From Frigoribacterium sp. CFBP 13712 (GTDB taxonomy: Bacteria; Actinomycetota; Actinomycetes; Actinomycetales; Microbacteriaceae), in contig NZ_JACYVH010000003.1 in NCBI RefSeq assembly GCF_014842255.1, forward strand, positions 124,001 through 188,000: a DNA stretch of 64,000 nucleotides. The letters run 5' to 3'. Shown piece after piece: positions 1-64,000 of this stretch. The notes beneath the pieces are model-generated. The model saw only the letters and a program-made list of their open reading frames with translations, did not search any database and had not been told where the DNA came from. Numbering within the stretch: the stretch's first letter is position 1; each line of letters starts with the position of its first letter. Made by a program: the position numbers and the translations under genes.

Positions 1-48
1 ACGGCACGATGCATCCGTCGAGCCGACCATGAGCCACGAGGGGTCCCC

Positions 49-1278
49 TTGACCACGACCGACACCACCAGCACGAGCCGTACGACTCCGACGGGCCTCC
101 GTCTCTTCACCTCCGAGTCCGTGACCGAGGGCCACCCCGACAAGATCTGCGACCAGATCTCCGACGGCATCCTCGACGCTCTGCTGGCCGTCGACCCCGC
201 CAGCCGGGTCGCCGTCGAGACCATGGTCACGACGGGTCTCGTGCACGTCGCCGGCGAGGTCACCACCAAGGGCTACGTCGACATCCCGACGATCGTCCGC
301 GATCTCATCGTCGGCATCGGCTACGACTCGTCGGCGGTCAGCTTCGACGGCCGCACCTGCGGCGTCGAGGTCTCGATCGGCTCGCAGTCGCCCGACATCG
401 CGCAGGGCGTCGACTCGGCGCTCGAGGCGCGGGGCGGCGACGACGACGTCCTCAACCGCCAGGGTGCGGGCGATCAGGGCATCATGTTCGGCTACGCCAC
501 GAACGAGACGCCCCAGTACATGCCGCTGCCCGTCTGGCTCGCCCACCGTCTCGCCGAGCGACTCGCCTCGGTCCGCAAGACGGGCGAGCTCGACTACCTC
601 CGACCCGACGGCAAGACCCAGGTCACGGTCGGCTACGACGGCGTCGTGCCCGTCACGGTCGACACCGTCGTGCTCTCGACGCAGCACTCGCCGAGCGTCT
701 CGAGTGCTCAGCTCGAGAGCGATGTGATCGAGCACGTCATCCGTCCCGTGCTCGCCGAGGCGGGGCTCGACTCGAGCGGCACGCGATTCATCATCAACCC
801 CACCGGGCGCTTCGAGATCGGCGGGCCCCAGGGCGATGCAGGGCTCACCGGCCGCAAGATCATCGTCGACACCTACGGCGGCGCGAGCAGGCACGGCGGC
901 GGGGCGTTCTCGGGCAAGGACCCGTCGAAGGTCGACCGGTCCGCCGCCTACGCCATGCGGTGGGTCGCGAAGAACGCCGTCGCAGCAGGTCTCGCCGACC
1001 GCCTCGAACTGCAGATCGCCTACGCCATCGGACGCGCGGCCCCGGTCGGTCTCTACGTCGAGACGTTCGGCACGGGTCACGTCTCCGACCAGGTGATCAT
1101 CGACGCCATCGGCGAGGTCTTCGACCTCCGCCCGGCGGCCATCATCCGCGACCTCGACCTGCTGCGCCCGATCTACGCGGCGACGTCGACCTACGGCCAC
1201 TTCGGCCGCGACCTGCCCGACTTCACGTGGGAGGCCCTCGACCGCGTCGACGCGCTGCGGGCCGCCGCCGGGCTCTGA
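49..1278 (+). CDS. metK: S-adenosylmethionine synthetase
   Basis: Makes S-adenosylmethionine from ATP and methionine in the cytosol, supplying methyl donor for enzymes such as the rRNA methyltransferase encoded nearby. The 409 aa length is normal for the family. [12 protein letters not shown] is at residues 28-39, the signature GAGDQG at 139-144 and the phosphate loop GGGAFSGKD at 283-291. The TTG start at 49 is chosen because GAGGGG (38-43) sits 5 nt upstream; the ATG at 29 is out of frame and hits a stop at 50. About 16 Ser/Thr-rich residues precede the usual RLFTSESV beginning, so translation could start later, but no better start codon is visible. priA follows after 35 nt. Family assignment is certain; the exact start is less so. 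Confidence 0.97.
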
Positions 1279-1313
1279 TCATCGGTGACCCCGCCACGCC
1301 GTCCGAGAACCCC

Positions 1314-3329
1314 GTGAGCGCGACGTCCGCCGGGACCCCCGGTCGGCCCGTCGCCCGTGTGCTCGTCGACTCGCCGCTGCCGCAGCTGGATCGTCTCTTC
1401 GACTACCGCGTCCCCGCGCGTCTGGTCGGACAGGTCGTCCCGGGCATCCGGGTCAAAGTACCGCTGCGATCCGCCGGCCGTATCGCCGACGGATTCGTGG
1501 TCGACGTCGTCGACGGATCCGACCATGCGGGCGAGCTCAGCGAAGTCGACGACATCGTGTCCGAGGTGCCCGTGCTGGCCCCCGAGGTCTGGCGGCTCGC
1601 CCGGGCGGTGGCCGACCGCGCCGGCGGCTCCGCGAGCGATGTCCTGCGCCTCGCCGTGCCTCCTCGGCAGGTGCGGGTCGAGAAGGCCTGGGCCGCCGCG
1701 CGCCTCGCGGCGGAGGGTGCCGACGAGCCGGTCACGGCGCCCGAGCCCGTCGTCGCCCAGGCCGTCACCGCGTACCGGGCCGACTCGCTCCACGATCTCG
1801 TCCCCGCGAGGGGCCGGGCCGCCGTCGACGCCGTCCCCCTGCTGGTCGAACTGGCCGACGACGGCGCGTGGGTCGGCCACTGGGCCGTCACCGCCGCTCA
1901 GCTGGCCACGGTGGCGCTGGCGGCGGGCGACAACGCGATCATCGCCGTCCCCGACTACCGAGACGAAGATCACGTCCTGCGGGCCCTCGCCGCGGTCGTC
2001 CCGTCCGAGGCGATCGTCCGTCTCGACTCCCGGCAGTCGAACGCCGACCGGTACCGGGCGCTCCTCCATGCCCGCGGCGACGACCCCGTCGTCATCGTCG
2101 GCAACCGCTCGGTCCTCCTCGCGCCGTCGGCTCGTCTCGGCGTCATCGTCGTCTTCGACGACGGCGACCCTCTCTTCTCCGAGCCGCTCAGCCCCTACGT
2201 GCACGCCCGCGACACCGCGCTCGTCCGCCAGGCGCAGCAGGACACGGCCCTGGTCTTCCTGGGCCACGCCCGGAGCACCGACGTCCAGCGCCTGGTCGAG
2301 CTGGGCTTCCTCGCCGAGGTCCGCCCCGATCCGCGGTACCAGCCCAAGGTGATCCCGACGTCTCAGCAGTCCGCGCACGACGGCTTCGCCGCGCGGGCAC
2401 GGATCCCCTCCACGGCCTGGACGGAGGCCCGAGCCGCCGTCGAGCACGGACCGGTCCTCGTCCAGGTGGCTCACCCGGGTTACTCTCCACGGCTCGCCTG
2501 CACCGAATGCGGCGACACCGCGCGCTGCCTGCGCTGCAACGGTCCGGTCGTCCAGCGTGAGCAGGGCGCCCAGCCCGCCTGCTCCTGGTGCGGAGCACTC
2601 GCGGTCGGCTGGCACTGCAAGACCTGCGAGGGCACGGCGATGAAGGCCGTCGGCACCGGTGCGTCCCGCACCGCCGACGAGCTCGGCAAGGCCTTCCCGG
2701 GGGTCCGCGTCATCGTGGCCGACGGCACGCGACCGATCACCCACGTCGACGACGCCCCCGCGCTGGTCGTCGCCACGCGCGGTGCCGAGCCCGTCGCCCC
2801 CGGCGGCTACCGGGCGGTCCTCCTCCTGGACGGGGAGCGCATGCTGGCGAGAGAGAGTCTCCGAGTCGCCGAAGACTGTCTCCGCTGGTGGGCCAATGCG
2901 ACGGCTCTCGCGTCTCGACGCGCACCCGTCGTGCTCGTCGGGGTCGGGGGAGCCCTGGCCTCCGCGCTGGCCACCTGGGAGCTCGCCCGCTTCGCCTCCT
3001 CCGAGCTCGCCGACCGTCGGCAGCTGCGCTTCCCGCCGGCCGTCCGCGTCGCGACGGTAACGGGCACCGTCGACACCGTCGCCCGAGCCCTCGGCGAGCT
3101 CCCCGACGAGGTGCGGGCCGAGACACTCGGCCCCGTCGACGTGCCCGAGGCCGGGGTGCGGGCCATCGTCCGCTTCGACGTGCGGCGCGGCGGCGAGGTG
3201 GCGCAGATCCTCAGGTCGCAGGTGATCCGGGCGGCCACCGAGCGTCGCAAGGCCATCGGTCAGAAGCGCGGTCGTGCCGTCCCTACACTCAGAGTGCGGT
3301 TCGACGACGTCGAGCCGTTCACCGATTGA
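1314..3329 (+). CDS. priA: PriA-like primosomal protein N' (helicase motifs lost)
   Basis: PriA normally recognises stalled forks and reloads the replisome. This 671 aa protein keeps the N-terminal fork-binding region (VDSPLPQLDRLFDYRVP) and the zinc-binding cysteine pairs (CTEC, CLRC, CSWC, CKTC) from about residue 396. The helicase core is degenerate: no GxGKT Walker A loop is present where AAGDNAIIAVPDYRDE stands, and DEEH is replaced by VVFDDGDPLF. Actinobacterial PriA proteins are known to be of this inactive type, so a structural primosome role is likely. The GTG start at 1314 is the first in-frame start after metK; no strong Shine-Dalgarno is seen. fmt begins 14 nt downstream. Confidence 0.9.
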   Translation: MSATSAGTPGRPVARVLVDSPLPQLDRLFDYRVPARLVGQVVPGIRVKVPLRSAGRIADGFVVDVVDGSDHAGELSEVDDIVSEVPVLAPEVWRLARAVADRAGGSASDVLRLAVPPRQVRVEKAWAAARLAAEGADEPVTAPEPVVAQAVTAYRADSLHDLVPARGRAAVDAVPLLVELADDGAWVGHWAVTAAQLATVALAAGDNAIIAVPDYRDEDHVLRALAAVVPSEAIVRLDSRQSNADRYRALLHARGDDPVVIVGNRSVLLAPSARLGVIVVFDDGDPLFSEPLSPYVHARDTALVRQAQQDTALVFLGHARSTDVQRLVELGFLAEVRPDPRYQPKVIPTSQQSAHDGFAARARIPSTAWTEARAAVEHGPVLVQVAHPGYSPRLACTECGDTARCLRCNGPVVQREQGAQPACSWCGALAVGWHCKTCEGTAMKAVGTGASRTADELGKAFPGVRVIVADGTRPITHVDDAPALVVATRGAEPVAPGGYRAVLLLDGERMLARESLRVAEDCLRWWANATALASRRAPVVLVGVGGALASALATWELARFASSELADRRQLRFPPAVRVATVTGTVDTVARALGELPDEVRAETLGPVDVPEAGVRAIVRFDVRRGGEVAQILRSQVIRAATERRKAIGQKRGRAVPTLRVRFDDVEPFTD

Positions 3330-3343
3330 GTTCAGGAACCCCC

Positions 3344-4351
3344 GTGCGTCTCGTCTTCGCCGGCAGCCCCGCCGCCGCCCTCCCGTCCCTCCGCGCCCTC
3401 GCCGAGAGCGAGCATGAGATCGTGGCGGTGCTGACCCGCAGCGACACCCCTCAGGGCCGCAAGCGCGTGCTGACGCAGACGCCGGTCGCCGTCGAGGCCG
3501 AGCGTCTCGGTCTGCCCGTGGTCAAGGCGCGTCGGATCACCGACGACGTGACCGAGCACCTCCGGGCACTCGACGCCGACCTCGGCGTCATCGTCGCCTT
3601 CGGGGCGCTGCTGCGCGAGCCCGTGCTCTCGCTGCCTCGACTCGGCTGGGTCAATCTCCACTTCTCGCTCCTCCCGCGGTGGCGCGGGGCGGCACCCGTC
3701 CAACGCGCCCTCATGGCCGGCGACGAGGTCACGGGGGCCGTCGTGTTCCAGCTCGTCCCCGAGCTCGACGCCGGCGACGTCTACGGCGTCGTCGAGCAGC
3801 GTCTCGGCGGCGCCGAGACCGCGGGCGGCCTGCTCGACGACCTCTCGGTCTCCGGTGCGGAGCTGCTCGAGCGCACGGTCGCCGACCTCGCCTCGGGCAC
3901 GGCCGTGGGCGTCGCGCAGAACGGCACGGTGACGCTGGCCCCCAAACTGACCCTCGACGACGGGGCGCTCGATCTCGGGCGGCCCGCCAGCGAGGTCCTC
4001 GACCGGTGGCGGGGGGTCACGCCCGAGCCAGGGGCGCACGTCCCCTTCGAGGGCGCCCGCCTCAAGATCCTCGAGCTGCGCGCCGTCGAGTCGCCCGATC
4101 TCGCCGTCGACCCGGCACCCGGCGCCCTCTCGCTGTCCGGACGCCGCCTCCTCGTCGGCACGGCCACCGCGCCCCTCGAGCTGGTGCGGGTCCAGCCCGC
4201 CGGCAAGAAGGCCATGGCGGCGACCGACTGGTTCCGCGGGCTGTCCGGCGATGACGCCCCGCGCCTCCTCGTGACCGCGAGCGACTCGGCACCCGACCCG
4301 GGCGGACCCGGCCGCCCCTCCGACCCCCTCGACGAAGGAGACCGCTCATGA
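3344..4351 (+). CDS. fmt: Methionyl-tRNA formyltransferase
   Basis: Formylates the amino group of Met-tRNA(fMet) using 10-formyl-tetrahydrofolate, for translation initiation. The 335 aa protein begins MRLVFAGSPAAALPSL and carries the formyltransferase active-site stretch NLHFSLLPRWRGAAP at about residues 104-118, with the catalytic Asn104 and His106; the partner Asp lies near residue 142 (ELDAGD). A C-terminal tRNA-binding domain follows. The GTG start at 3344 is preceded by AGGA (3334-3337). The stop overlaps the rsmB start (ATGA at 4348-4351), so the two are probably translationally coupled. The priA-fmt-rsmB-rpe order is conserved in actinobacteria. Confidence 0.96.
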   Translation: MRLVFAGSPAAALPSLRALAESEHEIVAVLTRSDTPQGRKRVLTQTPVAVEAERLGLPVVKARRITDDVTEHLRALDADLGVIVAFGALLREPVLSLPRLGWVNLHFSLLPRWRGAAPVQRALMAGDEVTGAVVFQLVPELDAGDVYGVVEQRLGGAETAGGLLDDLSVSGAELLERTVADLASGTAVGVAQNGTVTLAPKLTLDDGALDLGRPASEVLDRWRGVTPEPGAHVPFEGARLKILELRAVESPDLAVDPAPGALSLSGRRLLVGTATAPLELVRVQPAGKKAMAATDWFRGLSGDDAPRLLVTASDSAPDPGGPGRPSDPLDEGDRS

Positions 4352-5724
4352 GCCGTGTCCAGCCCGCCCGTCGGGTCGCCCTCGACGTCCTCCGCGCCGT
4401 CTCCGACGACGACGCCTACTCGAACCTGCTTCTCCCGTCGCGCATTGCCCGTGCCCGTCTCGACGCCGCCGACGCGGGTCTCGCGACCGAGCTCACCTAC
4501 GGCACGCTGCGCCTCCAGGGGTACTACGACCTCGTCATCGCGATCGCCGCCCGACGGCCCGTGTCGAAGATCGACCCGGCTCTCCTCGACGTCCTGCGGC
4601 TGGGCGTCCATCAGCTGCTCTCGACGAGGGTCGCCACGCACGCCGCGGTCGACGAGTCGGTCGAGCTCGCCCGCGAGGTCGGCAGTCGATCGGGCACCGG
4701 CTTCGTGAACGGGGTCCTCCGCACCGTCTCCCGCACCGACCCCGGGGTCTGGCGCGAACGCGTCCTCGAGGGCGCCCGGGGTGCCGACGAGGCGCTGGCC
4801 GCCGAGTGGTCGCACCCGGCGTGGGTCGTGCGGGCCTTCCGTCAGGCGCTCACCGCCGAGGGGCGGGGCGACGAGCTCGTCGAGCTGCTCGAGGCCGACA
4901 ACAGGGCCCCGCGGGTGAGTCTCGTGGCGTTGCCGGGGCTGGCCGAGGTCTCCGAACTGGGAGGCGCGGGTGGCGTCCTCTCGCCCGTCGCGGCGACCAG
5001 CGGCGGCGGAGATCCGGCGAGCCACCCCGCCGTCCGCGACGGACGCGCCCGGGTTCAAGACGAGGGATCGCAGATGGCGGCTCTGCTGCTGAGCCGCCAC
5101 CGCCCGATCGCGGACGGCGAGCGGTGGCTCGACATGTGCGCCGGGCCGGGCGGCAAGGCGGCGCTGCTCGGTGCGGAGGCGGCCGGAGGCGGCGCGCGGC
5201 TCCTGGCCAACGAGCTCGTCCCGGCGCGGGCGGGACTCGTCCGTCAGGCGCTCGAGCCCGTCCCCGGCGGCGTGCAGGTGGTCGAGGGCGACGCGACGCG
5301 CTTCGGCGCGGAGCAGCCCGAGTCGTTCGACCGCATCCTTCTCGACGCGCCCTGCACGGGGCTCGGCGCCCTCCGCCGCCGTCCCGAGGCCCGCTGGCGC
5401 AAGCAGCCCCGCGACGTCGGCGAGCTGACCGCCCTGCAGGCCCGCCTGTTCGCCGCCGCGATCGACGCCCTGGCACCCGGGGGAGTCCTCGCCTACGTGA
5501 CGTGCTCACCTCACGTCGCCGAGACACGGGCCATCGTGGAGACCGGCGTGCGGGGTCGCGACGACGTCACCGTGGTCGACGCGACCGCCTCCGCGGAGAC
5601 GATCGTGGGCGCCCCCGTCGACCTCGGCTCGGCGCCGTACGTCCAGCTCTGGCCGCATCGACACGGGACGGACGCGATGTTCGTCGCACTCGTCGAGAAG
5701 CGGCGCCAGCCCTCGGCCTCCTGA
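4348..5724 (+). CDS. rsmB: 16S rRNA (cytosine-5)-methyltransferase RsmB
   Basis: Predicted to methylate C967 (E. coli numbering) of 16S rRNA using SAM. The 458 aa protein has an N-terminal NusB-like helical domain (about 1-150) and a Rossmann methyltransferase domain. The SAM loop LDMCAGPGGK is at 261-270. The two cysteines typical of m5C enzymes are in DAPC (Cys336) and VTCSPH (Cys386, expected nucleophile). GAAGGAG (4334-4340) lies 7 nt before the ATG. The gene overlaps fmt by 4 nt. Family assignment is strong; the target base is inferred from homology. Confidence 0.94.
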   Translation: MSRVQPARRVALDVLRAVSDDDAYSNLLLPSRIARARLDAADAGLATELTYGTLRLQGYYDLVIAIAARRPVSKIDPALLDVLRLGVHQLLSTRVATHAAVDESVELAREVGSRSGTGFVNGVLRTVSRTDPGVWRERVLEGARGADEALAAEWSHPAWVVRAFRQALTAEGRGDELVELLEADNRAPRVSLVALPGLAEVSELGGAGGVLSPVAATSGGGDPASHPAVRDGRARVQDEGSQMAALLLSRHRPIADGERWLDMCAGPGGKAALLGAEAAGGGARLLANELVPARAGLVRQALEPVPGGVQVVEGDATRFGAEQPESFDRILLDAPCTGLGALRRRPEARWRKQPRDVGELTALQARLFAAAIDALAPGGVLAYVTCSPHVAETRAIVETGVRGRDDVTVVDATASAETIVGAPVDLGSAPYVQLWPHRHGTDAMFVALVEKRRQPSAS

Positions 5725-5775
5725 CGCGGCGCCGATCGTCGCCGTCGCGACGCGGCGCCGGACGGGTGGCCCCGC

Positions 5776-5781
5776 TAGGCT
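5776..5781 (+). promoter_or_regulatory. -10 element of a leaderless rpe promoter
   Basis: TAGGCT ends 6 nt before the rpe GTG start, so transcription would begin at or next to the start codon. No Shine-Dalgarno lies between. No convincing -35 hexamer is visible. Confidence 0.6.
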
Positions 5782-5787
5782 CGTCGG

Positions 5788-6453
5788 GTGTCCGTCCGCA
5801 TCAGCCCCAGCATCCTCTCGGCCGACTTCGCCAACCTCGAGCGCGACCTCCATCGCATCGGCGACGCCGATCTCGTCCACGTCGACGTCATGGACGGCCA
5901 CTTCGTGCCGAACCTGACGCTCGGGCTCCCGGTGGTCGAGCGCCTCCAGCAGGTCAGTCCGCTGCCTCTCGACGTGCATCTGATGGTCGACGACGCCGAC
6001 CGCTGGGCTCCTCGGTACGCCGAGCTCGGTGCGTTCTCCGTGACGTTCTCGGCCGAGGCCGCCGCCGATCCCGTCGCCACGGCGCGCGCGATCCGCAGCA
6101 CGGGGGCTCGCGCCTCCGTCGCCGTGAAGCCCGGCACCGACATCGCGCCGTACCTCGAGACGCTCGACGAGTTCGACATGATCCTCGTCATGACGGTCGA
6201 GCCCGGTTTCGGCGGCCAGTCGTTCATGACCGAGACCATGCCCAAGCTGGCCCGCGCGCGTGAGGCGGTCGACCGGTCCGGGCTCGACGTCTGGCTCGAG
6301 GTCGACGGCGGCATCGACGTCACGACGATCGTCACGGCGGTCGCGAACGGGGCCGATACGGTCGTCGCCGGCTCGGCCGTCTACGGCGGCGAGCCGTCGG
6401 AGCGCATCGCGGCTCTCCGTGCCGCTGCCGCGACGGTAGCCTTGACCTCGTGA
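5788..6453 (+). CDS. rpe: Ribulose-phosphate 3-epimerase
   Basis: Interconverts ribulose-5-phosphate and xylulose-5-phosphate in the non-oxidative pentose phosphate pathway, feeding the transketolase encoded later in the window. The 221 aa TIM-barrel protein shows the metal-binding HVDVMDGHF (His31, Asp33), the LDVHLMV strand, the phosphate loop VEPGFGGQ and EVDGGID. The GTG at 5788 is chosen because a -10 element sits 6 nt upstream and [14 protein letters not shown] matches the family start. It overlaps hisE by 4 nt (GTGA). Confidence 0.96.
6437..6442 (+). promoter_or_regulatory. -10 element of a leaderless hisE promoter inside rpe
   Basis: TAGCCT lies within the 3' end of rpe and ends 7 nt before the hisE GTG at 6450. 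It could start a leaderless his-trp transcript independently of rpe. Position-based prediction only. Confidence 0.5.
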
Positions 6454-6713
6454 AGACCTTCGACGAACTGTTCGCAGAGCTCAGCGACAAGGTCCGCGAC
6501 CGCCCCCAGGGGTCGGGAACGGTGGCTGAGTTCGATGCGGGCGTGCACCAGATCGGCAAGAAGATCGTGGAAGAGGCCGCCGAGGTGTGGATGGCCGCCG
6601 AGTACGAGGGCGACACGGCGACCGCCGAAGAGATCTCGCAGCTGCTGTACCACCTGCAGGTGCTGATGCTCGCCAAGGGGCTGACCCCCGCCGACGTGTA
6701 CCGACATCTCTGA
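6450..6713 (+). CDS. hisE: Phosphoribosyl-ATP pyrophosphatase
   Basis: Second step of histidine synthesis: hydrolyses phosphoribosyl-ATP to phosphoribosyl-AMP. The 87 aa, all-helical MazG-like protein contains [14 protein letters not shown], the acidic metal-binding helix of HisE. The GTG start overlaps the rpe stop (GTGA, 6450-6453), and the start is supported by the -10 element 7 nt upstream. hisG, the preceding enzyme, follows after a 91 nt gap in which I see no promoter or hairpin. HisE and HisI are separate proteins here, not fused as in E. coli. Confidence 0.95.
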
Positions 6714-6804
6714 TCCGTCTCCGCAGCCCCGCGAGACCGTCGTCCACCGGCGGTCCGACGTCATCCGGCCCCGACGGGCCGACCAGAGAGAACAGAGTCA
6801 TCAC

Positions 6805-7644
6805 ATGCTCCGCGTAGCAGTGCCCAACAAGGGCTCCCTCAGCGAGACCGCGACAGCCATGCTCGGCGAGGCCGGGTACTCGGGTCGCCGCGACACCCGC
6901 ACGCTCCACGTCGAGGACCCTCGTAACGGCGTCGAGTTCTTCTACCTCCGTCCGCGCGACATCGCGACCTACGTCGGCTCGGGTGCGCTCGACGTCGGCA
7001 TCACGGGCCGCGACCTCCTCCTCGATTCGCACTCGCCCGCGCACGAGGTCGCCCCTCTCGACTTCGGCGGCTCGACCTTCCGCTTCGCCGGTCCTCCCGG
7101 GCGCTTCACCGACCTGCGTGAGCTGCAGGGCACCCGGGTCGCCACGAGCTACGCGGGTCTCGTCGGCTCGTTCCTGGCCTCGCACGGGGTGACCGCGAAC
7201 CTCGTCGGTCTCGACGGTGCGGTCGAGAGCGCCGTCCGCCTCGGTGTCGCCGACGCCGTGGCCGACGTCGTGTCGACCGGCGGTACCCTCCGGGCGGCGG
7301 GCCTCGAGATCTTCGGCCCCGTCATCCTCGAGTCGACGGCCGTGCTCATCGCCTCCGACGAGAGCGTCGACGGGCTGGCCGTGCTGCACCGCCGTCTGCA
7401 GGGCGTGCTCGTGGCGAGGCAGTACGTGATGATGGATTACGACATCCCGGTCTCCAAGCTCGACGCCGCGACGGCGATCGCGCCGGGCATGGAGTCCCCG
7501 ACGGTCGCGCCCCTCCATGACGCCGAGTGGGCGGCCGTACGGGTGATGGTGAAGCGGACCGACACGAACCAGGTGATGGACGCCCTCTACGACCTCGGCG
7601 CCCGAGCCATCCTCGTCAGCCCGATCCACGCCGCGAGGCTCTGA
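6805..7644 (+). CDS. hisG: ATP phosphoribosyltransferase, long form
   Basis: Catalyses the committed step of histidine synthesis, ATP plus PRPP to phosphoribosyl-ATP, and is normally feedback-inhibited by histidine. The 279 aa protein starts [14 protein letters not shown] and has the periplasmic-binding-like catalytic domain ([12 protein letters not shown] near 60-75). The C-terminal ACT-like domain (about 205-279, ending [18 protein letters not shown]) marks it as the long form, which needs no HisZ partner. The ATG at 6805 follows a purine-rich stretch (GAGAGAAC). hisF starts 2 nt after its stop. Confidence 0.96.
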
Positions 7645-7645
7645 G

Positions 7646-8440
7646 ATGACCGCCGCCGACCCGACGCTGGCCGTCCGGGTCATCCCGTGCCTCGACGTGG
7701 CGGCCGGTCGCGTCGTCAAGGGCGTCAACTTCCTCGACCTCCGAGACGCGGGCGACCCCGTCGAGCTCGCGCGCACCTACTACGAGCAGGGTGCCGACGA
7801 GATCACCTTCCTCGACGTCACCGCGACGGTCGACGAGCGCGCGACCATGTACGACGTGGTCCGCGCCACGGCCGAGCAGGTCTTCATCCCGCTCACGGTC
7901 GGGGGCGGGGTCCGCTCGACCGACGACGTCTCGCGTCTGCAGGCCGCGGGTGCCGACAAGATCGGCATCAACAGCGCGGCGATCGGCCGACCGTCCCTCG
8001 TCGGCGAGATCGCCGACCGCTTCGGCGCCCAGGCCGTGGTGCTCTCGCTCGACGTGAAGCGCTCCCCGCGAACCCCGTCCGGCTTCGTGGTGACGACCCA
8101 CGGCGGCCGCACCGAGACCGATCTCGACGCGCTGGTCTGGGCACGAGAGGCGGTCGAGCGCGGTGCCGGCGAGCTCCTCGTCAACTCGATCGACGCCGAC
8201 GGCACCCGTGAGGGCTTCGACCTCGAGCTGGTCGCATCGATGCGCGCCGTCAGCCGTGTCCCCGTCGTCGCTTCAGGAGGCGCGGGTGCGGTCGAGCACT
8301 TCGCCCCCGCCATCCAGGCGGGCGCCGACGCGGTGCTCGCCGCCTCCGTCTTCCACACCGGTCAGCTGACCGTCGACGACGTCAAGCGCGAGCTGGCGGC
8401 GTCCGGCATCCTGGTCCGTCGATCGCAGGAGCACTCATGA
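7646..8440 (+). CDS. hisF: Imidazole glycerol phosphate synthase, cyclase subunit
   Basis: Uses ammonia channelled from HisH to close the imidazole ring, giving imidazole glycerol phosphate and AICAR. The 264 aa (beta/alpha)8 barrel has the first catalytic Asp in [14 protein letters not shown] and the second in [13 protein letters not shown], plus [10 protein letters not shown] and [11 protein letters not shown] phosphate loops. hisH and hisA are not in the window. The ATG lies 2 nt after the hisG stop, and the gene overlaps hisI by 4 nt (ATGA). Confidence 0.97.
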
Positions 8441-8829
8441 CCGCCCCCCTCACCCGCGAGTCCGCCGCGCCCATCGTCGCTCGTGCGCGCTTCGACTCGG
8501 CCGGGCTGCTGCCCGCCATCATCCAGGAGGAGTCCTCCCGAGACGTCCTCATGATGGGCTGGATGGACGCCGAGGCGTTGATCCGCACGCTGACCGAGGG
8601 CCGGGTCACCTTCTGGTCGCGGTCCCGTCAGGAGTACTGGCGGAAGGGCGACACCTCGGGTCACGCGCAGTTCGTCCGCTCGGCGGCGCTCGACTGCGAC
8701 GACGACGTCCTGCTCGTCACCGTCGAGCAGATCGGGGCTGCCTGTCACACCGGCGCGCACTCCTGCTTCGAGGTCGGCCCGTTGTCGCCGGTCACGGCCA
8801 CGTCGATCGACGGAGATCCTCGTGTCTGA
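8437..8829 (+). CDS. hisI: Phosphoribosyl-AMP cyclohydrolase
   Basis: Third step of histidine synthesis: opens the adenine ring of phosphoribosyl-AMP. The 130 aa protein contains [25 protein letters not shown], the metal-binding aspartates DCDDD and the zinc cysteines in ACHTGAHSC. It is monofunctional; hisE is separate at 6450. It overlaps hisF by 4 nt and trpE by 8 nt, so the his and trp genes are physically fused into one transcription unit here. Confidence 0.96.
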
Positions 8830-10345
8830 CCGGGGCACCACCTCCCGGGCCGACTTCGACGCGGCCCTGTCCGGCCACCGCGTCGTCCCGGTCGTCCGCG
8901 ACCTCTTCGGCGACGGCGAGACGCCGGTGGGCGTCTACCGGAAGCTCGCGGCGGGGCGACCCGGCACGTTCCTGCTGGAGTCCGCCGAGCAGGGCGGCAT
9001 CTGGTCGCGCTGGTCGTTCGTCGGTGTGTCCTCCTTCGGAGTGCTCACCACCCGCGGAGACGACGTCGAATGGATCGACTACGGCATGAGCCGCGAGCGT
9101 GCGCTGGGCGATGCGACCGGGCGACCCCTCGAGGTGCTCTCCGCGCTCTTCGAACGCTGGCAGACGCCGCGCCTCCGCGAGCTGCCGCCCCTGACCGGTG
9201 GGCTCGTCGGCTTCATCGGCTGGGAGGCCGTCCGCGAGCTCGAGTCGCTGCCCGACGCGCCGCCCGCCGAGTTCGAGGTCCCGTCCCAGGCCCTCAGCTT
9301 CGTGAGCGAGCTGGTGGCGCTCGATCACCGCACCGGCGCCGTCATGCTGATCGCCACGGTGCTGAACGACGAGACCGACACCTCCGACGCCCTGTGGGCC
9401 GACGCGCAGTCGCGCCTCGACGGTCTGCAGAGTCGTCTGGCCGAGCCCAGCGAGGCGTTCCTCTCCGACGTCGATCTCACGATCGCCCCCGACCCGGTCC
9501 GACGCACGAGCGACGCCGAGTACGGGGCGGCCATCGAGCGGTCGAAGCAGTACATCCGCGACGGCGACGTCTTCCAGGTGGTCGTGTCGCAGCGGTTCGA
9601 CCACGAGCTCACGGCCGATCCGCTCGACGTGTACCGCGTCCTCCGCACTCTCAACCCGAGCCCGTACATGTACCTCGTGAGCCTCGACGACGTCGACGGT
9701 CGGCCCTACTCGATCGTCGGATCGTCGCCCGAGGCCCTGGTCAAGGTCGACGGACGGCGCGCCTACACGCACCCCATCGCCGGTTCGAAGCCGCGTGGCG
9801 GCAACCCCGAGGAGGATCAGCTGCTCGCCGACCAGCTGGCCTCCGACCAGAAGGAGCGAGCCGAGCACCTGATGCTCGTCGATCTCGCCCGCAACGACCT
9901 GCTCAAGGTCTGCACCCCGGGTTCCGTCGAGGTGACCGAGTTCATGCAGGTCGAGCGCTTCAGCCACATCATGCACCTCGTGTCGAGCGTCGAGGGGGAT
10001 CTCGCTCCGGGGCGCAACGCCATCGACGCCTTCCGGGCCACGTTCCCCGCAGGCACCCTGTCGGGCGCGCCCAAGCCCCGCGCCCTCGAGATCATCGACG
10101 AGCTCGAACCGGCGCAGCGGGGGGTCTACGGCGGGGTCGTGGGCTACTTCGACTTCGCCGGTTCGGCCGACGTCGCGATCGCCATCCGCACCGTGCTCCT
10201 GCAGGGCGGCACGGCGCGGGTCCAGGCCGGCGCCGGTCTCGTCGCCGACAGCGATCCCGTCGCGGAGAACGAGGAGGCGCGCAACAAGGCCGCGGCCCCC
10301 TTGCGTGCCGTGGCCGTGGCCAACGCCATGACGAGGCTCGTCTGA
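8822..10345 (+). CDS. trpE: Anthranilate synthase component I
   Basis: Converts chorismate plus ammonia (from a TrpG subunit not in the window) to anthranilate. The 507 aa protein has the tryptophan-sensing LLES element in TFLLESAEQG, NPSPYMYLVS, and the catalytic C-terminal chorismate-binding domain with GSSPEALVKV, LVDLARNDL and TFPAGTLSGAPKPRA. Because the GTG start overlaps hisI by 8 nt, there is no room for a trp attenuator leader before trpE. Feedback inhibition is expected from the LLES motif. Confidence 0.96.
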   Translation: MSDRGTTSRADFDAALSGHRVVPVVRDLFGDGETPVGVYRKLAAGRPGTFLLESAEQGGIWSRWSFVGVSSFGVLTTRGDDVEWIDYGMSRERALGDATGRPLEVLSALFERWQTPRLRELPPLTGGLVGFIGWEAVRELESLPDAPPAEFEVPSQALSFVSELVALDHRTGAVMLIATVLNDETDTSDALWADAQSRLDGLQSRLAEPSEAFLSDVDLTIAPDPVRRTSDAEYGAAIERSKQYIRDGDVFQVVVSQRFDHELTADPLDVYRVLRTLNPSPYMYLVSLDDVDGRPYSIVGSSPEALVKVDGRRAYTHPIAGSKPRGGNPEEDQLLADQLASDQKERAEHLMLVDLARNDLLKVCTPGSVEVTEFMQVERFSHIMHLVSSVEGDLAPGRNAIDAFRATFPAGTLSGAPKPRALEIIDELEPAQRGVYGGVVGYFDFAGSADVAIAIRTVLLQGGTARVQAGAGLVADSDPVAENEEARNKAAAPLRAVAVANAMTRLV

Positions 10346-10959
10346 TGAGCGCCCGCCGCATCAAGCTCACCACCATCCTGCTCGGGATCCTTCTGGCTGC
10401 CGTGGTGCTCCTCGCCTGGACGCAGCCGTGGTTCGAGCTCGCGATCAGCCTGCCCCAGGGCGGCTCCGACCGCGTGACGGCCAGCGGAGACGTCGCCGGC
10501 GGCGCCCTGTCGGCGCTCTCGCTCGCGAGCCTCGCCCTGTTCGCCGCGCTGACCATCGCGGGTCGCGTCTTCCGCATCGTGCTCGGCGTGCTGCAGACCC
10601 TGCTCGGCGTCTGCGTCGCCCTCGGGGCCGGAACATCCCTGGCCGACCCGATCGGCGCCTCCGGAACCCCCATCACCACGGCGACCGGCGTCGAGGGGGC
10701 CGAGTCGCTCGTGTCGCTCGTCGACTCCGTCTCGGCCACGCCCTGGCCGTGGGTGGCGCTGGTGACCGGCATCGTCTCGGCGCTGCTCGGCGTCGCCGTC
10801 GTCGTCCTCTCGGGGATGTGGCCCCAGGCCACCCGGAAGTACTCGGCGACCCGGCTCGTGGCCGCCGATCCCGCGACCGACCCGGCCGCCGCCTGGGACA
10901 CCCTCTCGAGCGGGGACGACCCCACCGAGAGTCCCGACGAGACGGCCCGCAGCCGGTAG
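10345..10959 (+). CDS. Trp biosynthesis-associated membrane protein
   Basis: A 204 aa membrane protein of the family found in actinobacterial trp operons; its function is unknown. It has four hydrophobic segments: about residues 9-25 (followed by AWTQPWFELAI), 50-70, 78-95 and 135-160, and an acidic, Pro/Ser-rich cytosolic tail. The position between trpE and trpC, with a 1 nt overlap with trpE (TGATG), suggests a link to tryptophan metabolism or transport, but that is inference from context only. Its TAG stop is also the start of the next promoter's -10 (TAGACT). Confidence 0.85.
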   Translation: MSARRIKLTTILLGILLAAVVLLAWTQPWFELAISLPQGGSDRVTASGDVAGGALSALSLASLALFAALTIAGRVFRIVLGVLQTLLGVCVALGAGTSLADPIGASGTPITTATGVEGAESLVSLVDSVSATPWPWVALVTGIVSALLGVAVVVLSGMWPQATRKYSATRLVAADPATDPAAAWDTLSSGDDPTESPDETARSR

Positions 10960-10962
10960 ACT
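10957..10962 (+). promoter_or_regulatory. -10 element overlapping the upstream stop codon
   Basis: TAGACT begins with the TAG stop of the Trp membrane protein. Transcription would start near 10969, giving a leader of about 25 nt with AAGGAG before the GTG at 10994. It could provide a second promoter for trpC-trpB-trpA. Confidence 0.5.
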
Positions 10963-10993
10963 CGTCGCGTCCCATCTTGATCCAAGGAGCACC

Positions 10994-11254
10994 GTGAGCA
11001 TTCAGACGAAGCCCGACGACCGCCACGAGGCCGCCGAAGACCTCGGTCACGGCAACTCGCCCGCCGCGTGGACGGCTGTGATCATCATGCTGGTCGCTTT
11101 CTCCATCGGCACCGTCGCCTTCTTCCTCGCCATCCCGTGGATCGTCTGGGCCTCCGCCGGGCTCGTGATCGTCGGGCTCGTCGTCGGGCTCGTGCTCAAG
11201 CGCGTCGGGTACGGCGTCGGCGGTCACCGCTATGTCCCGAAGGCGCACAACTAA
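10994..11254 (+). CDS. HGxxPAAW family small membrane protein
   Basis: An 86 aa protein of unknown function. It carries the family-defining HGNSPAAW near residues 19-26, followed by two adjacent transmembrane segments (about 28-47 and 50-70) and a short basic tail with GGHRYVPKAHN. GTG start with AAGGAG about 6 nt upstream. It sits directly before trpC (its TAA is immediately followed by the trpC GTG), as in other actinobacteria, so the association with tryptophan genes looks conserved. I do not know what it does. Confidence 0.85.
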   Translation: MSIQTKPDDRHEAAEDLGHGNSPAAWTAVIIMLVAFSIGTVAFFLAIPWIVWASAGLVIVGLVVGLVLKRVGYGVGGHRYVPKAHN

Positions 11255-12028
11255 GTGCTGGAAGACCTCTACGCCGGCTCCCTGGCCGATGCCGAGGCCC
11301 GGCGTGAGCTGGTGCCGTTCGCGTCGGTCGAGGCGGCCGCCCTCGAACGTCCTGCGGCACTCGACGCCCTGGCCGCGCTCCGACCCGACGAACGCGTCAA
11401 GATCATCGCCGAGGTGAAGCGGGCCAGCCCGTCCCGCGGCGATCTGTCCGACATCGCCGATCCCGCCTCCCTCGCCGTCTCGTACGCGACGGGTGGGGCC
11501 AGCGCGATCAGCGTCCTCACCGAGGGTCGCCGATTCAAGGGCACCCTCGCCGATCTCGAGGCCGTCCGACAGGTCGTCGACGTCCCCGTGCTCCGCAAGG
11601 ACTTCATCGCCGACCCGTACCAGGTCTTCGAGGCGCGTGCCGCAGGCGCCGATCTGGTCCTCCTCATCGTCGCCGGCCTCTCGCAGCCCAGACTCGTCGA
11701 GCTGCACGAGCTCGTGCGGTCGCTCGGTATGACCGCGCTGATCGAGACCCACTCGGCCGACGAGGTCCGACGCGGTCTCGACGCCGGCGCCGAGCTGCTC
11801 GGCGTGAACGCCCGCGACCTCTCGACGTTCGAACTCGACCGCGATCTGTTCGGTCGACTCGCCGACGGCATCCCGTCCGGTGTCGTCCGCGTCGCCGAAT
11901 CCGCCGTCGCGTCACCCGACGACGTCGCCCACTACCGTCGCGCCGGCGCCGATGTCGTGCTCGTGGGCGAGGCCCTCGTCACGCACGGCGACCCGGTCGA
12001 CGCACTCACCCGCTTCCTGGAGGTCTGA
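11255..12028 (+). CDS. trpC: Indole-3-glycerol phosphate synthase
   Basis: Converts carboxyphenylamino-deoxyribulose phosphate to indole-3-glycerol phosphate. The 257 aa TIM barrel shows [50 protein letters not shown] and [12 protein letters not shown], covering the catalytic Lys and Glu residues. It is monofunctional; no TrpF domain is fused, and actinobacteria often use a HisA-type isomerase (PriA of the His/Trp pathway) for that step. GTG start directly after the previous stop codon; 1 nt overlap with trpB. Confidence 0.96.
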
Positions 12029-13236
12029 TGGCACTGCGCGACGAGACGGGGCCCTACTTCGGCTCCTTCGGGGGGCGCTTCGTCCCCGAATCCCTGGTGG
12101 CCGCACTCGACGAACTCGACTCGGCCTACAAGGCCGCGGCGGTCGATCCCGAGTTCCAGGCGGAGCTCCGTGCCCTGCACGCGACGTACACGGGTCGACC
12201 CTCGATCATCACCGAGGTCCCGCGCTTCGCCGAGCACGCCGGCGGGGCGCGCGTCATCCTGAAGCGCGAAGACCTGAACCACACGGGTTCGCACAAGATC
12301 AACAACGTGCTCGGACAGGCGCTGCTCGCCCGCAAGCTGGGCAAGACCCGGCTGATCGCCGAGACGGGCGCCGGGCAGCACGGTGTGGCGACCGCCACCG
12401 CGGCCGCCCTGTTCGGCATGTCCTGCGTCGTGTACATGGGCCAGGTCGACACCGAACGTCAGGCCCTCAACGTGGCCCGCATGCGCCTCCTCGGGGCCGA
12501 GGTCGTCTCGGTCACGACCGGGTCGCGCACGCTGAAGGACGCCATCAACGACGCGATGCGCGACTGGGTCGCCAGCGTCGACACCACGCACTACGTCCTC
12601 GGCACGGTCGCCGGTCCGCACCCCTTCCCGGCGATGGTGCGCGACTTCCACAAGATCATCGGCGAAGAGGCTCGCGAGCAGGTCCTGGCGCTCACCGGGT
12701 CGCTCCCGGACGCCGTCACGGCGTGCGTCGGCGGCGGGTCGAACGCCATGGGCATCTTCCACGCGTTCCTCGACGACCCCTCGGTCGAGCTCTGGGGCTA
12801 CGAGGCCGGGGGAGACGGCGTGGAGACCGGTCGTCACGCTGCGTCGATCACCCTGGGTCGGATCGGCAACCTGCAGGGCACCAAGTCGTACCTCATGCAA
12901 GACGAAGACGGGCAGACGCTCGAGAGCCACTCGATCTCGGCCGGCCTCGACTACCCGAGCGTCGGGCCCGAGCACGCCTGGCTCGCCGAGAGCGGACGGG
13001 CCCACTACGAGCCCGTGACCGACGCCGAGGCGATGGCCGCGTTCAAGCTCCTCACTCAGACCGAGGGCATCCTGCCCGCGATCGAGACGGCGCACGCCCT
13101 CGCCGGCACGATCAAGCTCGGTCAGCGTCACCCCGACTGGACGATCCTGGTCTCGATGAGCGGGCGAGGCGACAAAGACGTGGCGACTGCCAGCCGCTAC
13201 TTCGGCGTCCTCGACGAGCAGGCGCAGCAGCTGTGA
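12028..13236 (+). CDS. trpB: Tryptophan synthase beta chain
   Basis: PLP enzyme that condenses indole with serine to make tryptophan. The 402 aa protein contains the PLP-lysine motif [18 protein letters not shown], the [11 protein letters not shown] loop and the phosphate loop GGGSNAMG. It works with TrpA as an alpha2-beta2 complex with an indole tunnel. It overlaps trpC by 1 nt (TGATG) and trpA by 4 nt (GTGA), consistent with coupled, balanced synthesis of the subunits. Confidence 0.97.
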
Positions 13237-14045
13237 GCGGCGCCGACGCCCCCACGGGCAGCAAGGTGGCGGCGGCCATCCGAGCTCGTCGCGAAGCCGG
13301 GTCCGGCGCCGTGATCGGATACCTCCCCGTGGGGTTCCCCGATCTGGCGACGAGCATCGAGGCCGCCGTGACGCTCGCCGAGAACGGCATCGACGTCATC
13401 GAGCTGGGCATGCCGTACTCCGATCCCGTCATGGACGGACCGGTCATCCAGGCCGCCACGCAGAAGGCACTCGCCGAGGGCTTCCGAGTCCGCGACGTCT
13501 TCACGGCCGTCCGCGAGATCACCTCCCGTGTCGACACCCCGGTCGTCGTCATGACGTACTGGAACCCGGTCGAGCAGTACGGCGTCCAGCGCTTCGCCGA
13601 CGACCTCGCCGCTGCGGGCGGTGCCGGTCTCATCACCCCCGACCTCATCCCCGACGAGGGCTCCGCGTGGATCGCCGCCGCCGAGGCCGCCGACCTCGAT
13701 CGGGTCTTCCTCGCCGCGCCGTCCTCCAGCGAGGCTCGACTCCGCCAGTCGGTGGAGGCCAGCCGCGGATTCGTCTACACCGTGTCGACGATGGGCATCA
13801 CCGGCACCCGCACCGACGTCGATTCCGCGGCGCACACCCTCGTCGACCGCCTTCGTGAGGCAGGTGTCGAGTACGCGTGCGTCGGTCTGGGCATCTCGAC
13901 CGCCACCCAGGTGCGTGAGGTCCTCGCCTACGCCGACGGGGCGATCATCGGCTCGGCCTTCGTGCGCGCCCTCGCCGAAGGCGGCCTCGACTCCCTGGCC
14001 GAGGTCGCAGCCGATCTGTCGTCGGGCGCCACCGTCTCACGCTGA
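13233..14045 (+). CDS. trpA: Tryptophan synthase alpha chain
   Basis: Cleaves indole-3-glycerol phosphate to indole and glyceraldehyde-3-phosphate. The 270 aa TIM barrel has the catalytic Glu in [17 protein letters not shown] (Glu and Asp of the active site), [11 protein letters not shown], and [10 protein letters not shown] and [10 protein letters not shown] phosphate-binding loops. The GTG start at 13233 overlaps the trpB stop. No terminator hairpin is visible after it; lgt begins 74 nt later with its own candidate -10. Confidence 0.96.
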
Positions 14046-14058
14046 CTCCTGCTCGCGC

Positions 14059-14064
14059 TAGAGT
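14059..14064 (+). promoter_or_regulatory. -10 element upstream of lgt
   Basis: TAGAGT, with predicted transcription start near 14071, would give lgt a leader of about 49 nt. No -35 is evident. Confidence 0.4.
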
Positions 14065-14119
14065 CTTCCCGCGTCGGCCCGCCGACACCCCGTGTTCCCC
14101 GTGAAAGGCGTTTCCGCCC

Positions 14120-15121
14120 GTGTTCGTTCCCCTGAGCATCCCGAGTCCGTCCGCCGAATGGCAGTACTTCGACGTGACGGCCTGGATCAACGAGACCTTC
14201 GGTGCCTCGGTGCCGGGTTCGCTGCGCATCCACGCCTACGCCCTCTGCATCCTGGCCGGCATCGTCATCGCCGGCATCATCACGAACCAGCGTCTGAAGC
14301 GCCGCGGGGCCGAGAGCGGCGTCGTGATCGACGTCATGCTGTTCGCCGTTCCGCTCGGCATCATCGGCGGTCGCTTCTTCCACGTCATCACGCACCCGGG
14401 CGACTACTTCTCGTCGCCCGACCAGTTCGTCCACGTGTTCTTCATCTGGGAGGGCGGTCTCGCGATCTACGGCGCCCTCCTGTTCGGCGCCCTCGGCGTC
14501 TGGCTGGGCTGCCGGTACTCGGGTCTGCGCTTCTGGACCTTCGCCGACGCCCTGGCCCCCGGGCTTCTCGTGGCTCAGGCCTGCGGTCGACTGGGCAACT
14601 GGTTCAACAACGAGCTCTTCGGCATGCCGACCGACCTGCCCTGGGGTCTCGAGATCCAGTCGAGCAACCCGGCGTACCCCACCGGGCTCCCCGAGGGCAC
14701 GCTGTTCCACCCGACGTTCCTCTACGAGATCGTGTGGATGCTCGCGGGTGTCGCGATCCTGCTGCTGATCGAGCGCAAGACCACTCTCGAATGGGGCAAG
14801 GCGCTGTCGTTCTACCTCGTCTGGTACGGCATCGGCCGGGCCTGGTTCGAGTCGATCCGCACCGACCCCAGCCTGCTCTTCTTCGGCATCCGCACCAACG
14901 TCTGGATGAGCTTCGCCGCCATCCTCCTGGGCATCGTCATCTACGTCGTCGCCACGCGACGGCACCCCGGTCGGGTGCCCAGCGCCTACGCCCCGGGGCG
15001 GTCCCCGATCGATCGCGACACTGAGCTAGACTCGCGACGCACGGAAGCGGACGACGACGACCCCGAACTCGTCGCCGTCGGAGCATCGGACGACACCGCC
15101 GATACGACACCGCGGTCCTAG
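14120..15121 (+). CDS. lgt: Prolipoprotein diacylglyceryl transferase
   Basis: Integral membrane enzyme that transfers diacylglycerol from phosphatidylglycerol to the lipobox cysteine of prolipoproteins. The 333 aa protein has about seven transmembrane segments, the Lgt signature ACGRLGNWFNNELFG near residues 154-168, and the N-terminal RIHAYAL in which the conserved His lies. The last 60 or so residues are an acidic, low-complexity cytosolic tail typical of actinobacterial Lgt. The GTG start at 14120 is preceded by AAAGG at 14104-14108, somewhat distant. The trpA-lgt order is conserved in actinobacteria. Confidence 0.95.
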   Translation: MFVPLSIPSPSAEWQYFDVTAWINETFGASVPGSLRIHAYALCILAGIVIAGIITNQRLKRRGAESGVVIDVMLFAVPLGIIGGRFFHVITHPGDYFSSPDQFVHVFFIWEGGLAIYGALLFGALGVWLGCRYSGLRFWTFADALAPGLLVAQACGRLGNWFNNELFGMPTDLPWGLEIQSSNPAYPTGLPEGTLFHPTFLYEIVWMLAGVAILLLIERKTTLEWGKALSFYLVWYGIGRAWFESIRTDPSLLFFGIRTNVWMSFAAILLGIVIYVVATRRHPGRVPSAYAPGRSPIDRDTELDSRRTEADDDDPELVAVGASDDTADTTPRS

Positions 15122-15378
15122 GGCACACAGCCCCGGTACCACCGCACCAGGCCAGGGATCCCACGACTCGACCGAGTCACGGCCTCCCTCCAGCCGGAGC
15201 CGCTCCCGCATCGAGAACCACCTCACGACCGCCACAAGCTGTCAGGGCAACTCCGCTGAGCCGAAGCACCACCGGACAACCGATCCACCGTCCGGTCGGC
15301 GACCGACGTCAGCCGCACTTCCGCGGCGACGTCCAGTGACACGGGCCGACGACGTCCCGACTCCTACAGGATCTCTTC
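15122..15378 (+). promoter_or_regulatory. Structured intergenic leader before gltB
   Basis: 257 nt without a credible gene. It holds three hairpins in a row just before gltB: CCGGAC/GTCCGG (15272-15295), CGGTC-GGC-GACCG (15293-15305) and an 11 bp stem with one bulged A and loop ACTTCC (15305-15333). The first two share bases 15293-15295, so they are mutually exclusive. No T-run follows, and no clear -10 was found. It may be an RNA control element for glutamate synthase; this is speculative. Confidence 0.4.
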
Positions 15379-18300
15379 GTGAGGACGGATTCCATGGCCC
15401 CCACGCCAGCCCATCAGCAGTTCAGCACGGTCCCCTCCGCGGTCGGTCTCTACGACCCCCGCAATGAGAAGGACGCCTGCGGTCTCGCCATGGTCGCGAC
15501 CCTCCGGGGCACCGCCGGGCACGACATCATCGACGCGGCCCTCGGCGCCCTGCGCAATCTCGAGCACCGCGGTGCCATCGGATCGGACGCCGGCACCGGC
15601 GACGGAGCCGGCATCCTCTGCCAGATCCCCGACGCGTTCTTCCGCGACGAGGTCGACTTCGAGCTGCCCGAGGCGGGGGAGTACGCGGTCGGCATCGCCT
15701 ACCTGCCCCTCGACGAGCAGGAGCGCGCCGAGCTGAAGACCGGCATCGAGCGCATCGCCGATCTGGAGCACCTCGACGTGCTCGGGTGGCGCGACGTGCC
15801 CGTGCGCCCGGACGAACTCGGGACCTTGGCGCGCAACGCCATGCCCGCCTTCGAGCAGCTCTTCCTGGCGAGCCGTCAGAGAGGCGCCGACGGTCGGCGC
15901 CTGTCGGGCGTCGAGCTCGACCGCCGCGCCTTCCGTCTGCGGAAGCGCGCCGAGCGCAAGCTCTCCGCCTACTTCACCTCCCTCGGCAGTCGCACCATGG
16001 TCTACAAGGGCATGGTGACGACACTCCAGCTGGAGCCGTTCTACCCCGACCTCAGCGACGAGCGCTTCGCCTCGAAGCTGGCCATCGTCCACTCGCGGTA
16101 CTCGACGAACACGTTCCCGTCGTGGCCTCTCGCCCAGCCGTTCCGCATGATCGCGCACAACGGCGAGATCAACACGGTCCGCGGCAACCGCAACTGGATG
16201 CGCGCGAGGCAGTCGCAGCTCGAGTCCGAGCTGATCGGCGACCTCAAGCCGCTCCTGCCGATCGTCAGCCCGGGTGCCAGCGACTCCGCCTCGTTCGACG
16301 AAGTGGTCGAGCTGCTCAGCCTGACCGGCCGGTCGCTCCCTCACGCGATCATGATGATGGTCCCCGAGGCGTGGGAGAACCAGGTCGACATCGACCCCGA
16401 GCTGCGCGACTTCTACGAGTACCACTCGATGCTCATGGAGGCGTGGGACGGCCCCGCCGCCATCACCTTCACCGACGGCTCCGTCGTCGGGGCGACGCTC
16501 GACCGCAACGGTCTCCGTCCGGGCCGCTACCTGGTCACCGACGACGGGCTCGTCGTGCTCGCCAGCGAGATCGGCGTCCTCGACATCGACCCCGCCAAGG
16601 TCGTCCGCAAGGGGCGCCTGCGCCCCGGCAAGATGTTCCTGGTCGACACCGAGGCCGGGCGACTCATCGAGGACGACGAGATCAAGCGCGACCTCGCGGC
16701 GGAGGCTCCGTACGGCGACTGGCTGGCCGAGGGGCGCATCCACCTCTCCGACCTCCCCGACCGCGAGCACATCGTCCACACCCCCGCGTCGGTGACGCGG
16801 CGCCAGCGGACCTTCGGATACACCGAAGAAGAGGTGCGCATCCTCCTCGCCCCGATGGCGAAGACCGGCGCCGAGCCCCTCGGGGCCATGGGCAGCGACA
16901 CGCCCATCGCCGTCCTGTCCGAGCGCCCGCGCCTCCTGTTCGACTACTTCACGCAGCAGTTCGCCCAGGTGACGAACCCGCCGCTCGACTCGATCCGCGA
17001 GCAGGTCGTGACCTCGCTGAAGCTCGGCCTCGGCCCCGAGCGCAACCTTCTCGCGGCCACACCCGAGCATGCGCGCCAGGTCATCCTGGACTTCCCGGTC
17101 ATCGACAACGACGAGCTGGCGAAGATCCAGCACATCGACCCGAGCCCCGGCTCGCGCGCCACGTCGACCATCCGGGGTCTCTACCGCTCCGACAAGGGAC
17201 CTCGTGCGCTCGAGAAGCGCATCGCGGCGATGTGCAACGAGGTCGACGACGCGATCGAGGCCGGGGCGCGCTTCATCGTCCTCTCCGACCGCGACTCGAA
17301 CCAGGACTTCGCGCCGGTGCCCTCGCTTCTGATGATCGCCGCCGTGCATCATCACCTGATCCGCACCGAGAACCGGATGAAGGTCGGGCTGATCGTCGAG
17401 GCCGGCGACGTGCGCGAGGTCCACCACGTCGCCACCCTGATCGGCTACGGCGCGTCGGCGGTGAACCCGTACCTCGCGATGGAGACCAGCGAGAACCTAG
17501 TCCGGTCGGGCATGATCACGGGTCTGTCGCCCGAAGACGCCGTGCACAACCTCATCAAGGCGCTCGGCAAGGGCGTGCTGAAGATCATGTCGAAGATGGG
17601 CATCTCGACCGTCTCGAGCTACGCGGCGGCGCAGGCCTTCGAGGCCGTGGGCCTCAGCCGCGAGTTCGTCGACACCTACTTCACGGGCACCTCGACGATG
17701 CTGGGCGGCATCGGCATCGACGTCATCGCGGCCGAGAACAAGGAGCGTCACCTCAGCGCCTACCCGGCCGACGGCTCCGTCGTCGCCCACGAGCGTCTGG
17801 CGACGGGCGGTGAGTACCAGTGGCGTCGCGAGGGGCCCAAGCACCTCTTCAACCCCGACACGGTCTTCCGTCTGCAGCACGCGACGCGCACCCGCCGCTA
17901 CGACATCTTCCGCGAGTACACGAAGCTCGTCGACGACCAGGCCGAAGACCTCATGACCCTCCGCGGCATGTTCGCCTTCAAGCACGGCGTCCGTCCGTCG
18001 ATCCCGCTCGACGAGGTCGAGCCGATCGAGGCCATCGTCAAGCGCTTCTCCACGGGTGCGATGAGCTACGGGTCGATCTCGAAGGAGGCGCACGAGACTC
18101 TCGCGATCGCCATGAACCGTCTGGGCGGCAAGTCCAACACGGGTGAGGGCGGAGAAGACGTCGAGCGTCTGCTCGACCCCGAACGCCGCAGCGCCGTGAA
18201 GCAGGTCGCATCCGGACGCTTCGGCGTCACGAGCATGTACCTGACCCATGCGACCGACATCCAGCTGAAGATGGCGCAGGGCGCCAAGCCCGGCGAGGGC

Positions 18301-19971
18301 GGCCAGCTGCCGCCGACCAAGGTCTACCCCTGGGTCGCCCGGACTCGTCACGCGACCCCCGGCGTCGGTCTCATCTCGCCGCCGCCGCACCACGACATCT
18401 ACTCGATCGAAGACCTCAAGCAGCTGATCTTCGACGTCAAGCGGGCGAATCCGACCGCTCGGGTCCATGTGAAGCTCGTCAGCCAGTCGGGCATCGGCGC
18501 GGTCGCCGCGGGGGTCACCAAGGCCCTCGCCGACGTCGTCCTCGTCTCGGGGCACGACGGCGGAACGGGTGCCAGCCCGTTGAACTCGCTGAAGCACGCG
18601 GGCACCCCCTGGGAGATCGGCCTCGCCGAGACGCAGCAGACGCTCATGCTGAACGGCATGCGCGACCGAGTCGTCGTCCAGGTGGACGGCCAGATGAAGA
18701 CGGGTCGCGACGTGATGATCGCGGCGCTGCTCGGCGGCGAGGAGTTCGGCTTCGCGACGGCCCCGCTGATCGTCGAGGGCTGCATCATGATGCGCGTCTG
18801 CCATCTCGACACCTGCCCGGTGGGCGTCGCGACGCAGAACCCCGAGCTCCGCGCCCGGTTCTCGGGCAAGCCCGAGTTCGTCGTCAACTTCTTCGAGTTC
18901 CTGGCCCAGGAGGTGCGCGAGTACCTGGCCGAGCTGGGATTCCGCTCCCTCGACGAGGCGATCGGCCGCACCGACGTGCTCGACGTCGACCGGGCCATCG
19001 ACCACTGGAAGGCCTCCGGTCTCGACCTCGCGCCGGTGCTCGTCGGTCCGGCGTTCGCCGACGACGAGCCTCGACGCAACCACCGCCCGCAGGAGCACGA
19101 GCTCGAGAAGCACTTCGACGTCGGACTCATCGAGCAGAGCATGTCCGTGCTCGAGAACGGCGGGCGGGTCGAACTCCGACTCCCCATCCGCAACACCGAA
19201 CGCGCGGTCGGCACGATGCTCGGTCACGAGGTCACCGTGCGGTACGGCGAGAACGGACTCCCCGAGGGCAGCATCGACGTCACCCTCACGGGCTCGGCGG
19301 GTCAGTCGCTGGGGGCGTTCCTCCCCGCGGGCATCACCCTCCGACTCGAGGGCGACAGCAACGACTACGTCGGGAAGGGTCTCTCCGGCGGCGACATCGT
19401 CGTCCGTCCCGACCGCTCGAGCACCTTCACGGCCGAGGCCAACGTGATCGCGGGCAACGTCATCGGCTACGGAGCCACCCGGGGGAGCATGTTCATCCGG
19501 GGCATCGTGGGCGAGCGCTTCCTGGTCCGCAACTCGGGTGCCAGCGCCGTCGTCGAGGGCGTCGGCGACCACGCGCTCGAGTACATGACGGGTGGTCTCG
19601 CGGTCATCCTCGGCGACACCGGCCGGAACCTCGGTGCGGGCATGTCCGGAGGCACGGCCTACGTGCACCGTCTGCGGACGGAGCGGGTCAACTCCGACGC
19701 GCTCGCCTCCGGCGAGCTGCAGCTCCACCCGCTCGGCAGCGCCGACGCCGAGATCCTGACCGATCTGCTCTCCCGGCACCTCGCCGAGACCGGGTCGCCC
19801 GTGGCCGAGAGACTCCTCGCCGACCTCGAGACGACCGTCTCGGAGTTCGTCAAGGTCCTCCCGCGGGACTACGCCGCCGTCCTCGCCACCCGGCAGACGG
19901 CCGTCGACGAGGGTCTCGACCCCGATGGCGACGAAGCTTGGAAGCGAATCCTGGAGGTGACCGGTGGCTGA
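15379..19971 (+). CDS. gltB: Glutamate synthase (NADPH) large subunit
   Basis: Converts glutamine plus 2-oxoglutarate to two glutamates, with electrons from GltD. The 1530 aa protein runs glutaminase (N-terminal nucleophile Cys34 in [11 protein letters not shown], exposed after propeptide removal), central linker, FMN-binding synthase domain and C-terminal GXGXG beta-helix (ending SGGTAYVHR). The 3Fe-4S cysteines are Cys1135, Cys1141 and Cys1146 ([13 protein letters not shown]). Two starts are possible: GTG 15379 (AGGA at 15368-15371) or ATG 15394 (GAGGA at 15381-15385); either leaves a plausible propeptide. It overlaps gltD by 8 nt. Confidence 0.96.
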
Positions 19972-21421
19972 TCCCAAGGGATTCCTGAAGACGCAGAAGC
20001 GTGAGCTCCCGAAGCGGCGTCCCGTGTCGGTGCGGCTCATGGACTGGAAAGAGGTCTACGAGCAGCAGGAGTCGGGCGAGCTCCGCCGGCAGGCCGGCCG
20101 CTGCATGGACTGCGGCGTGCCCTTCTGCCATCAGGGCTGCCCGCTCGGCAACCTGATCCCCGAGTGGAACGACCTCATGTGGCGCGGCGAGGGCCGACAG
20201 GCCATCGAGCGCCTGCACGCGACCAACAACTTCCCCGAGTTCACCGGTCGCCTCTGCCCCGCCCCCTGCGAATCGTCGTGCGTGCTGGGCATCAACCAGC
20301 CGCCCGTGACCATCAAGCAGGTCGAGGTCTCGATCATCGACCAGGCGTTCCAGAACGGCTGGGTCACCCCCCACCCGCCCGAGCGTCTGACCGGCAAGAC
20401 CGTCGCCGTCGTGGGGTCCGGCCCTGCCGGGCTCGCGGCTGCGCAGCAGCTGACCCGCGCCGGTCACACCGTCGCCGTCTACGAGCGCGACGACCGCATC
20501 GGCGGCCTGCTGCGCTACGGCATCCCGGACTTCAAGATGGAGAAGAAGCAGATCGAGCTCCGTCTCGCGCAGATGCAGGCCGAGGGCACCCGCTTCCGAG
20601 CGGGCGTCGAGATCGGTCGCGACATCGCCTGGGACGACCTCCGGGCGCGGTACGACGCCGTCGTGGTGGCCACCGGGGCCACGGTGCCCCGCGATCTGCC
20701 GATCCCGGGCCGTGATCTGTCGGGCATCCACTTCGCGATGGAGTACCTCGTCCAGCAGAACCGGGTCGGTGCAGGCGACACCGTCGTCGACCAGATCTCC
20801 GCTGAGGGCAAGCACGTCGTGGTCCTCGGGGGCGGCGACACCGGCGCGGACTGCATCGGCACGGCGCACCGTCAGGGCGCTCTCTCGGTCACGAACCTCG
20901 CCATCGGTCAACAGCCTCCGGAGGAGCGGCCCGAGACCCAGCCGTGGCCCATGTTCCCGACGGTGTTCGAGGTCTCGAGCGCCCACGAGGAGGGTGGCGA
21001 GCGGATGTTCCTCGCGTCGACGGTGGAGTTCCTCCGCAACGACGTCGGCGAGGTGCGGGCGATCCGCGTGGCCGAGACCGAGTACCTCGACGGCCGCCGG
21101 GTGCCCAAGGCCGGCACCGAGCGGGAGATCCCCGCCGACCTCGTCCTCCTGGCGCTCGGCTTCACGGGTCCCGAGCGGAACGAACTCGAACAGCAGCTGC
21201 GACTGCCCTTCGACGGGCGCGGCGCTCTGGTCCGCGACAAGACCTACGAGACGAGCGAGGCCGGCGTGTTCGTCACCGGCGACGCGGGTCGGGGTCAGTC
21301 GCTGATCGTGTGGGCGATCGCCGAGGGGCGGGCGGCCGCATCGTCGGTGGACGCCTATCTCGAGGGTCAGACGACTCTGCCGTTCCCGGTCGCACCCACC
21401 GATCGCTCCATTTCGGTCTGA
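19964..21421 (+). CDS. gltD: Glutamate synthase (NADPH) small subunit
   Basis: Takes electrons from NADPH and passes them through FAD and Fe-S clusters to GltB. The 485 aa protein has the N-terminal 4Fe-4S cysteines ([14 protein letters not shown] near residues 47-60, CPAPCESSC near 98-106), the FAD loop [15 protein letters not shown] and the NADPH loop [12 protein letters not shown], ending with [18 protein letters not shown]. The GTG start at 19964 has GGAGG (19953-19957) 6 nt upstream and overlaps the gltB stop. Confidence 0.96.
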
Positions 21422-21445
21422 TCGTCCGCCCGGGCGGGAATAAGC

Positions 21446-21451
21446 TAATAC
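21446..21451 (+). promoter_or_regulatory. -10 element upstream of pyk
   Basis: TAATAC, with the overlapping alternative TAAGCT at 21441-21446, would give a leader of about 35-45 nt before the pyk ATG. AGGA lies just before the start. Confidence 0.4.
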
Positions 21452-21496
21452 GGCGGGCCTGAGTCGTCCGACACCATCCCAAGACGTTAGGAACAC

Positions 21497-22945
21497 ATGA
21501 GACGCGCAAAGATCGTCGCCACCCTCGGGCCGGCGACATCGAGCTACGACGACATCCGAGCGATCATCGACGCGGGTGTCGACGTGGCCCGGATGAACCT
21601 CAGCCACGGCAGCTACGACGTCCACGAGAGCGTGTACAAGAACGTCCGTCAGGCGGCGGACGACGCCGGGCGTCCCGTCGCGGTCCTCGTCGATCTCCAG
21701 GGGCCGAAGATCCGGCTCGGCAAGTTCTCCGACGGCCCGCACGATCTCGCCGTGGGCGACGTCTTCAAGATCACGACCGAGGACATCCTCGGCACGAGAG
21801 ACATCTGCGGCACGACGTTCAAGGGCCTGCCCGCCGACGTCAGCGCCGGCGATCCTCTGCTCATCGACGACGGTCGCGTCAAGCTCCGCGTGCTCGAGTC
21901 CGACGGCACGACCGTCACGACCGAGGTCGTCGTCGCCGGCACCGTCTCGAACAACAAGGGGATCAACCTCCCCGGCGTCGCGGTGAACGTGCCCGCGCTG
22001 TCCGAGAAGGACGAAGCCGATCTGCGGTGGGGGCTGACCCTGGGTGCCGACCTCATCGCCCTGTCGTTCGTGCGGGATGCGGACGACGTCGACCGCGTGC
22101 ACGAGATCATGGCGGAGGAGGGCCGGAAGGTCCCGGTCATCGCGAAGATCGAGAAGCCCCAGGCTGTCGACAACCTCGAGGCCATCATCGACGCGTTCGA
22201 CGGCATCATGGTCGCCCGCGGCGACCTCGGGGTCGAGCTGCCCCTCGAGGCCGTGCCGATCGTGCAGAAGCACGCGGTCGAGCTGTCCCGTCGCATGGCG
22301 AAGCCCGTCATCGTCGCCACGCAGATGCTCGAGTCGATGATCTCGAGCCCCATCCCCACGCGAGCCGAGACGTCCGACGTCGCCAACGCCGTCCTCGATG
22401 GTACGGACGCCGTGATGCTGAGCGGCGAGACCAGCGTGGGGGAGTACCCCGTCATCACGGTCCAGACCATGGCCCGCATCGTGCAGTCCACCGAAGAGCA
22501 CGGACTCGAGCGCATCCCGCCCCTCGGTACCAAGCCGCGCACGCAGGGTGGCGCGATCACCCTCGCCGCCGCCGACGTCGCCGACTTCGTCCAGGCTAAG
22601 TTCCTCTGCGTGTTCACGGAGTCCGGTGACTCCGTCCGTCGGATGTCGCGCCTCCGCCACTCCATCCCGATCCTCGCCTTCACCCCGAACGAGGCGACCC
22701 GTCGCCGGATGGCCCTCAGCTGGGGCGTCCAGTCGCACCTGGTCGAGAACGTCACCCACACCGACGCCATGTTCGCGCAGGTCGACGACATCCTGCTCGG
22801 CAAGAAGCTGGCCGACGTCGGCGACAAGGTGATCGTCATCGCCGGCACCCCTCCGGGAATCGCCGGGTCGACGAACGACCTCCGCGTGCACCGGGTCGGC
22901 GACGCGCACGGCGAGGCGGCTCCGGCCTACGCCGAGCTCGCCTAG
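21497..22945 (+). CDS. pyk: Pyruvate kinase
   Basis: Last step of glycolysis: phosphoenolpyruvate plus ADP to pyruvate plus ATP. The 482 aa protein begins MRRAKIVATLGPATSS and contains VDLQGPKIRLGKF, the catalytic lysine in IAKIEKPQA, MVARGDLGVELPLE and the signature VATQMLESMISSPIPTRAE. The C-terminal allosteric domain (about 350-482) is complete. ATG with AGGA upstream. Followed by a 13 bp hairpin at 22970-23000 that probably ends the transcript. Confidence 0.97.
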   Translation: MRRAKIVATLGPATSSYDDIRAIIDAGVDVARMNLSHGSYDVHESVYKNVRQAADDAGRPVAVLVDLQGPKIRLGKFSDGPHDLAVGDVFKITTEDILGTRDICGTTFKGLPADVSAGDPLLIDDGRVKLRVLESDGTTVTTEVVVAGTVSNNKGINLPGVAVNVPALSEKDEADLRWGLTLGADLIALSFVRDADDVDRVHEIMAEEGRKVPVIAKIEKPQAVDNLEAIIDAFDGIMVARGDLGVELPLEAVPIVQKHAVELSRRMAKPVIVATQMLESMISSPIPTRAETSDVANAVLDGTDAVMLSGETSVGEYPVITVQTMARIVQSTEEHGLERIPPLGTKPRTQGGAITLAAADVADFVQAKFLCVFTESGDSVRRMSRLRHSIPILAFTPNEATRRRMALSWGVQSHLVENVTHTDAMFAQVDDILLGKKLADVGDKVIVIAGTPPGIAGSTNDLRVHRVGDAHGEAAPAYAELA

Positions 22946-22969
22946 CCGGACACACCAGCACCGCACCGG

Positions 22970-23000
22970 CGCCGCCGGGTCCTCGACGGACTCGGCGGCG
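22970..23000 (+). terminator. Hairpin after pyk
   Basis: A 13 bp stem (one G-T pair) with loop TCGAC, beginning CGCCGCCG and ending CGGCGGCG, 24 nt after the pyk stop. There is no T-run, as is common for actinobacterial hairpin terminators. Confidence 0.6.
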
Positions 23001-23016
23001 TCGTGTGCTCGGGGCG

Positions 23017-23022
23017 TACCCT
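23017..23022 (+). promoter_or_regulatory. -10 element of a leaderless promoter
   Basis: TACCCT ends 6 nt before the ATG at 23029. This selects that ATG over the upstream in-frame GTG at 23005, which would place the -10 inside the coding region. Confidence 0.5.
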
Positions 23023-23028
23023 GTGGCC

Positions 23029-23586
23029 ATGTCGGTCGGCCCCTCTCACCCAGCGTGCTTCGTCTTCGACGGACGCCTGTACGTCGTCCCGAGCGGATCC
23101 GATCTCAGCGTGTCCGAATCGGCGCGAGCCCTGCGTTCCCGATCCGCCATCGAGCTCTCCGGTCCGACGCCCCCGGGAGGCGCGGCTCACTGGATCGTGA
23201 CAGGAGCCGTCGGCGGCGGGGTCGCCTTCGCCGTGATCGCCGCCGCGGGCGGCTGGCATGTCACCGCGCTCCTCTCGCTCCTGCTGTGCTTCACGATGGG
23301 CGCGCTCGTCGGGGCCCTCCTCGCAGCGGGGACGCATTCGCTCGTCGGGGCGGCGACCGGCGAAGGGCAGGCGGCTCCCCGGGCTTCGCACGCCATCGAG
23401 GTCCCGGAGGACGTCGCATCGTCGGCTCCTGACGACTCGACCGGTGACGAGCTCGTTCTCTGGTCGACGCTCGTGTCGCGGTACCGGCGAGCGGACGCGA
23501 CGGCCTCGGGAGCAGAGCATCTCGAAGCGGCTCGGGACTACGAGACGGTCGCGCGCCTCCTCGGTCTCCCACCAGGCCGCGAATGA
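23029..23586 (+). CDS. Unknown small membrane protein
   Basis: A 185 aa protein that I do not recognise. The N-terminal 50 residues are soluble (FVFDGRLYVVPSGSDLSVSE), followed by two transmembrane segments (about 53-73 and 76-98, the second Gly/Ala/Leu-rich). A soluble acidic tail follows, whose last third (LVSRYRRADATASGAEHLEAARDYETVARLLGL) looks helical. The ATG at 23029 is set by the -10 element 6 nt upstream. Codon use looks like its neighbours. It stands alone between the pyk hairpin and a bidirectional terminator shared with cspA, so it is likely monocistronic. Confidence 0.7.
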   Translation: MSVGPSHPACFVFDGRLYVVPSGSDLSVSESARALRSRSAIELSGPTPPGGAAHWIVTGAVGGGVAFAVIAAAGGWHVTALLSLLLCFTMGALVGALLAAGTHSLVGAATGEGQAAPRASHAIEVPEDVASSAPDDSTGDELVLWSTLVSRYRRADATASGAEHLEAARDYETVARLLGLPPGRE

Positions 23587-23609
23587 GGCGAGACGTCGGC
23601 GACACAGAA

Positions 23610-23645
23610 GAAAGCCCCGACCCACCGGAGTGGATCGGGGCTTTC
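23610..23645. terminator. Bidirectional terminator between the unknown gene and cspA
   Basis: Inverted repeat with arms GAAAGCCCCGA and TCGGGGCTTTC plus an inner CCAC/GTGG stem around loop CGGA. AAG/CTTT ends give short T-tracts on both strands. It lies between two convergent genes. Confidence 0.8.
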
Positions 23646-23698
23646 TCGTCGATATCGGGCGGACCCGAGATCACCGGCGCCTCGAGGACGCCGCCGAG

Positions 23699-23902
23699 TC
23701 AGATGACGCGGATGTTCTCGGCCTGGAGGCCCTTGTTGCCCTGAGCGGTGTCGAATTCGACCTTCTGGTTCTCCTCCAGGTTGCGGTAGCCGTCGCCGGC
23801 GATCGCGGAGAAGTGCGCGAAGACGTCAGTGGATCCGTCGTCGGGGGTGATGAAGCCGAAGCCCTTTTCGGAGTTGAACCACTTAACGGTACCTGTAGCC
23901 AT
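23699..23902 (-). CDS. cspA: Cold-shock protein (CspA family)
   Basis: A 67 aa single-domain RNA chaperone, [18 protein letters not shown] at its start. The RNA-binding motifs RNP1 (KGFGFI) and RNP2 (VFAHF) are intact. It binds single-stranded nucleic acid and melts mRNA structure. AAGGAAC lies upstream of the ATG. A long, relatively AT-rich leader of about 165 nt precedes it on the minus strand, as is usual for cold-shock genes, and it ends at a bidirectional terminator. Whether it is cold-induced or constitutive cannot be told from sequence. Confidence 0.96.
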
Positions 23903-24147
23903 TTTTCTTGTTCCTTATATTTTCAGAGTTGTCATTCCCGATTTCGAGAACGCTCGTCGCGGTGCCTTTTTGTCCGCTCCCTCTGAGAACGACGCCACCT
24001 GACCCGACTTCCGGAGAAGTCCGACCTGGAACGTCGCGAGATACAAATGCGTAACACAACAACCAGTGATGCAACTGTAGTGCACAAGACCGGCCCGCAC
24101 GCCACTTCATCGACGGAGATGTCGGAAAAAGTCGCTGGCCGCGTTCG
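23903..24147 (-). promoter_or_regulatory. cspA: cspA promoter region and long 5' leader
   Basis: This stretch is visibly richer in A/T than its surroundings. A -10-like TACAGT (minus strand, 24074-24079) would give a leader of about 165 nt. The leader holds a GACTTC/GAAGTC hairpin with tetraloop TCCG (24006-24021) and an A-rich patch just before AAGGAAC. Long structured leaders are known thermosensors in cold-shock genes; here that role is inferred. Confidence 0.5.
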
Positions 24148-24230
24148 TGCCGGATGTGGGACTCGAACCCACACGCCCTCTCGGACAGAGCATTTTGAGT
24201 GCTCCGCGTCTGCCATTCCGCCAATCCGGC
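24148..24230 (-). tRNA. tRNA-Leu (anticodon CAA)
   Basis: 83 nt. Reading the minus strand, acceptor arms GCCGGAT and ATCCGGC pair perfectly with discriminator A, and the anticodon stem GAGCA/TGCTC encloses loop CTCAAAA (anticodon CAA, reads UUG). GTTCGAGTC gives the T-loop, and a long variable arm is present as expected of a class II leucine tRNA. CCA is not encoded. It lies between the cspA leader and pdtaR. Confidence 0.95.
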
Positions 24231-24256
24231 TCACGACGACCGAGGCAAGAATACCG

Positions 24257-24262
24257 TAGGCT
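24257..24262 (+). promoter_or_regulatory. -10 element of a leaderless pdtaR promoter
   Basis: TAGGCT ends 7 nt before the GTG at 24270. It lies just outside the divergently transcribed tRNA-Leu gene and sets the pdtaR start. Confidence 0.55.
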
Positions 24263-24269
24263 CTGCTTC

Positions 24270-24875
24270 GTGAGTGACCAGGAAGCAACCCCAGCAGCAC
24301 CCCGTCGCGTCGTCGTGGCCGAAGATGAGTCCCTCATCCGGCTCGACATCGTCGAGATCCTCCGCGACAACGGCTACGAGGTCGTCGGCGAGGCCGGAGA
24401 CGGCGAGACCGCCGTCGCCCTCGCCACCGAGCTCCGGCCCGATCTCGTGATCATGGACGTCAAGATGCCGAAGCTCGACGGCATCAGCGCGGCCGAGACG
24501 CTGAGCAAGAACCACATCGCGCCCGTCGTCCTCCTGACGGCCTTCAGCCAGAAGGAGCTCGTCGAACGGGCGAGCGAGGCCGGCGCCCTGGCCTACGTCG
24601 TCAAGCCGTTCACACCGAACGACCTCCTGCCGGCGATCGAGATCGCCTTGTCGCGCTACACGCAGATCATCACGCTCGAGGCCGAGGTCGCCGACCTCGT
24701 CGAGCGCTTCGAGACCCGCAAGCTCGTCGACCGGGCCAAGGGCCTGCTGAACGAGAAGATGGGGCTGACCGAGCCCGAGGCCTTCCGCTGGATCCAGAAG
24801 GCGTCGATGGACCGCCGACTCACGATGCACGACGTCGCACAGGCGATCATCGAGCAGCTCAGCGCCAAGAAGTAG
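24270..24875 (+). CDS. pdtaR: ANTAR-domain response regulator (PdtaR type)
   Basis: A 201 aa two-component regulator that acts on RNA. Receiver domain at about 12-125, with acidic pocket Glu18/Asp19, phospho-acceptor Asp63 (VIMDVKMP) and the conserved Lys in YVVKPFTPND. The C-terminal ANTAR domain (about 137-198) contains ETRKLVDRAKGLLNEKMGLTEPEAF. In mycobacteria PdtaR is phosphorylated by the histidine kinase PdtaS and binds paired hairpins near terminators to allow read-through. No kinase gene is in the window. The start GTG at 24270 is chosen from the -10 element; the longer open frame upstream runs through the tRNA gene. pdtaR near polA is conserved synteny with M. tuberculosis. Confidence 0.93.
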   Translation: MSDQEATPAAPRRVVVAEDESLIRLDIVEILRDNGYEVVGEAGDGETAVALATELRPDLVIMDVKMPKLDGISAAETLSKNHIAPVVLLTAFSQKELVERASEAGALAYVVKPFTPNDLLPAIEIALSRYTQIITLEAEVADLVERFETRKLVDRAKGLLNEKMGLTEPEAFRWIQKASMDRRLTMHDVAQAIIEQLSAKK

Positions 24876-24891
24876 ACCCGAGTCGCGCGAC

Positions 24892-24921
24892 GAGGCCGTC
24901 ACCCCACGGGGTGGCGGCCTC
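24892..24921. terminator. Bidirectional terminator between pdtaR and the thioesterase gene
   Basis: Stem GAGGCCG-T-CACCC with CGGCCTC and GGGTG on the other arm around a short loop. It sits between two convergent genes. Confidence 0.65.
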
Positions 24922-24956
24922 GATCCGTCTGTCGCGTCGTCCGCTGCGGCTCCCGA

Positions 24957-25445
24957 TCAGGAGCGCGCGTCCGTCAGGAAGTTCGTGATGCGGACGGTGG
25001 AGAGGAGCCGCCCTGCCTCGTCCGTCATCACGATCTGATGCGTCGCCAGCGTCCGGCCCAGGTGGATCGCGGTGCAGGTGCCGATGACCCAGCCGGTCGA
25101 GATCGAGCCACTGTGACTCGCGTTGAGCTCGATCCCCATGGCCAGCCGCCCCGGGCCAGCGTGGACCGTCGACGCGATGGAGCCGAGGGTCTCCGCGAGG
25201 ACGACGTGCGCCCCGCCGTGCAGGATGCCGACCGGCTGCGTGTTGCCGGCGACGGGCATCCGCGCCACGGCGCGCTCGGCGCTCATCTCGAGGATCTCGA
25301 TCCCCATCTTCTCGGCGAGGTCGCCGACTCCACGACGACCGAAGAGCTCGGACGCCGCGTCACTGAGCTCGGGGCGCACGGCACCGGATCCGCCGACCTG
25401 ATGGGCGGCGCCCTCGGAGGAGGCGGCGGGGGAGTGGGAGGTCAT
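24957..25445 (-). CDS. Hotdog-fold acyl-CoA thioesterase (PaaI/MenI-like)
   Basis: A 162 aa protein with a single 4HBT hotdog domain (about 45-160). GILHGGAHVVLAETLGS holds the conserved His-Gly-Gly and catalytic Glu of the PaaI/YdiI group, and ELNASHSGSISTGWV follows. It may hydrolyse aromatic acyl-CoA such as DHNA-CoA in menaquinone synthesis, but substrate cannot be read from sequence. The ATG at 25445 is chosen because the sequence upstream in frame is not conserved-looking and GGAG is 4 nt before it; a longer frame exists to 25562 but overlaps the polA promoter. It is divergent from polA, with the starts 72 nt apart. Confidence 0.85.
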   Translation of the reverse strand: MTSHSPAASSEGAAHQVGGSGAVRPELSDAASELFGRRGVGDLAEKMGIEILEMSAERAVARMPVAGNTQPVGILHGGAHVVLAETLGSIASTVHAGPGRLAMGIELNASHSGSISTGWVIGTCTAIHLGRTLATHQIVMTDEAGRLLSTVRITNFLTDARS

Positions 25446-25489
25446 TGCGCTCCGTGGGGCCGTGGTCCGGTGGATCTCCCCGACGGCCG

Positions 25490-25511
25490 TGTCGGAGGTG
25501 CCCGCTAGGCT
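25490..25511 (+). promoter_or_regulatory. polA promoter, DNA-damage (RecA-NDp/PafBC-like) type, leaderless
   Basis: TGTCGGAG (25490-25497), exactly 8 nt, then TAGGCT (25506-25511), 6 nt before the GTG of polA. Spacing and sequence match tTGTCRgtg-N8-TAnnnT, the mycobacterial RecA-independent damage promoter, apart from A for T in the right half. The 14 nt GCCGTGTCGGAGGT (25486-25499) is identical to the one before the DUF885 gene. Confidence 0.6.
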
Positions 25512-25517
25512 GACGGG

Positions 25518-28184
25518 GTGTCGGACGAAGCAAAGCCTACCCTCCTGGTCATCGACGGTCATTCGCTGGCCTTCCGCGCGTTCTACGCCCTACCGGTCGA
25601 CAGTTTCGTCAACCGCGAGGGCCAGCACACCAACGCGATCCACGGCTTCATCTCGATGCTGCTGAGTCTTCTCAAAGCCGAGAAGCCCACGCACCTGGCC
25701 GTCGCGTTCGACATCTCGCGATTCTCCTTCCGCACCCGCGAGTACCCCGAGTACAAGGGCACGCGCTCCGAGACCCCGCCCGAGTTCGTCGGTCAGATCC
25801 CCCTCTTGGAGGAGGCCCTTCACGCGATGGGCATCACGACCATCACCAAAGAGGACTTCGAGGCGGACGACATCCTCGCGACCCTCGCGACGCGCGGTCG
25901 AGACGAGGGCTTCCGAGTGCTCGTCGTCTCCGGCGACAGAGACGCCATCCAGATGGTGAACGACGACGTCACCCTCCTCTACCCCTCGGCTCGGGGCGTC
26001 AGCGAACTGACCCGCTACGACCGCGACAAGGTGTTCGAGCGCTACGGCATCGAGCCGCATCAGTATCCCGAGGTGGCCGCCCTGGTCGGCGAGACCAGCG
26101 ACAATCTGATCGGCATCGACAAGGTCGGCGAGAAGACCGCGGTCAAGTGGATCAACCTCTACGGGGGGCTCGACCAGATCATCGAGCGCGCCGACGAGAT
26201 CAAGGGCGTCGTCGGTCAGAAGCTGCGAGAGCAGAAAGAGAACGCGATCCGCAATCGTCGCCTGAACCGTCTGGTCACCGATGTCGAGCTGCCCGTGGGG
26301 CCGGCCGACCTCGAGCGCCGGGGCATCGACGAGGCTGCGGTCCGAGAGCTGTTCGACAAGCTGCAGTTCCGGACGCTGCTCGAGCGCGTCCTCCTCCTGT
26401 CCGAGTCCTCGTCGACCGGCGAGGCGTCCGAGCCCGCCGTGACGGCAGCACCGGTCGGCATGCCCGTCGTCCGTACCCTCGTCGACGAAGAGCTCGCCTT
26501 CTGGCTCAAGAAGCACGCCTCCGACCCGCAGAGCCCCGTGGGGCTCGTGGTCGAGTACGGCAACGATGGCGTCGTCGGGCTCGGCCTCTCGACGCAGGTC
26601 GAATCGGCGTACATCCCGTGGGCCGCCGGGCGCGGCGACTACGTGGCCCTCGAGGCCTGGCTCGACGGAGAGACCCCCAAGGTCGTCCACGACGCCAAGC
26701 GCGCCTACAAGGCACTGTCGCGAGTGGGTCTGCATCTCACGGGCGTCGTCGGCGATCCCCGTGTCGCCGCCTGGCTCCTCCGACCGGCCCGCACGTCGTT
26801 CGCCCTCTCGGACCTCGTCTACGAGCAGCTCGGCGAGTCGCTGCCCGTCGGCGACCCCAACCAGCTCGTCGCCAGCGAAGACGATTTCAGCGTGGCATCC
26901 GAGGCGTGGTTCGTCCTGCGCCTCTCGGACTCCCTGGTCGACGCACTCGATGAAGGGTCGCGACGCGTCCTGACGGAGATCGAGCTCCCGCTCGTCCCGG
27001 TGCTCGGCGACATGGAGCTCACCGGGGTGGCCGCTGATCGCCCGACGCTCCAGGCCCTGTCCGTGCGGTTGGGCGAGTCCGCAGCCGGACTCGCCACCGA
27101 GGCGTTCGCGGAGATCGGCCGCGAGGTCAACCTCGGCTCCCCGAAGCAGCTGCAGGAGGTGCTGTTCGAGCAGCTCGAGATGCCGAAGACCCGCGCGACG
27201 AAGACGGGCTTCTCCACCGACGCGGCCTCTCTCGCCGACCTGCAGGAGAAGCATCCCCACCCGTTCCTCGATCTCCTCCTCAAGCACCGCGATGCCACCA
27301 AGCTGCGGCAGATCATCGAGACGCTCGAGAAGTCGATCGCCGACGACGAACGCATCCACACGACGTACGACCAGACCGGCACGACCACCGGGCGGATCTC
27401 ATCGGTCGACCCGAACCTCCAGAACATCCCGGTCAAGGCCGCCGTCGGTCGCGAGATCCGTGCCGCGTTCATCCACGGTCCGGAGTACGAGACCCTGCTG
27501 ACGGCCGACTACTCGCAGATCGAGATGCGGATCATGGCGCATCTCTCGGGTGACGAGGGCCTGATCCAGGCGTTCAACGAGGGTGAGGACCTGCACCGCT
27601 TCGTGGGTGCCCGCATCTTCGGGGTCGAACCGGCCGACGTCTCACCCGCCATGCGGACGAAGGTCAAGGCCATGTCGTACGGTCTCGCCTACGGCTTGAG
27701 CGCATTCGGCCTGTCGAAGCAGCTCCGGATCGAGAGCTCCGAGGCCAAGCAGCTGATGACGGACTACTTCGCGCGTTTCGGGGCCGTCCGCGAGTACCTG
27801 CGGAACGTCGTCGAGCAGGCCCGCGAAGACGGCTACACCGAGACCATCTTCGGTCGCCGTCGACCCTTCGCCGACCTCAAGTCACCCAACCGGGTGCTGC
27901 GCGAGAACGCCGAACGTGCAGCGCTGAACGCCCCGATCCAGGGCTCGGCCGCCGACATCATGAAGATCGCCATGCTCGGAGTGCAGTCCGAGATCGGGTC
28001 TCGTGAACTCGCGTCGCGTGTCCTCCTGCAGGTGCACGACGAGATGATCGTCGAGGTCGCACCCGGCGAGGTCGACGCCATCCGCGACATCGTCCGTCGC
28101 CAGATGAGCGGTGCCGCCGATCTCAGAGTGCCTCTCGACGTCAGCGTGGGTCTCGGCGAGAGCTGGGACGCCGCGGCGCACTGA
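25518..28184 (+). CDS. polA: DNA polymerase I (no proofreading residues)
   Basis: An 888 aa repair and Okazaki-fragment polymerase. Order: 5'-3' exonuclease (about 1-290, with SGDRDAIQMV), a degenerate 3'-5' exonuclease domain (about 315-490), then the polymerase with motif A DYSQIEMRIMAHLSGDE, motif B RTKVKAMSYGLAYG and motif C LQVHDEMIVEV. The DxE metal pair of the proofreading site is absent (VVEYGNDG stands there), as known for other actinobacterial PolA. GTG start set by the -10 element 6 nt upstream; no Shine-Dalgarno is present. The damage-type promoter fits a repair role. Confidence 0.96.
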   Translation: MSDEAKPTLLVIDGHSLAFRAFYALPVDSFVNREGQHTNAIHGFISMLLSLLKAEKPTHLAVAFDISRFSFRTREYPEYKGTRSETPPEFVGQIPLLEEALHAMGITTITKEDFEADDILATLATRGRDEGFRVLVVSGDRDAIQMVNDDVTLLYPSARGVSELTRYDRDKVFERYGIEPHQYPEVAALVGETSDNLIGIDKVGEKTAVKWINLYGGLDQIIERADEIKGVVGQKLREQKENAIRNRRLNRLVTDVELPVGPADLERRGIDEAAVRELFDKLQFRTLLERVLLLSESSSTGEASEPAVTAAPVGMPVVRTLVDEELAFWLKKHASDPQSPVGLVVEYGNDGVVGLGLSTQVESAYIPWAAGRGDYVALEAWLDGETPKVVHDAKRAYKALSRVGLHLTGVVGDPRVAAWLLRPARTSFALSDLVYEQLGESLPVGDPNQLVASEDDFSVASEAWFVLRLSDSLVDALDEGSRRVLTEIELPLVPVLGDMELTGVAADRPTLQALSVRLGESAAGLATEAFAEIGREVNLGSPKQLQEVLFEQLEMPKTRATKTGFSTDAASLADLQEKHPHPFLDLLLKHRDATKLRQIIETLEKSIADDERIHTTYDQTGTTTGRISSVDPNLQNIPVKAAVGREIRAAFIHGPEYETLLTADYSQIEMRIMAHLSGDEGLIQAFNEGEDLHRFVGARIFGVEPADVSPAMRTKVKAMSYGLAYGLSAFGLSKQLRIESSEAKQLMTDYFARFGAVREYLRNVVEQAREDGYTETIFGRRRPFADLKSPNRVLRENAERAALNAPIQGSAADIMKIAMLGVQSEIGSRELASRVLLQVHDEMIVEVAPGEVDAIRDIVRRQMSGAADLRVPLDVSVGLGESWDAAAH

Positions 28185-28484
28185 CGGCCCGCCTGACGCG
28201 ATCGTCGGCCAGCCGACCCGCCGCGTCGGTCCAGAACGGCTCGATCCGCTCGGAGTGGGCACACTCGGGCGCGACCGTGGCAGCCTGCGCGCGCCTCAAG
28301 CCCCGGCGACGACTCGAAGCGGGCGCAAACAAAGCAGAAACGCGGTCCCGACTTGACGAACAGACACAAACGGGCTTATATGAAATCTGCTCGGTGAACG
28401 TCGGGCACCAAACGGCTCTTAATTCACTGAACAGCTGATGACTTCCTTCCGGTGAGTCATCCCCGCACGACGACGAGGTCTCGC
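28185..28484 (+). promoter_or_regulatory. Promoter and candidate operators for the DeoR-PTS unit
   Basis: 300 nt with no gene. It contains a good sigma-A type promoter: TTGACG (28353-28358), 17 nt, TTATAT (28376-28381). CAAACGG occurs twice in the same orientation, at 28367-28373 and 28409-28415, 42 bp apart (four helical turns) and spanning the -10 and start site. It is a plausible operator for the DeoR protein. The first 150 nt show nothing I can assign. Confidence 0.6.
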
Positions 28485-29246
28485 ATGTACGCACCTGAGC
28501 GTCATCAGCAGATCCTCGATACGGCATTGAGCAGAGGTCGGGTCGAGGTGGCGGGTCTGGCCCGTGACCTCTCGGTCGCGCCCGAGACCGTGCGCCGGGA
28601 TCTGACCGAGCTCGAACGGCGTGGCGTCCTCCGACGTGTCCACGGTGGCGCCATCGCCGTCGAGCGCCTCGGCATGGAGCCCCCCGTCGTCGATCGTGAG
28701 GGCACCGCGGCGGCCGAGAAGGACCGCATCGCCCGAGCTGCGCTCGATGAGCTGCCCGAAGAGGGTTCGATCATCATCGACGCCGGCACGACGGCCATCC
28801 GGTTCGCCGAGCTGCTGCCTGTGGATCGCGTGCTGACGGTCGTCACCCATTCGCTCGCCGTGGCGACCATCCTCATCAGCAGGCCCAACGTCACATTGCA
28901 CCTCCTCGGTGGACTGATCCGCACCAGGACGTACTCCTCGGTCGGGGACTGGACGCGCAGCCAGCTCGCCGACGTCTTCGCCGACGTGGCCTTCGTCGGG
29001 ACGAACGGCGTCTCCGTCGAGCGAGGGCTCAGCACGCCCGATCTCGCCGAGGCGCGGGTCAAGCGCGCCCTCCTCGCGTCGTCCAGGCGGACCGTCGTCC
29101 TCGCCGACCACACGAAGTTCGGCCGCGAGGACTTCGCGAAGGTCTCCCCGCTCTCCGACGTCGACACGATCGTCACCGACTCCGGGGTCGACGGCGAGCT
29201 CGCCGACGACGTCGAGCGCGCCGGCCCCAGGGTCGTGATCGTCTGA
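28485..29246 (+). CDS. DeoR-family sugar operon regulator
   Basis: A 253 aa repressor-type protein. The N-terminal winged helix-turn-helix (about 4-57) has RHQQILDTALSRGRVEVAGL and APETVRRDLTELERRGVLRR; the C-terminal DeoR sensor domain carries IIIDAGTTAIRFAELL, VVTHSLAVA, LLGG and DHTKFG. It is expected to respond to a phosphorylated sugar. Position before a mannitol-type PTS suggests it controls that operon and, from the direct repeats at its promoter, itself. ATG 28485 is preferred over GTG 28452 because GAGG lies at 28475-28478. Confidence 0.9.
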   Translation: MYAPERHQQILDTALSRGRVEVAGLARDLSVAPETVRRDLTELERRGVLRRVHGGAIAVERLGMEPPVVDREGTAAAEKDRIARAALDELPEEGSIIIDAGTTAIRFAELLPVDRVLTVVTHSLAVATILISRPNVTLHLLGGLIRTRTYSSVGDWTRSQLADVFADVAFVGTNGVSVERGLSTPDLAEARVKRALLASSRRTVVLADHTKFGREDFAKVSPLSDVDTIVTDSGVDGELADDVERAGPRVVIV

Positions 29247-29335
29247 TGACGACCTCCCCCCACAGCCCCACCCGAAGCACCATCCCCCTCCCGCACCCCC
29301 ACGCTCGTCACTGAGTACGAAGGAGTACCGCCCTC

Positions 29336-30535
29336 ATGTCCGAATTCACCCCCACGGTCACCGGGACCGGTGTGCGCGCTCGCGTACAGCGGTTCGGAGG
29401 CTTCCTCTCCGGCATGATCATGCCGAACATCGGCGCGTTCATCGCCTGGGGTCTCATCACGGCTCTGTTCATCGAGACCGGGTGGACGCCCGTCCCGCAG
29501 CTCGGCGGTTTCGGAACGGACTCCGCCGGCGAGCCCTACGGCGGCATCGTCGGTCCGATCATCACGTACCTGCTGCCGATCCTGATCGCCTACACCGGTG
29601 GTCGCATGATCCACGGTCAGCGCGGAGCGGTCATCGCCGCCGTCGCCGTCCTCGGTGTCATCTCGGCGACGGACGTCCCGCAGTTCCTCGGCGCCATGAT
29701 CGTCGGCCCGCTGGCCGCCTGGGTGCTGAAGCAGTTCGACAAGCTCGTCGAGGGTCGCATCAAGTCCGGGTTCGAGATGCTGGTCAACAACTTCTCGCTC
29801 GGCATCATCGGTGCGGCCATGGCCATCGCGGCCTTCTTCGGCCTCGCCCCGATCACGACGTGGCTCACCGACCGGTTCGGTGAGGCCGTCGAGTTCCTGG
29901 TCAACCTCGGTCTCCTGCCGTTGGCCTCGATCATCATCGAGCCTGCGAAGGTGCTGTTCCTCAACAACGCCATCAACCAGGGCTTCCTGACCCCGCTCGG
30001 CGCCATCCAGTCCGCAGACGCCGGCAAGTCCATCCTGTTCATGCTCGAGTCGAACCCCGGTCCCGGGCTCGGCATCCTCCTCGCGTTCCTCTTCTTCGGC
30101 CCGCGTGCCATCCGCCCGTCGGCCCCCGCCGCCATCATCGTGCACTTCTTCGGCGGCATCCACGAGATCTACTTCCCCTACATCCTCATGAAGCCCATCC
30201 TGCTCATCGCCGCCGTCGCCGGTGGCGCCACGGGGATCGCCTGGTTCTCGGCCTTCGGGCTCGGGCTCGTCGGGCCGGCTTCGCCGGGCAGCATCATCGC
30301 CTACTTCGGCGTCGCCGCGCGGGGGGACTTCCCGCTCATCCTGGTCGGCATCCTGCTGTCCGCTCTCGTGTCGTTCGTCGTCTCATCGCTCCTGATGGGC
30401 TTCGGTCGCAAGGAGAACCGCGAGGCTGCGGCCGAGGACGCCGAGGCCCAGCAGCAGGCGCTGGCCGACGCGCAGGCGGCGACCGCCGCCAACAAGGCCA
30501 CCAGCAAGGGAACCGCTGCTCCCACAGCGTCCTAG
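29336..30535 (+). CDS. mtlA: PTS mannitol-type transporter, EIIC
   Basis: Membrane channel component that imports and helps phosphorylate mannitol (or a related hexitol). The 399 aa protein has about eight hydrophobic segments from residue 18 to 365 and the family motif GGIHEIYFPYILMKP near 282-296, whose Glu binds substrate in mannitol EIIC proteins. The C-terminal 40 residues are charged and Ala-rich, with no EIIB domain attached, so unlike E. coli MtlA the components are split into separate proteins. GAAGGAG precedes the ATG. Hairpin 30543-30572 separates it from EIIB. Confidence 0.92.
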   Translation: MSEFTPTVTGTGVRARVQRFGGFLSGMIMPNIGAFIAWGLITALFIETGWTPVPQLGGFGTDSAGEPYGGIVGPIITYLLPILIAYTGGRMIHGQRGAVIAAVAVLGVISATDVPQFLGAMIVGPLAAWVLKQFDKLVEGRIKSGFEMLVNNFSLGIIGAAMAIAAFFGLAPITTWLTDRFGEAVEFLVNLGLLPLASIIIEPAKVLFLNNAINQGFLTPLGAIQSADAGKSILFMLESNPGPGLGILLAFLFFGPRAIRPSAPAAIIVHFFGGIHEIYFPYILMKPILLIAAVAGGATGIAWFSAFGLGLVGPASPGSIIAYFGVAARGDFPLILVGILLSALVSFVVSSLLMGFGRKENREAAAEDAEAQQQALADAQAATAANKATSKGTAAPTAS

Positions 30536-30542
30536 TGATTGA

Positions 30543-30572
30543 ATCGGGGGGTGGCTCCGGCCGCCCCCCGAT
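30543..30572 (+). other. Intra-operon hairpin between EIIC and EIIB
   Basis: Stem ATCGGGGGG-T-GGC with GCC-G-CCCCCCGAT, loop TCCG, 12 pairs plus a G-T pair. No T-run follows and AAGGAG of EIIB is 13 nt beyond, so it could be a partial terminator or an mRNA-stabilising or processing element. Confidence 0.55.
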
Positions 30573-30596
30573 CCACCTCGAAACAAGGAGAACACC

Positions 30597-30905
30597 ATGG
30601 CAACCCTCGACGGATCGTCCATCAAGAAGCTCATCGTCGCCTGCGACGCGGGCATGGGCAGCAGCGTCATGCTCGCCTCCACGCTCAAGAAGCAGCTCAA
30701 GAAGAGCGGGGTCACCGTCGAGCACTCGCCGGTGTCCGAGATCCCGGCCGACGCCGACGTCGTCGTCACCCAGAACAACCTCGCCGAGCGTGCGCGCGGG
30801 GTCGTCCCCGACATCCCCGTCGTGCCCTTCCAGCTGTTCATGGGCGACCCCAACGTGGCCAAGGTCGTCAAGGCCATCCAGGACGGCTCGACGGTCGAGG
30901 TCTGA
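30597..30905 (+). CDS. PTS mannitol-type EIIB
   Basis: A 102 aa cytosolic phosphotransfer protein. The phosphocysteine is Cys16 in VACDAGMGSSVMLAS, the mannitol-class EIIB active loop. It receives phosphate from EIIA (30908) and hands it to sugar at EIIC. AAGGAG (30585-30590) is 6 nt before the ATG. EIIA starts 3 nt after its stop codon, so translation is probably coupled. Confidence 0.92.
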   Translation: MATLDGSSIKKLIVACDAGMGSSVMLASTLKKQLKKSGVTVEHSPVSEIPADADVVVTQNNLAERARGVVPDIPVVPFQLFMGDPNVAKVVKAIQDGSTVEV

Positions 30906-30907
30906 CG

Positions 30908-31369
30908 ATGACCGACCAGGCTCCTGAACTGACGGCGCTGCTCGCCGAATCCTCCATCCGGCTCGACGAGTCCGCCGCCACGCGCGACGAGGCCATCCGG
31001 GCGACCGGTCGGGCCCTCGTCGAGGCCGGCGCAATCGATGAGGCGTACATCGACGCGATGTTCGAGCGTGAGAACTCCGTCTCGACGTACGTCGGCGAAG
31101 GTGTCGCCATCCCTCACGGCACCCTGGCGGGCAAGGACTCGGTGAAGAACGACGCCCTCGTCGTCCTCCGGTTCCCGCAGCCGATCGACTGGGACGGCAA
31201 CGAGGTCTCGGTCACCGTGGGCATCGCCGCGAAGGGGAATGGGCACATCGCCATCCTCAGTCAGCTGGCGAGCATCCTGATGGACCCCGACAAGGCCGCA
31301 GCCCTCCGGGGTGCGACCACGACTTCGGAGGTCTACGACCTGCTGCAGTCCGACGAAGACGACGACTGA
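30908..31369 (+). CDS. mtlF: PTS mannitol-type EIIA
   Basis: A 153 aa phosphocarrier of the fructose/mannitol EIIA fold. The active histidine is His70 in GVAIPHGTL. It takes phosphate from HPr and passes it to EIIB. The acidic end SDEDDD is unusual only in composition. An ATG start 3 nt after the EIIB stop is used; a longer frame extends upstream through EIIB out of its frame and is not real. Confidence 0.92.
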   Translation: MTDQAPELTALLAESSIRLDESAATRDEAIRATGRALVEAGAIDEAYIDAMFERENSVSTYVGEGVAIPHGTLAGKDSVKNDALVVLRFPQPIDWDGNEVSVTVGIAAKGNGHIAILSQLASILMDPDKAAALRGATTTSEVYDLLQSDEDDD

Positions 31370-31469
31370 CCTCGACGCCCCCTCCGTCCGGCCTCCCGGC
31401 CGATCGGATCCGCACCGCCGTCCGACGACGACGGCACCAGACCGCACCGGTCTCGACCAAGGAGTAGAA

Positions 31470-31739
31470 ATGCCCGAACGCACCGTCACCATCGCCTCGA
31501 GCGTCGGTCTGCACGCCCGTCCCGCCTCGCTGTTCAGCCAGGCGGCCGGCAAGACCGGTGCAAAGGTGACGCTCACGACCTCGGCCGGCAAGAGCGTCAA
31601 CGCTGCGAGCATCCTCGGCGTGCTGTCGCTCGGCATCAACCACGGCGACGAGGTCGTCATCGCCACCGACGGGGACAACGCCGAGGCCGCCCTCGACGAG
31701 CTCGCCGCCCTGCTCGAGACGGACCTCGACAAGGACTGA
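31470..31739 (+). CDS. ptsH: PTS phosphocarrier protein HPr
   Basis: An 89 aa general phosphocarrier. His15 in VGLHARPAS is the phosphorylated residue, and Ser47 in NAASILGVLSLGI is at the place of the regulatory serine of Firmicutes HPr (whether it is phosphorylated in this organism is unknown). AAGGAG (31459-31464) precedes the ATG. It is encoded with one sugar system, while EI (ptsI) is elsewhere. The operon ends at a 15 bp hairpin 20 nt downstream. Confidence 0.95.
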   Translation: MPERTVTIASSVGLHARPASLFSQAAGKTGAKVTLTTSAGKSVNAASILGVLSLGINHGDEVVIATDGDNAEAALDELAALLETDLDKD

Positions 31740-31759
31740 GCGCCTCCTGCGGTCCTCGA

Positions 31760-31794
31760 GGGCACCGGGTCGACGACACGTCGACCCGGTGCCC
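31760..31794 (+). terminator. Terminator after ptsH
   Basis: A perfect 15 bp stem (GGGCACCGGGTCGAC with GTCGACCCGGTGCCC, loop GACAC) followed by TTCTCTGT. Confidence 0.85.
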
Positions 31795-31829
31795 TTCTCT
31801 GTCAGCCACCGAGAATGACCAGCCCGCCG

Positions 31830-31851
31830 TGTCGGAGGTCGCGTCTAGGCT
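31830..31851 (+). promoter_or_regulatory. DUF885 gene promoter, DNA-damage (RecA-NDp/PafBC-like) type, leaderless
   Basis: TGTCGGAG (31830-31837), 8 nt, TAGGCT (31846-31851), 6 nt, ATG. The 14 nt GCCGTGTCGGAGGT (31826-31839) is identical in sequence and position to that of polA, 6.3 kb away. Confidence 0.6.
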
Positions 31852-31857
31852 CGGGGC

Positions 31858-33552
31858 ATGTCAGACGACTCGACCAGCACCTCCAGCCGCGTCCCCACAG
31901 CCATCGACGCGATCGCCGAACGCTGGGTCGACACGCTCGTCGATCTCGATCCCTCGGTCGCGACGTGGATCGGGCGTGAAGGGCGCACAGGCGAGTACGG
32001 CGACTACTCGCCCGAGGGGCACGACCGGCGCATCGGCGAAGCGCGGGCCGTCATCGCCGCTCTCGACGCGGCCCCCGTCGTCGATGACGTCGACCGCGTG
32101 ACGCAGACGGATCTGCGCGGTGAGCTGGCGCTCGACGTCGAGTTCCACGAGGCGCGGCTGCATCTCCGCGACCTGAACGTCATCGCTTCGCCCGCGCAGG
32201 GGATCCGCGAGGTGTTCGATCTGATGCCGACGGGCTCGCTGTCGGACTGGTCCGACATCGCCTCCCGTCTGGCGGCCGTCCCGTCCGCTCTCGAGGGCTA
32301 CGAGGCGTCCCTCCGCGCCGGTGCCGCCGAGGGCGTCGTCCCGGCTCGCCGGCAGATCGAGAAGGTCGCCGTCCAGTGCGCACGGATCGGACGACGAGAC
32401 GGATTCTTCGCCGATCTCGTCGGCGGGGCCCGTCCTGAAGACGGCACCGCGCCTCCTGCCTCCCTCGATCGCGATCTCGCACGGGGAGCCGAGGCGGCCG
32501 CGTCGGCCTACCTCCGGTTCGAGAGGTTCCTGGTCGACGAGATGCTCCCGTCCGGGGGCGCCCACGACGGAGTGGGGCGCGAGGCGTACGCGCTGCACTC
32601 CCGTCGATTCCTCGGGGCGGCGATCGACCTCGACGAGACCTACGAGTGGGGCCTCGACGAGCTCGCGCGGATGACCGCCGAGCAGGAGGCGGTGGCCGGC
32701 CGGATCGAAGAGGGCGCGAGCGTGCAACGCGCGGTCGAGGTGCTCGACGCAGACCCCTCACGGCGTCTCGACGGGACGGAAGCCCTGCAGCACTGGATGC
32801 AGGAGCTGAGCGACCGGGCCGTCGACGAGCTCGGTCGGACCCACTTCGACATCCCCGACGAGCTGCGTCGCCTCGAATGCCGCATCGCCCCGACCCGTGA
32901 CGGCGGCATCTACTACACGGGTCCGAGCGACGACTTCTCGCGGCCCGGCCGGATGTGGTGGTCGGTGCCCGAGGGGGTCACCCGCTTCGACACCTGGCGC
33001 GAGACGACGACCGTCTACCACGAAGGCGTCCCGGGTCACCACCTGCAGCTCGGCCAGGCCGTCCACAACCGCACGAATCTGAACACCTGGAGGCGGCAGC
33101 TGGCGGGTACCTCGGGTCACGCCGAGGGCTGGGCCCTGTACGCGGAGCGCCTGATGGACGAACTCGGCTACCTCGACGATCCAGGTGACCGGCTCGGCAT
33201 GCTCGACGGCCAGCGGATGCGCGCGGCCCGTGTCGTCCTCGACATCGGAGTGCATCTCGGGAAGCCCTTCCCGGGCGACGGCGGACGACGCTGGGATGCC
33301 GAGAACGCCCTGGACTTCATGCGCCGGAACGTGAACATGGACGACGAGTTCGTCGTCTTCGAGGTCGACCGTTACCTCGGCTGGCCGGGTCAGGCCCCCT
33401 CGTACAAGGTGGGCCAGCGCATCTGGGAGGACCTTCGCGCGGAACGCACCCGACGAGACGGCGCGGCCTTCGACGTGCGCCGCTTCCATCGTGACGCGCT
33501 CCGACTCGGCGGGGTCGGCCTCGACACGCTGAGGCGCGAGCTCCTCCGCTGA
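31858..33552 (+). CDS. DUF885 family, metallopeptidase-like protein
   Basis: A 564 aa cytosolic protein of a widespread family with no settled function. The key motif is YHEGVPGHHLQL, with His388, Glu389, His394 and His395, resembling a gluzincin-type zinc site in which Glu is the general base. ECRIAPTRDGGIYYTGPSDD and GTSGHAEGWALYAERLMDELG follow the usual family pattern, the latter likely giving a third ligand. No signal peptide or membrane segment is seen. The ATG at 31858 is fixed by the -10 element 6 nt upstream. It stands alone between the ptsH terminator and rpsA. Its promoter resembles those of polA and uvrB, suggesting induction by DNA damage; that is inference. Peptidase activity is likely but the substrate is unknown. 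Confidence 0.85.
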   Translation: MSDDSTSTSSRVPTAIDAIAERWVDTLVDLDPSVATWIGREGRTGEYGDYSPEGHDRRIGEARAVIAALDAAPVVDDVDRVTQTDLRGELALDVEFHEARLHLRDLNVIASPAQGIREVFDLMPTGSLSDWSDIASRLAAVPSALEGYEASLRAGAAEGVVPARRQIEKVAVQCARIGRRDGFFADLVGGARPEDGTAPPASLDRDLARGAEAAASAYLRFERFLVDEMLPSGGAHDGVGREAYALHSRRFLGAAIDLDETYEWGLDELARMTAEQEAVAGRIEEGASVQRAVEVLDADPSRRLDGTEALQHWMQELSDRAVDELGRTHFDIPDELRRLECRIAPTRDGGIYYTGPSDDFSRPGRMWWSVPEGVTRFDTWRETTTVYHEGVPGHHLQLGQAVHNRTNLNTWRRQLAGTSGHAEGWALYAERLMDELGYLDDPGDRLGMLDGQRMRAARVVLDIGVHLGKPFPGDGGRRWDAENALDFMRRNVNMDDEFVVFEVDRYLGWPGQAPSYKVGQRIWEDLRAERTRRDGAAFDVRRFHRDALRLGGVGLDTLRRELLR

Positions 33553-33593
33553 CGGGGCCCGATCGACGAGTGTCGACACGGAGTCGGGGTCCG

Positions 33594-33622
33594 TTGCCGC
33601 GGCCGGGACACGAGGCTATGAT
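33594..33622 (+). promoter_or_regulatory. rpsA promoter
   Basis: TTGCCG (33594-33599), 17 nt, TATGAT (33617-33622). The predicted start near 33629 gives a leader of about 105 nt before the rpsA ATG. A good match to a sigma-A promoter, as expected of a highly expressed ribosomal gene. Confidence 0.65.
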
Positions 33623-33732
33623 GTCCATGCGCTATCCGCGTCACTCTGCCCGCACGCTGCGGTCGATCACCCCGAGAACACGTTCACGGACGACCACGGC
33701 CCGATTCATGCTTTCACTGGAGCACTAACTAC

Positions 33733-35181
33733 ATGACAACCGTAACGACCAAGGCACCCAAGCAGGTCGCCATCAACGACATCGGATCCGCTGATGACTT
33801 CCTGGCCGCGGTCGAAAAGACTCTGAAGTTCTTCAACGACGGCGACCTCATCGAAGGCACCGTCGTGAAGATCGACCGCGACGAGGTCCTCCTCGACGTC
33901 GGCTACAAGACCGAGGGCGTCATCCCCTCGCGCGAACTCTCGATCAAGCACGACGTCGACCCCACCGAGGTCGTCGAGGTCGGCGACACGGTCGAGGCCC
34001 TGGTCCTCCAGAAGGAGGACAAGGAAGGCCGTCTGATCCTGTCCAAGAAGCGCGCTCAGTACGAGCGTGCCTGGGGCGACGTGGAGAAGATCAAGGACGC
34101 CGACGGCGTCGTCACCGGTACCGTCATCGAGGTCGTCAAGGGCGGCCTCATCGTCGACATCGGACTCCGTGGCTTCCTCCCGGCCTCGCTCATCGAGCTC
34201 CGCCGTGTGCGCGACCTCACGCCGTACCTCGGCCAGGAGATCGAGGCCAAGATCCTCGAGCTCGACAAGAACCGCAACAACGTGGTCCTGTCGCGTCGCG
34301 CGCTCCTCGAGCAGACTCAGTCCGAGAGCCGCACCACCTTCCTCAACAACCTCCACAAGGGCCAGGTCCGCAAGGGCATCGTGTCGTCGATCGTCAACTT
34401 CGGTGCGTTCGTCGACCTCGGCGGAGTCGACGGTCTCGTCCACGTCTCCGAACTGAGCTGGAAGCACATCGAGCACGCCAGCGAGGTCGTGGAGGTCGGC
34501 CAGGAGGTCACCGTCGAGATCCTCGAGGTCGACCTCGACCGTGAGCGCGTCTCGCTCTCGCTCAAGGCGACGCAGGAAGACCCGTGGCAGGTGTTCGCTC
34601 GGACGCACGCCATCGGTCAGGTCGCGCCCGGCAAGGTCACGAAGCTCGTCCCGTTCGGTGCGTTCGTGCGCGTCGCAGACGGCATCGAGGGCCTCGTTCA
34701 CATCTCGGAGCTGTCGGCCAAGCACGTCGAGCTCGCCGAGCAGGTCGTCGCCGTCGGCGACGAGGTGTTCGTCAAGGTCATCGACATCGACCTCGACCGC
34801 CGTCGCATCTCGCTGAGCCTCAAGCAGGCCAACGAGGGCGTCGACCCCGAGGGCACCGAGTTCGACCCGGCGCTGTACGGCATGCTCACCGAGTACGACG
34901 ACCAGGGCAACTACAAGTACCCCGAGGGCTTCGACCCGGAGACCAACGAGTGGCGCGAGGGCTTCGACTCGCAGCGCGAGAAGTGGGAGCAGGACTACGC
35001 TGCAGCCCAGTCGCGCTGGGAGGCCCACAAGAAGCAGGTCGCCGCTTCGCTGGCCGAAGAGACGACGTTCGACGTGCCCACCGGCTCCTCGTTCTCGAAC
35101 GAGACCCCCTCGGGCGCCGGCACCCTCGCCGACGACGAGTCGCTCGCCGCACTGCGCGAGAAGCTCTCCAGCAGCAACTGA
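33733..35181 (+). CDS. rpsA: 30S ribosomal protein S1
   Basis: A 482 aa mRNA-binding ribosomal protein with four S1 (OB-fold) domains at about 36-105, 121-190, 208-277 and 293-362, seen from repeated units such as GIVSSIVNFGAFVDLGGVDG and GKVTKLVPFGAFVRVADGIEG. A tail rich in Tyr, Glu and Trp (about 375-440) follows, then a Ser/Thr-rich end. Four domains, rather than the six of E. coli, are typical of actinobacteria. Placement between polA and coaE/uvrB is conserved synteny. Followed by a strong hairpin. Confidence 0.97.
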   Translation: MTTVTTKAPKQVAINDIGSADDFLAAVEKTLKFFNDGDLIEGTVVKIDRDEVLLDVGYKTEGVIPSRELSIKHDVDPTEVVEVGDTVEALVLQKEDKEGRLILSKKRAQYERAWGDVEKIKDADGVVTGTVIEVVKGGLIVDIGLRGFLPASLIELRRVRDLTPYLGQEIEAKILELDKNRNNVVLSRRALLEQTQSESRTTFLNNLHKGQVRKGIVSSIVNFGAFVDLGGVDGLVHVSELSWKHIEHASEVVEVGQEVTVEILEVDLDRERVSLSLKATQEDPWQVFARTHAIGQVAPGKVTKLVPFGAFVRVADGIEGLVHISELSAKHVELAEQVVAVGDEVFVKVIDIDLDRRRISLSLKQANEGVDPEGTEFDPALYGMLTEYDDQGNYKYPEGFDPETNEWREGFDSQREKWEQDYAAAQSRWEAHKKQVAASLAEETTFDVPTGSSFSNETPSGAGTLADDESLAALREKLSSSN

Positions 35182-35211
35182 TCACGGCGCCTCGGCGCTC
35201 ACGATCGCACT

Positions 35212-35245
35212 GACAGGCGGTTCCCCCTCGGGGGAACCGCCTGTC
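35212..35245 (+). terminator. Terminator after rpsA
   Basis: A perfect inverted repeat, GACAGGCGGTTCCCCC with GGGGGAACCGCCTGTC, around a 2 nt centre (effective loop CTCG). It lies 30 nt after the rpsA stop; no T-run. Confidence 0.8.
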
Positions 35246-35290
35246 GGCGTCTGCGGCCGGATGCGGGGGAGTCTGCGCTCAGCGGCCTGA

Positions 35291-35310
35291 CCCGGCCCGG
35301 CCCGGCCCGG
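35291..35310 (+). repeat. Four tandem CCCGG repeats upstream of coaE
   Basis: CCCGG is repeated four times without interruption, ending 5 nt before the coaE -10. The expected -35 position (about 35293-35298) lies inside the array. Copy number could vary by slippage. Confidence 0.8.
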
Positions 35311-35315
35311 CCGAG

Positions 35316-35321
35316 TATCAT
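35316..35321 (+). promoter_or_regulatory. -10 element of a leaderless coaE promoter
   Basis: TATCAT ends 6 nt before the coaE ATG, with no Shine-Dalgarno between. The -35 position falls in the CCCGG array. Confidence 0.55.
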
Positions 35322-35327
35322 CGCGGC

Positions 35328-35978
35328 ATGTTCATCTGCGGCCTCACGGGCGGGATCGCCGCCGGCAAGAGCACCGTCTCACTGCGTCTGGCCGAGAGGG
35401 GTGCGGCCGTCATCGATGCGGATCAGCTCTCCCGCGAGGTCGTCGACGTCGGGACTCCGGGATTCGAGGCGGTCGTCGAGCGCTTCGGCACCGGTGTCGT
35501 CTCACCTTCCGGCGGGCTCGACCGCAAGGCACTGGGTGCCCTCGTCTTCGGTGACTCGGCCGCTCGGCTCGACCTCGAGTCGATCATCCATCCCGCGGTC
35601 AGAGCCCTCTCGGCGCAGCGCATGGCCGAGGCCGTCCGCGACGACCCCAGACGAGTCGTGGTCTACGACGTGCCCCTCCTGGTCGAGTCTCGCGGTGCGG
35701 GCGAGTTCGACGTCATCGTCGTCGTCCACGCTCCTCGCGAGCAGCGCCTCCGTCGTCTGATCGAGTTGCGGGGCATGTCGCGCACCGAGGCCGAACGGCG
35801 ACTCGACGCCCAGGCGTCGGACGAGGAGCGTCTCGAGGCGGCGGACATCGTCGTCGACGCCACCGGCAGCCTGGAGGACACGAAGAGGCGCGCGGACGAT
35901 CTCCACGAGCGGCTGCGTTCGCTGTCAGCACGGAAGGCGGACGCCCCCGAGGCGCCCAGTGTCGGTGGTCCCTCGTAA
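35328..35978 (+). CDS. coaE: Dephospho-CoA kinase
   Basis: Last step of coenzyme A synthesis: phosphorylates the 3' hydroxyl of dephospho-CoA. The 216 aa P-loop kinase starts [16 protein letters not shown] (Walker A at 6-16) and shows [29 protein letters not shown] and [17 protein letters not shown] (LID region). No extra UPF0157 domain is fused, unlike in mycobacteria. Its TAA stop forms the first three bases of the uvrB -10 (TAAACT), and the uvrB damage box lies inside its last codons. Confidence 0.95.
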
Positions 35979-35981
35979 ACT
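35960..35981 (+). promoter_or_regulatory. uvrB promoter, DNA-damage (RecA-NDp/PafBC-like) type, leaderless
   Basis: TGTCGGTG (35960-35967), exactly 8 nt, TAAACT (35976-35981), then 7 nt to the ATG. It is a full match to TGTCRGTG-N8-TANNNT. The box lies in the coaE coding region, and the -10 includes the coaE stop codon. Confidence 0.7.
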
Positions 35982-35988
35982 CGGAAGC

Positions 35989-38055
35989 ATGGAACCAACC
36001 CGTAGCGTCCGCCCGTTCGAAGTCGTCAGCGAGTACGAACCGAGCGGCGACCAGCCGGCCGCCATCGCCGAGCTCGCGGGTCGGATCAACGCGGGCGAGA
36101 CCGATGTCGTCCTCCTGGGTGCGACCGGAACAGGCAAGTCGGCGACGACCGCCTGGCTCGTCGAACAGGTGCAGCGCCCGACGCTCGTGCTGGCGCACAA
36201 CAAGACCCTCGCCGCGCAGCTCGCGAACGAGTTCCGTGAGATGTTCCCGCACAACGCCGTCGAGTACTTCGTCTCGTACTACGACTACTACCAGCCCGAG
36301 GCGTACGTGCCCCAGACCGACACGTTCATCGAGAAGGACAGCTCGATCAACGCCGAGGTCGAGCGGCTGAGGCACTCGACCACGAACTCGCTGCTGAGTC
36401 GCCGCGACGTCATCGTCGTCTCGACGGTGTCGTGCATCTACGGGCTCGGCACGCCCGAGGGCTACCTCGAGGCCATGATCGCGCTGCAGGTGGGTCAGCG
36501 CATCGACCGCGAGACCCTGATCAGACGGTTCGTCTCGATGCAGTACCAGCGCAACGACATCGACTTCTCCCGCGGCAACTTCCGCGTGCGTGGCGACACC
36601 ATCGAGATCATCCCCATGTACGAGGAGCTCGCCATCCGCATCGAGATGTTCGGCGACGAGGTCGAGGCTCTGTACGCCCTGCACCCCCTCACCGGCGACG
36701 TCGTCAAGACCCTCGACGCCGTGTCCGTGTTCCCCGGGTCCCACTACGTGGCCGGCACGGACGTCATGCATCGCGCCATCGGCACCATCAAAGACGAGCT
36801 GGCCGATCGACTCGGAGAGCTCGACAAGCAGGGCAAGCTGCTCGAGTCCCAGCGCCTCCGCATGCGCACGACCTTCGACCTCGAGATGATGGAGCAGATC
36901 GGGTTCTGCAACGGCATCGAGAACTACTCCTCCCACATCGACGGCCGTTCGCCGGGCGAAGCGCCTCACTGCCTCCTCGACTACTTCCCCGACGACCTGC
37001 TGGTCGTGATCGACGAGTCGCACGTGACGGTGCCGCAGATCGGCGCCATGTACGAGGGCGACGCCTCCCGCAAGCGCACCCTGGTCGATCACGGTTTCCG
37101 ACTGCCCAGTGCGCTCGACAACCGACCCCTCAAATTCGAGGAGTTCCTGAACCGCGTCGGGCAGAAGGTGTACCTGTCGGCGACCCCGGGCAAGTACGAG
37201 CTCGGCATCACGGACAGCGTGGTCGAGCAGATCATCCGACCGACCGGACTCATCGACCCCGAGATCGTCGTCAAGCCGTCCGAGGGGCAGATCGACGACC
37301 TCCTCGAGGAGATCCGCCTCCGTACGGATCGCGACGAGCGGGTTCTGGTCACGACGCTGACGAAGAAGATGGCGGAGGAGCTCACCGACTTCCTCACCGA
37401 GGCCGGTGTCCGTGTCCGTTACCTCCACTCCGATGTCGACACCCTCCGACGTGTGGAGCTGTTGACCGAGCTGCGTCAAGGCGTCTACGACGTCCTGGTC
37501 GGCATCAACCTGCTCCGCGAGGGCCTCGACCTCCCCGAGGTGTCGCTCGTCGCCATCCTCGACGCCGACAAGGAGGGCTTCCTCCGGTCGTCGACGTCTC
37601 TGATCCAGACCATCGGTCGTGCGGCCCGCAACGTGTCCGGTCAGGTGCACATGTACGCCGACAAGATGACGGACTCCATGAAGCAGGCGCTGGAGGAGAC
37701 CGACCGGCGTCGGGACAAGCAGATCGCGTACAACCTCGAACGGGGCATCGATCCGCAGCCGCTGCGGAAGAAGATCGCCGACATCACCGAGGCGCTCGCT
37801 CGTGAGGGGGCCGACACGGCCGAACTCCTCGCCGGCCGCGACGGCAAGAAACGCGCACCCACGCCGAATCTCAAACGGCAGGGTCTGGCGGCCGGTGCCG
37901 CCAACGGCCTCGAGTCGATCATCGCCGACCTCAACGAGCAGATGCTGCAGGCGGCGGCCGAGCTCAAGTTCGAGTTGGCCGGGCGCCTCCGCGACGAGGT
38001 CGCCGACCTCAAGAAGGATCTGCGACAGATGGAGGCGGCAGGGCATGTCCGCTGA
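35989..38055 (+). CDS. uvrB: Excinuclease ABC subunit B
   Basis: Damage-verifying helicase of nucleotide excision repair. The 688 aa protein has Walker [10 protein letters not shown] at 43-51, the DNA-clamping beta-hairpin [13 protein letters not shown], the DEAD-type box DESH at 342-345, helicase motif GRAARN, and the C-terminal UVR domain that binds UvrC (about 645-685). The ATG at 35989 is selected by the -10 element 7 nt upstream; an in-frame GTG at 35959 would begin inside coaE and before the -10. It overlaps the SDR gene by 11 nt. Confidence 0.96.
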
Positions 38056-38947
38056 CCCGAAGAGGGTCGTCGTCACCGGGGCGACGGCGGGCCTCGGTTT
38101 CTTCGCGGCGGAGCGGTTGGCGGCGCAGGGCCACAAGGTGGTGCTGGCCGCTCGCGACGGCGAGCGGGCCAGCCGGGCAGTCGATGCCATCCGAGACCGC
38201 GTCGCGAGCGCCGACCTCGAGACGGTCGAGCTCGATCTCGCCGACCTGACGTCCGTACGGACGGGCGCCTCGGCGATCACCGCCGGAGGGGCGGTCGACG
38301 TGCTGCTCGCGAACGCCGGCGTGGTCGGCTCGCGTCGGCGACAGACGACCGCGAACGGCTTCGAGCTCCAGTTCGGGACGAACCATCTCGGCCATTTCGC
38401 CCTCGTCTCGCACCTCCTGCCCGGTCTTCAGGCGGCGCCGGCCGGTCGCATCATCCACCTCGGCAGCATCAGCCACCGGTGGGTCCGGCTCGACCTCGAC
38501 GATCCGATGATGCTCTCCAGCTACTCGAGCTACGTCGCCTACGCCCGGTCCAAGCTCGCCGTCATGACGTTCGGGTTCGATCTCGACCGACGCCTCAGAG
38601 CGTCCGGCTCGTCGGTGTCGAGTGTCGTCGCGCATCCGGGCTTCTCGTGGGAGTCGCTGAGCGACCCTCGGCCTCCCGTCGTCGAGCCCCGGCGCCCGCC
38701 GGCCGTCCTGACCTCGATGATGCACACCTTCTCGCAGGGCAAGGAGATCGGTGCCGAACCGCTCGTCCACGCCGCCGTGGCAGAAGGCGTCGACGGCGGG
38801 GAATACTGGGGCCCGGCCGGCTGGTTCCAGCTCACCGGCGAACCAGCCCTCGTCAGAGCGTCCCGTCATGCGCACGACGCAGCCGCCGCCCAGCGACTCT
38901 GGTCCGAGTCGGCACGACTCACTTCAACCCAACCCACCCTCGATTGA
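38045..38947 (+). CDS. Short-chain dehydrogenase/reductase between uvrB and uvrA
   Basis: A 300 aa NAD(P)-dependent oxidoreductase of unknown substrate. TGATAGLG at 11-18 is the cofactor loop, NAG the structural motif, LGSIS the catalytic serine region and YARSK the catalytic Tyr/Lys pair; [16 protein letters not shown] is typical of the retinol-dehydrogenase/WW-oxidoreductase-like SDR branch. The ATG lies 11 nt inside uvrB, so it is almost certainly on the uvrB transcript and, if that promoter is damage-inducible, is co-induced. uvrA follows after 48 nt with its own -10. Confidence 0.88.
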
Positions 38948-38982
38948 GCGAGCGACCCCGGTCTCTTCCCCGGCGGTCTTCG

Positions 38983-38988
38983 TAGAAT
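38983..38988 (+). promoter_or_regulatory. -10 element of a leaderless uvrA promoter
   Basis: TAGAAT ends 7 nt before the GTG at 38996. The in-frame ATG at 38987 overlaps the -10 and cannot be on this transcript's coding part. No TGTCRGTG box is present here. Confidence 0.55.
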
Positions 38989-38995
38989 GGCAAGA

Positions 38996-41937
<2,942 letters not shown>

Positions 41938-41941
<4 letters not shown>

Positions 41942-43890
41942 GCAACACGGTCTCCTGGCGACCCAAGGCGGGTGAGATCCCGACGGACCCCGGTGTCTAC
42001 CGGTGGCTCGACGAACGGGGTCGGGTCCTCTACGTCGGCAAGGCGAAGAACCTCCGGGCTCGACTGAGCAACTACTTCGCTCCTCTTCCGACGCTGCACG
42101 AGCGGACGAGGCGCATGGTGCTCAGTGCGAGCTCGGTGACGTGGACGGTCGTCGGCAGCGACATCGAGGCGCTGCAGCTCGAGTACACCTGGATCAAAGA
42201 GTTCGATCCGCCGTTCAACGTCAAGTTCCGTGACGACAAGACCTACCCGTTCATGGCTGTGACCCTCGGCGACGAGGCGCCCCGGGTGATGGTCACCCGG
42301 AACCCCAAGATCCGGGGGGCGAAGTACTTCGGTCCGTATCCGAAGATCTGGGCCGTCCACGACACCATCGACCTCATGATCAAGGTGTTCCCCATCCGCA
42401 CCTGCTCGGACAGCAGCTACAAGAAGGCCATGCAGACCGGCAAGCCCTGCTTCCCCGGTCAGATCGGCCGGTGCGGCGGGCCGTGCTCGGGCAAGGTGAC
42501 GATCGAGGAGCACAGACGGATCGTCGACGAGTTCGTGCGATTCATGAAGAGCTACGACAAGAAGGTCATCGCGGGTCTCCAGAAGGAGATGAAGACGGCT
42601 GCGATCGAGCAGCGTTACGAGGAGGCCGCCCGCTACCGCGATCAGGTGCAGGCCCTCGAGGCCGTGCTCGACAAGTCGGCCGTGGTGCTCCGGGACTCCG
42701 TGGATCTCGACCTCTTCGCACTGGCGGAAGACGAACTCGCCGCCGCGGTCCAGCTCTTCACGGTGCGTGGCGGACGCATCCGCGGATCCCGGGGATGGGT
42801 GGTCGACAAGGAGATCGACGTCAGCACCGGCGAGCTCGTGGAGCAGATCCTGCAAGACACCTACTCCGCCGGGGCGGAGCTGCCGCGGGAGATCGTGGTG
42901 ACCGCCACACCGGACGACAACGACGCGCTCGAGAGCGTGCTGGGTGGCCTGCGGGGGAGGGGCAAGGTGCAGATCCACACCGCTCAACGGGGCGACAAGG
43001 CCGCGTTGATGCAGACGGCCACTCTGAACGCGCAGCAGGCCCTGATGCTCTACAAGACCCGTCGCAGTGCCGACTTCGCGACGCGCTCGACGGCTCTCGC
43101 GGACATCCAGGAGGCTCTCGGCATGTCCGATGCGCCCCTGCGGATGGAGTGCTACGACGTCTCGCACCTCTCGGGGACGAACATCGTGGCGTCCATGGTC
43201 GTCTTCGAAGACGGACTGCCCCGAAAAGACCAGTACCGCCGTTTCAGTATCCCGCAGTCGACCGACGACACCGAGTCGATCTATCAGACCCTGAGCCGGC
43301 GCCTCGCACGCCTGGACGACGAGCTGGCCCCCGTCGAGGAGGTCGGCGAGCAGCGGAAGCGCTTCGCGTATCGCCCCAACCTCCTGATCGTCGACGGAGG
43401 GCAGCCCCAGGTCGCGGCCGCCCGGCGCGCCCTGGACGACGCGGGCGTCACGGACATCGCTCTCTGCGGCATCGCGAAGCGGCTGGAGGAGATCTGGCTC
43501 CCGGACGACGATTTCCCGGTCATCCTGCCGCGCAACTCCGACGCGCTGTTCCTCATCCAGCGCATCCGCGACGAGGCGCACCGGTTCGCCATCACCTTCC
43601 AGCGGCAGCGCCGGCGCCGCGACATCGCGTCGCAACTCGCGGAGATCCCGGGGCTCGGCCCCTCGCGGGTGGCGCGCCTGCTCAAGCACTTCGGGTCGGT
43701 GAAGCGTCTGAAGGAGGCGGGGCTCGACGAGATCGCATCGATCAAGGGGATCGGTCCGACCCTGGCCGCGGCCGTGGCCGACCGGCTCGGCGGCGAACCG
43801 GAGGCGGCGGGCGGCGACGACGTCGACCAGCCCGACGACCGAGAGGGGGAGGGGGTCGACGTTCCGGGTGACGCCTCGGTACCCGCCTAG
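41938..43890 (+). CDS. uvrC: Excinuclease ABC subunit C
   Basis: Dual nuclease that cuts on both sides of the lesion. The 650 aa protein has the GIY-YIG domain ([20 protein letters not shown], about 19-38) for the 3' cut, a UVR motif (about 207-242) for UvrB contact, the RNase H-like domain ([17 protein letters not shown]) for the 5' cut and a C-terminal double helix-hairpin-helix ([26 protein letters not shown]). Directly coupled to uvrA by ATGA. Its TAG stop is the first half of the rapZ -10 (TAGAAT). Confidence 0.96.
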
Positions 43891-43893
43891 AAT
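43888..43893 (+). promoter_or_regulatory. -10 element of rapZ overlapping the uvrC stop codon
   Basis: TAGAAT starts with the uvrC stop TAG. Predicted transcription start near 43900 gives rapZ a leader of about 34 nt. Confidence 0.5.
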
Positions 43894-43933
43894 CGTCCCA
43901 CCGCCTGACAGCCTCGACCGAAGGTCACCACAC

Positions 43934-44815
43934 ATGAGCGACGCAAGCGAACAGCAAGAGGTCCTGATCGTCACGGGGATGTCAGGCGCCGGGCGATCAA
44001 CCGTCGGGAACGCCCTCGAAGACCTGGGCTGGTACGTCGTCGACAATCTGCCCGCGCAGATGCTCCGTCCTCTCCTCGACCTCGCCGAGCGGGCGGGTGA
44101 CTCGCTGCCGAAGATCGCGGCGGTCATCGACGTCCGAGGCGGGCGGCTGTTCTCCGAGGCTCAGGAGGCGGTGCGCACGCTCCGGATGAGCATGCCCAGC
44201 AAGGTGCGGGTGCTGTTCCTGGACGCCACCGACGCCGTGCTCGTCCGTCGCTTCGAACAGGTGCGTCGGCCTCATCCGCTGCAGGGTGACGGCACGCTCC
44301 TGGACGGCATCCTCGCGGAGCGGGCCCGGATGGAGGAGCTCCGCGAGACGAGCGATGTGATCATCGACACGTCCGAGCTGAACATCCATCAGCTCGCCAC
44401 GGCCATCACCGAGACCTTCGCGGAGTCGGAGGATCCCGGCGTCCAGGTGACCGTCCTCAGCTTCGGCTTCAAGTACGGACTTCCCACGGACGCCGACATG
44501 GTGGGCGATGCTCGGTTCCTGCCGAACCCGTTCTGGGTCCCCGAGCTGAGGGCTCAGAGCGGCCTCGACGAGCCCGTGACGTCGTACGTGATGGCGCAGC
44601 AGGGGGCTCGCCGCTTCATCGAGGCGTTCGGCGCCGCCATCGAGCCCGTGCTCGAGGGCTATCAGCGTGAGAACAAGAGACACGCTACGATCGCCATTGG
44701 CTGCACGGGCGGCAAGCATCGATCGGTCACCCTCGTCGGTGAACTGGCAGCGCATCTGCGCGAGCTCCGTGGTGTGGCCGTCAGCGTGAAGCATCGCGAC
44801 CTCGGCAGGGAATGA
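43934..44815 (+). CDS. rapZ: RapZ-type nucleotide-binding protein (YvcJ family)
   Basis: A 293 aa P-loop protein. In E. coli RapZ is an RNA-binding adaptor controlling GlmS; in Gram-positives its role is less clear. The nucleotide loop [16 protein letters not shown] carries Arg where GKS/T is usual, as in other actinobacterial members. [18 protein letters not shown] and the C-terminal [25 protein letters not shown] plus [13 protein letters not shown] are family hallmarks. The ATG at 43934 follows the predicted start by 34 nt. whiA follows after 58 nt; yvcK, usually between them, is absent. Confidence 0.93.
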
Positions 44816-44873
44816 CCGTGCCGATCGGCCGACATTCGCGTGCGCCGATCGAACCGAGAGAAGGAACCCAGGT

Positions 44874-45854
44874 TTGGCTCAGACTGCCGACGTCAAAGAA
44901 GAACTCGCTCAGGTCGAGGTGAGCCGGACGACCGTCCGGGCCGCCGAGGTCGCGACGATCCTGCGCTTCGCAGGCGGGCTCCACGTGATCTCGGGGCGCA
45001 TCGCCGTCGAGGCCGAGCTCGACAGTCCGGTCATCGCCCGCCGTGTCCGCAAAGACCTGGCCGAGCTCTACGGCGCCCGCAGCGACGTGTCGGTGATCGC
45101 CGCCTCGGGTGTCCGGCGGACCAACCACTACCTCGTGCGCGTCCACGAGGCGGGCGAGACGCTGGCACGGCAGACGGGTCTGATGGATCAACGTCGCCGA
45201 CCCATCCGCGGCCTCCCCAACAGGTTGACGACCGGATCGCGCGACGACCTCGCAGCAATCTGGCGCGGCGCGTTCCTCGCGCAGGGGACGCTCACCGACC
45301 CGGGTCGTTCAGCGTCGCTCGAGGTCATCTGCCCCGGCAACGAGGCGGCCATGGCGCTCGTCGGCGCCGCGGGTCGGCTCGGCATCCCGGCGAAGGCCCG
45401 GGAGGTGCGAGGGGTTCACCGGGTCCTCATCCGAGACGGCGAGGCCATCAGCTCGATGCTGAAGACCATGGGCGCCCTCCGATCCGTCGACGAGTGGGAG
45501 GAGATGCGACAGCGTCGCGAGGTCCGTGCCACGGCGAACCGTCTGGTCAACTTCGACGATGCGAATCTCCGTCGATCCGCAGAGGCGGCGGTCGCGGCCT
45601 GCGCGCGGGTCGAGCGGGCGATGGAGCTGCTCGGCGACGACATCCCCGATCACCTGAAGTACGCCGGCGATCTCCGGCTCGCGCACCGGGACGCCAGCCT
45701 CGACGAACTCGGTCAGCATGCCGACCCGCCGATGACGAAGGACGCCGTCGCCGGGCGGATCCGTCGTCTGCTCGCCATGGCCGACAAGAAGGCCACCGAC
45801 CTCGGTCTCCCGGGCACCGACTCGGGTCTCCCCGCCGACCTCGACCTCCGCTGA
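44874..45854 (+). CDS. whiA: DNA-binding protein WhiA
   Basis: A 326 aa transcription factor/cell-division regulator. It has a LAGLIDADG-homing-endonuclease-like N-terminal region (about 20-210) and a C-terminal helix-turn-helix (about 225-305, with [21 protein letters not shown]). In Streptomyces WhiA acts with WhiB on sporulation septation; in non-sporulating actinobacteria it affects division and chromosome segregation. The TTG start is supported by AAGGA (44861-44865). A GACACCC/GGGTGTC hairpin may form just after the stop. Confidence 0.95.
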
Positions 45855-45927
45855 CACCCGCCGCCCCGATGCTCACCGGGGTGTCCCGGGCATCGTCGGG
45901 GCTGGGGTAACACGGGGCCTCGCCTGG

Positions 45928-45933
45928 TAGTGT
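45928..45933 (+). promoter_or_regulatory. Candidate gap operon promoter (-10)
   Basis: TAGTGT, with a predicted start near 45940 and a leader of about 100 nt to the gap TTG. No clear -35. Confidence 0.35.
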
Positions 45934-46025
45934 CGCGTACGGCTGCGCATCCTCTGCCCCTCCGGTGTCGGGTGCGCTCTCGGGTCTGGTCGCCCACCCC
46001 CTCCACGCGTCCCCACGACGCCTGA

Positions 46026-47045
<1,020 letters not shown>

Positions 47046-47075
47046 CACCGGCGTCATCCATCGATCCGAACCACC

Positions 47076-47108
47076 GAAGGCGGCTGGGCCCCGTGCCCGG
47101 CCGCCTTC
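47076..47108 (+). terminator. Attenuating hairpin between gap and pgk
   Basis: GAAGGCGGC pairs with GCCGCCTTC and an inner GGGC/GCCC extends the stem. It lies 30 nt after the gap stop; pgk starts 19 nt beyond with no new promoter seen. A partial terminator is likely. Confidence 0.6.
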
Positions 47109-47127
47109 GTCGAATGAAGAGAAGGTC

Positions 47128-48339
47128 ATGACCCTGCGAACCCTCGAGTCCTTGGGCTCCCTCTCCGGCCGGCGGGTAATCGTCCGCTGCGACCTCAACG
47201 TCCCCTTGAAAGACGGACGCATCACGGACGACGGTCGTGTCCGCGCCTCCGTGTCCACTCTCGACACGCTCATCAACCAGGGTGCTCGCGTCGTCGTCAT
47301 CAGCCACCTCGGCCGGCCGGATGGCCAGATCGCTCCCGAGTACAGCCTCCGTCCCGTCGCCCAGCGACTCAGCGAACTGCTCGGGAAGAGCGTCGGTTTC
47401 GTGTCGGAGACCGTGGGCGACGAAGCCAGCGACGCGGTCGCCGCCCTCCAGGACGGACAGATCACCGTGCTGGAGAATCTCCGGTTCACGGCGGCCGAGA
47501 CCTCCAAGGTCGCCGAAGAGCGCGAAGCCTTCGCGCGCAGTCTCGCCGAGCTCGGCGACGTGTTCGTCTCCGACGGCTTCGGTGTCGTCCACCGTGAGCA
47601 GGCGAGCGTCTACGAGCTGCCCAAGCTGCTGCCGAGCGCCGCCGGCTCGCTCATCGCCGCGGAGCTCGCCGTGCTCGAGAAGCTGACGGTCGAGCCCGAG
47701 CGCCCCTACACGGTCGTGCTCGGCGGGTCGAAGGTCTCGGACAAGCTCGGCGTCATCGAGCATCTCCTGCCCCGTGTCGACAACCTCCTCGTGGGCGGCG
47801 GCATGCTGTTCACGTTCCTCGCCGCGCAGGGTCACCCGGTCGGCAAGAGCCTGCTCGAGTCCGATCAGATCGAACGCGTCCAGGGGTATCTCGACGACGC
47901 CGAGAGGCGGGGCGTCCGCATCGTCCTGCCCGTCGACGTCGAGGTGGCCTCGGCGTTCTCGGCCGACGCGGACCACGAGACCGTCCAGATCGACGGCATC
48001 GAGTCGTCGGCGTTCGGCTCCGACGCCATCGGCCTGGACATCGGCCCGGAGACCGCGGCTCGCTTCGCCGAGATCGTCCTCGGATCGAAGACCGTGTTCT
48101 GGAACGGCCCCATGGGCGTCTTCGAGTTCGACGCCTTCGCCCACGGCACCAAGACCGTGGCCGAGGCTCTGACGAACGTCGACGGCCTCGCGGTCGTCGG
48201 CGGCGGCGACAGCGCCGCAGCCGTCCGAGCACTCGGATTCTCGGACGACCAGTTCGGCCACATCTCCACCGGTGGTGGAGCCAGCCTCGAGTTCCTCGAG
48301 GGCAAACGTCTTCCCGGACTGGAGGTCCTCGGATGGTGA
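47128..48339 (+). CDS. pgk: Phosphoglycerate kinase
   Basis: Makes ATP from 1,3-bisphosphoglycerate. The 403 aa two-domain protein has the substrate motif RCDLNVPLKDGRITDD, SHLGRPDG, LENLRF, VLGGSKVSDK and the nucleotide loop GGGDSAAAVRALG. It overlaps tpiA by 7 nt. GAAGG sits close to the ATG at 47128. Shares a transcript with gap, with reduced read-through expected from the hairpin upstream. Confidence 0.97.
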   Translation: MTLRTLESLGSLSGRRVIVRCDLNVPLKDGRITDDGRVRASVSTLDTLINQGARVVVISHLGRPDGQIAPEYSLRPVAQRLSELLGKSVGFVSETVGDEASDAVAALQDGQITVLENLRFTAAETSKVAEEREAFARSLAELGDVFVSDGFGVVHREQASVYELPKLLPSAAGSLIAAELAVLEKLTVEPERPYTVVLGGSKVSDKLGVIEHLLPRVDNLLVGGGMLFTFLAAQGHPVGKSLLESDQIERVQGYLDDAERRGVRIVLPVDVEVASAFSADADHETVQIDGIESSAFGSDAIGLDIGPETAARFAEIVLGSKTVFWNGPMGVFEFDAFAHGTKTVAEALTNVDGLAVVGGGDSAAAVRALGFSDDQFGHISTGGGASLEFLEGKRLPGLEVLGW

Positions 48340-49121
48340 CCACACGCACGCCCCTCATCGCAGGCAACTGGAAGATGAACCTCGACCACCTGCAGTCCAT
48401 CGCCTTCGTGCAGAAGCTCGCCTGGAGCCTGAAGGACGCGAAGCACGACTACTCGACCGTCGAGGCCGTCGTCTTCCCGCCGTTCACCGACCTCCGATCG
48501 GTCCAGACGCTCCTCGACGCAGACAAGCTGCACCTCGGCCTCGGGGCGCAAGATCTGTCAGCGCATGACTCCGGCGCACACACCGGTGAGATCTCCGGTG
48601 CCTTCCTGTCCAAGCTCGATATCCGCTACGTCATCGTGGGGCATTCGGAGCGGCGCACGATGCACGGGGAGACCGACGCGGTCGTCGCCGCCAAGGTCCT
48701 CGCCGCCCACCGGAACGGGCTCGTCCCGGTCCTGTGCGTGGGGGAGACCGCAGCCGATCTCGAAGAGCACGGTCCGAGTGCGGTCCCGGTGGCGCAACTC
48801 CGGGCGGCCGTCGCCGACCTCCCGGCCGACGCCGAGATAGTCGTCGCCTACGAGCCGGTCTGGGCGATCGGATCCGGCAAGGCCGCCACGGCCGAGCAGG
48901 CCGAACAGGTCTGCGCAGCCCTGCGTGAGGCCCTCGCCGACGTCCTCGGCTCCGACTCGGCTGCGGCGACGCGGATCCTCTACGGCGGGTCGGTGAAGTC
49001 CTCCAACATCGCGTCGTTCATGCGGGAACCCAACGTCGACGGCGCCCTCGTCGGCGGTGCCAGCCTCGACGTCGATGAGTTCGCCAGCATCGTCAGGTTC
49101 CCCTCGCACGTCGGCGTCTGA
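48333..49121 (+). CDS. tpiA: Triosephosphate isomerase
   Basis: Interconverts dihydroxyacetone phosphate and glyceraldehyde-3-phosphate. The 262 aa TIM barrel has GNWKMN (catalytic Lys), IVGHSERRTMHGETD (catalytic His), AYEPVWAIGSGK (catalytic Glu) and YGGSVKSSN (phosphate). ATG 48333 is favoured, with GGAGG (48321-48325) 7 nt upstream; GTG 48336, forming a GTGA overlap with the pgk stop, is the alternative. Confidence 0.97.
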   Translation: MVTTRTPLIAGNWKMNLDHLQSIAFVQKLAWSLKDAKHDYSTVEAVVFPPFTDLRSVQTLLDADKLHLGLGAQDLSAHDSGAHTGEISGAFLSKLDIRYVIVGHSERRTMHGETDAVVAAKVLAAHRNGLVPVLCVGETAADLEEHGPSAVPVAQLRAAVADLPADAEIVVAYEPVWAIGSGKAATAEQAEQVCAALREALADVLGSDSAAATRILYGGSVKSSNIASFMREPNVDGALVGGASLDVDEFASIVRFPSHVGV

Positions 49122-49197
49122 GGGTCCGGCGTCCTCGCAGACGGTGTCACCGCCGGGTGGTTCCGCGAGGGAGGACGCCGGAGACCAAGCCGCCGGT

Positions 49198-49203
49198 TAT
49201 ACT
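49198..49203 (+). promoter_or_regulatory. -10 element upstream of secG
   Basis: TATACT, a near-consensus -10, with predicted start near 49210 and a leader of about 27 nt carrying GAAAGG. It gives secG-rbpA a promoter separate from gap-pgk-tpiA. Confidence 0.55.
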
Positions 49204-49236
49204 CGTTAGCGGTCTCACCGCATCGAAAGGTCCCAC

Positions 49237-49488
49237 GTGGAAATTCTTCAGGTCATCCTGCAGGTGTTGCTCGGCATCACGAGCCTCCTGCTGACCTTGC
49301 TCATCCTGCTCCACCGAGGTCGGGGTGGCGGTCTCTCCGACATGTTCGGGGGCGGTGTCACGAGCAACCTCGGCGCGTCCGGCGTCGCCGAGCGGAACCT
49401 GAACCGCATCACTGTCTTCCTCGGCCTGGTTTGGATCACCTGCATCGTCGTGCTCGGCCTCATCACCAAGTTCTCGGCGGTGGCCTGA
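49237..49488 (+). CDS. secG: Protein-export membrane protein SecG
   Basis: An 83 aa SecYEG translocon subunit. Two transmembrane segments (about 3-24 and 54-76) flank the polar loop with LHRGRGGGLSDMFGGG, the SecG hallmark. The GTG start has GAAAGG 6 nt upstream. Its TGA overlaps the rbpA ATG (TGATG). tpiA-secG order is conserved in actinobacteria. Confidence 0.95.
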   Translation: MEILQVILQVLLGITSLLLTLLILLHRGRGGGLSDMFGGGVTSNLGASGVAERNLNRITVFLGLVWITCIVVLGLITKFSAVA

Positions 49489-49844
49489 TGGCATCGGGCG
49501 GTAGCGCCATCCGGGGTTCGCGTGTCGGTGCAGGTCCGATGGGCGAGCAGGATCGCGGCTACCACGCCGAGCGGATCACCATCTCCTACTGGGACGCCCT
49601 GGGCAACGAGGTCGTGCGGCACTTCGCCGCGAACGTCCCTGAAGACGAGATCCCCGAGACCGTCGACTCGCCGTCGAGCGGTCTCCCGGCCGGTCGTGAC
49701 AAGGCGAACCCGCCGAGCGTCGCCAAGCTCGAGCCGTACAAGACGCATCTGGCCTACGTCAAAGAACGTCGGTCCGAAGAAGAAGCGGCGCAGTTGCTGG
49801 AAGAGGCTCTGCAGCAGCTGCGGGTCCGCCGCGGCAAGGCCTGA
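49488..49844 (+). CDS. rbpA: RNA polymerase-binding protein RbpA
   Basis: A 118 aa actinobacteria-specific transcription activator that binds the primary sigma factor and RNA polymerase and stabilises open complexes. The N-terminal tail and basic linker (GGSAIRGSRVGAGP) are followed by a core domain (about 27-70) and a sigma-interaction helix region (YKTHLAYVKERRSEEEAAQLLEEALQQL). The protein has no cysteine at all, so it lacks the zinc site seen in the Streptomyces protein. ATG 49488 overlaps the secG stop. Ends at a strong bidirectional terminator. Confidence 0.92.
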   Translation: MASGGSAIRGSRVGAGPMGEQDRGYHAERITISYWDALGNEVVRHFAANVPEDEIPETVDSPSSGLPAGRDKANPPSVAKLEPYKTHLAYVKERRSEEEAAQLLEEALQQLRVRRGKA

Positions 49845-49890
49845 CCCGGTCGTCCTGTCCGGCACCACCGGGGTCATGCACCGGTGACGA

Positions 49891-49927
49891 CGACGAAGCC
49901 CCGCAGCGATGCTGCGGGGCTTCGTCG
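49891..49927. terminator. Bidirectional terminator between rbpA and pgl
   Basis: A perfect 17 bp stem, CGACGAAGCCCCGCAGC with GCTGCGGGGCTTCGTCG, loop GAT. It sits between convergent genes and probably ends both transcripts. Confidence 0.9.
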
Positions 49928-49936
49928 TGCGCGGAC

Positions 49937-50707
49937 TCAGTAGGTGGAGGCGATGAGCTTCTCGGGAACCTCGGCGGCAGCGGCGTCGTCGACGAAGAAG
50001 ACGGTTCGCTTGCGACCCTTGACCCCGGCGACGGGCACCTGGTCGGCACCCGCCCCGGCGAGAGCGAGACCCAGCGACGACGCCTTCTCGGCACCCGCGA
50101 GGATCATCCAGACGCGCTGCGAGTTGTTGATCGCCGGCAGGCTCAGAGTCAGGCGGACCGGCGGCGGCTTGGGGGAGTCGTCGATGGTCAGCACCGTCGA
50201 ATCAGTCGCGCGGATCTGCTCCTTGTCGGGGAACAACGACGCGATGTGCCCGTCGGGACCGACCCCCAGGAGGGTGATGTCGAAGCGGGGCGAGGTGTCG
50301 TCGCCCTGGGCGTGCTCGAGGAGCTCGGCCCGATACGAGGCGGCCGCATCCTCGACGTCCTCGAAGTCTCCGACGGCACCGAAGCGGTGCACGTTCGCCG
50401 GATCGACGCCGATGTGGTCGAGCAGATCGATTCCGGCCTGGTGGTCGTTGCGGTCGGCGTGGCCGGCCTCCACCCAACGCTCGTCGGCCCACCAGAACGA
50501 GACCTTCGACCAGTCGACGCTGTCGCGTGCCGGCGAGGCGTTGATGGCCGCCAGCACGAGTGTGCTGACCGAGCCACCGCTCACGACGACCGAGGCGTAG
50601 TTCTGCTCCTCGATCACGTCGATGATCTTGGTGATGAACCGGGCGGCGACGGACGCCCCCAGCGATTCCTTGGTGGAGTGCACGAGCACCCGGCGTTCGT
50701 TTGTCAC
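49937..50707 (-). CDS. pgl: 6-phosphogluconolactonase
   Basis: Hydrolyses 6-phosphogluconolactone to 6-phosphogluconate in the oxidative pentose phosphate pathway. The 256 aa protein of the NagB-like fold has VVSGGSVSTLVLAAI, WWADERWV (a variant of the usual FFGDER) and DITLLGVGPDGHIASLFP. Last gene of the tkt operon, 14 nt after opcA, starting at GTG with only a weak, distant AGGG. gnd, the next enzyme, is not in the window. Confidence 0.94.
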   Translation of the reverse strand: MTNERRVLVHSTKESLGASVAARFITKIIDVIEEQNYASVVVSGGSVSTLVLAAINASPARDSVDWSKVSFWWADERWVEAGHADRNDHQAGIDLLDHIGVDPANVHRFGAVGDFEDVEDAAASYRAELLEHAQGDDTSPRFDITLLGVGPDGHIASLFPDKEQIRATDSTVLTIDDSPKPPPVRLTLSLPAINNSQRVWMILAGAEKASSLGLALAGAGADQVPVAGVKGRKRTVFFVDDAAAAEVPEKLIASTY

Positions 50708-50721
50708 GGTTATCGTCTGCC

Positions 50722-51672
50722 CTAGCTGTCCTGGACGGGTTCGCTCAGTTGGCGAACCCCATGTTCGACGACATCACCGAAGAGGTCGTCGGGGTCGAGT
50801 CTACGGAGTTCCTCGGCGAGGCAGTCGCGGAGCGAACGGCGTGGCAACGCGAGGTCGTGCGTCGGCTGACCCGGCTGCCGCAGCGTCGCGACGTTGTCCT
50901 GCTCGCGCTCGAGCTCGATGGCTCCGGAGGCGCGCAGCAGTCGCACTCCCTGGATGCCGCTCGAGCCGGTGGCGCGTGTCGTCAGCTCGTTGTCCACCGT
51001 CACCTGGAGCTGCAACCGCAGCCACGCCGCGAGCAGGAGGGTGGAGGGGGAGTCCGGCGCGCCGCTGACCTCGACCGCGGTGACGGGCTCGTACGGAGGC
51101 TGATCGAGAACAGCCGCGAGCTGAGTCCGCCAGAGCGTCAGCCGGGTCCAGGCGAAGTCGGTGTCACCCGGGGCGTAGGTCTCGGCGAGGTCGACGATCG
51201 TCTGTCGCGGGTTGTCCTGGCTGGCAGCGTCGGTGATGCGGCGTTGGGCGATGCGTCCGAGTGGGGACTCCGACACGACGGCCGGCGCCTTGCCCGGCCA
51301 CCAGGCGACGACCGGGGCGTCGGGGAGGAGCAGCCCGGTGACGAGACCCTCCTCGTCGCTGGCGGTGTCGCCGTAGGCACGGAGCACGATGACCTCGCTG
51401 GCTCCCGCGTCTCCGCCGACACGGATCTGCGCGTCCAGGCGGGCGTCCACGTCGGAGCCCTCGCCGCGTGACGTGGAGATCACGATGACCCGCATGGGGT
51501 GCTCGCGCGAGGCCTCGTTCGCCGCCTCGATGGCCTCCTCCTCCTCGCCGAGAGAGGTGGAGATGATCAGGGTGAGCACCCGACCGAGAGCGACCGCGCC
51601 TCCTTCCTCTCGGATGGAGACGAGCGACTTCTGAACTCGGGAGATGGTGCTGTCGGGCAGATCGACGATCAT
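50722..51672 (-). CDS. opcA: Glucose-6-phosphate dehydrogenase assembly protein OpcA
   Basis: A 316 aa protein that in actinobacteria and cyanobacteria binds and activates glucose-6-phosphate dehydrogenase, often under redox control. It has the N-terminal OpcA domain (VIVISTSRGEGSDVDARLDA) and LPDAPVVAWWPGKAP near 120-135. It contains a single obvious cysteine (RDCLAEEL), so the disulphide redox switch proposed in cyanobacteria is unlikely here. It overlaps zwf by 4 nt (ATGA), its expected partner. Confidence 0.93.
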   Translation of the reverse strand: MIVDLPDSTISRVQKSLVSIREEGGAVALGRVLTLIISTSLGEEEEAIEAANEASREHPMRVIVISTSRGEGSDVDARLDAQIRVGGDAGASEVIVLRAYGDTASDEEGLVTGLLLPDAPVVAWWPGKAPAVVSESPLGRIAQRRITDAASQDNPRQTIVDLAETYAPGDTDFAWTRLTLWRTQLAAVLDQPPYEPVTAVEVSGAPDSPSTLLLAAWLRLQLQVTVDNELTTRATGSSGIQGVRLLRASGAIELEREQDNVATLRQPGQPTHDLALPRRSLRDCLAEELRRLDPDDLFGDVVEHGVRQLSEPVQDS

Positions 51673-53204
51673 GGTCGCCTCCAGGTGCGGCCGTCGCGGG
51701 CCATGAGCTCGTCGGCGGACTTCGGACCCCAGGTGCCTGGGCGGTACTGCTCGGGCTGGCCTCGACCGGCCCAGAACTCCTCGATGGGGTCGAGGATCTT
51801 CCAGGACAGCTCGACCTCCTCGTGTCGGGGGAAGAGCGGCGGATCACCGAGGAGGACGTCGAGGATGAGCCTCTCGTAGGCCTCGGGGCTCGCTTCGGTG
51901 AACGCGTGTCCGTAGCCGAAGTCCATCGTGACGTCACGCACCTGGGTGCCGATGCCGGGAACCTTCGAACCGAAGCGGAGGGTCACGCCCTCGTCGGGCT
52001 GGACCCGGACGACCAGGGCGTTCTGCCCCAGTGATGTCTGAGAGCCGAAGATGTTCTCCGGGACCTGCTTGAAGACGATCGCGATCTCGGTGACCCGGCG
52101 CCCGAGGCGCTTGCCTGCCCGGAGATAGAACGGGACTCCGGCCCACCGGCGCGTCGCGATCTCGAGCTTGATCGCGGCGAAGGTCTCGGTGACGCTCTCG
52201 GGGTTCATGCCCTCCTCATCGAGGAACCCGAGGACCTTCTCACCGCCCTGCCAGCCGCCGGAGTACTGACCGCGTGCCGTGCCCGTCGCGAGGTCCTCCG
52301 GCAGACGGACTGCCGAGAGGACCTTCTCCTTCTCGGCGCGGAGGTCCTTCGCGGTGAACGACACCGGTTCTTCCATGGCGGTGAGGGCGAGGAGCTGGAG
52401 GAGGTGGTTCTGGATGACGTCCCGAGCGGCGCCGATCCCGTCGTAGTAGCCGGCGCGACCCCCGACGCCGATGTCCTCGGCCATGGTGATCTGGACGTGA
52501 TCGACGTAGTTGGAGTTCCAGAGAGGCTCGTACATCTGGTTCGCGAACCGGAGCGTGAGGAGGTTCTGGACGGTCTCCTTGCCGAGGTAGTGGTCGATCC
52601 GGAAGACGGAGTCGGGTTCGAAGACGGTCTCGACCACCGCGTTCAGCTCACGTGCGGTCTTCAGGTCGCTGCCGAAGGGCTTCTCGATGACGACACGACG
52701 CCAGGCGCCGTCTCGTTCTTCGGCGAGTCCGGAGTTGCGGAGCTGCTCGGTGACGATCGGGAACGCCTTCGGCGGGATCGACAGGTAGAACGCGTGGTTG
52801 CCCATCGTCCCCCGCTCGCGGTCGAGCTCCTCGATGGTGTCTTTCAGACGGGTGAACGCGTCGGCGTCGTCGAAGACGCCCTGGACGAAGCGGAAGCCCT
52901 CTTTGAGCTGGCGCCAGACGTCCTCGTCGAAGGGCGTGCGGGCGTGCTCCTTCACCGCCTCGTAGACCACCTGCTCGAAGTCCTGCCCCTCCCATTCGCG
53001 TCGGGCGAAGCCCACGAGGGCGAAGCCGGGTGGCAGCAGGCCGCGGTTCGCGAGGTCGTACACCGCCGGCATGAGCTTCTTGCGCGACAGGTCACCGGTC
53101 ACGCCGAAGATGATCAGACCGCTGGGCCCGGCGATGCGATTGAGACGACGGTCGGAGGGGAGTCGCAGGGGATTCGATTCGGGAGTGATCTCGACCGGTG
53201 ACAT
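51669..53204 (-). CDS. zwf: Glucose-6-phosphate dehydrogenase
   Basis: First step of the oxidative pentose phosphate pathway; yields NADPH. The 511 aa protein has the nucleotide motif IFGVTGDLSRKKLMPA, EKPFGSDL and the catalytic RIDHYLGKE at about 201-209. The ATG at 53204 has only a purine-rich GAAAGAAA upstream. A GC-rich hairpin (53268-53295) separates it from pgi. opcA overlaps its end, fitting a 1:1 partnership. Confidence 0.97.
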   Translation of the reverse strand: MSPVEITPESNPLRLPSDRRLNRIAGPSGLIIFGVTGDLSRKKLMPAVYDLANRGLLPPGFALVGFARREWEGQDFEQVVYEAVKEHARTPFDEDVWRQLKEGFRFVQGVFDDADAFTRLKDTIEELDRERGTMGNHAFYLSIPPKAFPIVTEQLRNSGLAEERDGAWRRVVIEKPFGSDLKTARELNAVVETVFEPDSVFRIDHYLGKETVQNLLTLRFANQMYEPLWNSNYVDHVQITMAEDIGVGGRAGYYDGIGAARDVIQNHLLQLLALTAMEEPVSFTAKDLRAEKEKVLSAVRLPEDLATGTARGQYSGGWQGGEKVLGFLDEEGMNPESVTETFAAIKLEIATRRWAGVPFYLRAGKRLGRRVTEIAIVFKQVPENIFGSQTSLGQNALVVRVQPDEGVTLRFGSKVPGIGTQVRDVTMDFGYGHAFTEASPEAYERLILDVLLGDPPLFPRHEEVELSWKILDPIEEFWAGRGQPEQYRPGTWGPKSADELMARDGRTWRRP

Positions 53205-53267
53205 GCGTGGTGGTTTCTTTCGGGTCGTGATTGTCCGGCGGGGTCTCGCACACCCAGACCGGGAGGC

Positions 53268-53295
53268 GGGCCGGCGTCGCGGACGACGCCGACCC
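53268..53295 (-). other. Intra-operon hairpin between pgi and zwf
   Basis: A 7 bp GGCGTCG/CGACGCC stem with a 4 nt loop, extended by GGG/CCC outside, in the 97 nt gap. It may attenuate transcription or protect mRNA ends; no T-run. Confidence 0.45.
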
Positions 53296-53301
53296 GCTCG
53301 G

Positions 53302-54897
53302 TCAACGGAGCGAGGCGAGCAGCGCGGGGAGCGCCGCGGCCACGTCGGTGACCGTCAGGGTGAGCACCGGACGGCCGTGCTCGGCGAGCACCTTCGCGTC
53401 GCCGGCGGCCTGCGCCTGGACCAGCTGCCCGAAGGTGAACGGGCTCTCCGGGATCTCGAGGTCGCGCTCGGCGACCTGCGTGATCTGGAGGAACACGCCG
53501 TTGGCGGGACCGCCCTTGTGGTACTGACCCGTCGAGTGCAGGAACCGAGGTCCCCAGCCGAACGTCACGGGGCGCTTCGTGCGCGCCGCGAGAGCGTCGC
53601 GCAGCGTCTCGAGCTCCGGGTTCGCGACCCGATCGATGTACGCCTGGATCGACACGTAGCCGTCGTCGTCGAGATGCGACAGCAGCGCCGTCACAGCGCT
53701 GTCGAGCGAGTCCCCGACCTCGAGGCCTCCGACCTGTCGCACCTCGACGCCCTCGGCCGTGAAGGCCGGGGGAGTCGGAGCGGGTCGGTCGTCCAGGAGA
53801 GCCCGCGTCGCGATCTTCGCGGACTCGACGTCGGGCTGGTCGAACGGGTTGATGTCGAGCAGTCGACCGGCGACGGCGACCGCGTACTCCCAGACCATGA
53901 TCTGACCGCCGAGCGAGCCGGAGATCTCCACCTCGCCGGGGGCGACCTCACGGGTCTCCGCTGCGTTGGCGACGAGGCGCACCACCTGCACGTCGTGCAG
54001 GTCGAGCGAGATCTCCGGTCCGTCGGTGCCGAGGACGACGGGCAGGAGCCCACGCCCCTGCTTGCCGGTGGACTCGGCGATCAGCTGCTCCGCCCAGTCG
54101 GGGAACCCGATGATGTGCGTGCCGTCGGCGACGATGGCGATCTTGTCGCGCAGCGGCTGAGTGCCGGCGATGACGGCGCCGAGCACGAGCCCCGGGTTGT
54201 CGACGGAGTCCTGCGCGAGCTCGACGGTGACGGCGTCGGCCTCACTGAGCAGCTCGCGGATGTCGGCACCGGCCAGACCGGACGGCACGAGACCGAACGC
54301 GGACAGCGCCGAGTAACGACCGCCGATGTTGGGGTCGGCGTTGAAGACGCGGTAACCGGCTTCACGGGCGGAGGCGTCCAGGGGCGAACCCGGATCGGTC
54401 ACGACCACGATGCGGTCCACGGGATCGATGCCGGCGTCGCGGAAGGCCTTCTCGAAGGTCTTGCGCTGGCTGGCGGTCTCGACGGTCGAGCCCGACTTCG
54501 ACGACACGACGAGCACGGTGCGCTCGAGGCGGTCGGCGAGGGCCGTCAGGACCTGACCGGGCTCCGTGGCGTCGAGCACCGTCAGCTCGACGCCGTAGGT
54601 GCGTGTGATGACCTCGGGAGCCAGCGACGAACCGCCCATGCCCGCGAGCACGACGTGGTCGACGCCCTTGCCCGCGAGCTCCTCGCGGAGCTCGGCGATC
54701 TGGTCGATCAGCGGGGTCGAGACGACGACCGCCTCCGTCCAGCCGAGTCGCTTGGCCGACTCGTCCTCCGCGTCAGGACCCCAGAGAGTGGGGTTCTGAG
54801 CGGTGATGCCGGAGGCGACCAGGTCGTCGACCAGCTGCGGGACGACCTTCTCGATGGCTTCCGCGGCGGCGCCGCTCGCTGCGATCGTGATGGTCAC
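53302..54897 (-). CDS. pgi: Glucose-6-phosphate isomerase (tal-pgi fusion type)
   Basis: Interconverts glucose-6-phosphate and fructose-6-phosphate. The 531 aa protein has [31 protein letters not shown] and [16 protein letters not shown]. These resemble the isomerase half of bifunctional transaldolase/phosphoglucose isomerase proteins more than classical E. coli Pgi. The GTG start overlaps the tal stop by 4 nt (GTGA), so the two look like an unfused version of that enzyme. In M. tuberculosis the matching operon has no pgi at this place. Confidence 0.93.
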
Positions 54898-56021
54898 TTG
54901 GCGGCCTCGGCGGGCTTCGACGCCTCGAGCGCGGCGGTGACGGTGTCGAGCAGTTCGTTCCAGGAGACGATGAACTTCTCCACGCCCTCCTTCTCGAGCA
55001 GCTCGGTGACCTCGTCGTACGAGACGCCCTGGGCGGCGATGGCGTCCATGACCTCGTTGGCGGAGGCGTAGGAGGAGCTGATCGAGTCGCCGCGGATGTC
55101 ACCGTGGTCGAAGGTCGCCTCGAGCGTCTTCTCGGGCATCGTGTTGACGACGTCGGCCGCGACGAGCTCGACGACGTACGTCGTGTCGAGCACGTTCGGG
55201 TCCTTCACACCGGTGGAGGCCCAGAGCGGACGCTGCTTGTTGGCACCGGCGGCCAGCAGGCCCTTGGCGCGCTCGGTGTCGAAGGCCTGCGTGTAGACCT
55301 CGTAGGCGAGCTGGGCGTTCGCGACGCCGGCCTTGCCCTTGAGGGCCTTCGCCTCGTCGGTTCCGACCGCGTCCAGGCGCTTGTCGATCTCGGTGTCGAC
55401 GCGCGACACGAAGAACGAGGCGACCGAGTGGATCGTCGTGATGTCGATGCCGGCGGCCTTGGCCTGCTCGAGACCGGTCAGGTAGGCGTTGATGACGGCG
55501 CGGTAGCGCTCCAGGCTGAAGATCAACGTGACGTTGACGCTGATGCCCTGGGCGATCACCGCGGTGATGGCCTCGAGGCCCTCGACCGTCGCGGGGATCT
55601 TGATGAGCGCGTTGGGACGACCGACCTTGGCGGCCAGCTTGATCGCCTGGTCGATGGTGCCCTGGGCGTCGTGAGCCAGACCGGGCTCGACCTCGATCGA
55701 CACACGGCCGTCGAATCCCTTCGAGCTGTCGTAGATCTCGCGGAAGATGTCGCTGGCACGCGTCACGTCGTCCGTCGTGATCTCGAAGACTGCGTCGGTG
55801 ACGCTCACGCCGCTCTTCGCGAGGAGCGCGACCTGGTCGTCGTACGCCTCGCCCTTGGCCAGAGCCGAGGCGAAGATCGTGGGGTTCGTGGTGACCCCCA
55901 CGACGTTGCGCTCGGCGATGAGCTTCTGGAGCCCGCCCGCGTTGATGCGCTCACGCGACAGGTCGTCGAGCCAGATGCTGACGCCGGCGGCGGACAGCTG
56001 TGCGGTGTTTGATTCGGTCAT
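54894..56021 (-). CDS. tal: Transaldolase
   Basis: Transfers a dihydroxyacetone unit between sedoheptulose-7-phosphate and glyceraldehyde-3-phosphate. The 375 aa protein has [37 protein letters not shown] and the Schiff-base lysine region [16 protein letters not shown], typical of the longer actinobacterial/cyanobacterial class. The ATG at 56021 follows a continuous purine run (AGAGAAGAAGAGAA). The longer reading frame that extends upstream is antisense to nothing real and runs through tkt out of frame. Confidence 0.96.
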
Positions 56022-56050
56022 TTCTCTTCTTCTCTCTTCTTCGCAGGCGC

Positions 56051-58144
56051 TCAGAGAGCGGCCAGCGAGTCCTTGACGGCTGCGACGGCGGCTTCGGTCG
56101 TGATGCCGAACTCGCGGTAGAGCGTCTTGTAGTCGGCGGAGGCACCGAAGTGCTCGATCGAGATGCTGCGGCCGGCGTCGCCGACGATCGCACGCCACGG
56201 CATCGCGATGCCGGCCTCGATGGACACGCGCGCCTTGACGGCGGCGGGCAGGACGGATTCCTTGTACTCGGCGCTCTGCTCGTCGAACCACTCGAGGCTG
56301 GGAGCCGAGACGACCCGGGCGTTGATGCCCTCGCTCTTGAGCACCTCGCGGGCCTCGACGGCGATCTGCACTTCGGAGCCGGTGGCGATCAGGATGACGT
56401 CCGCCGTGCCTCCCGGAGCCTCGGCGAGGACGTAGGCGCCCTTCGCGACGTTCTTCGCCGAGGCGAAGGTGTCGCCGTCGGCGTCGCCCTCTCCGCGTTC
56501 GAAGACGGGGAGGTTCTGGCGGCTGAGCGCCAGACCGGCGGGGCCGCTGTGTCGCTCGAGGATGGTCTTCCAGGCCCAGGCGGTCTCGTTGGCGTCGGCC
56601 GGACGGACGACGTCGAAGTCGGGGATGGCGCGCAGCGCGGCCAGCTGCTCGACCGGCTGGTGGGTGGGGCCGTCCTCGCCGAGGGCGACGGAGTCGTGCG
56701 TCCACACGTAGGTGACGGGCGACTTCATGAGAGCCGCGAGACGCACTGCAGGACGCATGTAGTCGCTGAAGATCAGGAAGGTCCCGCCGAACACGCGCGT
56801 GTTGCCGTGCAATGCGATGCCGTTCATGATCGAGCCCATGGCGTGCTCGCGGATGCCGAAGTGGAGGACGCGCCCGTAGGGGTTGCCCTGCCATTCGTGC
56901 GTCGACCACTCGGTCGGGACGAACGAGCCACCGCCCGCGATCGTGGTCAGGTTCGACTCGGCCAGGTCGGCGGAGCCACCCCAGAACTCGGGGACGACCT
57001 CGGCGATGGCGTTGATGACCTTGCCCGAGGCGGCACGGGTGGACACCTCTTTGTCGGTCGGGAAGACGGGCAGAGCCGCGTCGAGGCCCTCGGGCAGCTC
57101 GCCCTTGAGGACGCGGTCGAGCAGCGTCTTCTTGTCGGGGTTGGCGGTGGCCCACTCGTCGAACGACGTGGTCCACTCGGCGTGCTGCGCCTGACCGCGC
57201 TCGACGGCCTTGCGGGTGTGCTCGAGCACCTCGGGGTCGACGTCGAAGGTCTTCTCCGGGTCGAAGCCGAGGACCTCCTTGAGGCCGGCGAGCTCTTCGG
57301 CGCCGAGTGCGGAGCCGTGGATCTTGCCGCTGTTCTGCTTCTTGGGCGAGGGCCAGCCGATGATCGTCTTGAGGATGATCAGCGACGGCTTGCCGGTCTC
57401 GGCCTTGGCGGCCTCGATGGCGTCGTTCAGGGCGCGGACGTCTTCGACGTACTCGCCCGTCTTCTTCCAGTCGACGACCTGGACGTGCCAGTCGTAGGAC
57501 TCGTAGCGCTTGTGGACGTCTTCGGTGAAGGCGATGTTCGTGTCGTCTTCGATCGAGATCTGGTTGGAGTCGTAGATGACGACGAGGTTGCCGAGCTGCT
57601 GGTGGCCGGCGAGCGAGGAGGCCTCGCTGGTGACGCCCTCCTGCAGGTCGCCGTCGCCGGCGATCACGTAGACGTGGTGATCGAACGGCGAGGTGCCGAC
57701 GGCCGCCTCGGGGTCGAAGAGCCCACGCTCGAAGCGGGCGGCGTAGGCCATGCCCACGGCGGAGGCCAGACCCTGACCCAGAGGTCCGGTCGTGATCTCG
57801 ACGCCGTCGGTGTGTCCGTACTCGGGGTGACCCGGCGTCTTCGAACCCCAGGTGCGGAGGGCCTTGAGGTCGTCGAGCTCGAGGCCGTAGCCACCGAGAT
57901 AGAACTGGACGTACTGCGTCAGCGAGCTGTGACCGACCGAGAGGATGAAGCGGTCGCGACCGATCCACTCGCTGTCGCTCGGGTCACGGCGCATGACCTT
58001 CTGGAAGAGGAGGTAGGCGGCGGGCGCCAGGCTCATCGCCGTGCCGGGGTGGCCGTTTCCGACCTTCTCGACCGAGTCGGCCGCGAGAACGCGGACGGTG
58101 TCGACTGCCTTGTTGTCAATGGATTCCCATTGCAGATCTGCCAC
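56051..58144 (-). CDS. tkt: Transketolase
   Basis: Thiamine-diphosphate enzyme moving two-carbon units between sugar phosphates. The 697 aa protein has [15 protein letters not shown], the ThDP motif GDGDLQEG at about 162-169 ending at VVIYDSN, and [19 protein letters not shown] in the pyrimidine domain. The GTG at 58144 ([16 protein letters not shown]) is chosen because it matches the family start and AGAAGG lies upstream; the frame stays open further but that part is not conserved-looking. First gene of the tkt-tal-pgi-zwf-opcA-pgl operon. Confidence 0.96.
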
Positions 58145-58441
58145 TGGAAGTTGACCCTTCTTGATGCGGATTGCGCGGGGTCGATTCGCTCCCGCGCTGA
58201 CATGCGCCTGCCGAGACGTCGTCGGCTTCGGTCGAACGCACACCGCAGGGTGGGATCAAGACGGGGAAATGGGTTCCGATGTCGGAGATTCCAGCGCCGA
58301 ACGGGCGTGCGACTGGCAAGCACCTGTCAGTATAGGGACGAACATGCCGGTCCTGCCCGCATGTGACTCCCAGAGAACCGTCACCGCCGACGATCATCGC
58401 CTAGACTTTTCGAGCAATCCGCTCATCTCGTTAGAGGACTC
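58145..58441. promoter_or_regulatory. Divergent promoter region between tkt and ctaB
   Basis: 297 nt with no gene. For tkt, TATACT on the minus strand (58329-58334) gives a start near 58322 and a leader of about 178 nt, long enough for regulation. For ctaB, TAGACT (58402-58407) on the plus strand gives a leader of about 28 nt with AGAGGA before the ATG. No -35 is convincing for either. Confidence 0.5.
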
Positions 58442-59365
58442 ATGACCGCAGCCGTAGACACCCGCCCCGACACCGAACCCCGGGGCATCCGTCGCAAGGC
58501 TCGGGCCTACGTCGCCCTCACGAAACCCCGCGTGATGGAGCTCCTGCTCGTCACCACGGCGCCGACCATGTTCCTGGCGCAGGGCGGGGTGCCGAATCTG
58601 TGGCTCGTCGCCGCCACGCTGATCGGTGGCGCCTTGAGCGCGGGCTCGGCCTCTGCCTTCAACTGCTACATCGATCGCGACATCGATCGGATCATGAAGC
58701 GGACGCAGGGTCGCCCGCTCGTGACCGGCGAGGTGTCCGATCGCGAGGCGCTCGTGTTCTCGTACGTGGTGGGTGTCGCGTCGATCGCGTGGCTCGCCCT
58801 GACGGTCAATCTGCTGTCCGCCGCTCTCTCGCTCGGCGCCATCCTCTTCTACGTCGTCGTCTACACGCTCTGGCTGAAGCGTCGCACGCCTCAGAACATC
58901 GTCTGGGGCGGCATCGCCGGGTGCATGCCCGTACTGATCGGCTGGGCGGCGGTGACGAACTCGCTCACCTGGGCGCCGGTCATCCTCTTCATGGTGATCT
59001 TCCTCTGGACGCCGCCCCACTACTGGCCGCTGTCGATGAAGTACCGCGACGACTACGCGGCAGCCGAGGTGCCCATGCTCTCCGTGGTGCGCGGTCGATC
59101 GATCGTCGGGCTTCAGGTCATCCTCTACGCCTGGGCCACGGTCGTCTGCTCGCTGCTGCTCATCCCCGTCGCCGGCATGGGCGTCCTCTACACGGTCGTG
59201 GCCGTCGCCAGCGGACTCTGGTTCATCTGGGAGTCCCACCGGCTGTACAGCCGCGCGATCCAGCAGGTGGCCGAGGTCCGACCCATGCGGGTCTTCCACA
59301 GCTCGATCACGTACCTCACGCTGCTCTTCCTGGCGGTCGGCATCGACCCGCTCCTGGCCTTCTGA
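58442..59365 (+). CDS. ctaB: Protoheme IX farnesyltransferase (heme O synthase)
   Basis: Adds a farnesyl group to heme B to make heme O, precursor of heme A for aa3-type cytochrome oxidase. The 307 aa UbiA-family membrane protein has about eight or nine transmembrane segments and two Asp-rich motifs, [20 protein letters not shown] (about 77-96) and [14 protein letters not shown]. tkt-ctaB divergence is conserved in actinobacteria. It converges on ctaA with only 17 nt between stops. Confidence 0.96.
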
Positions 59366-59382
59366 GCCGGTCCGAGAGCAGA

Positions 59383-60351
59383 TCAGATCCGCGCGACGTC
59401 CCGTTCCATCGGAGCGTCGATCTCGTCGGGCGCCTGGTCGTTCTTGAGAGACAGGACGACCGCGGTCATGGCGGCAACGAGCAGCGCCGACAGCACCATG
59501 TGGCTTCCGACCAGCACGGGCGGAAGACCGGTGCGGGCCTGGGTGATGCCGACGGCGATCTGGACGAGTTCGACGCCCAGCAGGAGGACGGGGAACCGCC
59601 GGGGGAGACCGGCCCTGATGGTCCACACGACGATCGCGATGGTCAGGGCGAGCGTGGCGTAGGCCGGCCAGCTGTGGACGTGATCCATGACGGCCGGGTC
59701 GAGTCCGTTGCGAGGTGTGGCGGCGTCGCCGGCATGCGGACCGGATCCCGTGGTGAGGATGCCGACGATCACCGTGACGCCGACGACGGCCGCCGCGACG
59801 TGCACGAGTCGGGCGTAGCCGCTCGACGTCGCCGCGTACGCCCCGCGTGGTCCCTTGAAGACGCGCCAGAGGAGCACGGTCGTCAGCGCGACGAGGAAGA
59901 TCGACACGACGAAGTGCGCACCCACGATGTAGGGGTTGAGACCCGTCAGCACCGTGACGCCGCCCAGAGCCGCCTGGAACGGGATGCCGAGACCCTGGAT
60001 GAGCGTCAGGACGAAGAGGTCGCGTCGGACGGCGCGCATCCGGATGACGGCCAGGAACGCGAGTATCACGACGATCGTGAGCACGAAGGTGAGCAGACGG
60101 TTGCCGAACTCGATGACGCCGTGGATCCCCATCTCGGGGGTGCTGACGAACGACTCGGGCGTGCACCGCGGCCACGTGGGGCAGCCGAGACCCGACCCGG
60201 TGAGCCGGACCGCGCCTCCTGTGCCGATCAGGAGGACCTGGCAGGCGAACGACGCCCAGGCGATGATGCGGACCCGTCGGTCGACCGTCGTCGGCAGCCA
60301 CGACCTGACGCGCGACAGCACTCCGACCGGACCCACCTGTGTGTTGCTCAC
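59383..60351 (-). CDS. ctaA: Heme A synthase
   Basis: Oxidises the C8 methyl of heme O to a formyl group, giving heme A. The 322 aa protein has eight transmembrane segments in two four-helix halves. Conserved heme-ligand and functional residues are seen in EFGNRLLTF, GAHFVVSIF, HVHSWPAY and GSHMVLSAL. The loop cysteine pair typical of Gram-positive-type CtaA is present in GLGCPTWPRC. GTG 60351 is chosen from AAAGG 9 nt upstream. Confidence 0.93.
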   Translation of the reverse strand: MSNTQVGPVGVLSRVRSWLPTTVDRRVRIIAWASFACQVLLIGTGGAVRLTGSGLGCPTWPRCTPESFVSTPEMGIHGVIEFGNRLLTFVLTIVVILAFLAVIRMRAVRRDLFVLTLIQGLGIPFQAALGGVTVLTGLNPYIVGAHFVVSIFLVALTTVLLWRVFKGPRGAYAATSSGYARLVHVAAAVVGVTVIVGILTTGSGPHAGDAATPRNGLDPAVMDHVHSWPAYATLALTIAIVVWTIRAGLPRRFPVLLLGVELVQIAVGITQARTGLPPVLVGSHMVLSALLVAAMTAVVLSLKNDQAPDEIDAPMERDVARI

Positions 60352-60696
60352 GAACTGCTGCCTTTCGTCGCTTTCGGCGCTTCGACCTGTAGAATCAACG
60401 GGTTCAGGAACACAACCCGGTATGGCGTCGACGTCGACGCACATGGTCTGCTCGGACCGATGTGAGTACGGCGGCTTGGCCGCCCTACGAAGAACGAGTC
60501 TAGGCAACGCGCACCTGTCATCCGACCGTGAATAAGGTCGTAGAGGTGCGGGTGACGGCCGCCGGTGTGGTCGCCTCGCGTCGCGAGTGGCTGAGCCACA
60601 ACAAGAGCGGATCCCGACGGGGCCCGCTCGCAGGAAGGGCGTGGGAATGGTCATCCGTCTCCCCGTGTTCGCTCCGGCAGAAGGAAGAGGTTAGAG
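60352..60696. promoter_or_regulatory. Divergent ctaA/sufB control region
   Basis: 345 nt with no credible gene; notably no sufR repressor gene. On the plus strand TAAGGT (60533-60538) may be a sufB -10, giving a leader of about 150 nt. Two adjacent 13 bp inverted repeats, CTCGCGTCGCGAG (60575-60587) and GTGGCTGAGCCAC (60587-60599), share one base and lie in that leader. GGAAGAGG precedes the sufB ATG. On the minus strand TTGTGT-16-TCTACA may serve ctaA. Confidence 0.45.
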
Positions 60697-62115
60697 ATGT
60701 CAGACGTGTTGATCGATCGACCAGAGCTCGCAGGCCTGGGCCAGTACGAGTTCGGCTGGGCCGACTCCGACGCGGCGGGCGCCTCGGCGCGGCGCGGCGT
60801 GTCACCCGAGGTCGTCTCGGACATCTCGGCGCTCAAGAACGAGCCCGAGTGGATGCTCAAGAACCGCCTCAAGGGGCTCGCCCTCTTCGAGAAGAAGCCG
60901 ATGCCGACCTGGGGAGCAGACCTCTCCGGCATCGACTTCGACAACATCAAGTACTTCGTCCGCTCCACCGAGAAGCAGGCGACCACCTGGGACGACCTCC
61001 CGGACGACATCAAGAACACCTACGAGAAGCTCGGGATCCCCGAAGCGGAACGCAACCGTCTCGTGGCCGGTGTCGCCGCGCAGTACGAGTCCGAGGTGGT
61101 CTACCACCAGATCCGCGAGGACCTCGAGCAGCAGGGTGTCATCTTCATGGACACCGACACGGCCCTGCGCGAGCACCCCGAGCTCTTCCAGGAGTACTTC
61201 GGGACCGTGATCCCGGCCGGCGACAACAAGTTCGCGGCGCTCAACACCTCCGTCTGGTCGGGCGGGTCCTTCGTCTACGTCCCCAAGGGCGTCCACGTCG
61301 AGATCCCCCTGCAGGCCTACTTCCGTATCAACACGGAGAACATGGGTCAGTTCGAGCGCACGCTGATCATCGCCGACGAGGACAGCTACGTGCACTACAT
61401 CGAGGGCTGCACGGCTCCGATCTACAAGTCCGACTCGCTGCACTCGGCGGTCGTCGAGATCGTCGTCAAGAAGAACGCCCGCGTCCGCTACACGACGATC
61501 CAGAACTGGTCGAACAACGTGTACAACCTGGTCACCAAGCGCGCCATCGCTCACGAGGGAGCGACGATGGAGTGGATCGACGGCAACATCGGGTCCAAGG
61601 TCACGATGAAGTACCCGTCCATCTACCTGGTGGGCGAGCACGCCAAGGGCGAGACCCTCTCCGTCGCCTTCGCGGGCCCCGGCCAGCACCAGGACGCCGG
61701 TGCGAAGATGGTCCACATGGCGCCGTACACGACGTCCTCCATCGTGTCGAAGTCCATCGCCCGTGGAGGCGGCCGCGCCGGCTACCGCGGCGAGATCCGC
61801 GTTGACCCGTCCGCGCACCACTCGGCGAACACCGTCCGCTGCGACGCTCTGCTTGTCGACACGATCTCCCGATCCGACACGTACCCTGCCATCGACATCC
61901 GCGTCGACGACGTCCAGCTCGGTCACGAGGCGACCGTGTCGCGGGTCAGCGAAGAGCAGCTCTTCTACCTGATGTCGCGCGGCATGGCCGAAGACGAGGC
62001 CATGGCGATGATCGTGCGCGGCTTCATCGAGCCCATCGCCCGAGAGCTGCCCATGGAGTACGCGCTCGAACTCAACAAGCTCATCGAGATGAGCATGGAA
62101 GGATCCGTCGGCTAG
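60697..62115 (+). CDS. sufB: Fe-S cluster assembly scaffold SufB
   Basis: Core scaffold of the SUF system, forming the SufBC2D complex that builds Fe-S clusters. The 472 aa protein shows [38 protein letters not shown] with the conserved Cys, [13 protein letters not shown] and the conserved C-terminal [22 protein letters not shown]. No intein interrupts it, unlike the M. tuberculosis gene. The TAG stop abuts the sufD ATG. Confidence 0.96.
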
Positions 62116-63336
62116 ATGTCTGCCGCAGCACCCACCACCACAGACAGCAGCACCTCCGAACGCGTCCAGCACGGCGCCGGAGCCCACACCGACGGCGGAT
62201 GGGGTCTCGTACCGGTCCAGACCCGGTCAGGTCGCTTCTCGTCGACCGATCCCGCGGCCTTCCCCGACGTGACCGGTCGCGAGGTCGACTGGAAGCTCAG
62301 TCCGGTCGCGCGCCTCCGTCCCCTCATCGACGGTCCTCTCGACGGTTCCCCCTACGCCTATCTCGCCCGCGAGACGGGCGGGGTGACGGTCGACTGGGTC
62401 GACGCGTCCCATGCACGGGTCGGCACCGCCGGAACCCCCGAAGACAAGGCCTCGGCGAACGCCTGGGCGAGCGTCGAGAAGGTCCTCTTGGTCGAACTGA
62501 CCGGCGAGGAGCCCTCCACGGTGACCATCGGTCGCTCGGGGCTCGACCGTGAACCGCGCGCCGGTCACACCGTCATCCACGCCGCCGCCCACACGACCTC
62601 TCTCGTCGTTCTGCGGAACACGGGCTCGGCGCGACTCGTCGAGAACGTCGAGATCGTGGTCGACGACGGCGCCCACCTCACCGTGGTGACGCTCCAGGAG
62701 TGGGACGACGACGCGGAGCACCTCGCCAGTCACTTCGCCACGATCGGGCGCGACGCGCAGTTGAAGCACTTCGTCGTCAGCCTCGGCGGGTCCATCGTGC
62801 GGGTCAACCCGTCGGCGCATCTCGCCGGCCAGGGCGCCGACACCGAGCTCTACGGTGTCTACTTCGCCGACGCGGGCCAGCACCTCGAGCAGCAGGTGTA
62901 CGTGAACCACGACGCGCCGAATTCGCGGAGCCGGGTCAACTACAAGGGCGCGCTCCAGGGCGAGGGCGCCCGGACGGTCTGGATCGGCGACGTCCTGATC
63001 GGGCGCACCGCACCGGGCACCGACAGCTACGAGCAGAACCGCAACCTCGTGCTCAGCGAGGGCACGCGGGCCGACTCGATCCCCAACCTCGAGATCGAGA
63101 CGGGTGACATCCAGGGCGCGGGTCACGCCAGCGCCACGGGTCGCTTCGACGACGAGCACCTGTTCTACCTGCAGTCGCGCGGCATCTCCGAAGACGAGGC
63201 ACGTCGCCTCGTGGTCCTCGGGTTCCTCAGCGAGGTCGTCCAGAAGATCGGCGAGCCCGAGCTCCAGGATCGTCTGATCGCGGCTCTCGAGGTCGAGCTC
63301 ACCTCGGCTCCCGGAACCGGGGCGGTCACCCGATGA
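62116..63336 (+). CDS. sufD: Fe-S cluster assembly protein SufD
   Basis: Partner of SufB in the SufBC2D complex, needed for iron acquisition. The 406 aa protein has a variable N-terminal half and a beta-helix C-terminal half, with NHDAPNSRSRVNYKGALQGE (conserved His) and HLFYLQSRGISEDEARRLVVLGF. The ATG directly follows the sufB stop and the end overlaps the Rieske gene by 4 nt (ATGA). Confidence 0.95.
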   Translation: MSAAAPTTTDSSTSERVQHGAGAHTDGGWGLVPVQTRSGRFSSTDPAAFPDVTGREVDWKLSPVARLRPLIDGPLDGSPYAYLARETGGVTVDWVDASHARVGTAGTPEDKASANAWASVEKVLLVELTGEEPSTVTIGRSGLDREPRAGHTVIHAAAHTTSLVVLRNTGSARLVENVEIVVDDGAHLTVVTLQEWDDDAEHLASHFATIGRDAQLKHFVVSLGGSIVRVNPSAHLAGQGADTELYGVYFADAGQHLEQQVYVNHDAPNSRSRVNYKGALQGEGARTVWIGDVLIGRTAPGTDSYEQNRNLVLSEGTRADSIPNLEIETGDIQGAGHASATGRFDDEHLFYLQSRGISEDEARRLVVLGFLSEVVQKIGEPELQDRLIAALEVELTSAPGTGAVTR

Positions 63337-63671
63337 GCGTCAAGATCTGCGGAGTCGACGACGTCACGCCGTCACAGGCGCTGCGCGTCGTCGTCGACGG
63401 GGTCGCCATCGCCGTCGTGAAGGACAGCGCCGGCACGATCCACGCGATCGGCGACACCTGCACCCACGGAGACATCTCCCTGGCAGAGGGTTTCGTCGAG
63501 GACGACACCCTCGAGTGCTGGGCCCACGGCTCCAAGTTCGAGCTCACGACCGGCAAGCCGCTCACCCTCCCCGCCTACGAACCCGTCCCGGTCTTCGCCG
63601 TCTCCGTCGTCGACGGCGACGTCTACGTCGACACCAGTGCCACGCCTTCGCCGGCGGGCGTCGCACAGTAA
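63333..63671 (+). CDS. Rieske [2Fe-2S] ferredoxin in the SUF operon
   Basis: A 112 aa soluble Rieske protein. Cluster ligands are seen as CTH (DTCTHGDISL) and CWAH (LECWAHGSKF), 17 residues between the motifs. It resembles the ferredoxin subunits of non-heme dioxygenases. Its regular presence between sufD and sufC in actinobacteria suggests an electron-donor or cluster-carrier role in assembly, but no function is established from sequence. Confidence 0.92.
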   Translation: MSVKICGVDDVTPSQALRVVVDGVAIAVVKDSAGTIHAIGDTCTHGDISLAEGFVEDDTLECWAHGSKFELTTGKPLTLPAYEPVPVFAVSVVDGDVYVDTSATPSPAGVAQ

Positions 63672-63683
63672 GGAAAACGCATC

Positions 63684-64000
63684 ATGTCCACACTCGAGAT
63701 CCGAGACCTCAAGGTCAGCATCGACACCGATCAGGGTGTCAAGCCCATCCTCAAGGGCGTCGACCTGACGATCAACGAGGGCGAGATCCACGCCGTCATG
63801 GGGCCCAACGGCTCCGGCAAGTCCACCCTCGCCTACACGATCGCCGGCCACCCGCGCTACAACGTCGACGGCGGCTCCATCCTCCTCGACGGCCGCGAGG
63901 TGCTCGACATGACCGTCGACGAGCGCGCCAAGGCCGGTCTGTTCCTCGCGATGCAGTACCCCGTCGAGATCCCCGGCGTCACGGTCGCGAACTTCCTCCG
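63684..64000 (+). CDS. sufC: Fe-S cluster assembly ATPase SufC (partial)
   Basis: ABC-type ATPase powering SufBC2D. About 105 N-terminal residues are present, and the gene is cut by the window end. Walker [17 protein letters not shown] (about 40-55) and the Q-loop region [13 protein letters not shown], typical of SufC, are visible. ATG 63684 follows AAGGAAA. Signature and Walker B motifs lie beyond the window. Confidence 0.94.

Follow-up and report, generated by a model that had tools for sequence, protein, structure and literature searches.

The promoters of polA, a DUF885 gene and uvrB in Frigoribacterium sp. CFBP 13712 are very probably part of a PafBC regulon with some 45 to 50 sites, as judged from their sequence. 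Within the window, which is the whole 64-kb stretch of DNA that was analysed, scanning of both strands for TGTCRGWG-N8-TANNNT returned 3 matches, compared with 0.01 expected from shuffled sequences, and these are the boxes of the 3 genes (Table 1). The original prediction had placed a DNA-damage box 8 nt ahead of the -10 element of these genes, and its positions and N8 spacing were confirmed, as were the distance of 6 to 7 nt between the -10 and the start codon and, by Pfam, the identities of the 3 genes. The 14 identical bases that polA and the DUF885 gene were said to share at the same position correspond to the run GCCGTGTCGGAGGT, which is followed by CTAGGCT in both promoters. The DUF885 protein has relatives with a solved structure (3iuk, 3o0y, and 3u24) and contains an HEGVPGHH stretch that appears to resemble a metallopeptidase motif. 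The -10 element of uvrB overlaps the TAA stop codon of the upstream coaE gene (35976–35978), a feature that was absent from the original prediction.

Table 1. Coordinates of the 3 boxed promoters and of their genes in the 64-kb window.
Feature	Position	Strand	Details
polA -26 box, putative PafBC type	25490..25497	+	TGTCGGAG
polA -10, TAGGCT	25506..25511	+	whole motif 25490–25511, TGTCGGAG-N8-TAGGCT
polA, DNA polymerase I	25518..28184	+	GTG start, 6 nt past the -10; Pfam DNA_pol_A, 5_3_exonuc
DUF885-gene -26 box, putative PafBC type, apparently lineage-specific	31830..31837	+	TGTCGGAG
DUF885-gene -10, TAGGCT	31846..31851	+	whole motif 31830–31851, TGTCGGAG-N8-TAGGCT
DUF885 gene	31858..33552	+	ATG start, 6 nt past the -10; Pfam DUF885, E 1.6e-158
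uvrB -26 box, putative PafBC type	35960..35967	+	TGTCGGTG; within the last coaE codons
uvrB -10, TAAACT	35976..35981	+	whole motif 35960–35981, TGTCGGTG-N8-TAAACT
uvrB	35989..38055	+	ATG start, 7 nt past the -10; Pfam UvrB, UvrB_inter

In the whole genome, the same pattern was found at 23 sites, versus 1 for a reversed-pattern control, and freeing the seventh base (TGTCRGNG-N8-TANNNT) gave 48 sites versus 2. These counts are of exact patterns, which miss weaker true sites, and start codons were picked by position. The motif is thus not equally common elsewhere, and a chance origin of the 3 boxes was rejected on the counts from both the window and the genome. Replication or repair genes lie downstream of 11 of the 48 sites, with Pfam run for 43 of them (the genes of sites L150, L152, L153, L158, and L160 were left out, L152 being searched with NCBIfam only). 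Assuming 60 to 120 such genes among 3000, this enrichment has a p value between 1e-9 and 2e-6. With NCBIfam, no match was obtained for pafB, pafC or 7 targets of unknown kind, and the GyrB-type target L013, which is truncated where its stretch ends, matched the gyrB and parE models at scores under their cut-offs. The start codon lies 5 to 9 nt past the -10 at 32 of the 48 sites (29 of 432 in a shifted control), and most of the resulting messages should therefore be leaderless. The scan provides a candidate list of approximately 48 target sites, in which targets shared with relatives are separated from the others: a homologue of the target is also boxed in at least 1 of 2 relatives for 21 sites and is unshared for 27. 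Among the replication and repair sites, 10 of 11 are common to at least 1 of the 2 relatives; among the remaining sites, 11 of 37 are.

As the original prediction had stated, the regulator genes are not in the window. They were detected in the genome by Pfam (HTH_PafC) and by matches to the solved PafBC chains 6sj9, 7p5x, and 9fnd (best E values 6e-34 and 4e-39), and start approximately 47 kb past the right end of the window as adjoining pafB and pafC genes that overlap by 8 bases. The original prediction had assigned the promoters to the type known in mycobacteria for RecA/LexA-independent induction by PafBC. This assignment is well supported at the sequence level because an excess of boxes, a pafBC pair and repair genes among the targets are found together. 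It had also reported that no LexA-type box is present at the 3 genes, and both scans agree. The GAAC-N4-GTTY pattern has a single match in the window (44864), and allowing up to 1 mismatch to GAAC-N4-GTTC gave 24 matches versus 23 expected, one of them in the DUF885 coding region (31918); none of these matches is in the polA, DUF885 or uvrB promoters. SOS regulation of these genes was therefore rejected. The recA gene carries a PafBC-type box and, 86 bases upstream of it, an exact LexA-type box; mycobacterial recA is under both systems according to the available part of the review PMC8223512.

Conservation differs among the 3 promoters. The uvrB box was present in 25 of 25 loci with the uvrB start in the stretch (out of 110 loci) and, with a laxer match threshold, in 27 of 27 loci showing the uvrB start among 80 loci. 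Since the box lies in the coding end of coaE, its conservation could reflect coaE rather than a promoter. The box does lie inside coaE, with the coaE stop codon contained in the -10, both in the Frigoribacterium genome and in 11 of 26 loci listed for their coaE ends. This listing took box-bearing loci alone and gives no denominator for presence, for which the 27 of 27 serves. In the other 15 loci, however, coaE stops short of the box, by varying distances and in varying frames, yet 14 of these loci keep the box at position -28 or -29 relative to uvrB, and the last has it at -41, counted from a projected start. Because the coaE stop shifts relative to the box, we rejected a coaE-coding cause, which is scarcely credible, and uvrB is a predicted core member of the regulon. 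For polA and the DUF885 gene, the sets combined matching genomes (30 of 58 and 30 of 52) with the best 80 of 585 loci, and took loci only where the stretch included the gene start. Among the matches listed, 83 distinct polA promoters contained TGTC in register in 67 cases, TGTCRG in 34 and TGTCRGNG in 19, and the -10 TAGGCT in 77. The polA gene is a predicted regulon member, and its box varies in strength. For the DUF885 gene, 128 of 132 orthologues have a TANNNT 5 to 9 nt ahead of an in-frame start, and each of the 108 distinct promoters has a spacing of 6 or 7 from the -10 to the start, among the matches listed. From this spacing, its promoter is predicted to be of the leaderless type in almost every relative analysed, with the box occurring in a few lineages, this one included: TGTCRGNG was found in 5 of the 108 distinct promoters and in 0 of 6 other Frigoribacterium-type loci, among the matches listed. 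Because the box is this rare although the -10 is kept, it looks like a lineage-specific recruit. The original prediction had treated the 3 genes as equals, which obscures both the apparently lineage-specific nature of the DUF885 box and the occurrence of the full polA box in a minority of relatives.

The rarity of the DUF885 box also fits a reading in which it is a chance or silent match before an ordinary leaderless promoter, with polA and uvrB as the true targets. Judging from the reversed-pattern control, some 2 of the 48 sites could be due to chance, and the DUF885 gene is no known repair gene. Nevertheless, from base composition the chance of TGTCRGNG at the right position of a given leaderless promoter is 1.5e-4, and 6 of the 108 distinct DUF885 promoters have TGTCRG in precise register, versus 2 hits over 24 other offsets combined, in lineages that are not all independent. 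We consider such a match unlikely. A copying of the polA promoter to the DUF885 gene was rejected as well: the likeness comprises GCCGTGTCGGAGGT, CTAGGCT and the first codons, and the sequences upstream are unlike. Because this upstream likeness is missing and close relatives do not have the DUF885 box, convergence on one consensus is simpler than copying. A different possibility is a genuine regulatory box whose reader is not PafBC but another factor such as ClgR, an earlier candidate for reading the mycobacterial P1 motif (excerpt of PMC5656591). In line with this, the strength of the PafC match correlates weakly with the site excess within the family (Spearman 0.29, p 0.026), and genome G005 has a small excess (9 sites versus 3) despite having no PafC match. 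On the other hand, each of the 35 genomes sampled from the same class pairs a PafC match with more sites than the controls (1319 versus 91 in total), although in 2 of them (G067 and G257) there is a stop within the PafC-matched stretch, and genome G015 has neither a PafC match nor an excess (4 versus 5). Moreover, Pfam WYL matches at E 0.001 in the Frigoribacterium genome are limited to 2 proteins, pafB and pafC, which makes another WYL regulator unlikely. Altogether, a reader other than PafBC appears very improbable. In the phylum overall, 107 of 296 genomes have a PafC match; outside the class, a PafC-like match was found in 72 of 261 genomes and the site excess is small (945 versus 596).

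The mechanism that we propose follows the mycobacterial sigma adaptation model, in which the WYL domains of PafBC bind single-stranded DNA and PafBC joins the RNA polymerase carrying the housekeeping sigma factor, where, positioned between sigma domain 4 and the DNA, it reads a -26 motif that replaces the usual -35 contact (PMC11804915). By analogy, single-stranded DNA would bring PafBC into action on RNA polymerase and the 3 promoters would be switched on via their -26 boxes. The PafBC proteins of this organism would thus read these boxes, the genes would be induced by DNA damage, and transcription would begin at or near the start codon, as the spacing of the -10 elements suggests. In mycobacteria, the uvrB transcript is 37% lower in a pafBC mutant (excerpt of PMC5656591), and the available part of PMC8223512 places UvrABC within the PafBC regulon.

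This kind of regulation is already known and the host is new. In the open-licence literature, no paper was found that names PafBC alongside Microbacteriaceae, Microbacterium or DUF885, and among the matches listed there no title dealt with a link of polA, uvrB or DUF885 to PafBC; a single paper, a Bacillus genome study (PMC11164402), contains PafBC, regulon, polA, and uvrB. The analysis indicates that the mycobacterial promoter rule carries over to the Microbacteriaceae. According to the available text of PMC8223512, pafBC is tightly linked to the proteasome locus and pupylation removes RecA after damage, and for this reason the presence of PafBC in a family in which no Pup ligase match was found (60 genomes) matters. 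More tentatively, with chances that we put slightly short of even, PafBC in the Microbacteriaceae may govern a largely leaderless damage regulon that operates without the Pup ligase and grows by 8-base boxes placed before existing leaderless -10 elements. The metallopeptidase-like DUF885 gene could then be a case in progress, with an old promoter and a box that emerged separately in a few lineages, where the gene would be damage-inducible despite having no known repair role.

Compared with the PafBC (RecA-NDp, P1) promoters of Mycobacterium, the 3 promoters carry TGTCRG-N10-TANNNT pointing the same way as the gene, as in the direction-dependent consensus TGTCGG-N10-TANNNT published for mycobacteria (excerpt of PMC8151990), and the 2 systems also have in common boxes before recA, uvrB, and other repair genes, a pafB-pafC pair, and a recA gene that is also LexA-type-boxed. 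They differ in that in Frigoribacterium the base after TGTCRGNG is G at 45 of 48 sites and a T precedes TGTC at 3 of 48, unlike the mycobacterial tTGTC as given in the original prediction, in the nearness of the start codon to the -10 at the 32 sites, in a partly different target list, and in the family background without a Pup ligase match. The LexA/SOS regulon is likewise a damage response, and GAAC-N4-GTTC boxes occur in the genome, including one near recA, but at none of the 3 promoters. The fused PafBC protein of Arthrobacter aurescens (6sj9) is the best solved match for both subunits, which are encoded in Frigoribacterium by 2 overlapping genes instead.

The original prediction placed a PafBC-type motif (TGTCRGWG), followed after 8 nt by a −10 element TANNNT, upstream of polA, the DUF885 gene and uvrB. 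We found the motifs at these three genes, with identical spacing and as the only three in the window, and Pfam searches bore out the gene assigned 3' of each. The −10 element ended 6, 6 and 7 nt before the start codons of polA, the DUF885 gene and uvrB, respectively, within the 6 to 7 nt predicted. Among frames of 150 codons or more on the window's + strand, nine have a TANNNT 6 to 7 nt ahead of an ATG or GTG, although some of the nine may not be genes; only polA, the DUF885 gene and uvrB carry TGTC in register. The identical scan of the − strand of the window returned zero such frames. The uvrA gene downstream of uvrB has no such box; all three matches of the window lie elsewhere.

We scanned the strain's own genome (3.16 Mb, 40 contigs), in which the window occupies C3:124001-188000, and obtained 23 sites with TGTCRGWG-N8-TANNNT versus 1 with the reversed-pattern control. 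Allowing any base at position 7 gave 48 sites versus 2, so that, judged by this control, about 2 of the 48 are chance matches. The base after TGTCRGNG was G at 45 of the 48 sites. The gene 3' of each site was taken by position as its target, and 43 of the 48 targets were searched against Pfam. Eleven of the 48 are replication or repair genes (see table), an enrichment with p between 1e-9 and 2e-6 on an assumed, uncounted total of 60 to 120 such genes in 3000. Further targets include DUF3072, DUF6504, FBP_C, HIT, histidine phosphatase, ParA-like, NAD synthase, MoxR-type ATPase and transporter genes, and genes without a family; sites L150 and L153 have no evident gene nearby. The recA gene carries an exact LexA-type box in addition to its PafBC-type box, resembling mycobacterial recA, which is under both systems according to PMC8223512.

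Locations of boxes, targets and regulator genes in the own genome (C2 and C3, contigs; L numbers, sites)
Feature	Site	Location (strand)	Class	Basis or remark
recG-type	L003		replication/repair target	Pfam
dnaX	L004		replication/repair target	Pfam
AlkZ-like glycosylase	L008		replication/repair target	Pfam
recA	L010	C2:508891	replication/repair target	Pfam
recA, LexA-type box		C2:508805
GyrB-type topoisomerase subunit	L013		replication/repair target	Pfam
polA	window site	window 25490 (+)	replication/repair target	Pfam
uvrB	window site	window 35960 (+)	replication/repair target	Pfam
UvrD-like helicases, two	L018, L147		replication/repair targets	Pfam
RadA-like protein	L022		replication/repair target	name inferred from zinc ribbon, ATPase and ChlI-like parts
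MgsA/RarA	L149		replication/repair target	Pfam
DUF885 gene, box	window site	window 31830 (+)	target	Pfam
DUF885 gene		window 31858-33552 (+)
uvrA		window 38987-41941
pafBC pair		C3:235206-237210	regulator
Uncharacterised gene	L011	C3:20487 (+)	target	outside window
Uncharacterised gene	L012	C3:22132 (−)	target	outside window
Box and −10 before inverted repeat		C3:123932-123953		just left of window

The regulator itself was looked for in the same genome. Two WYL-family proteins (E 0.001) are encoded by neighbouring genes. In solved PafBC (6sj9, 7p5x, 9fnd), the PafB portion is matched by the first protein and the PafC portion by the second, which also contains the Pfam PafC helix-turn-helix domain. 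The pair is followed 3' by tatC and an MTR4-like helicase gene. With the genome-wide excess, the repair targets and the presence of pafBC, the reading of these sites as PafBC-type damage promoters holds up as the probable one. According to PMC11804915, mycobacterial PafBC binds single-stranded DNA in its WYL domains, joins sigma-A RNA polymerase at promoters with a −26 motif, and inserts itself between DNA and the domain of sigma that normally touches the −35. A PafC match was present in 58 of 60 sampled genomes of the family, with a single stop within the matched stretch in six (G035, G036, G039, G044, G048 and G059) and the stretch in pieces in G009. A Pup ligase search, the control of which was positive in Corynebacterium glutamicum, found none in the same 60 genomes; therefore, PafBC is retained where Pup ligase was not found. 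The review PMC8223512 describes loss of proteasome subunits in some actinobacteria and a tight association of pafBC with the proteasome locus, and already extends the motif beyond mycobacteria. The kind of regulation proposed here is thus already known; new are the list of targets, their leaderless layout, the failure to find a Pup ligase, and the distinction between members that relatives share and those specific to a lineage.

Regarding the layout, we asked at how many sites an open frame begins 5 to 9 nt past the −10. The own genome had such a frame at 32 of 48 sites, G035 (of the same genus) at 34 of 45 and G004 (of the same family) at 24 of 42; with the test moved 15 to 55 bases downstream, the counts were 29/432, 36/405 and 39/378, respectively. 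Because bacterial transcripts start about 7 nt past the −10, most of these messages should have no leader or nearly none. One exception is recA, whose start codon lies 27 nt past the −10.

In G035 and G004, with their 45 and 42 sites, the control gave zero matches. For 21 of the 48 own sites, the homologue of the downstream gene also has a box in G035, G004 or both. Sharing was found at 10 of the 11 replication/repair sites versus 11 of the 37 others (Fisher p 0.0004), which fits a stable repair-gene core with a changing periphery. Within the core, uvrB has TGTCRGNG-N8-TANNNT in 25 of 25 loci (27 of 27 under a laxer match threshold). Its box overlaps the coaE 3' end in the own genome, and at 15 of 26 box-bearing loci coaE ends farther upstream, with the box remaining at uvrB. 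Among 83 distinct polA promoters, TGTC was in register in 67, TGTCRG in 34 and TGTCRGNG in 19, with at most 1 at each other offset; the strict form occurred in 20 of 92 with duplicates kept. The DUF885 box belongs to the periphery. Among 108 distinct promoters, TGTCRG was in register in 6 and TGTCRGNG in 5 (own genome, Frondihabitans sucicola, Herbiconiux moechotypicola, G011 and Subtercola vilae; L063, L087, L052 and L122 for the last four), and 4 of 110 had the box when the start was projected from the alignment. The promoter of Herbiconiux ginsengi (L076) reads TGTCGG without the final G, and the box is absent at six other Frigoribacterium-type loci (L028, L057-L061). The −10 is nearly general, with TANNNT 5 to 9 nt ahead of the start in 128 of 132 orthologues. 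The 6 in-register matches compare with 2 summed over 24 other offsets, an excess unlikely to arise by chance if the loci are independent, which they are only partly. The encoded protein contains HEGVPGHH, which resembles a zinc metallopeptidase motif. Its nearest named relatives among the matches listed are from Frigoribacterium strains (73-80% identical), and its solved relatives (3iuk, 3o0y, 3u24) were deposited without a named function.

Across the 60 family genomes we counted 1094 sites versus 101 controls, and sites exceeded controls in 56; the four without excess (G010, G015, G030 and G059) are each smaller than 2 Mb. The own genome, with its 48 sites, ranks second to G011 (63). Of 296 genomes sampled from the phylum, the 35 of the same class gave 1319 versus 91, with an excess in 35/35, and the 261 outside it 945 versus 596. 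Outside the class, family f15 stands out, its nine genomes totalling 129 versus 14; the excesses in f20, f22, f28 and f48 are smaller. PafC matched at E 1e-15 in 35/35 genomes in the class and in 72/261 outside the class, including three of the nine f15 genomes (G081, G107 and G129); a box excess therefore cannot be predicted from a PafC-like protein alone.

Two further observations concern sites elsewhere on C3. Close to the left edge, outside the window, an inverted repeat, GACGAGGCCCC ... GGGGCCTCGTC, directly follows a box and −10; no frame of at least 40 codons begins within 60 nt, and the site may mark a short RNA or have arisen by chance. L011 and L012 are convergent genes with one box each, and homologues with the box are present in G035 and G004. 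The pair shows weak likeness to a nuclease of the GIY-YIG type (T5orf172/MUG113, E 0.001-0.002) and to a treble-clef protein (DUF4379, E 5e-5) whose end is DUF559-like (E 0.07), suggesting that they are candidate repair nucleases.
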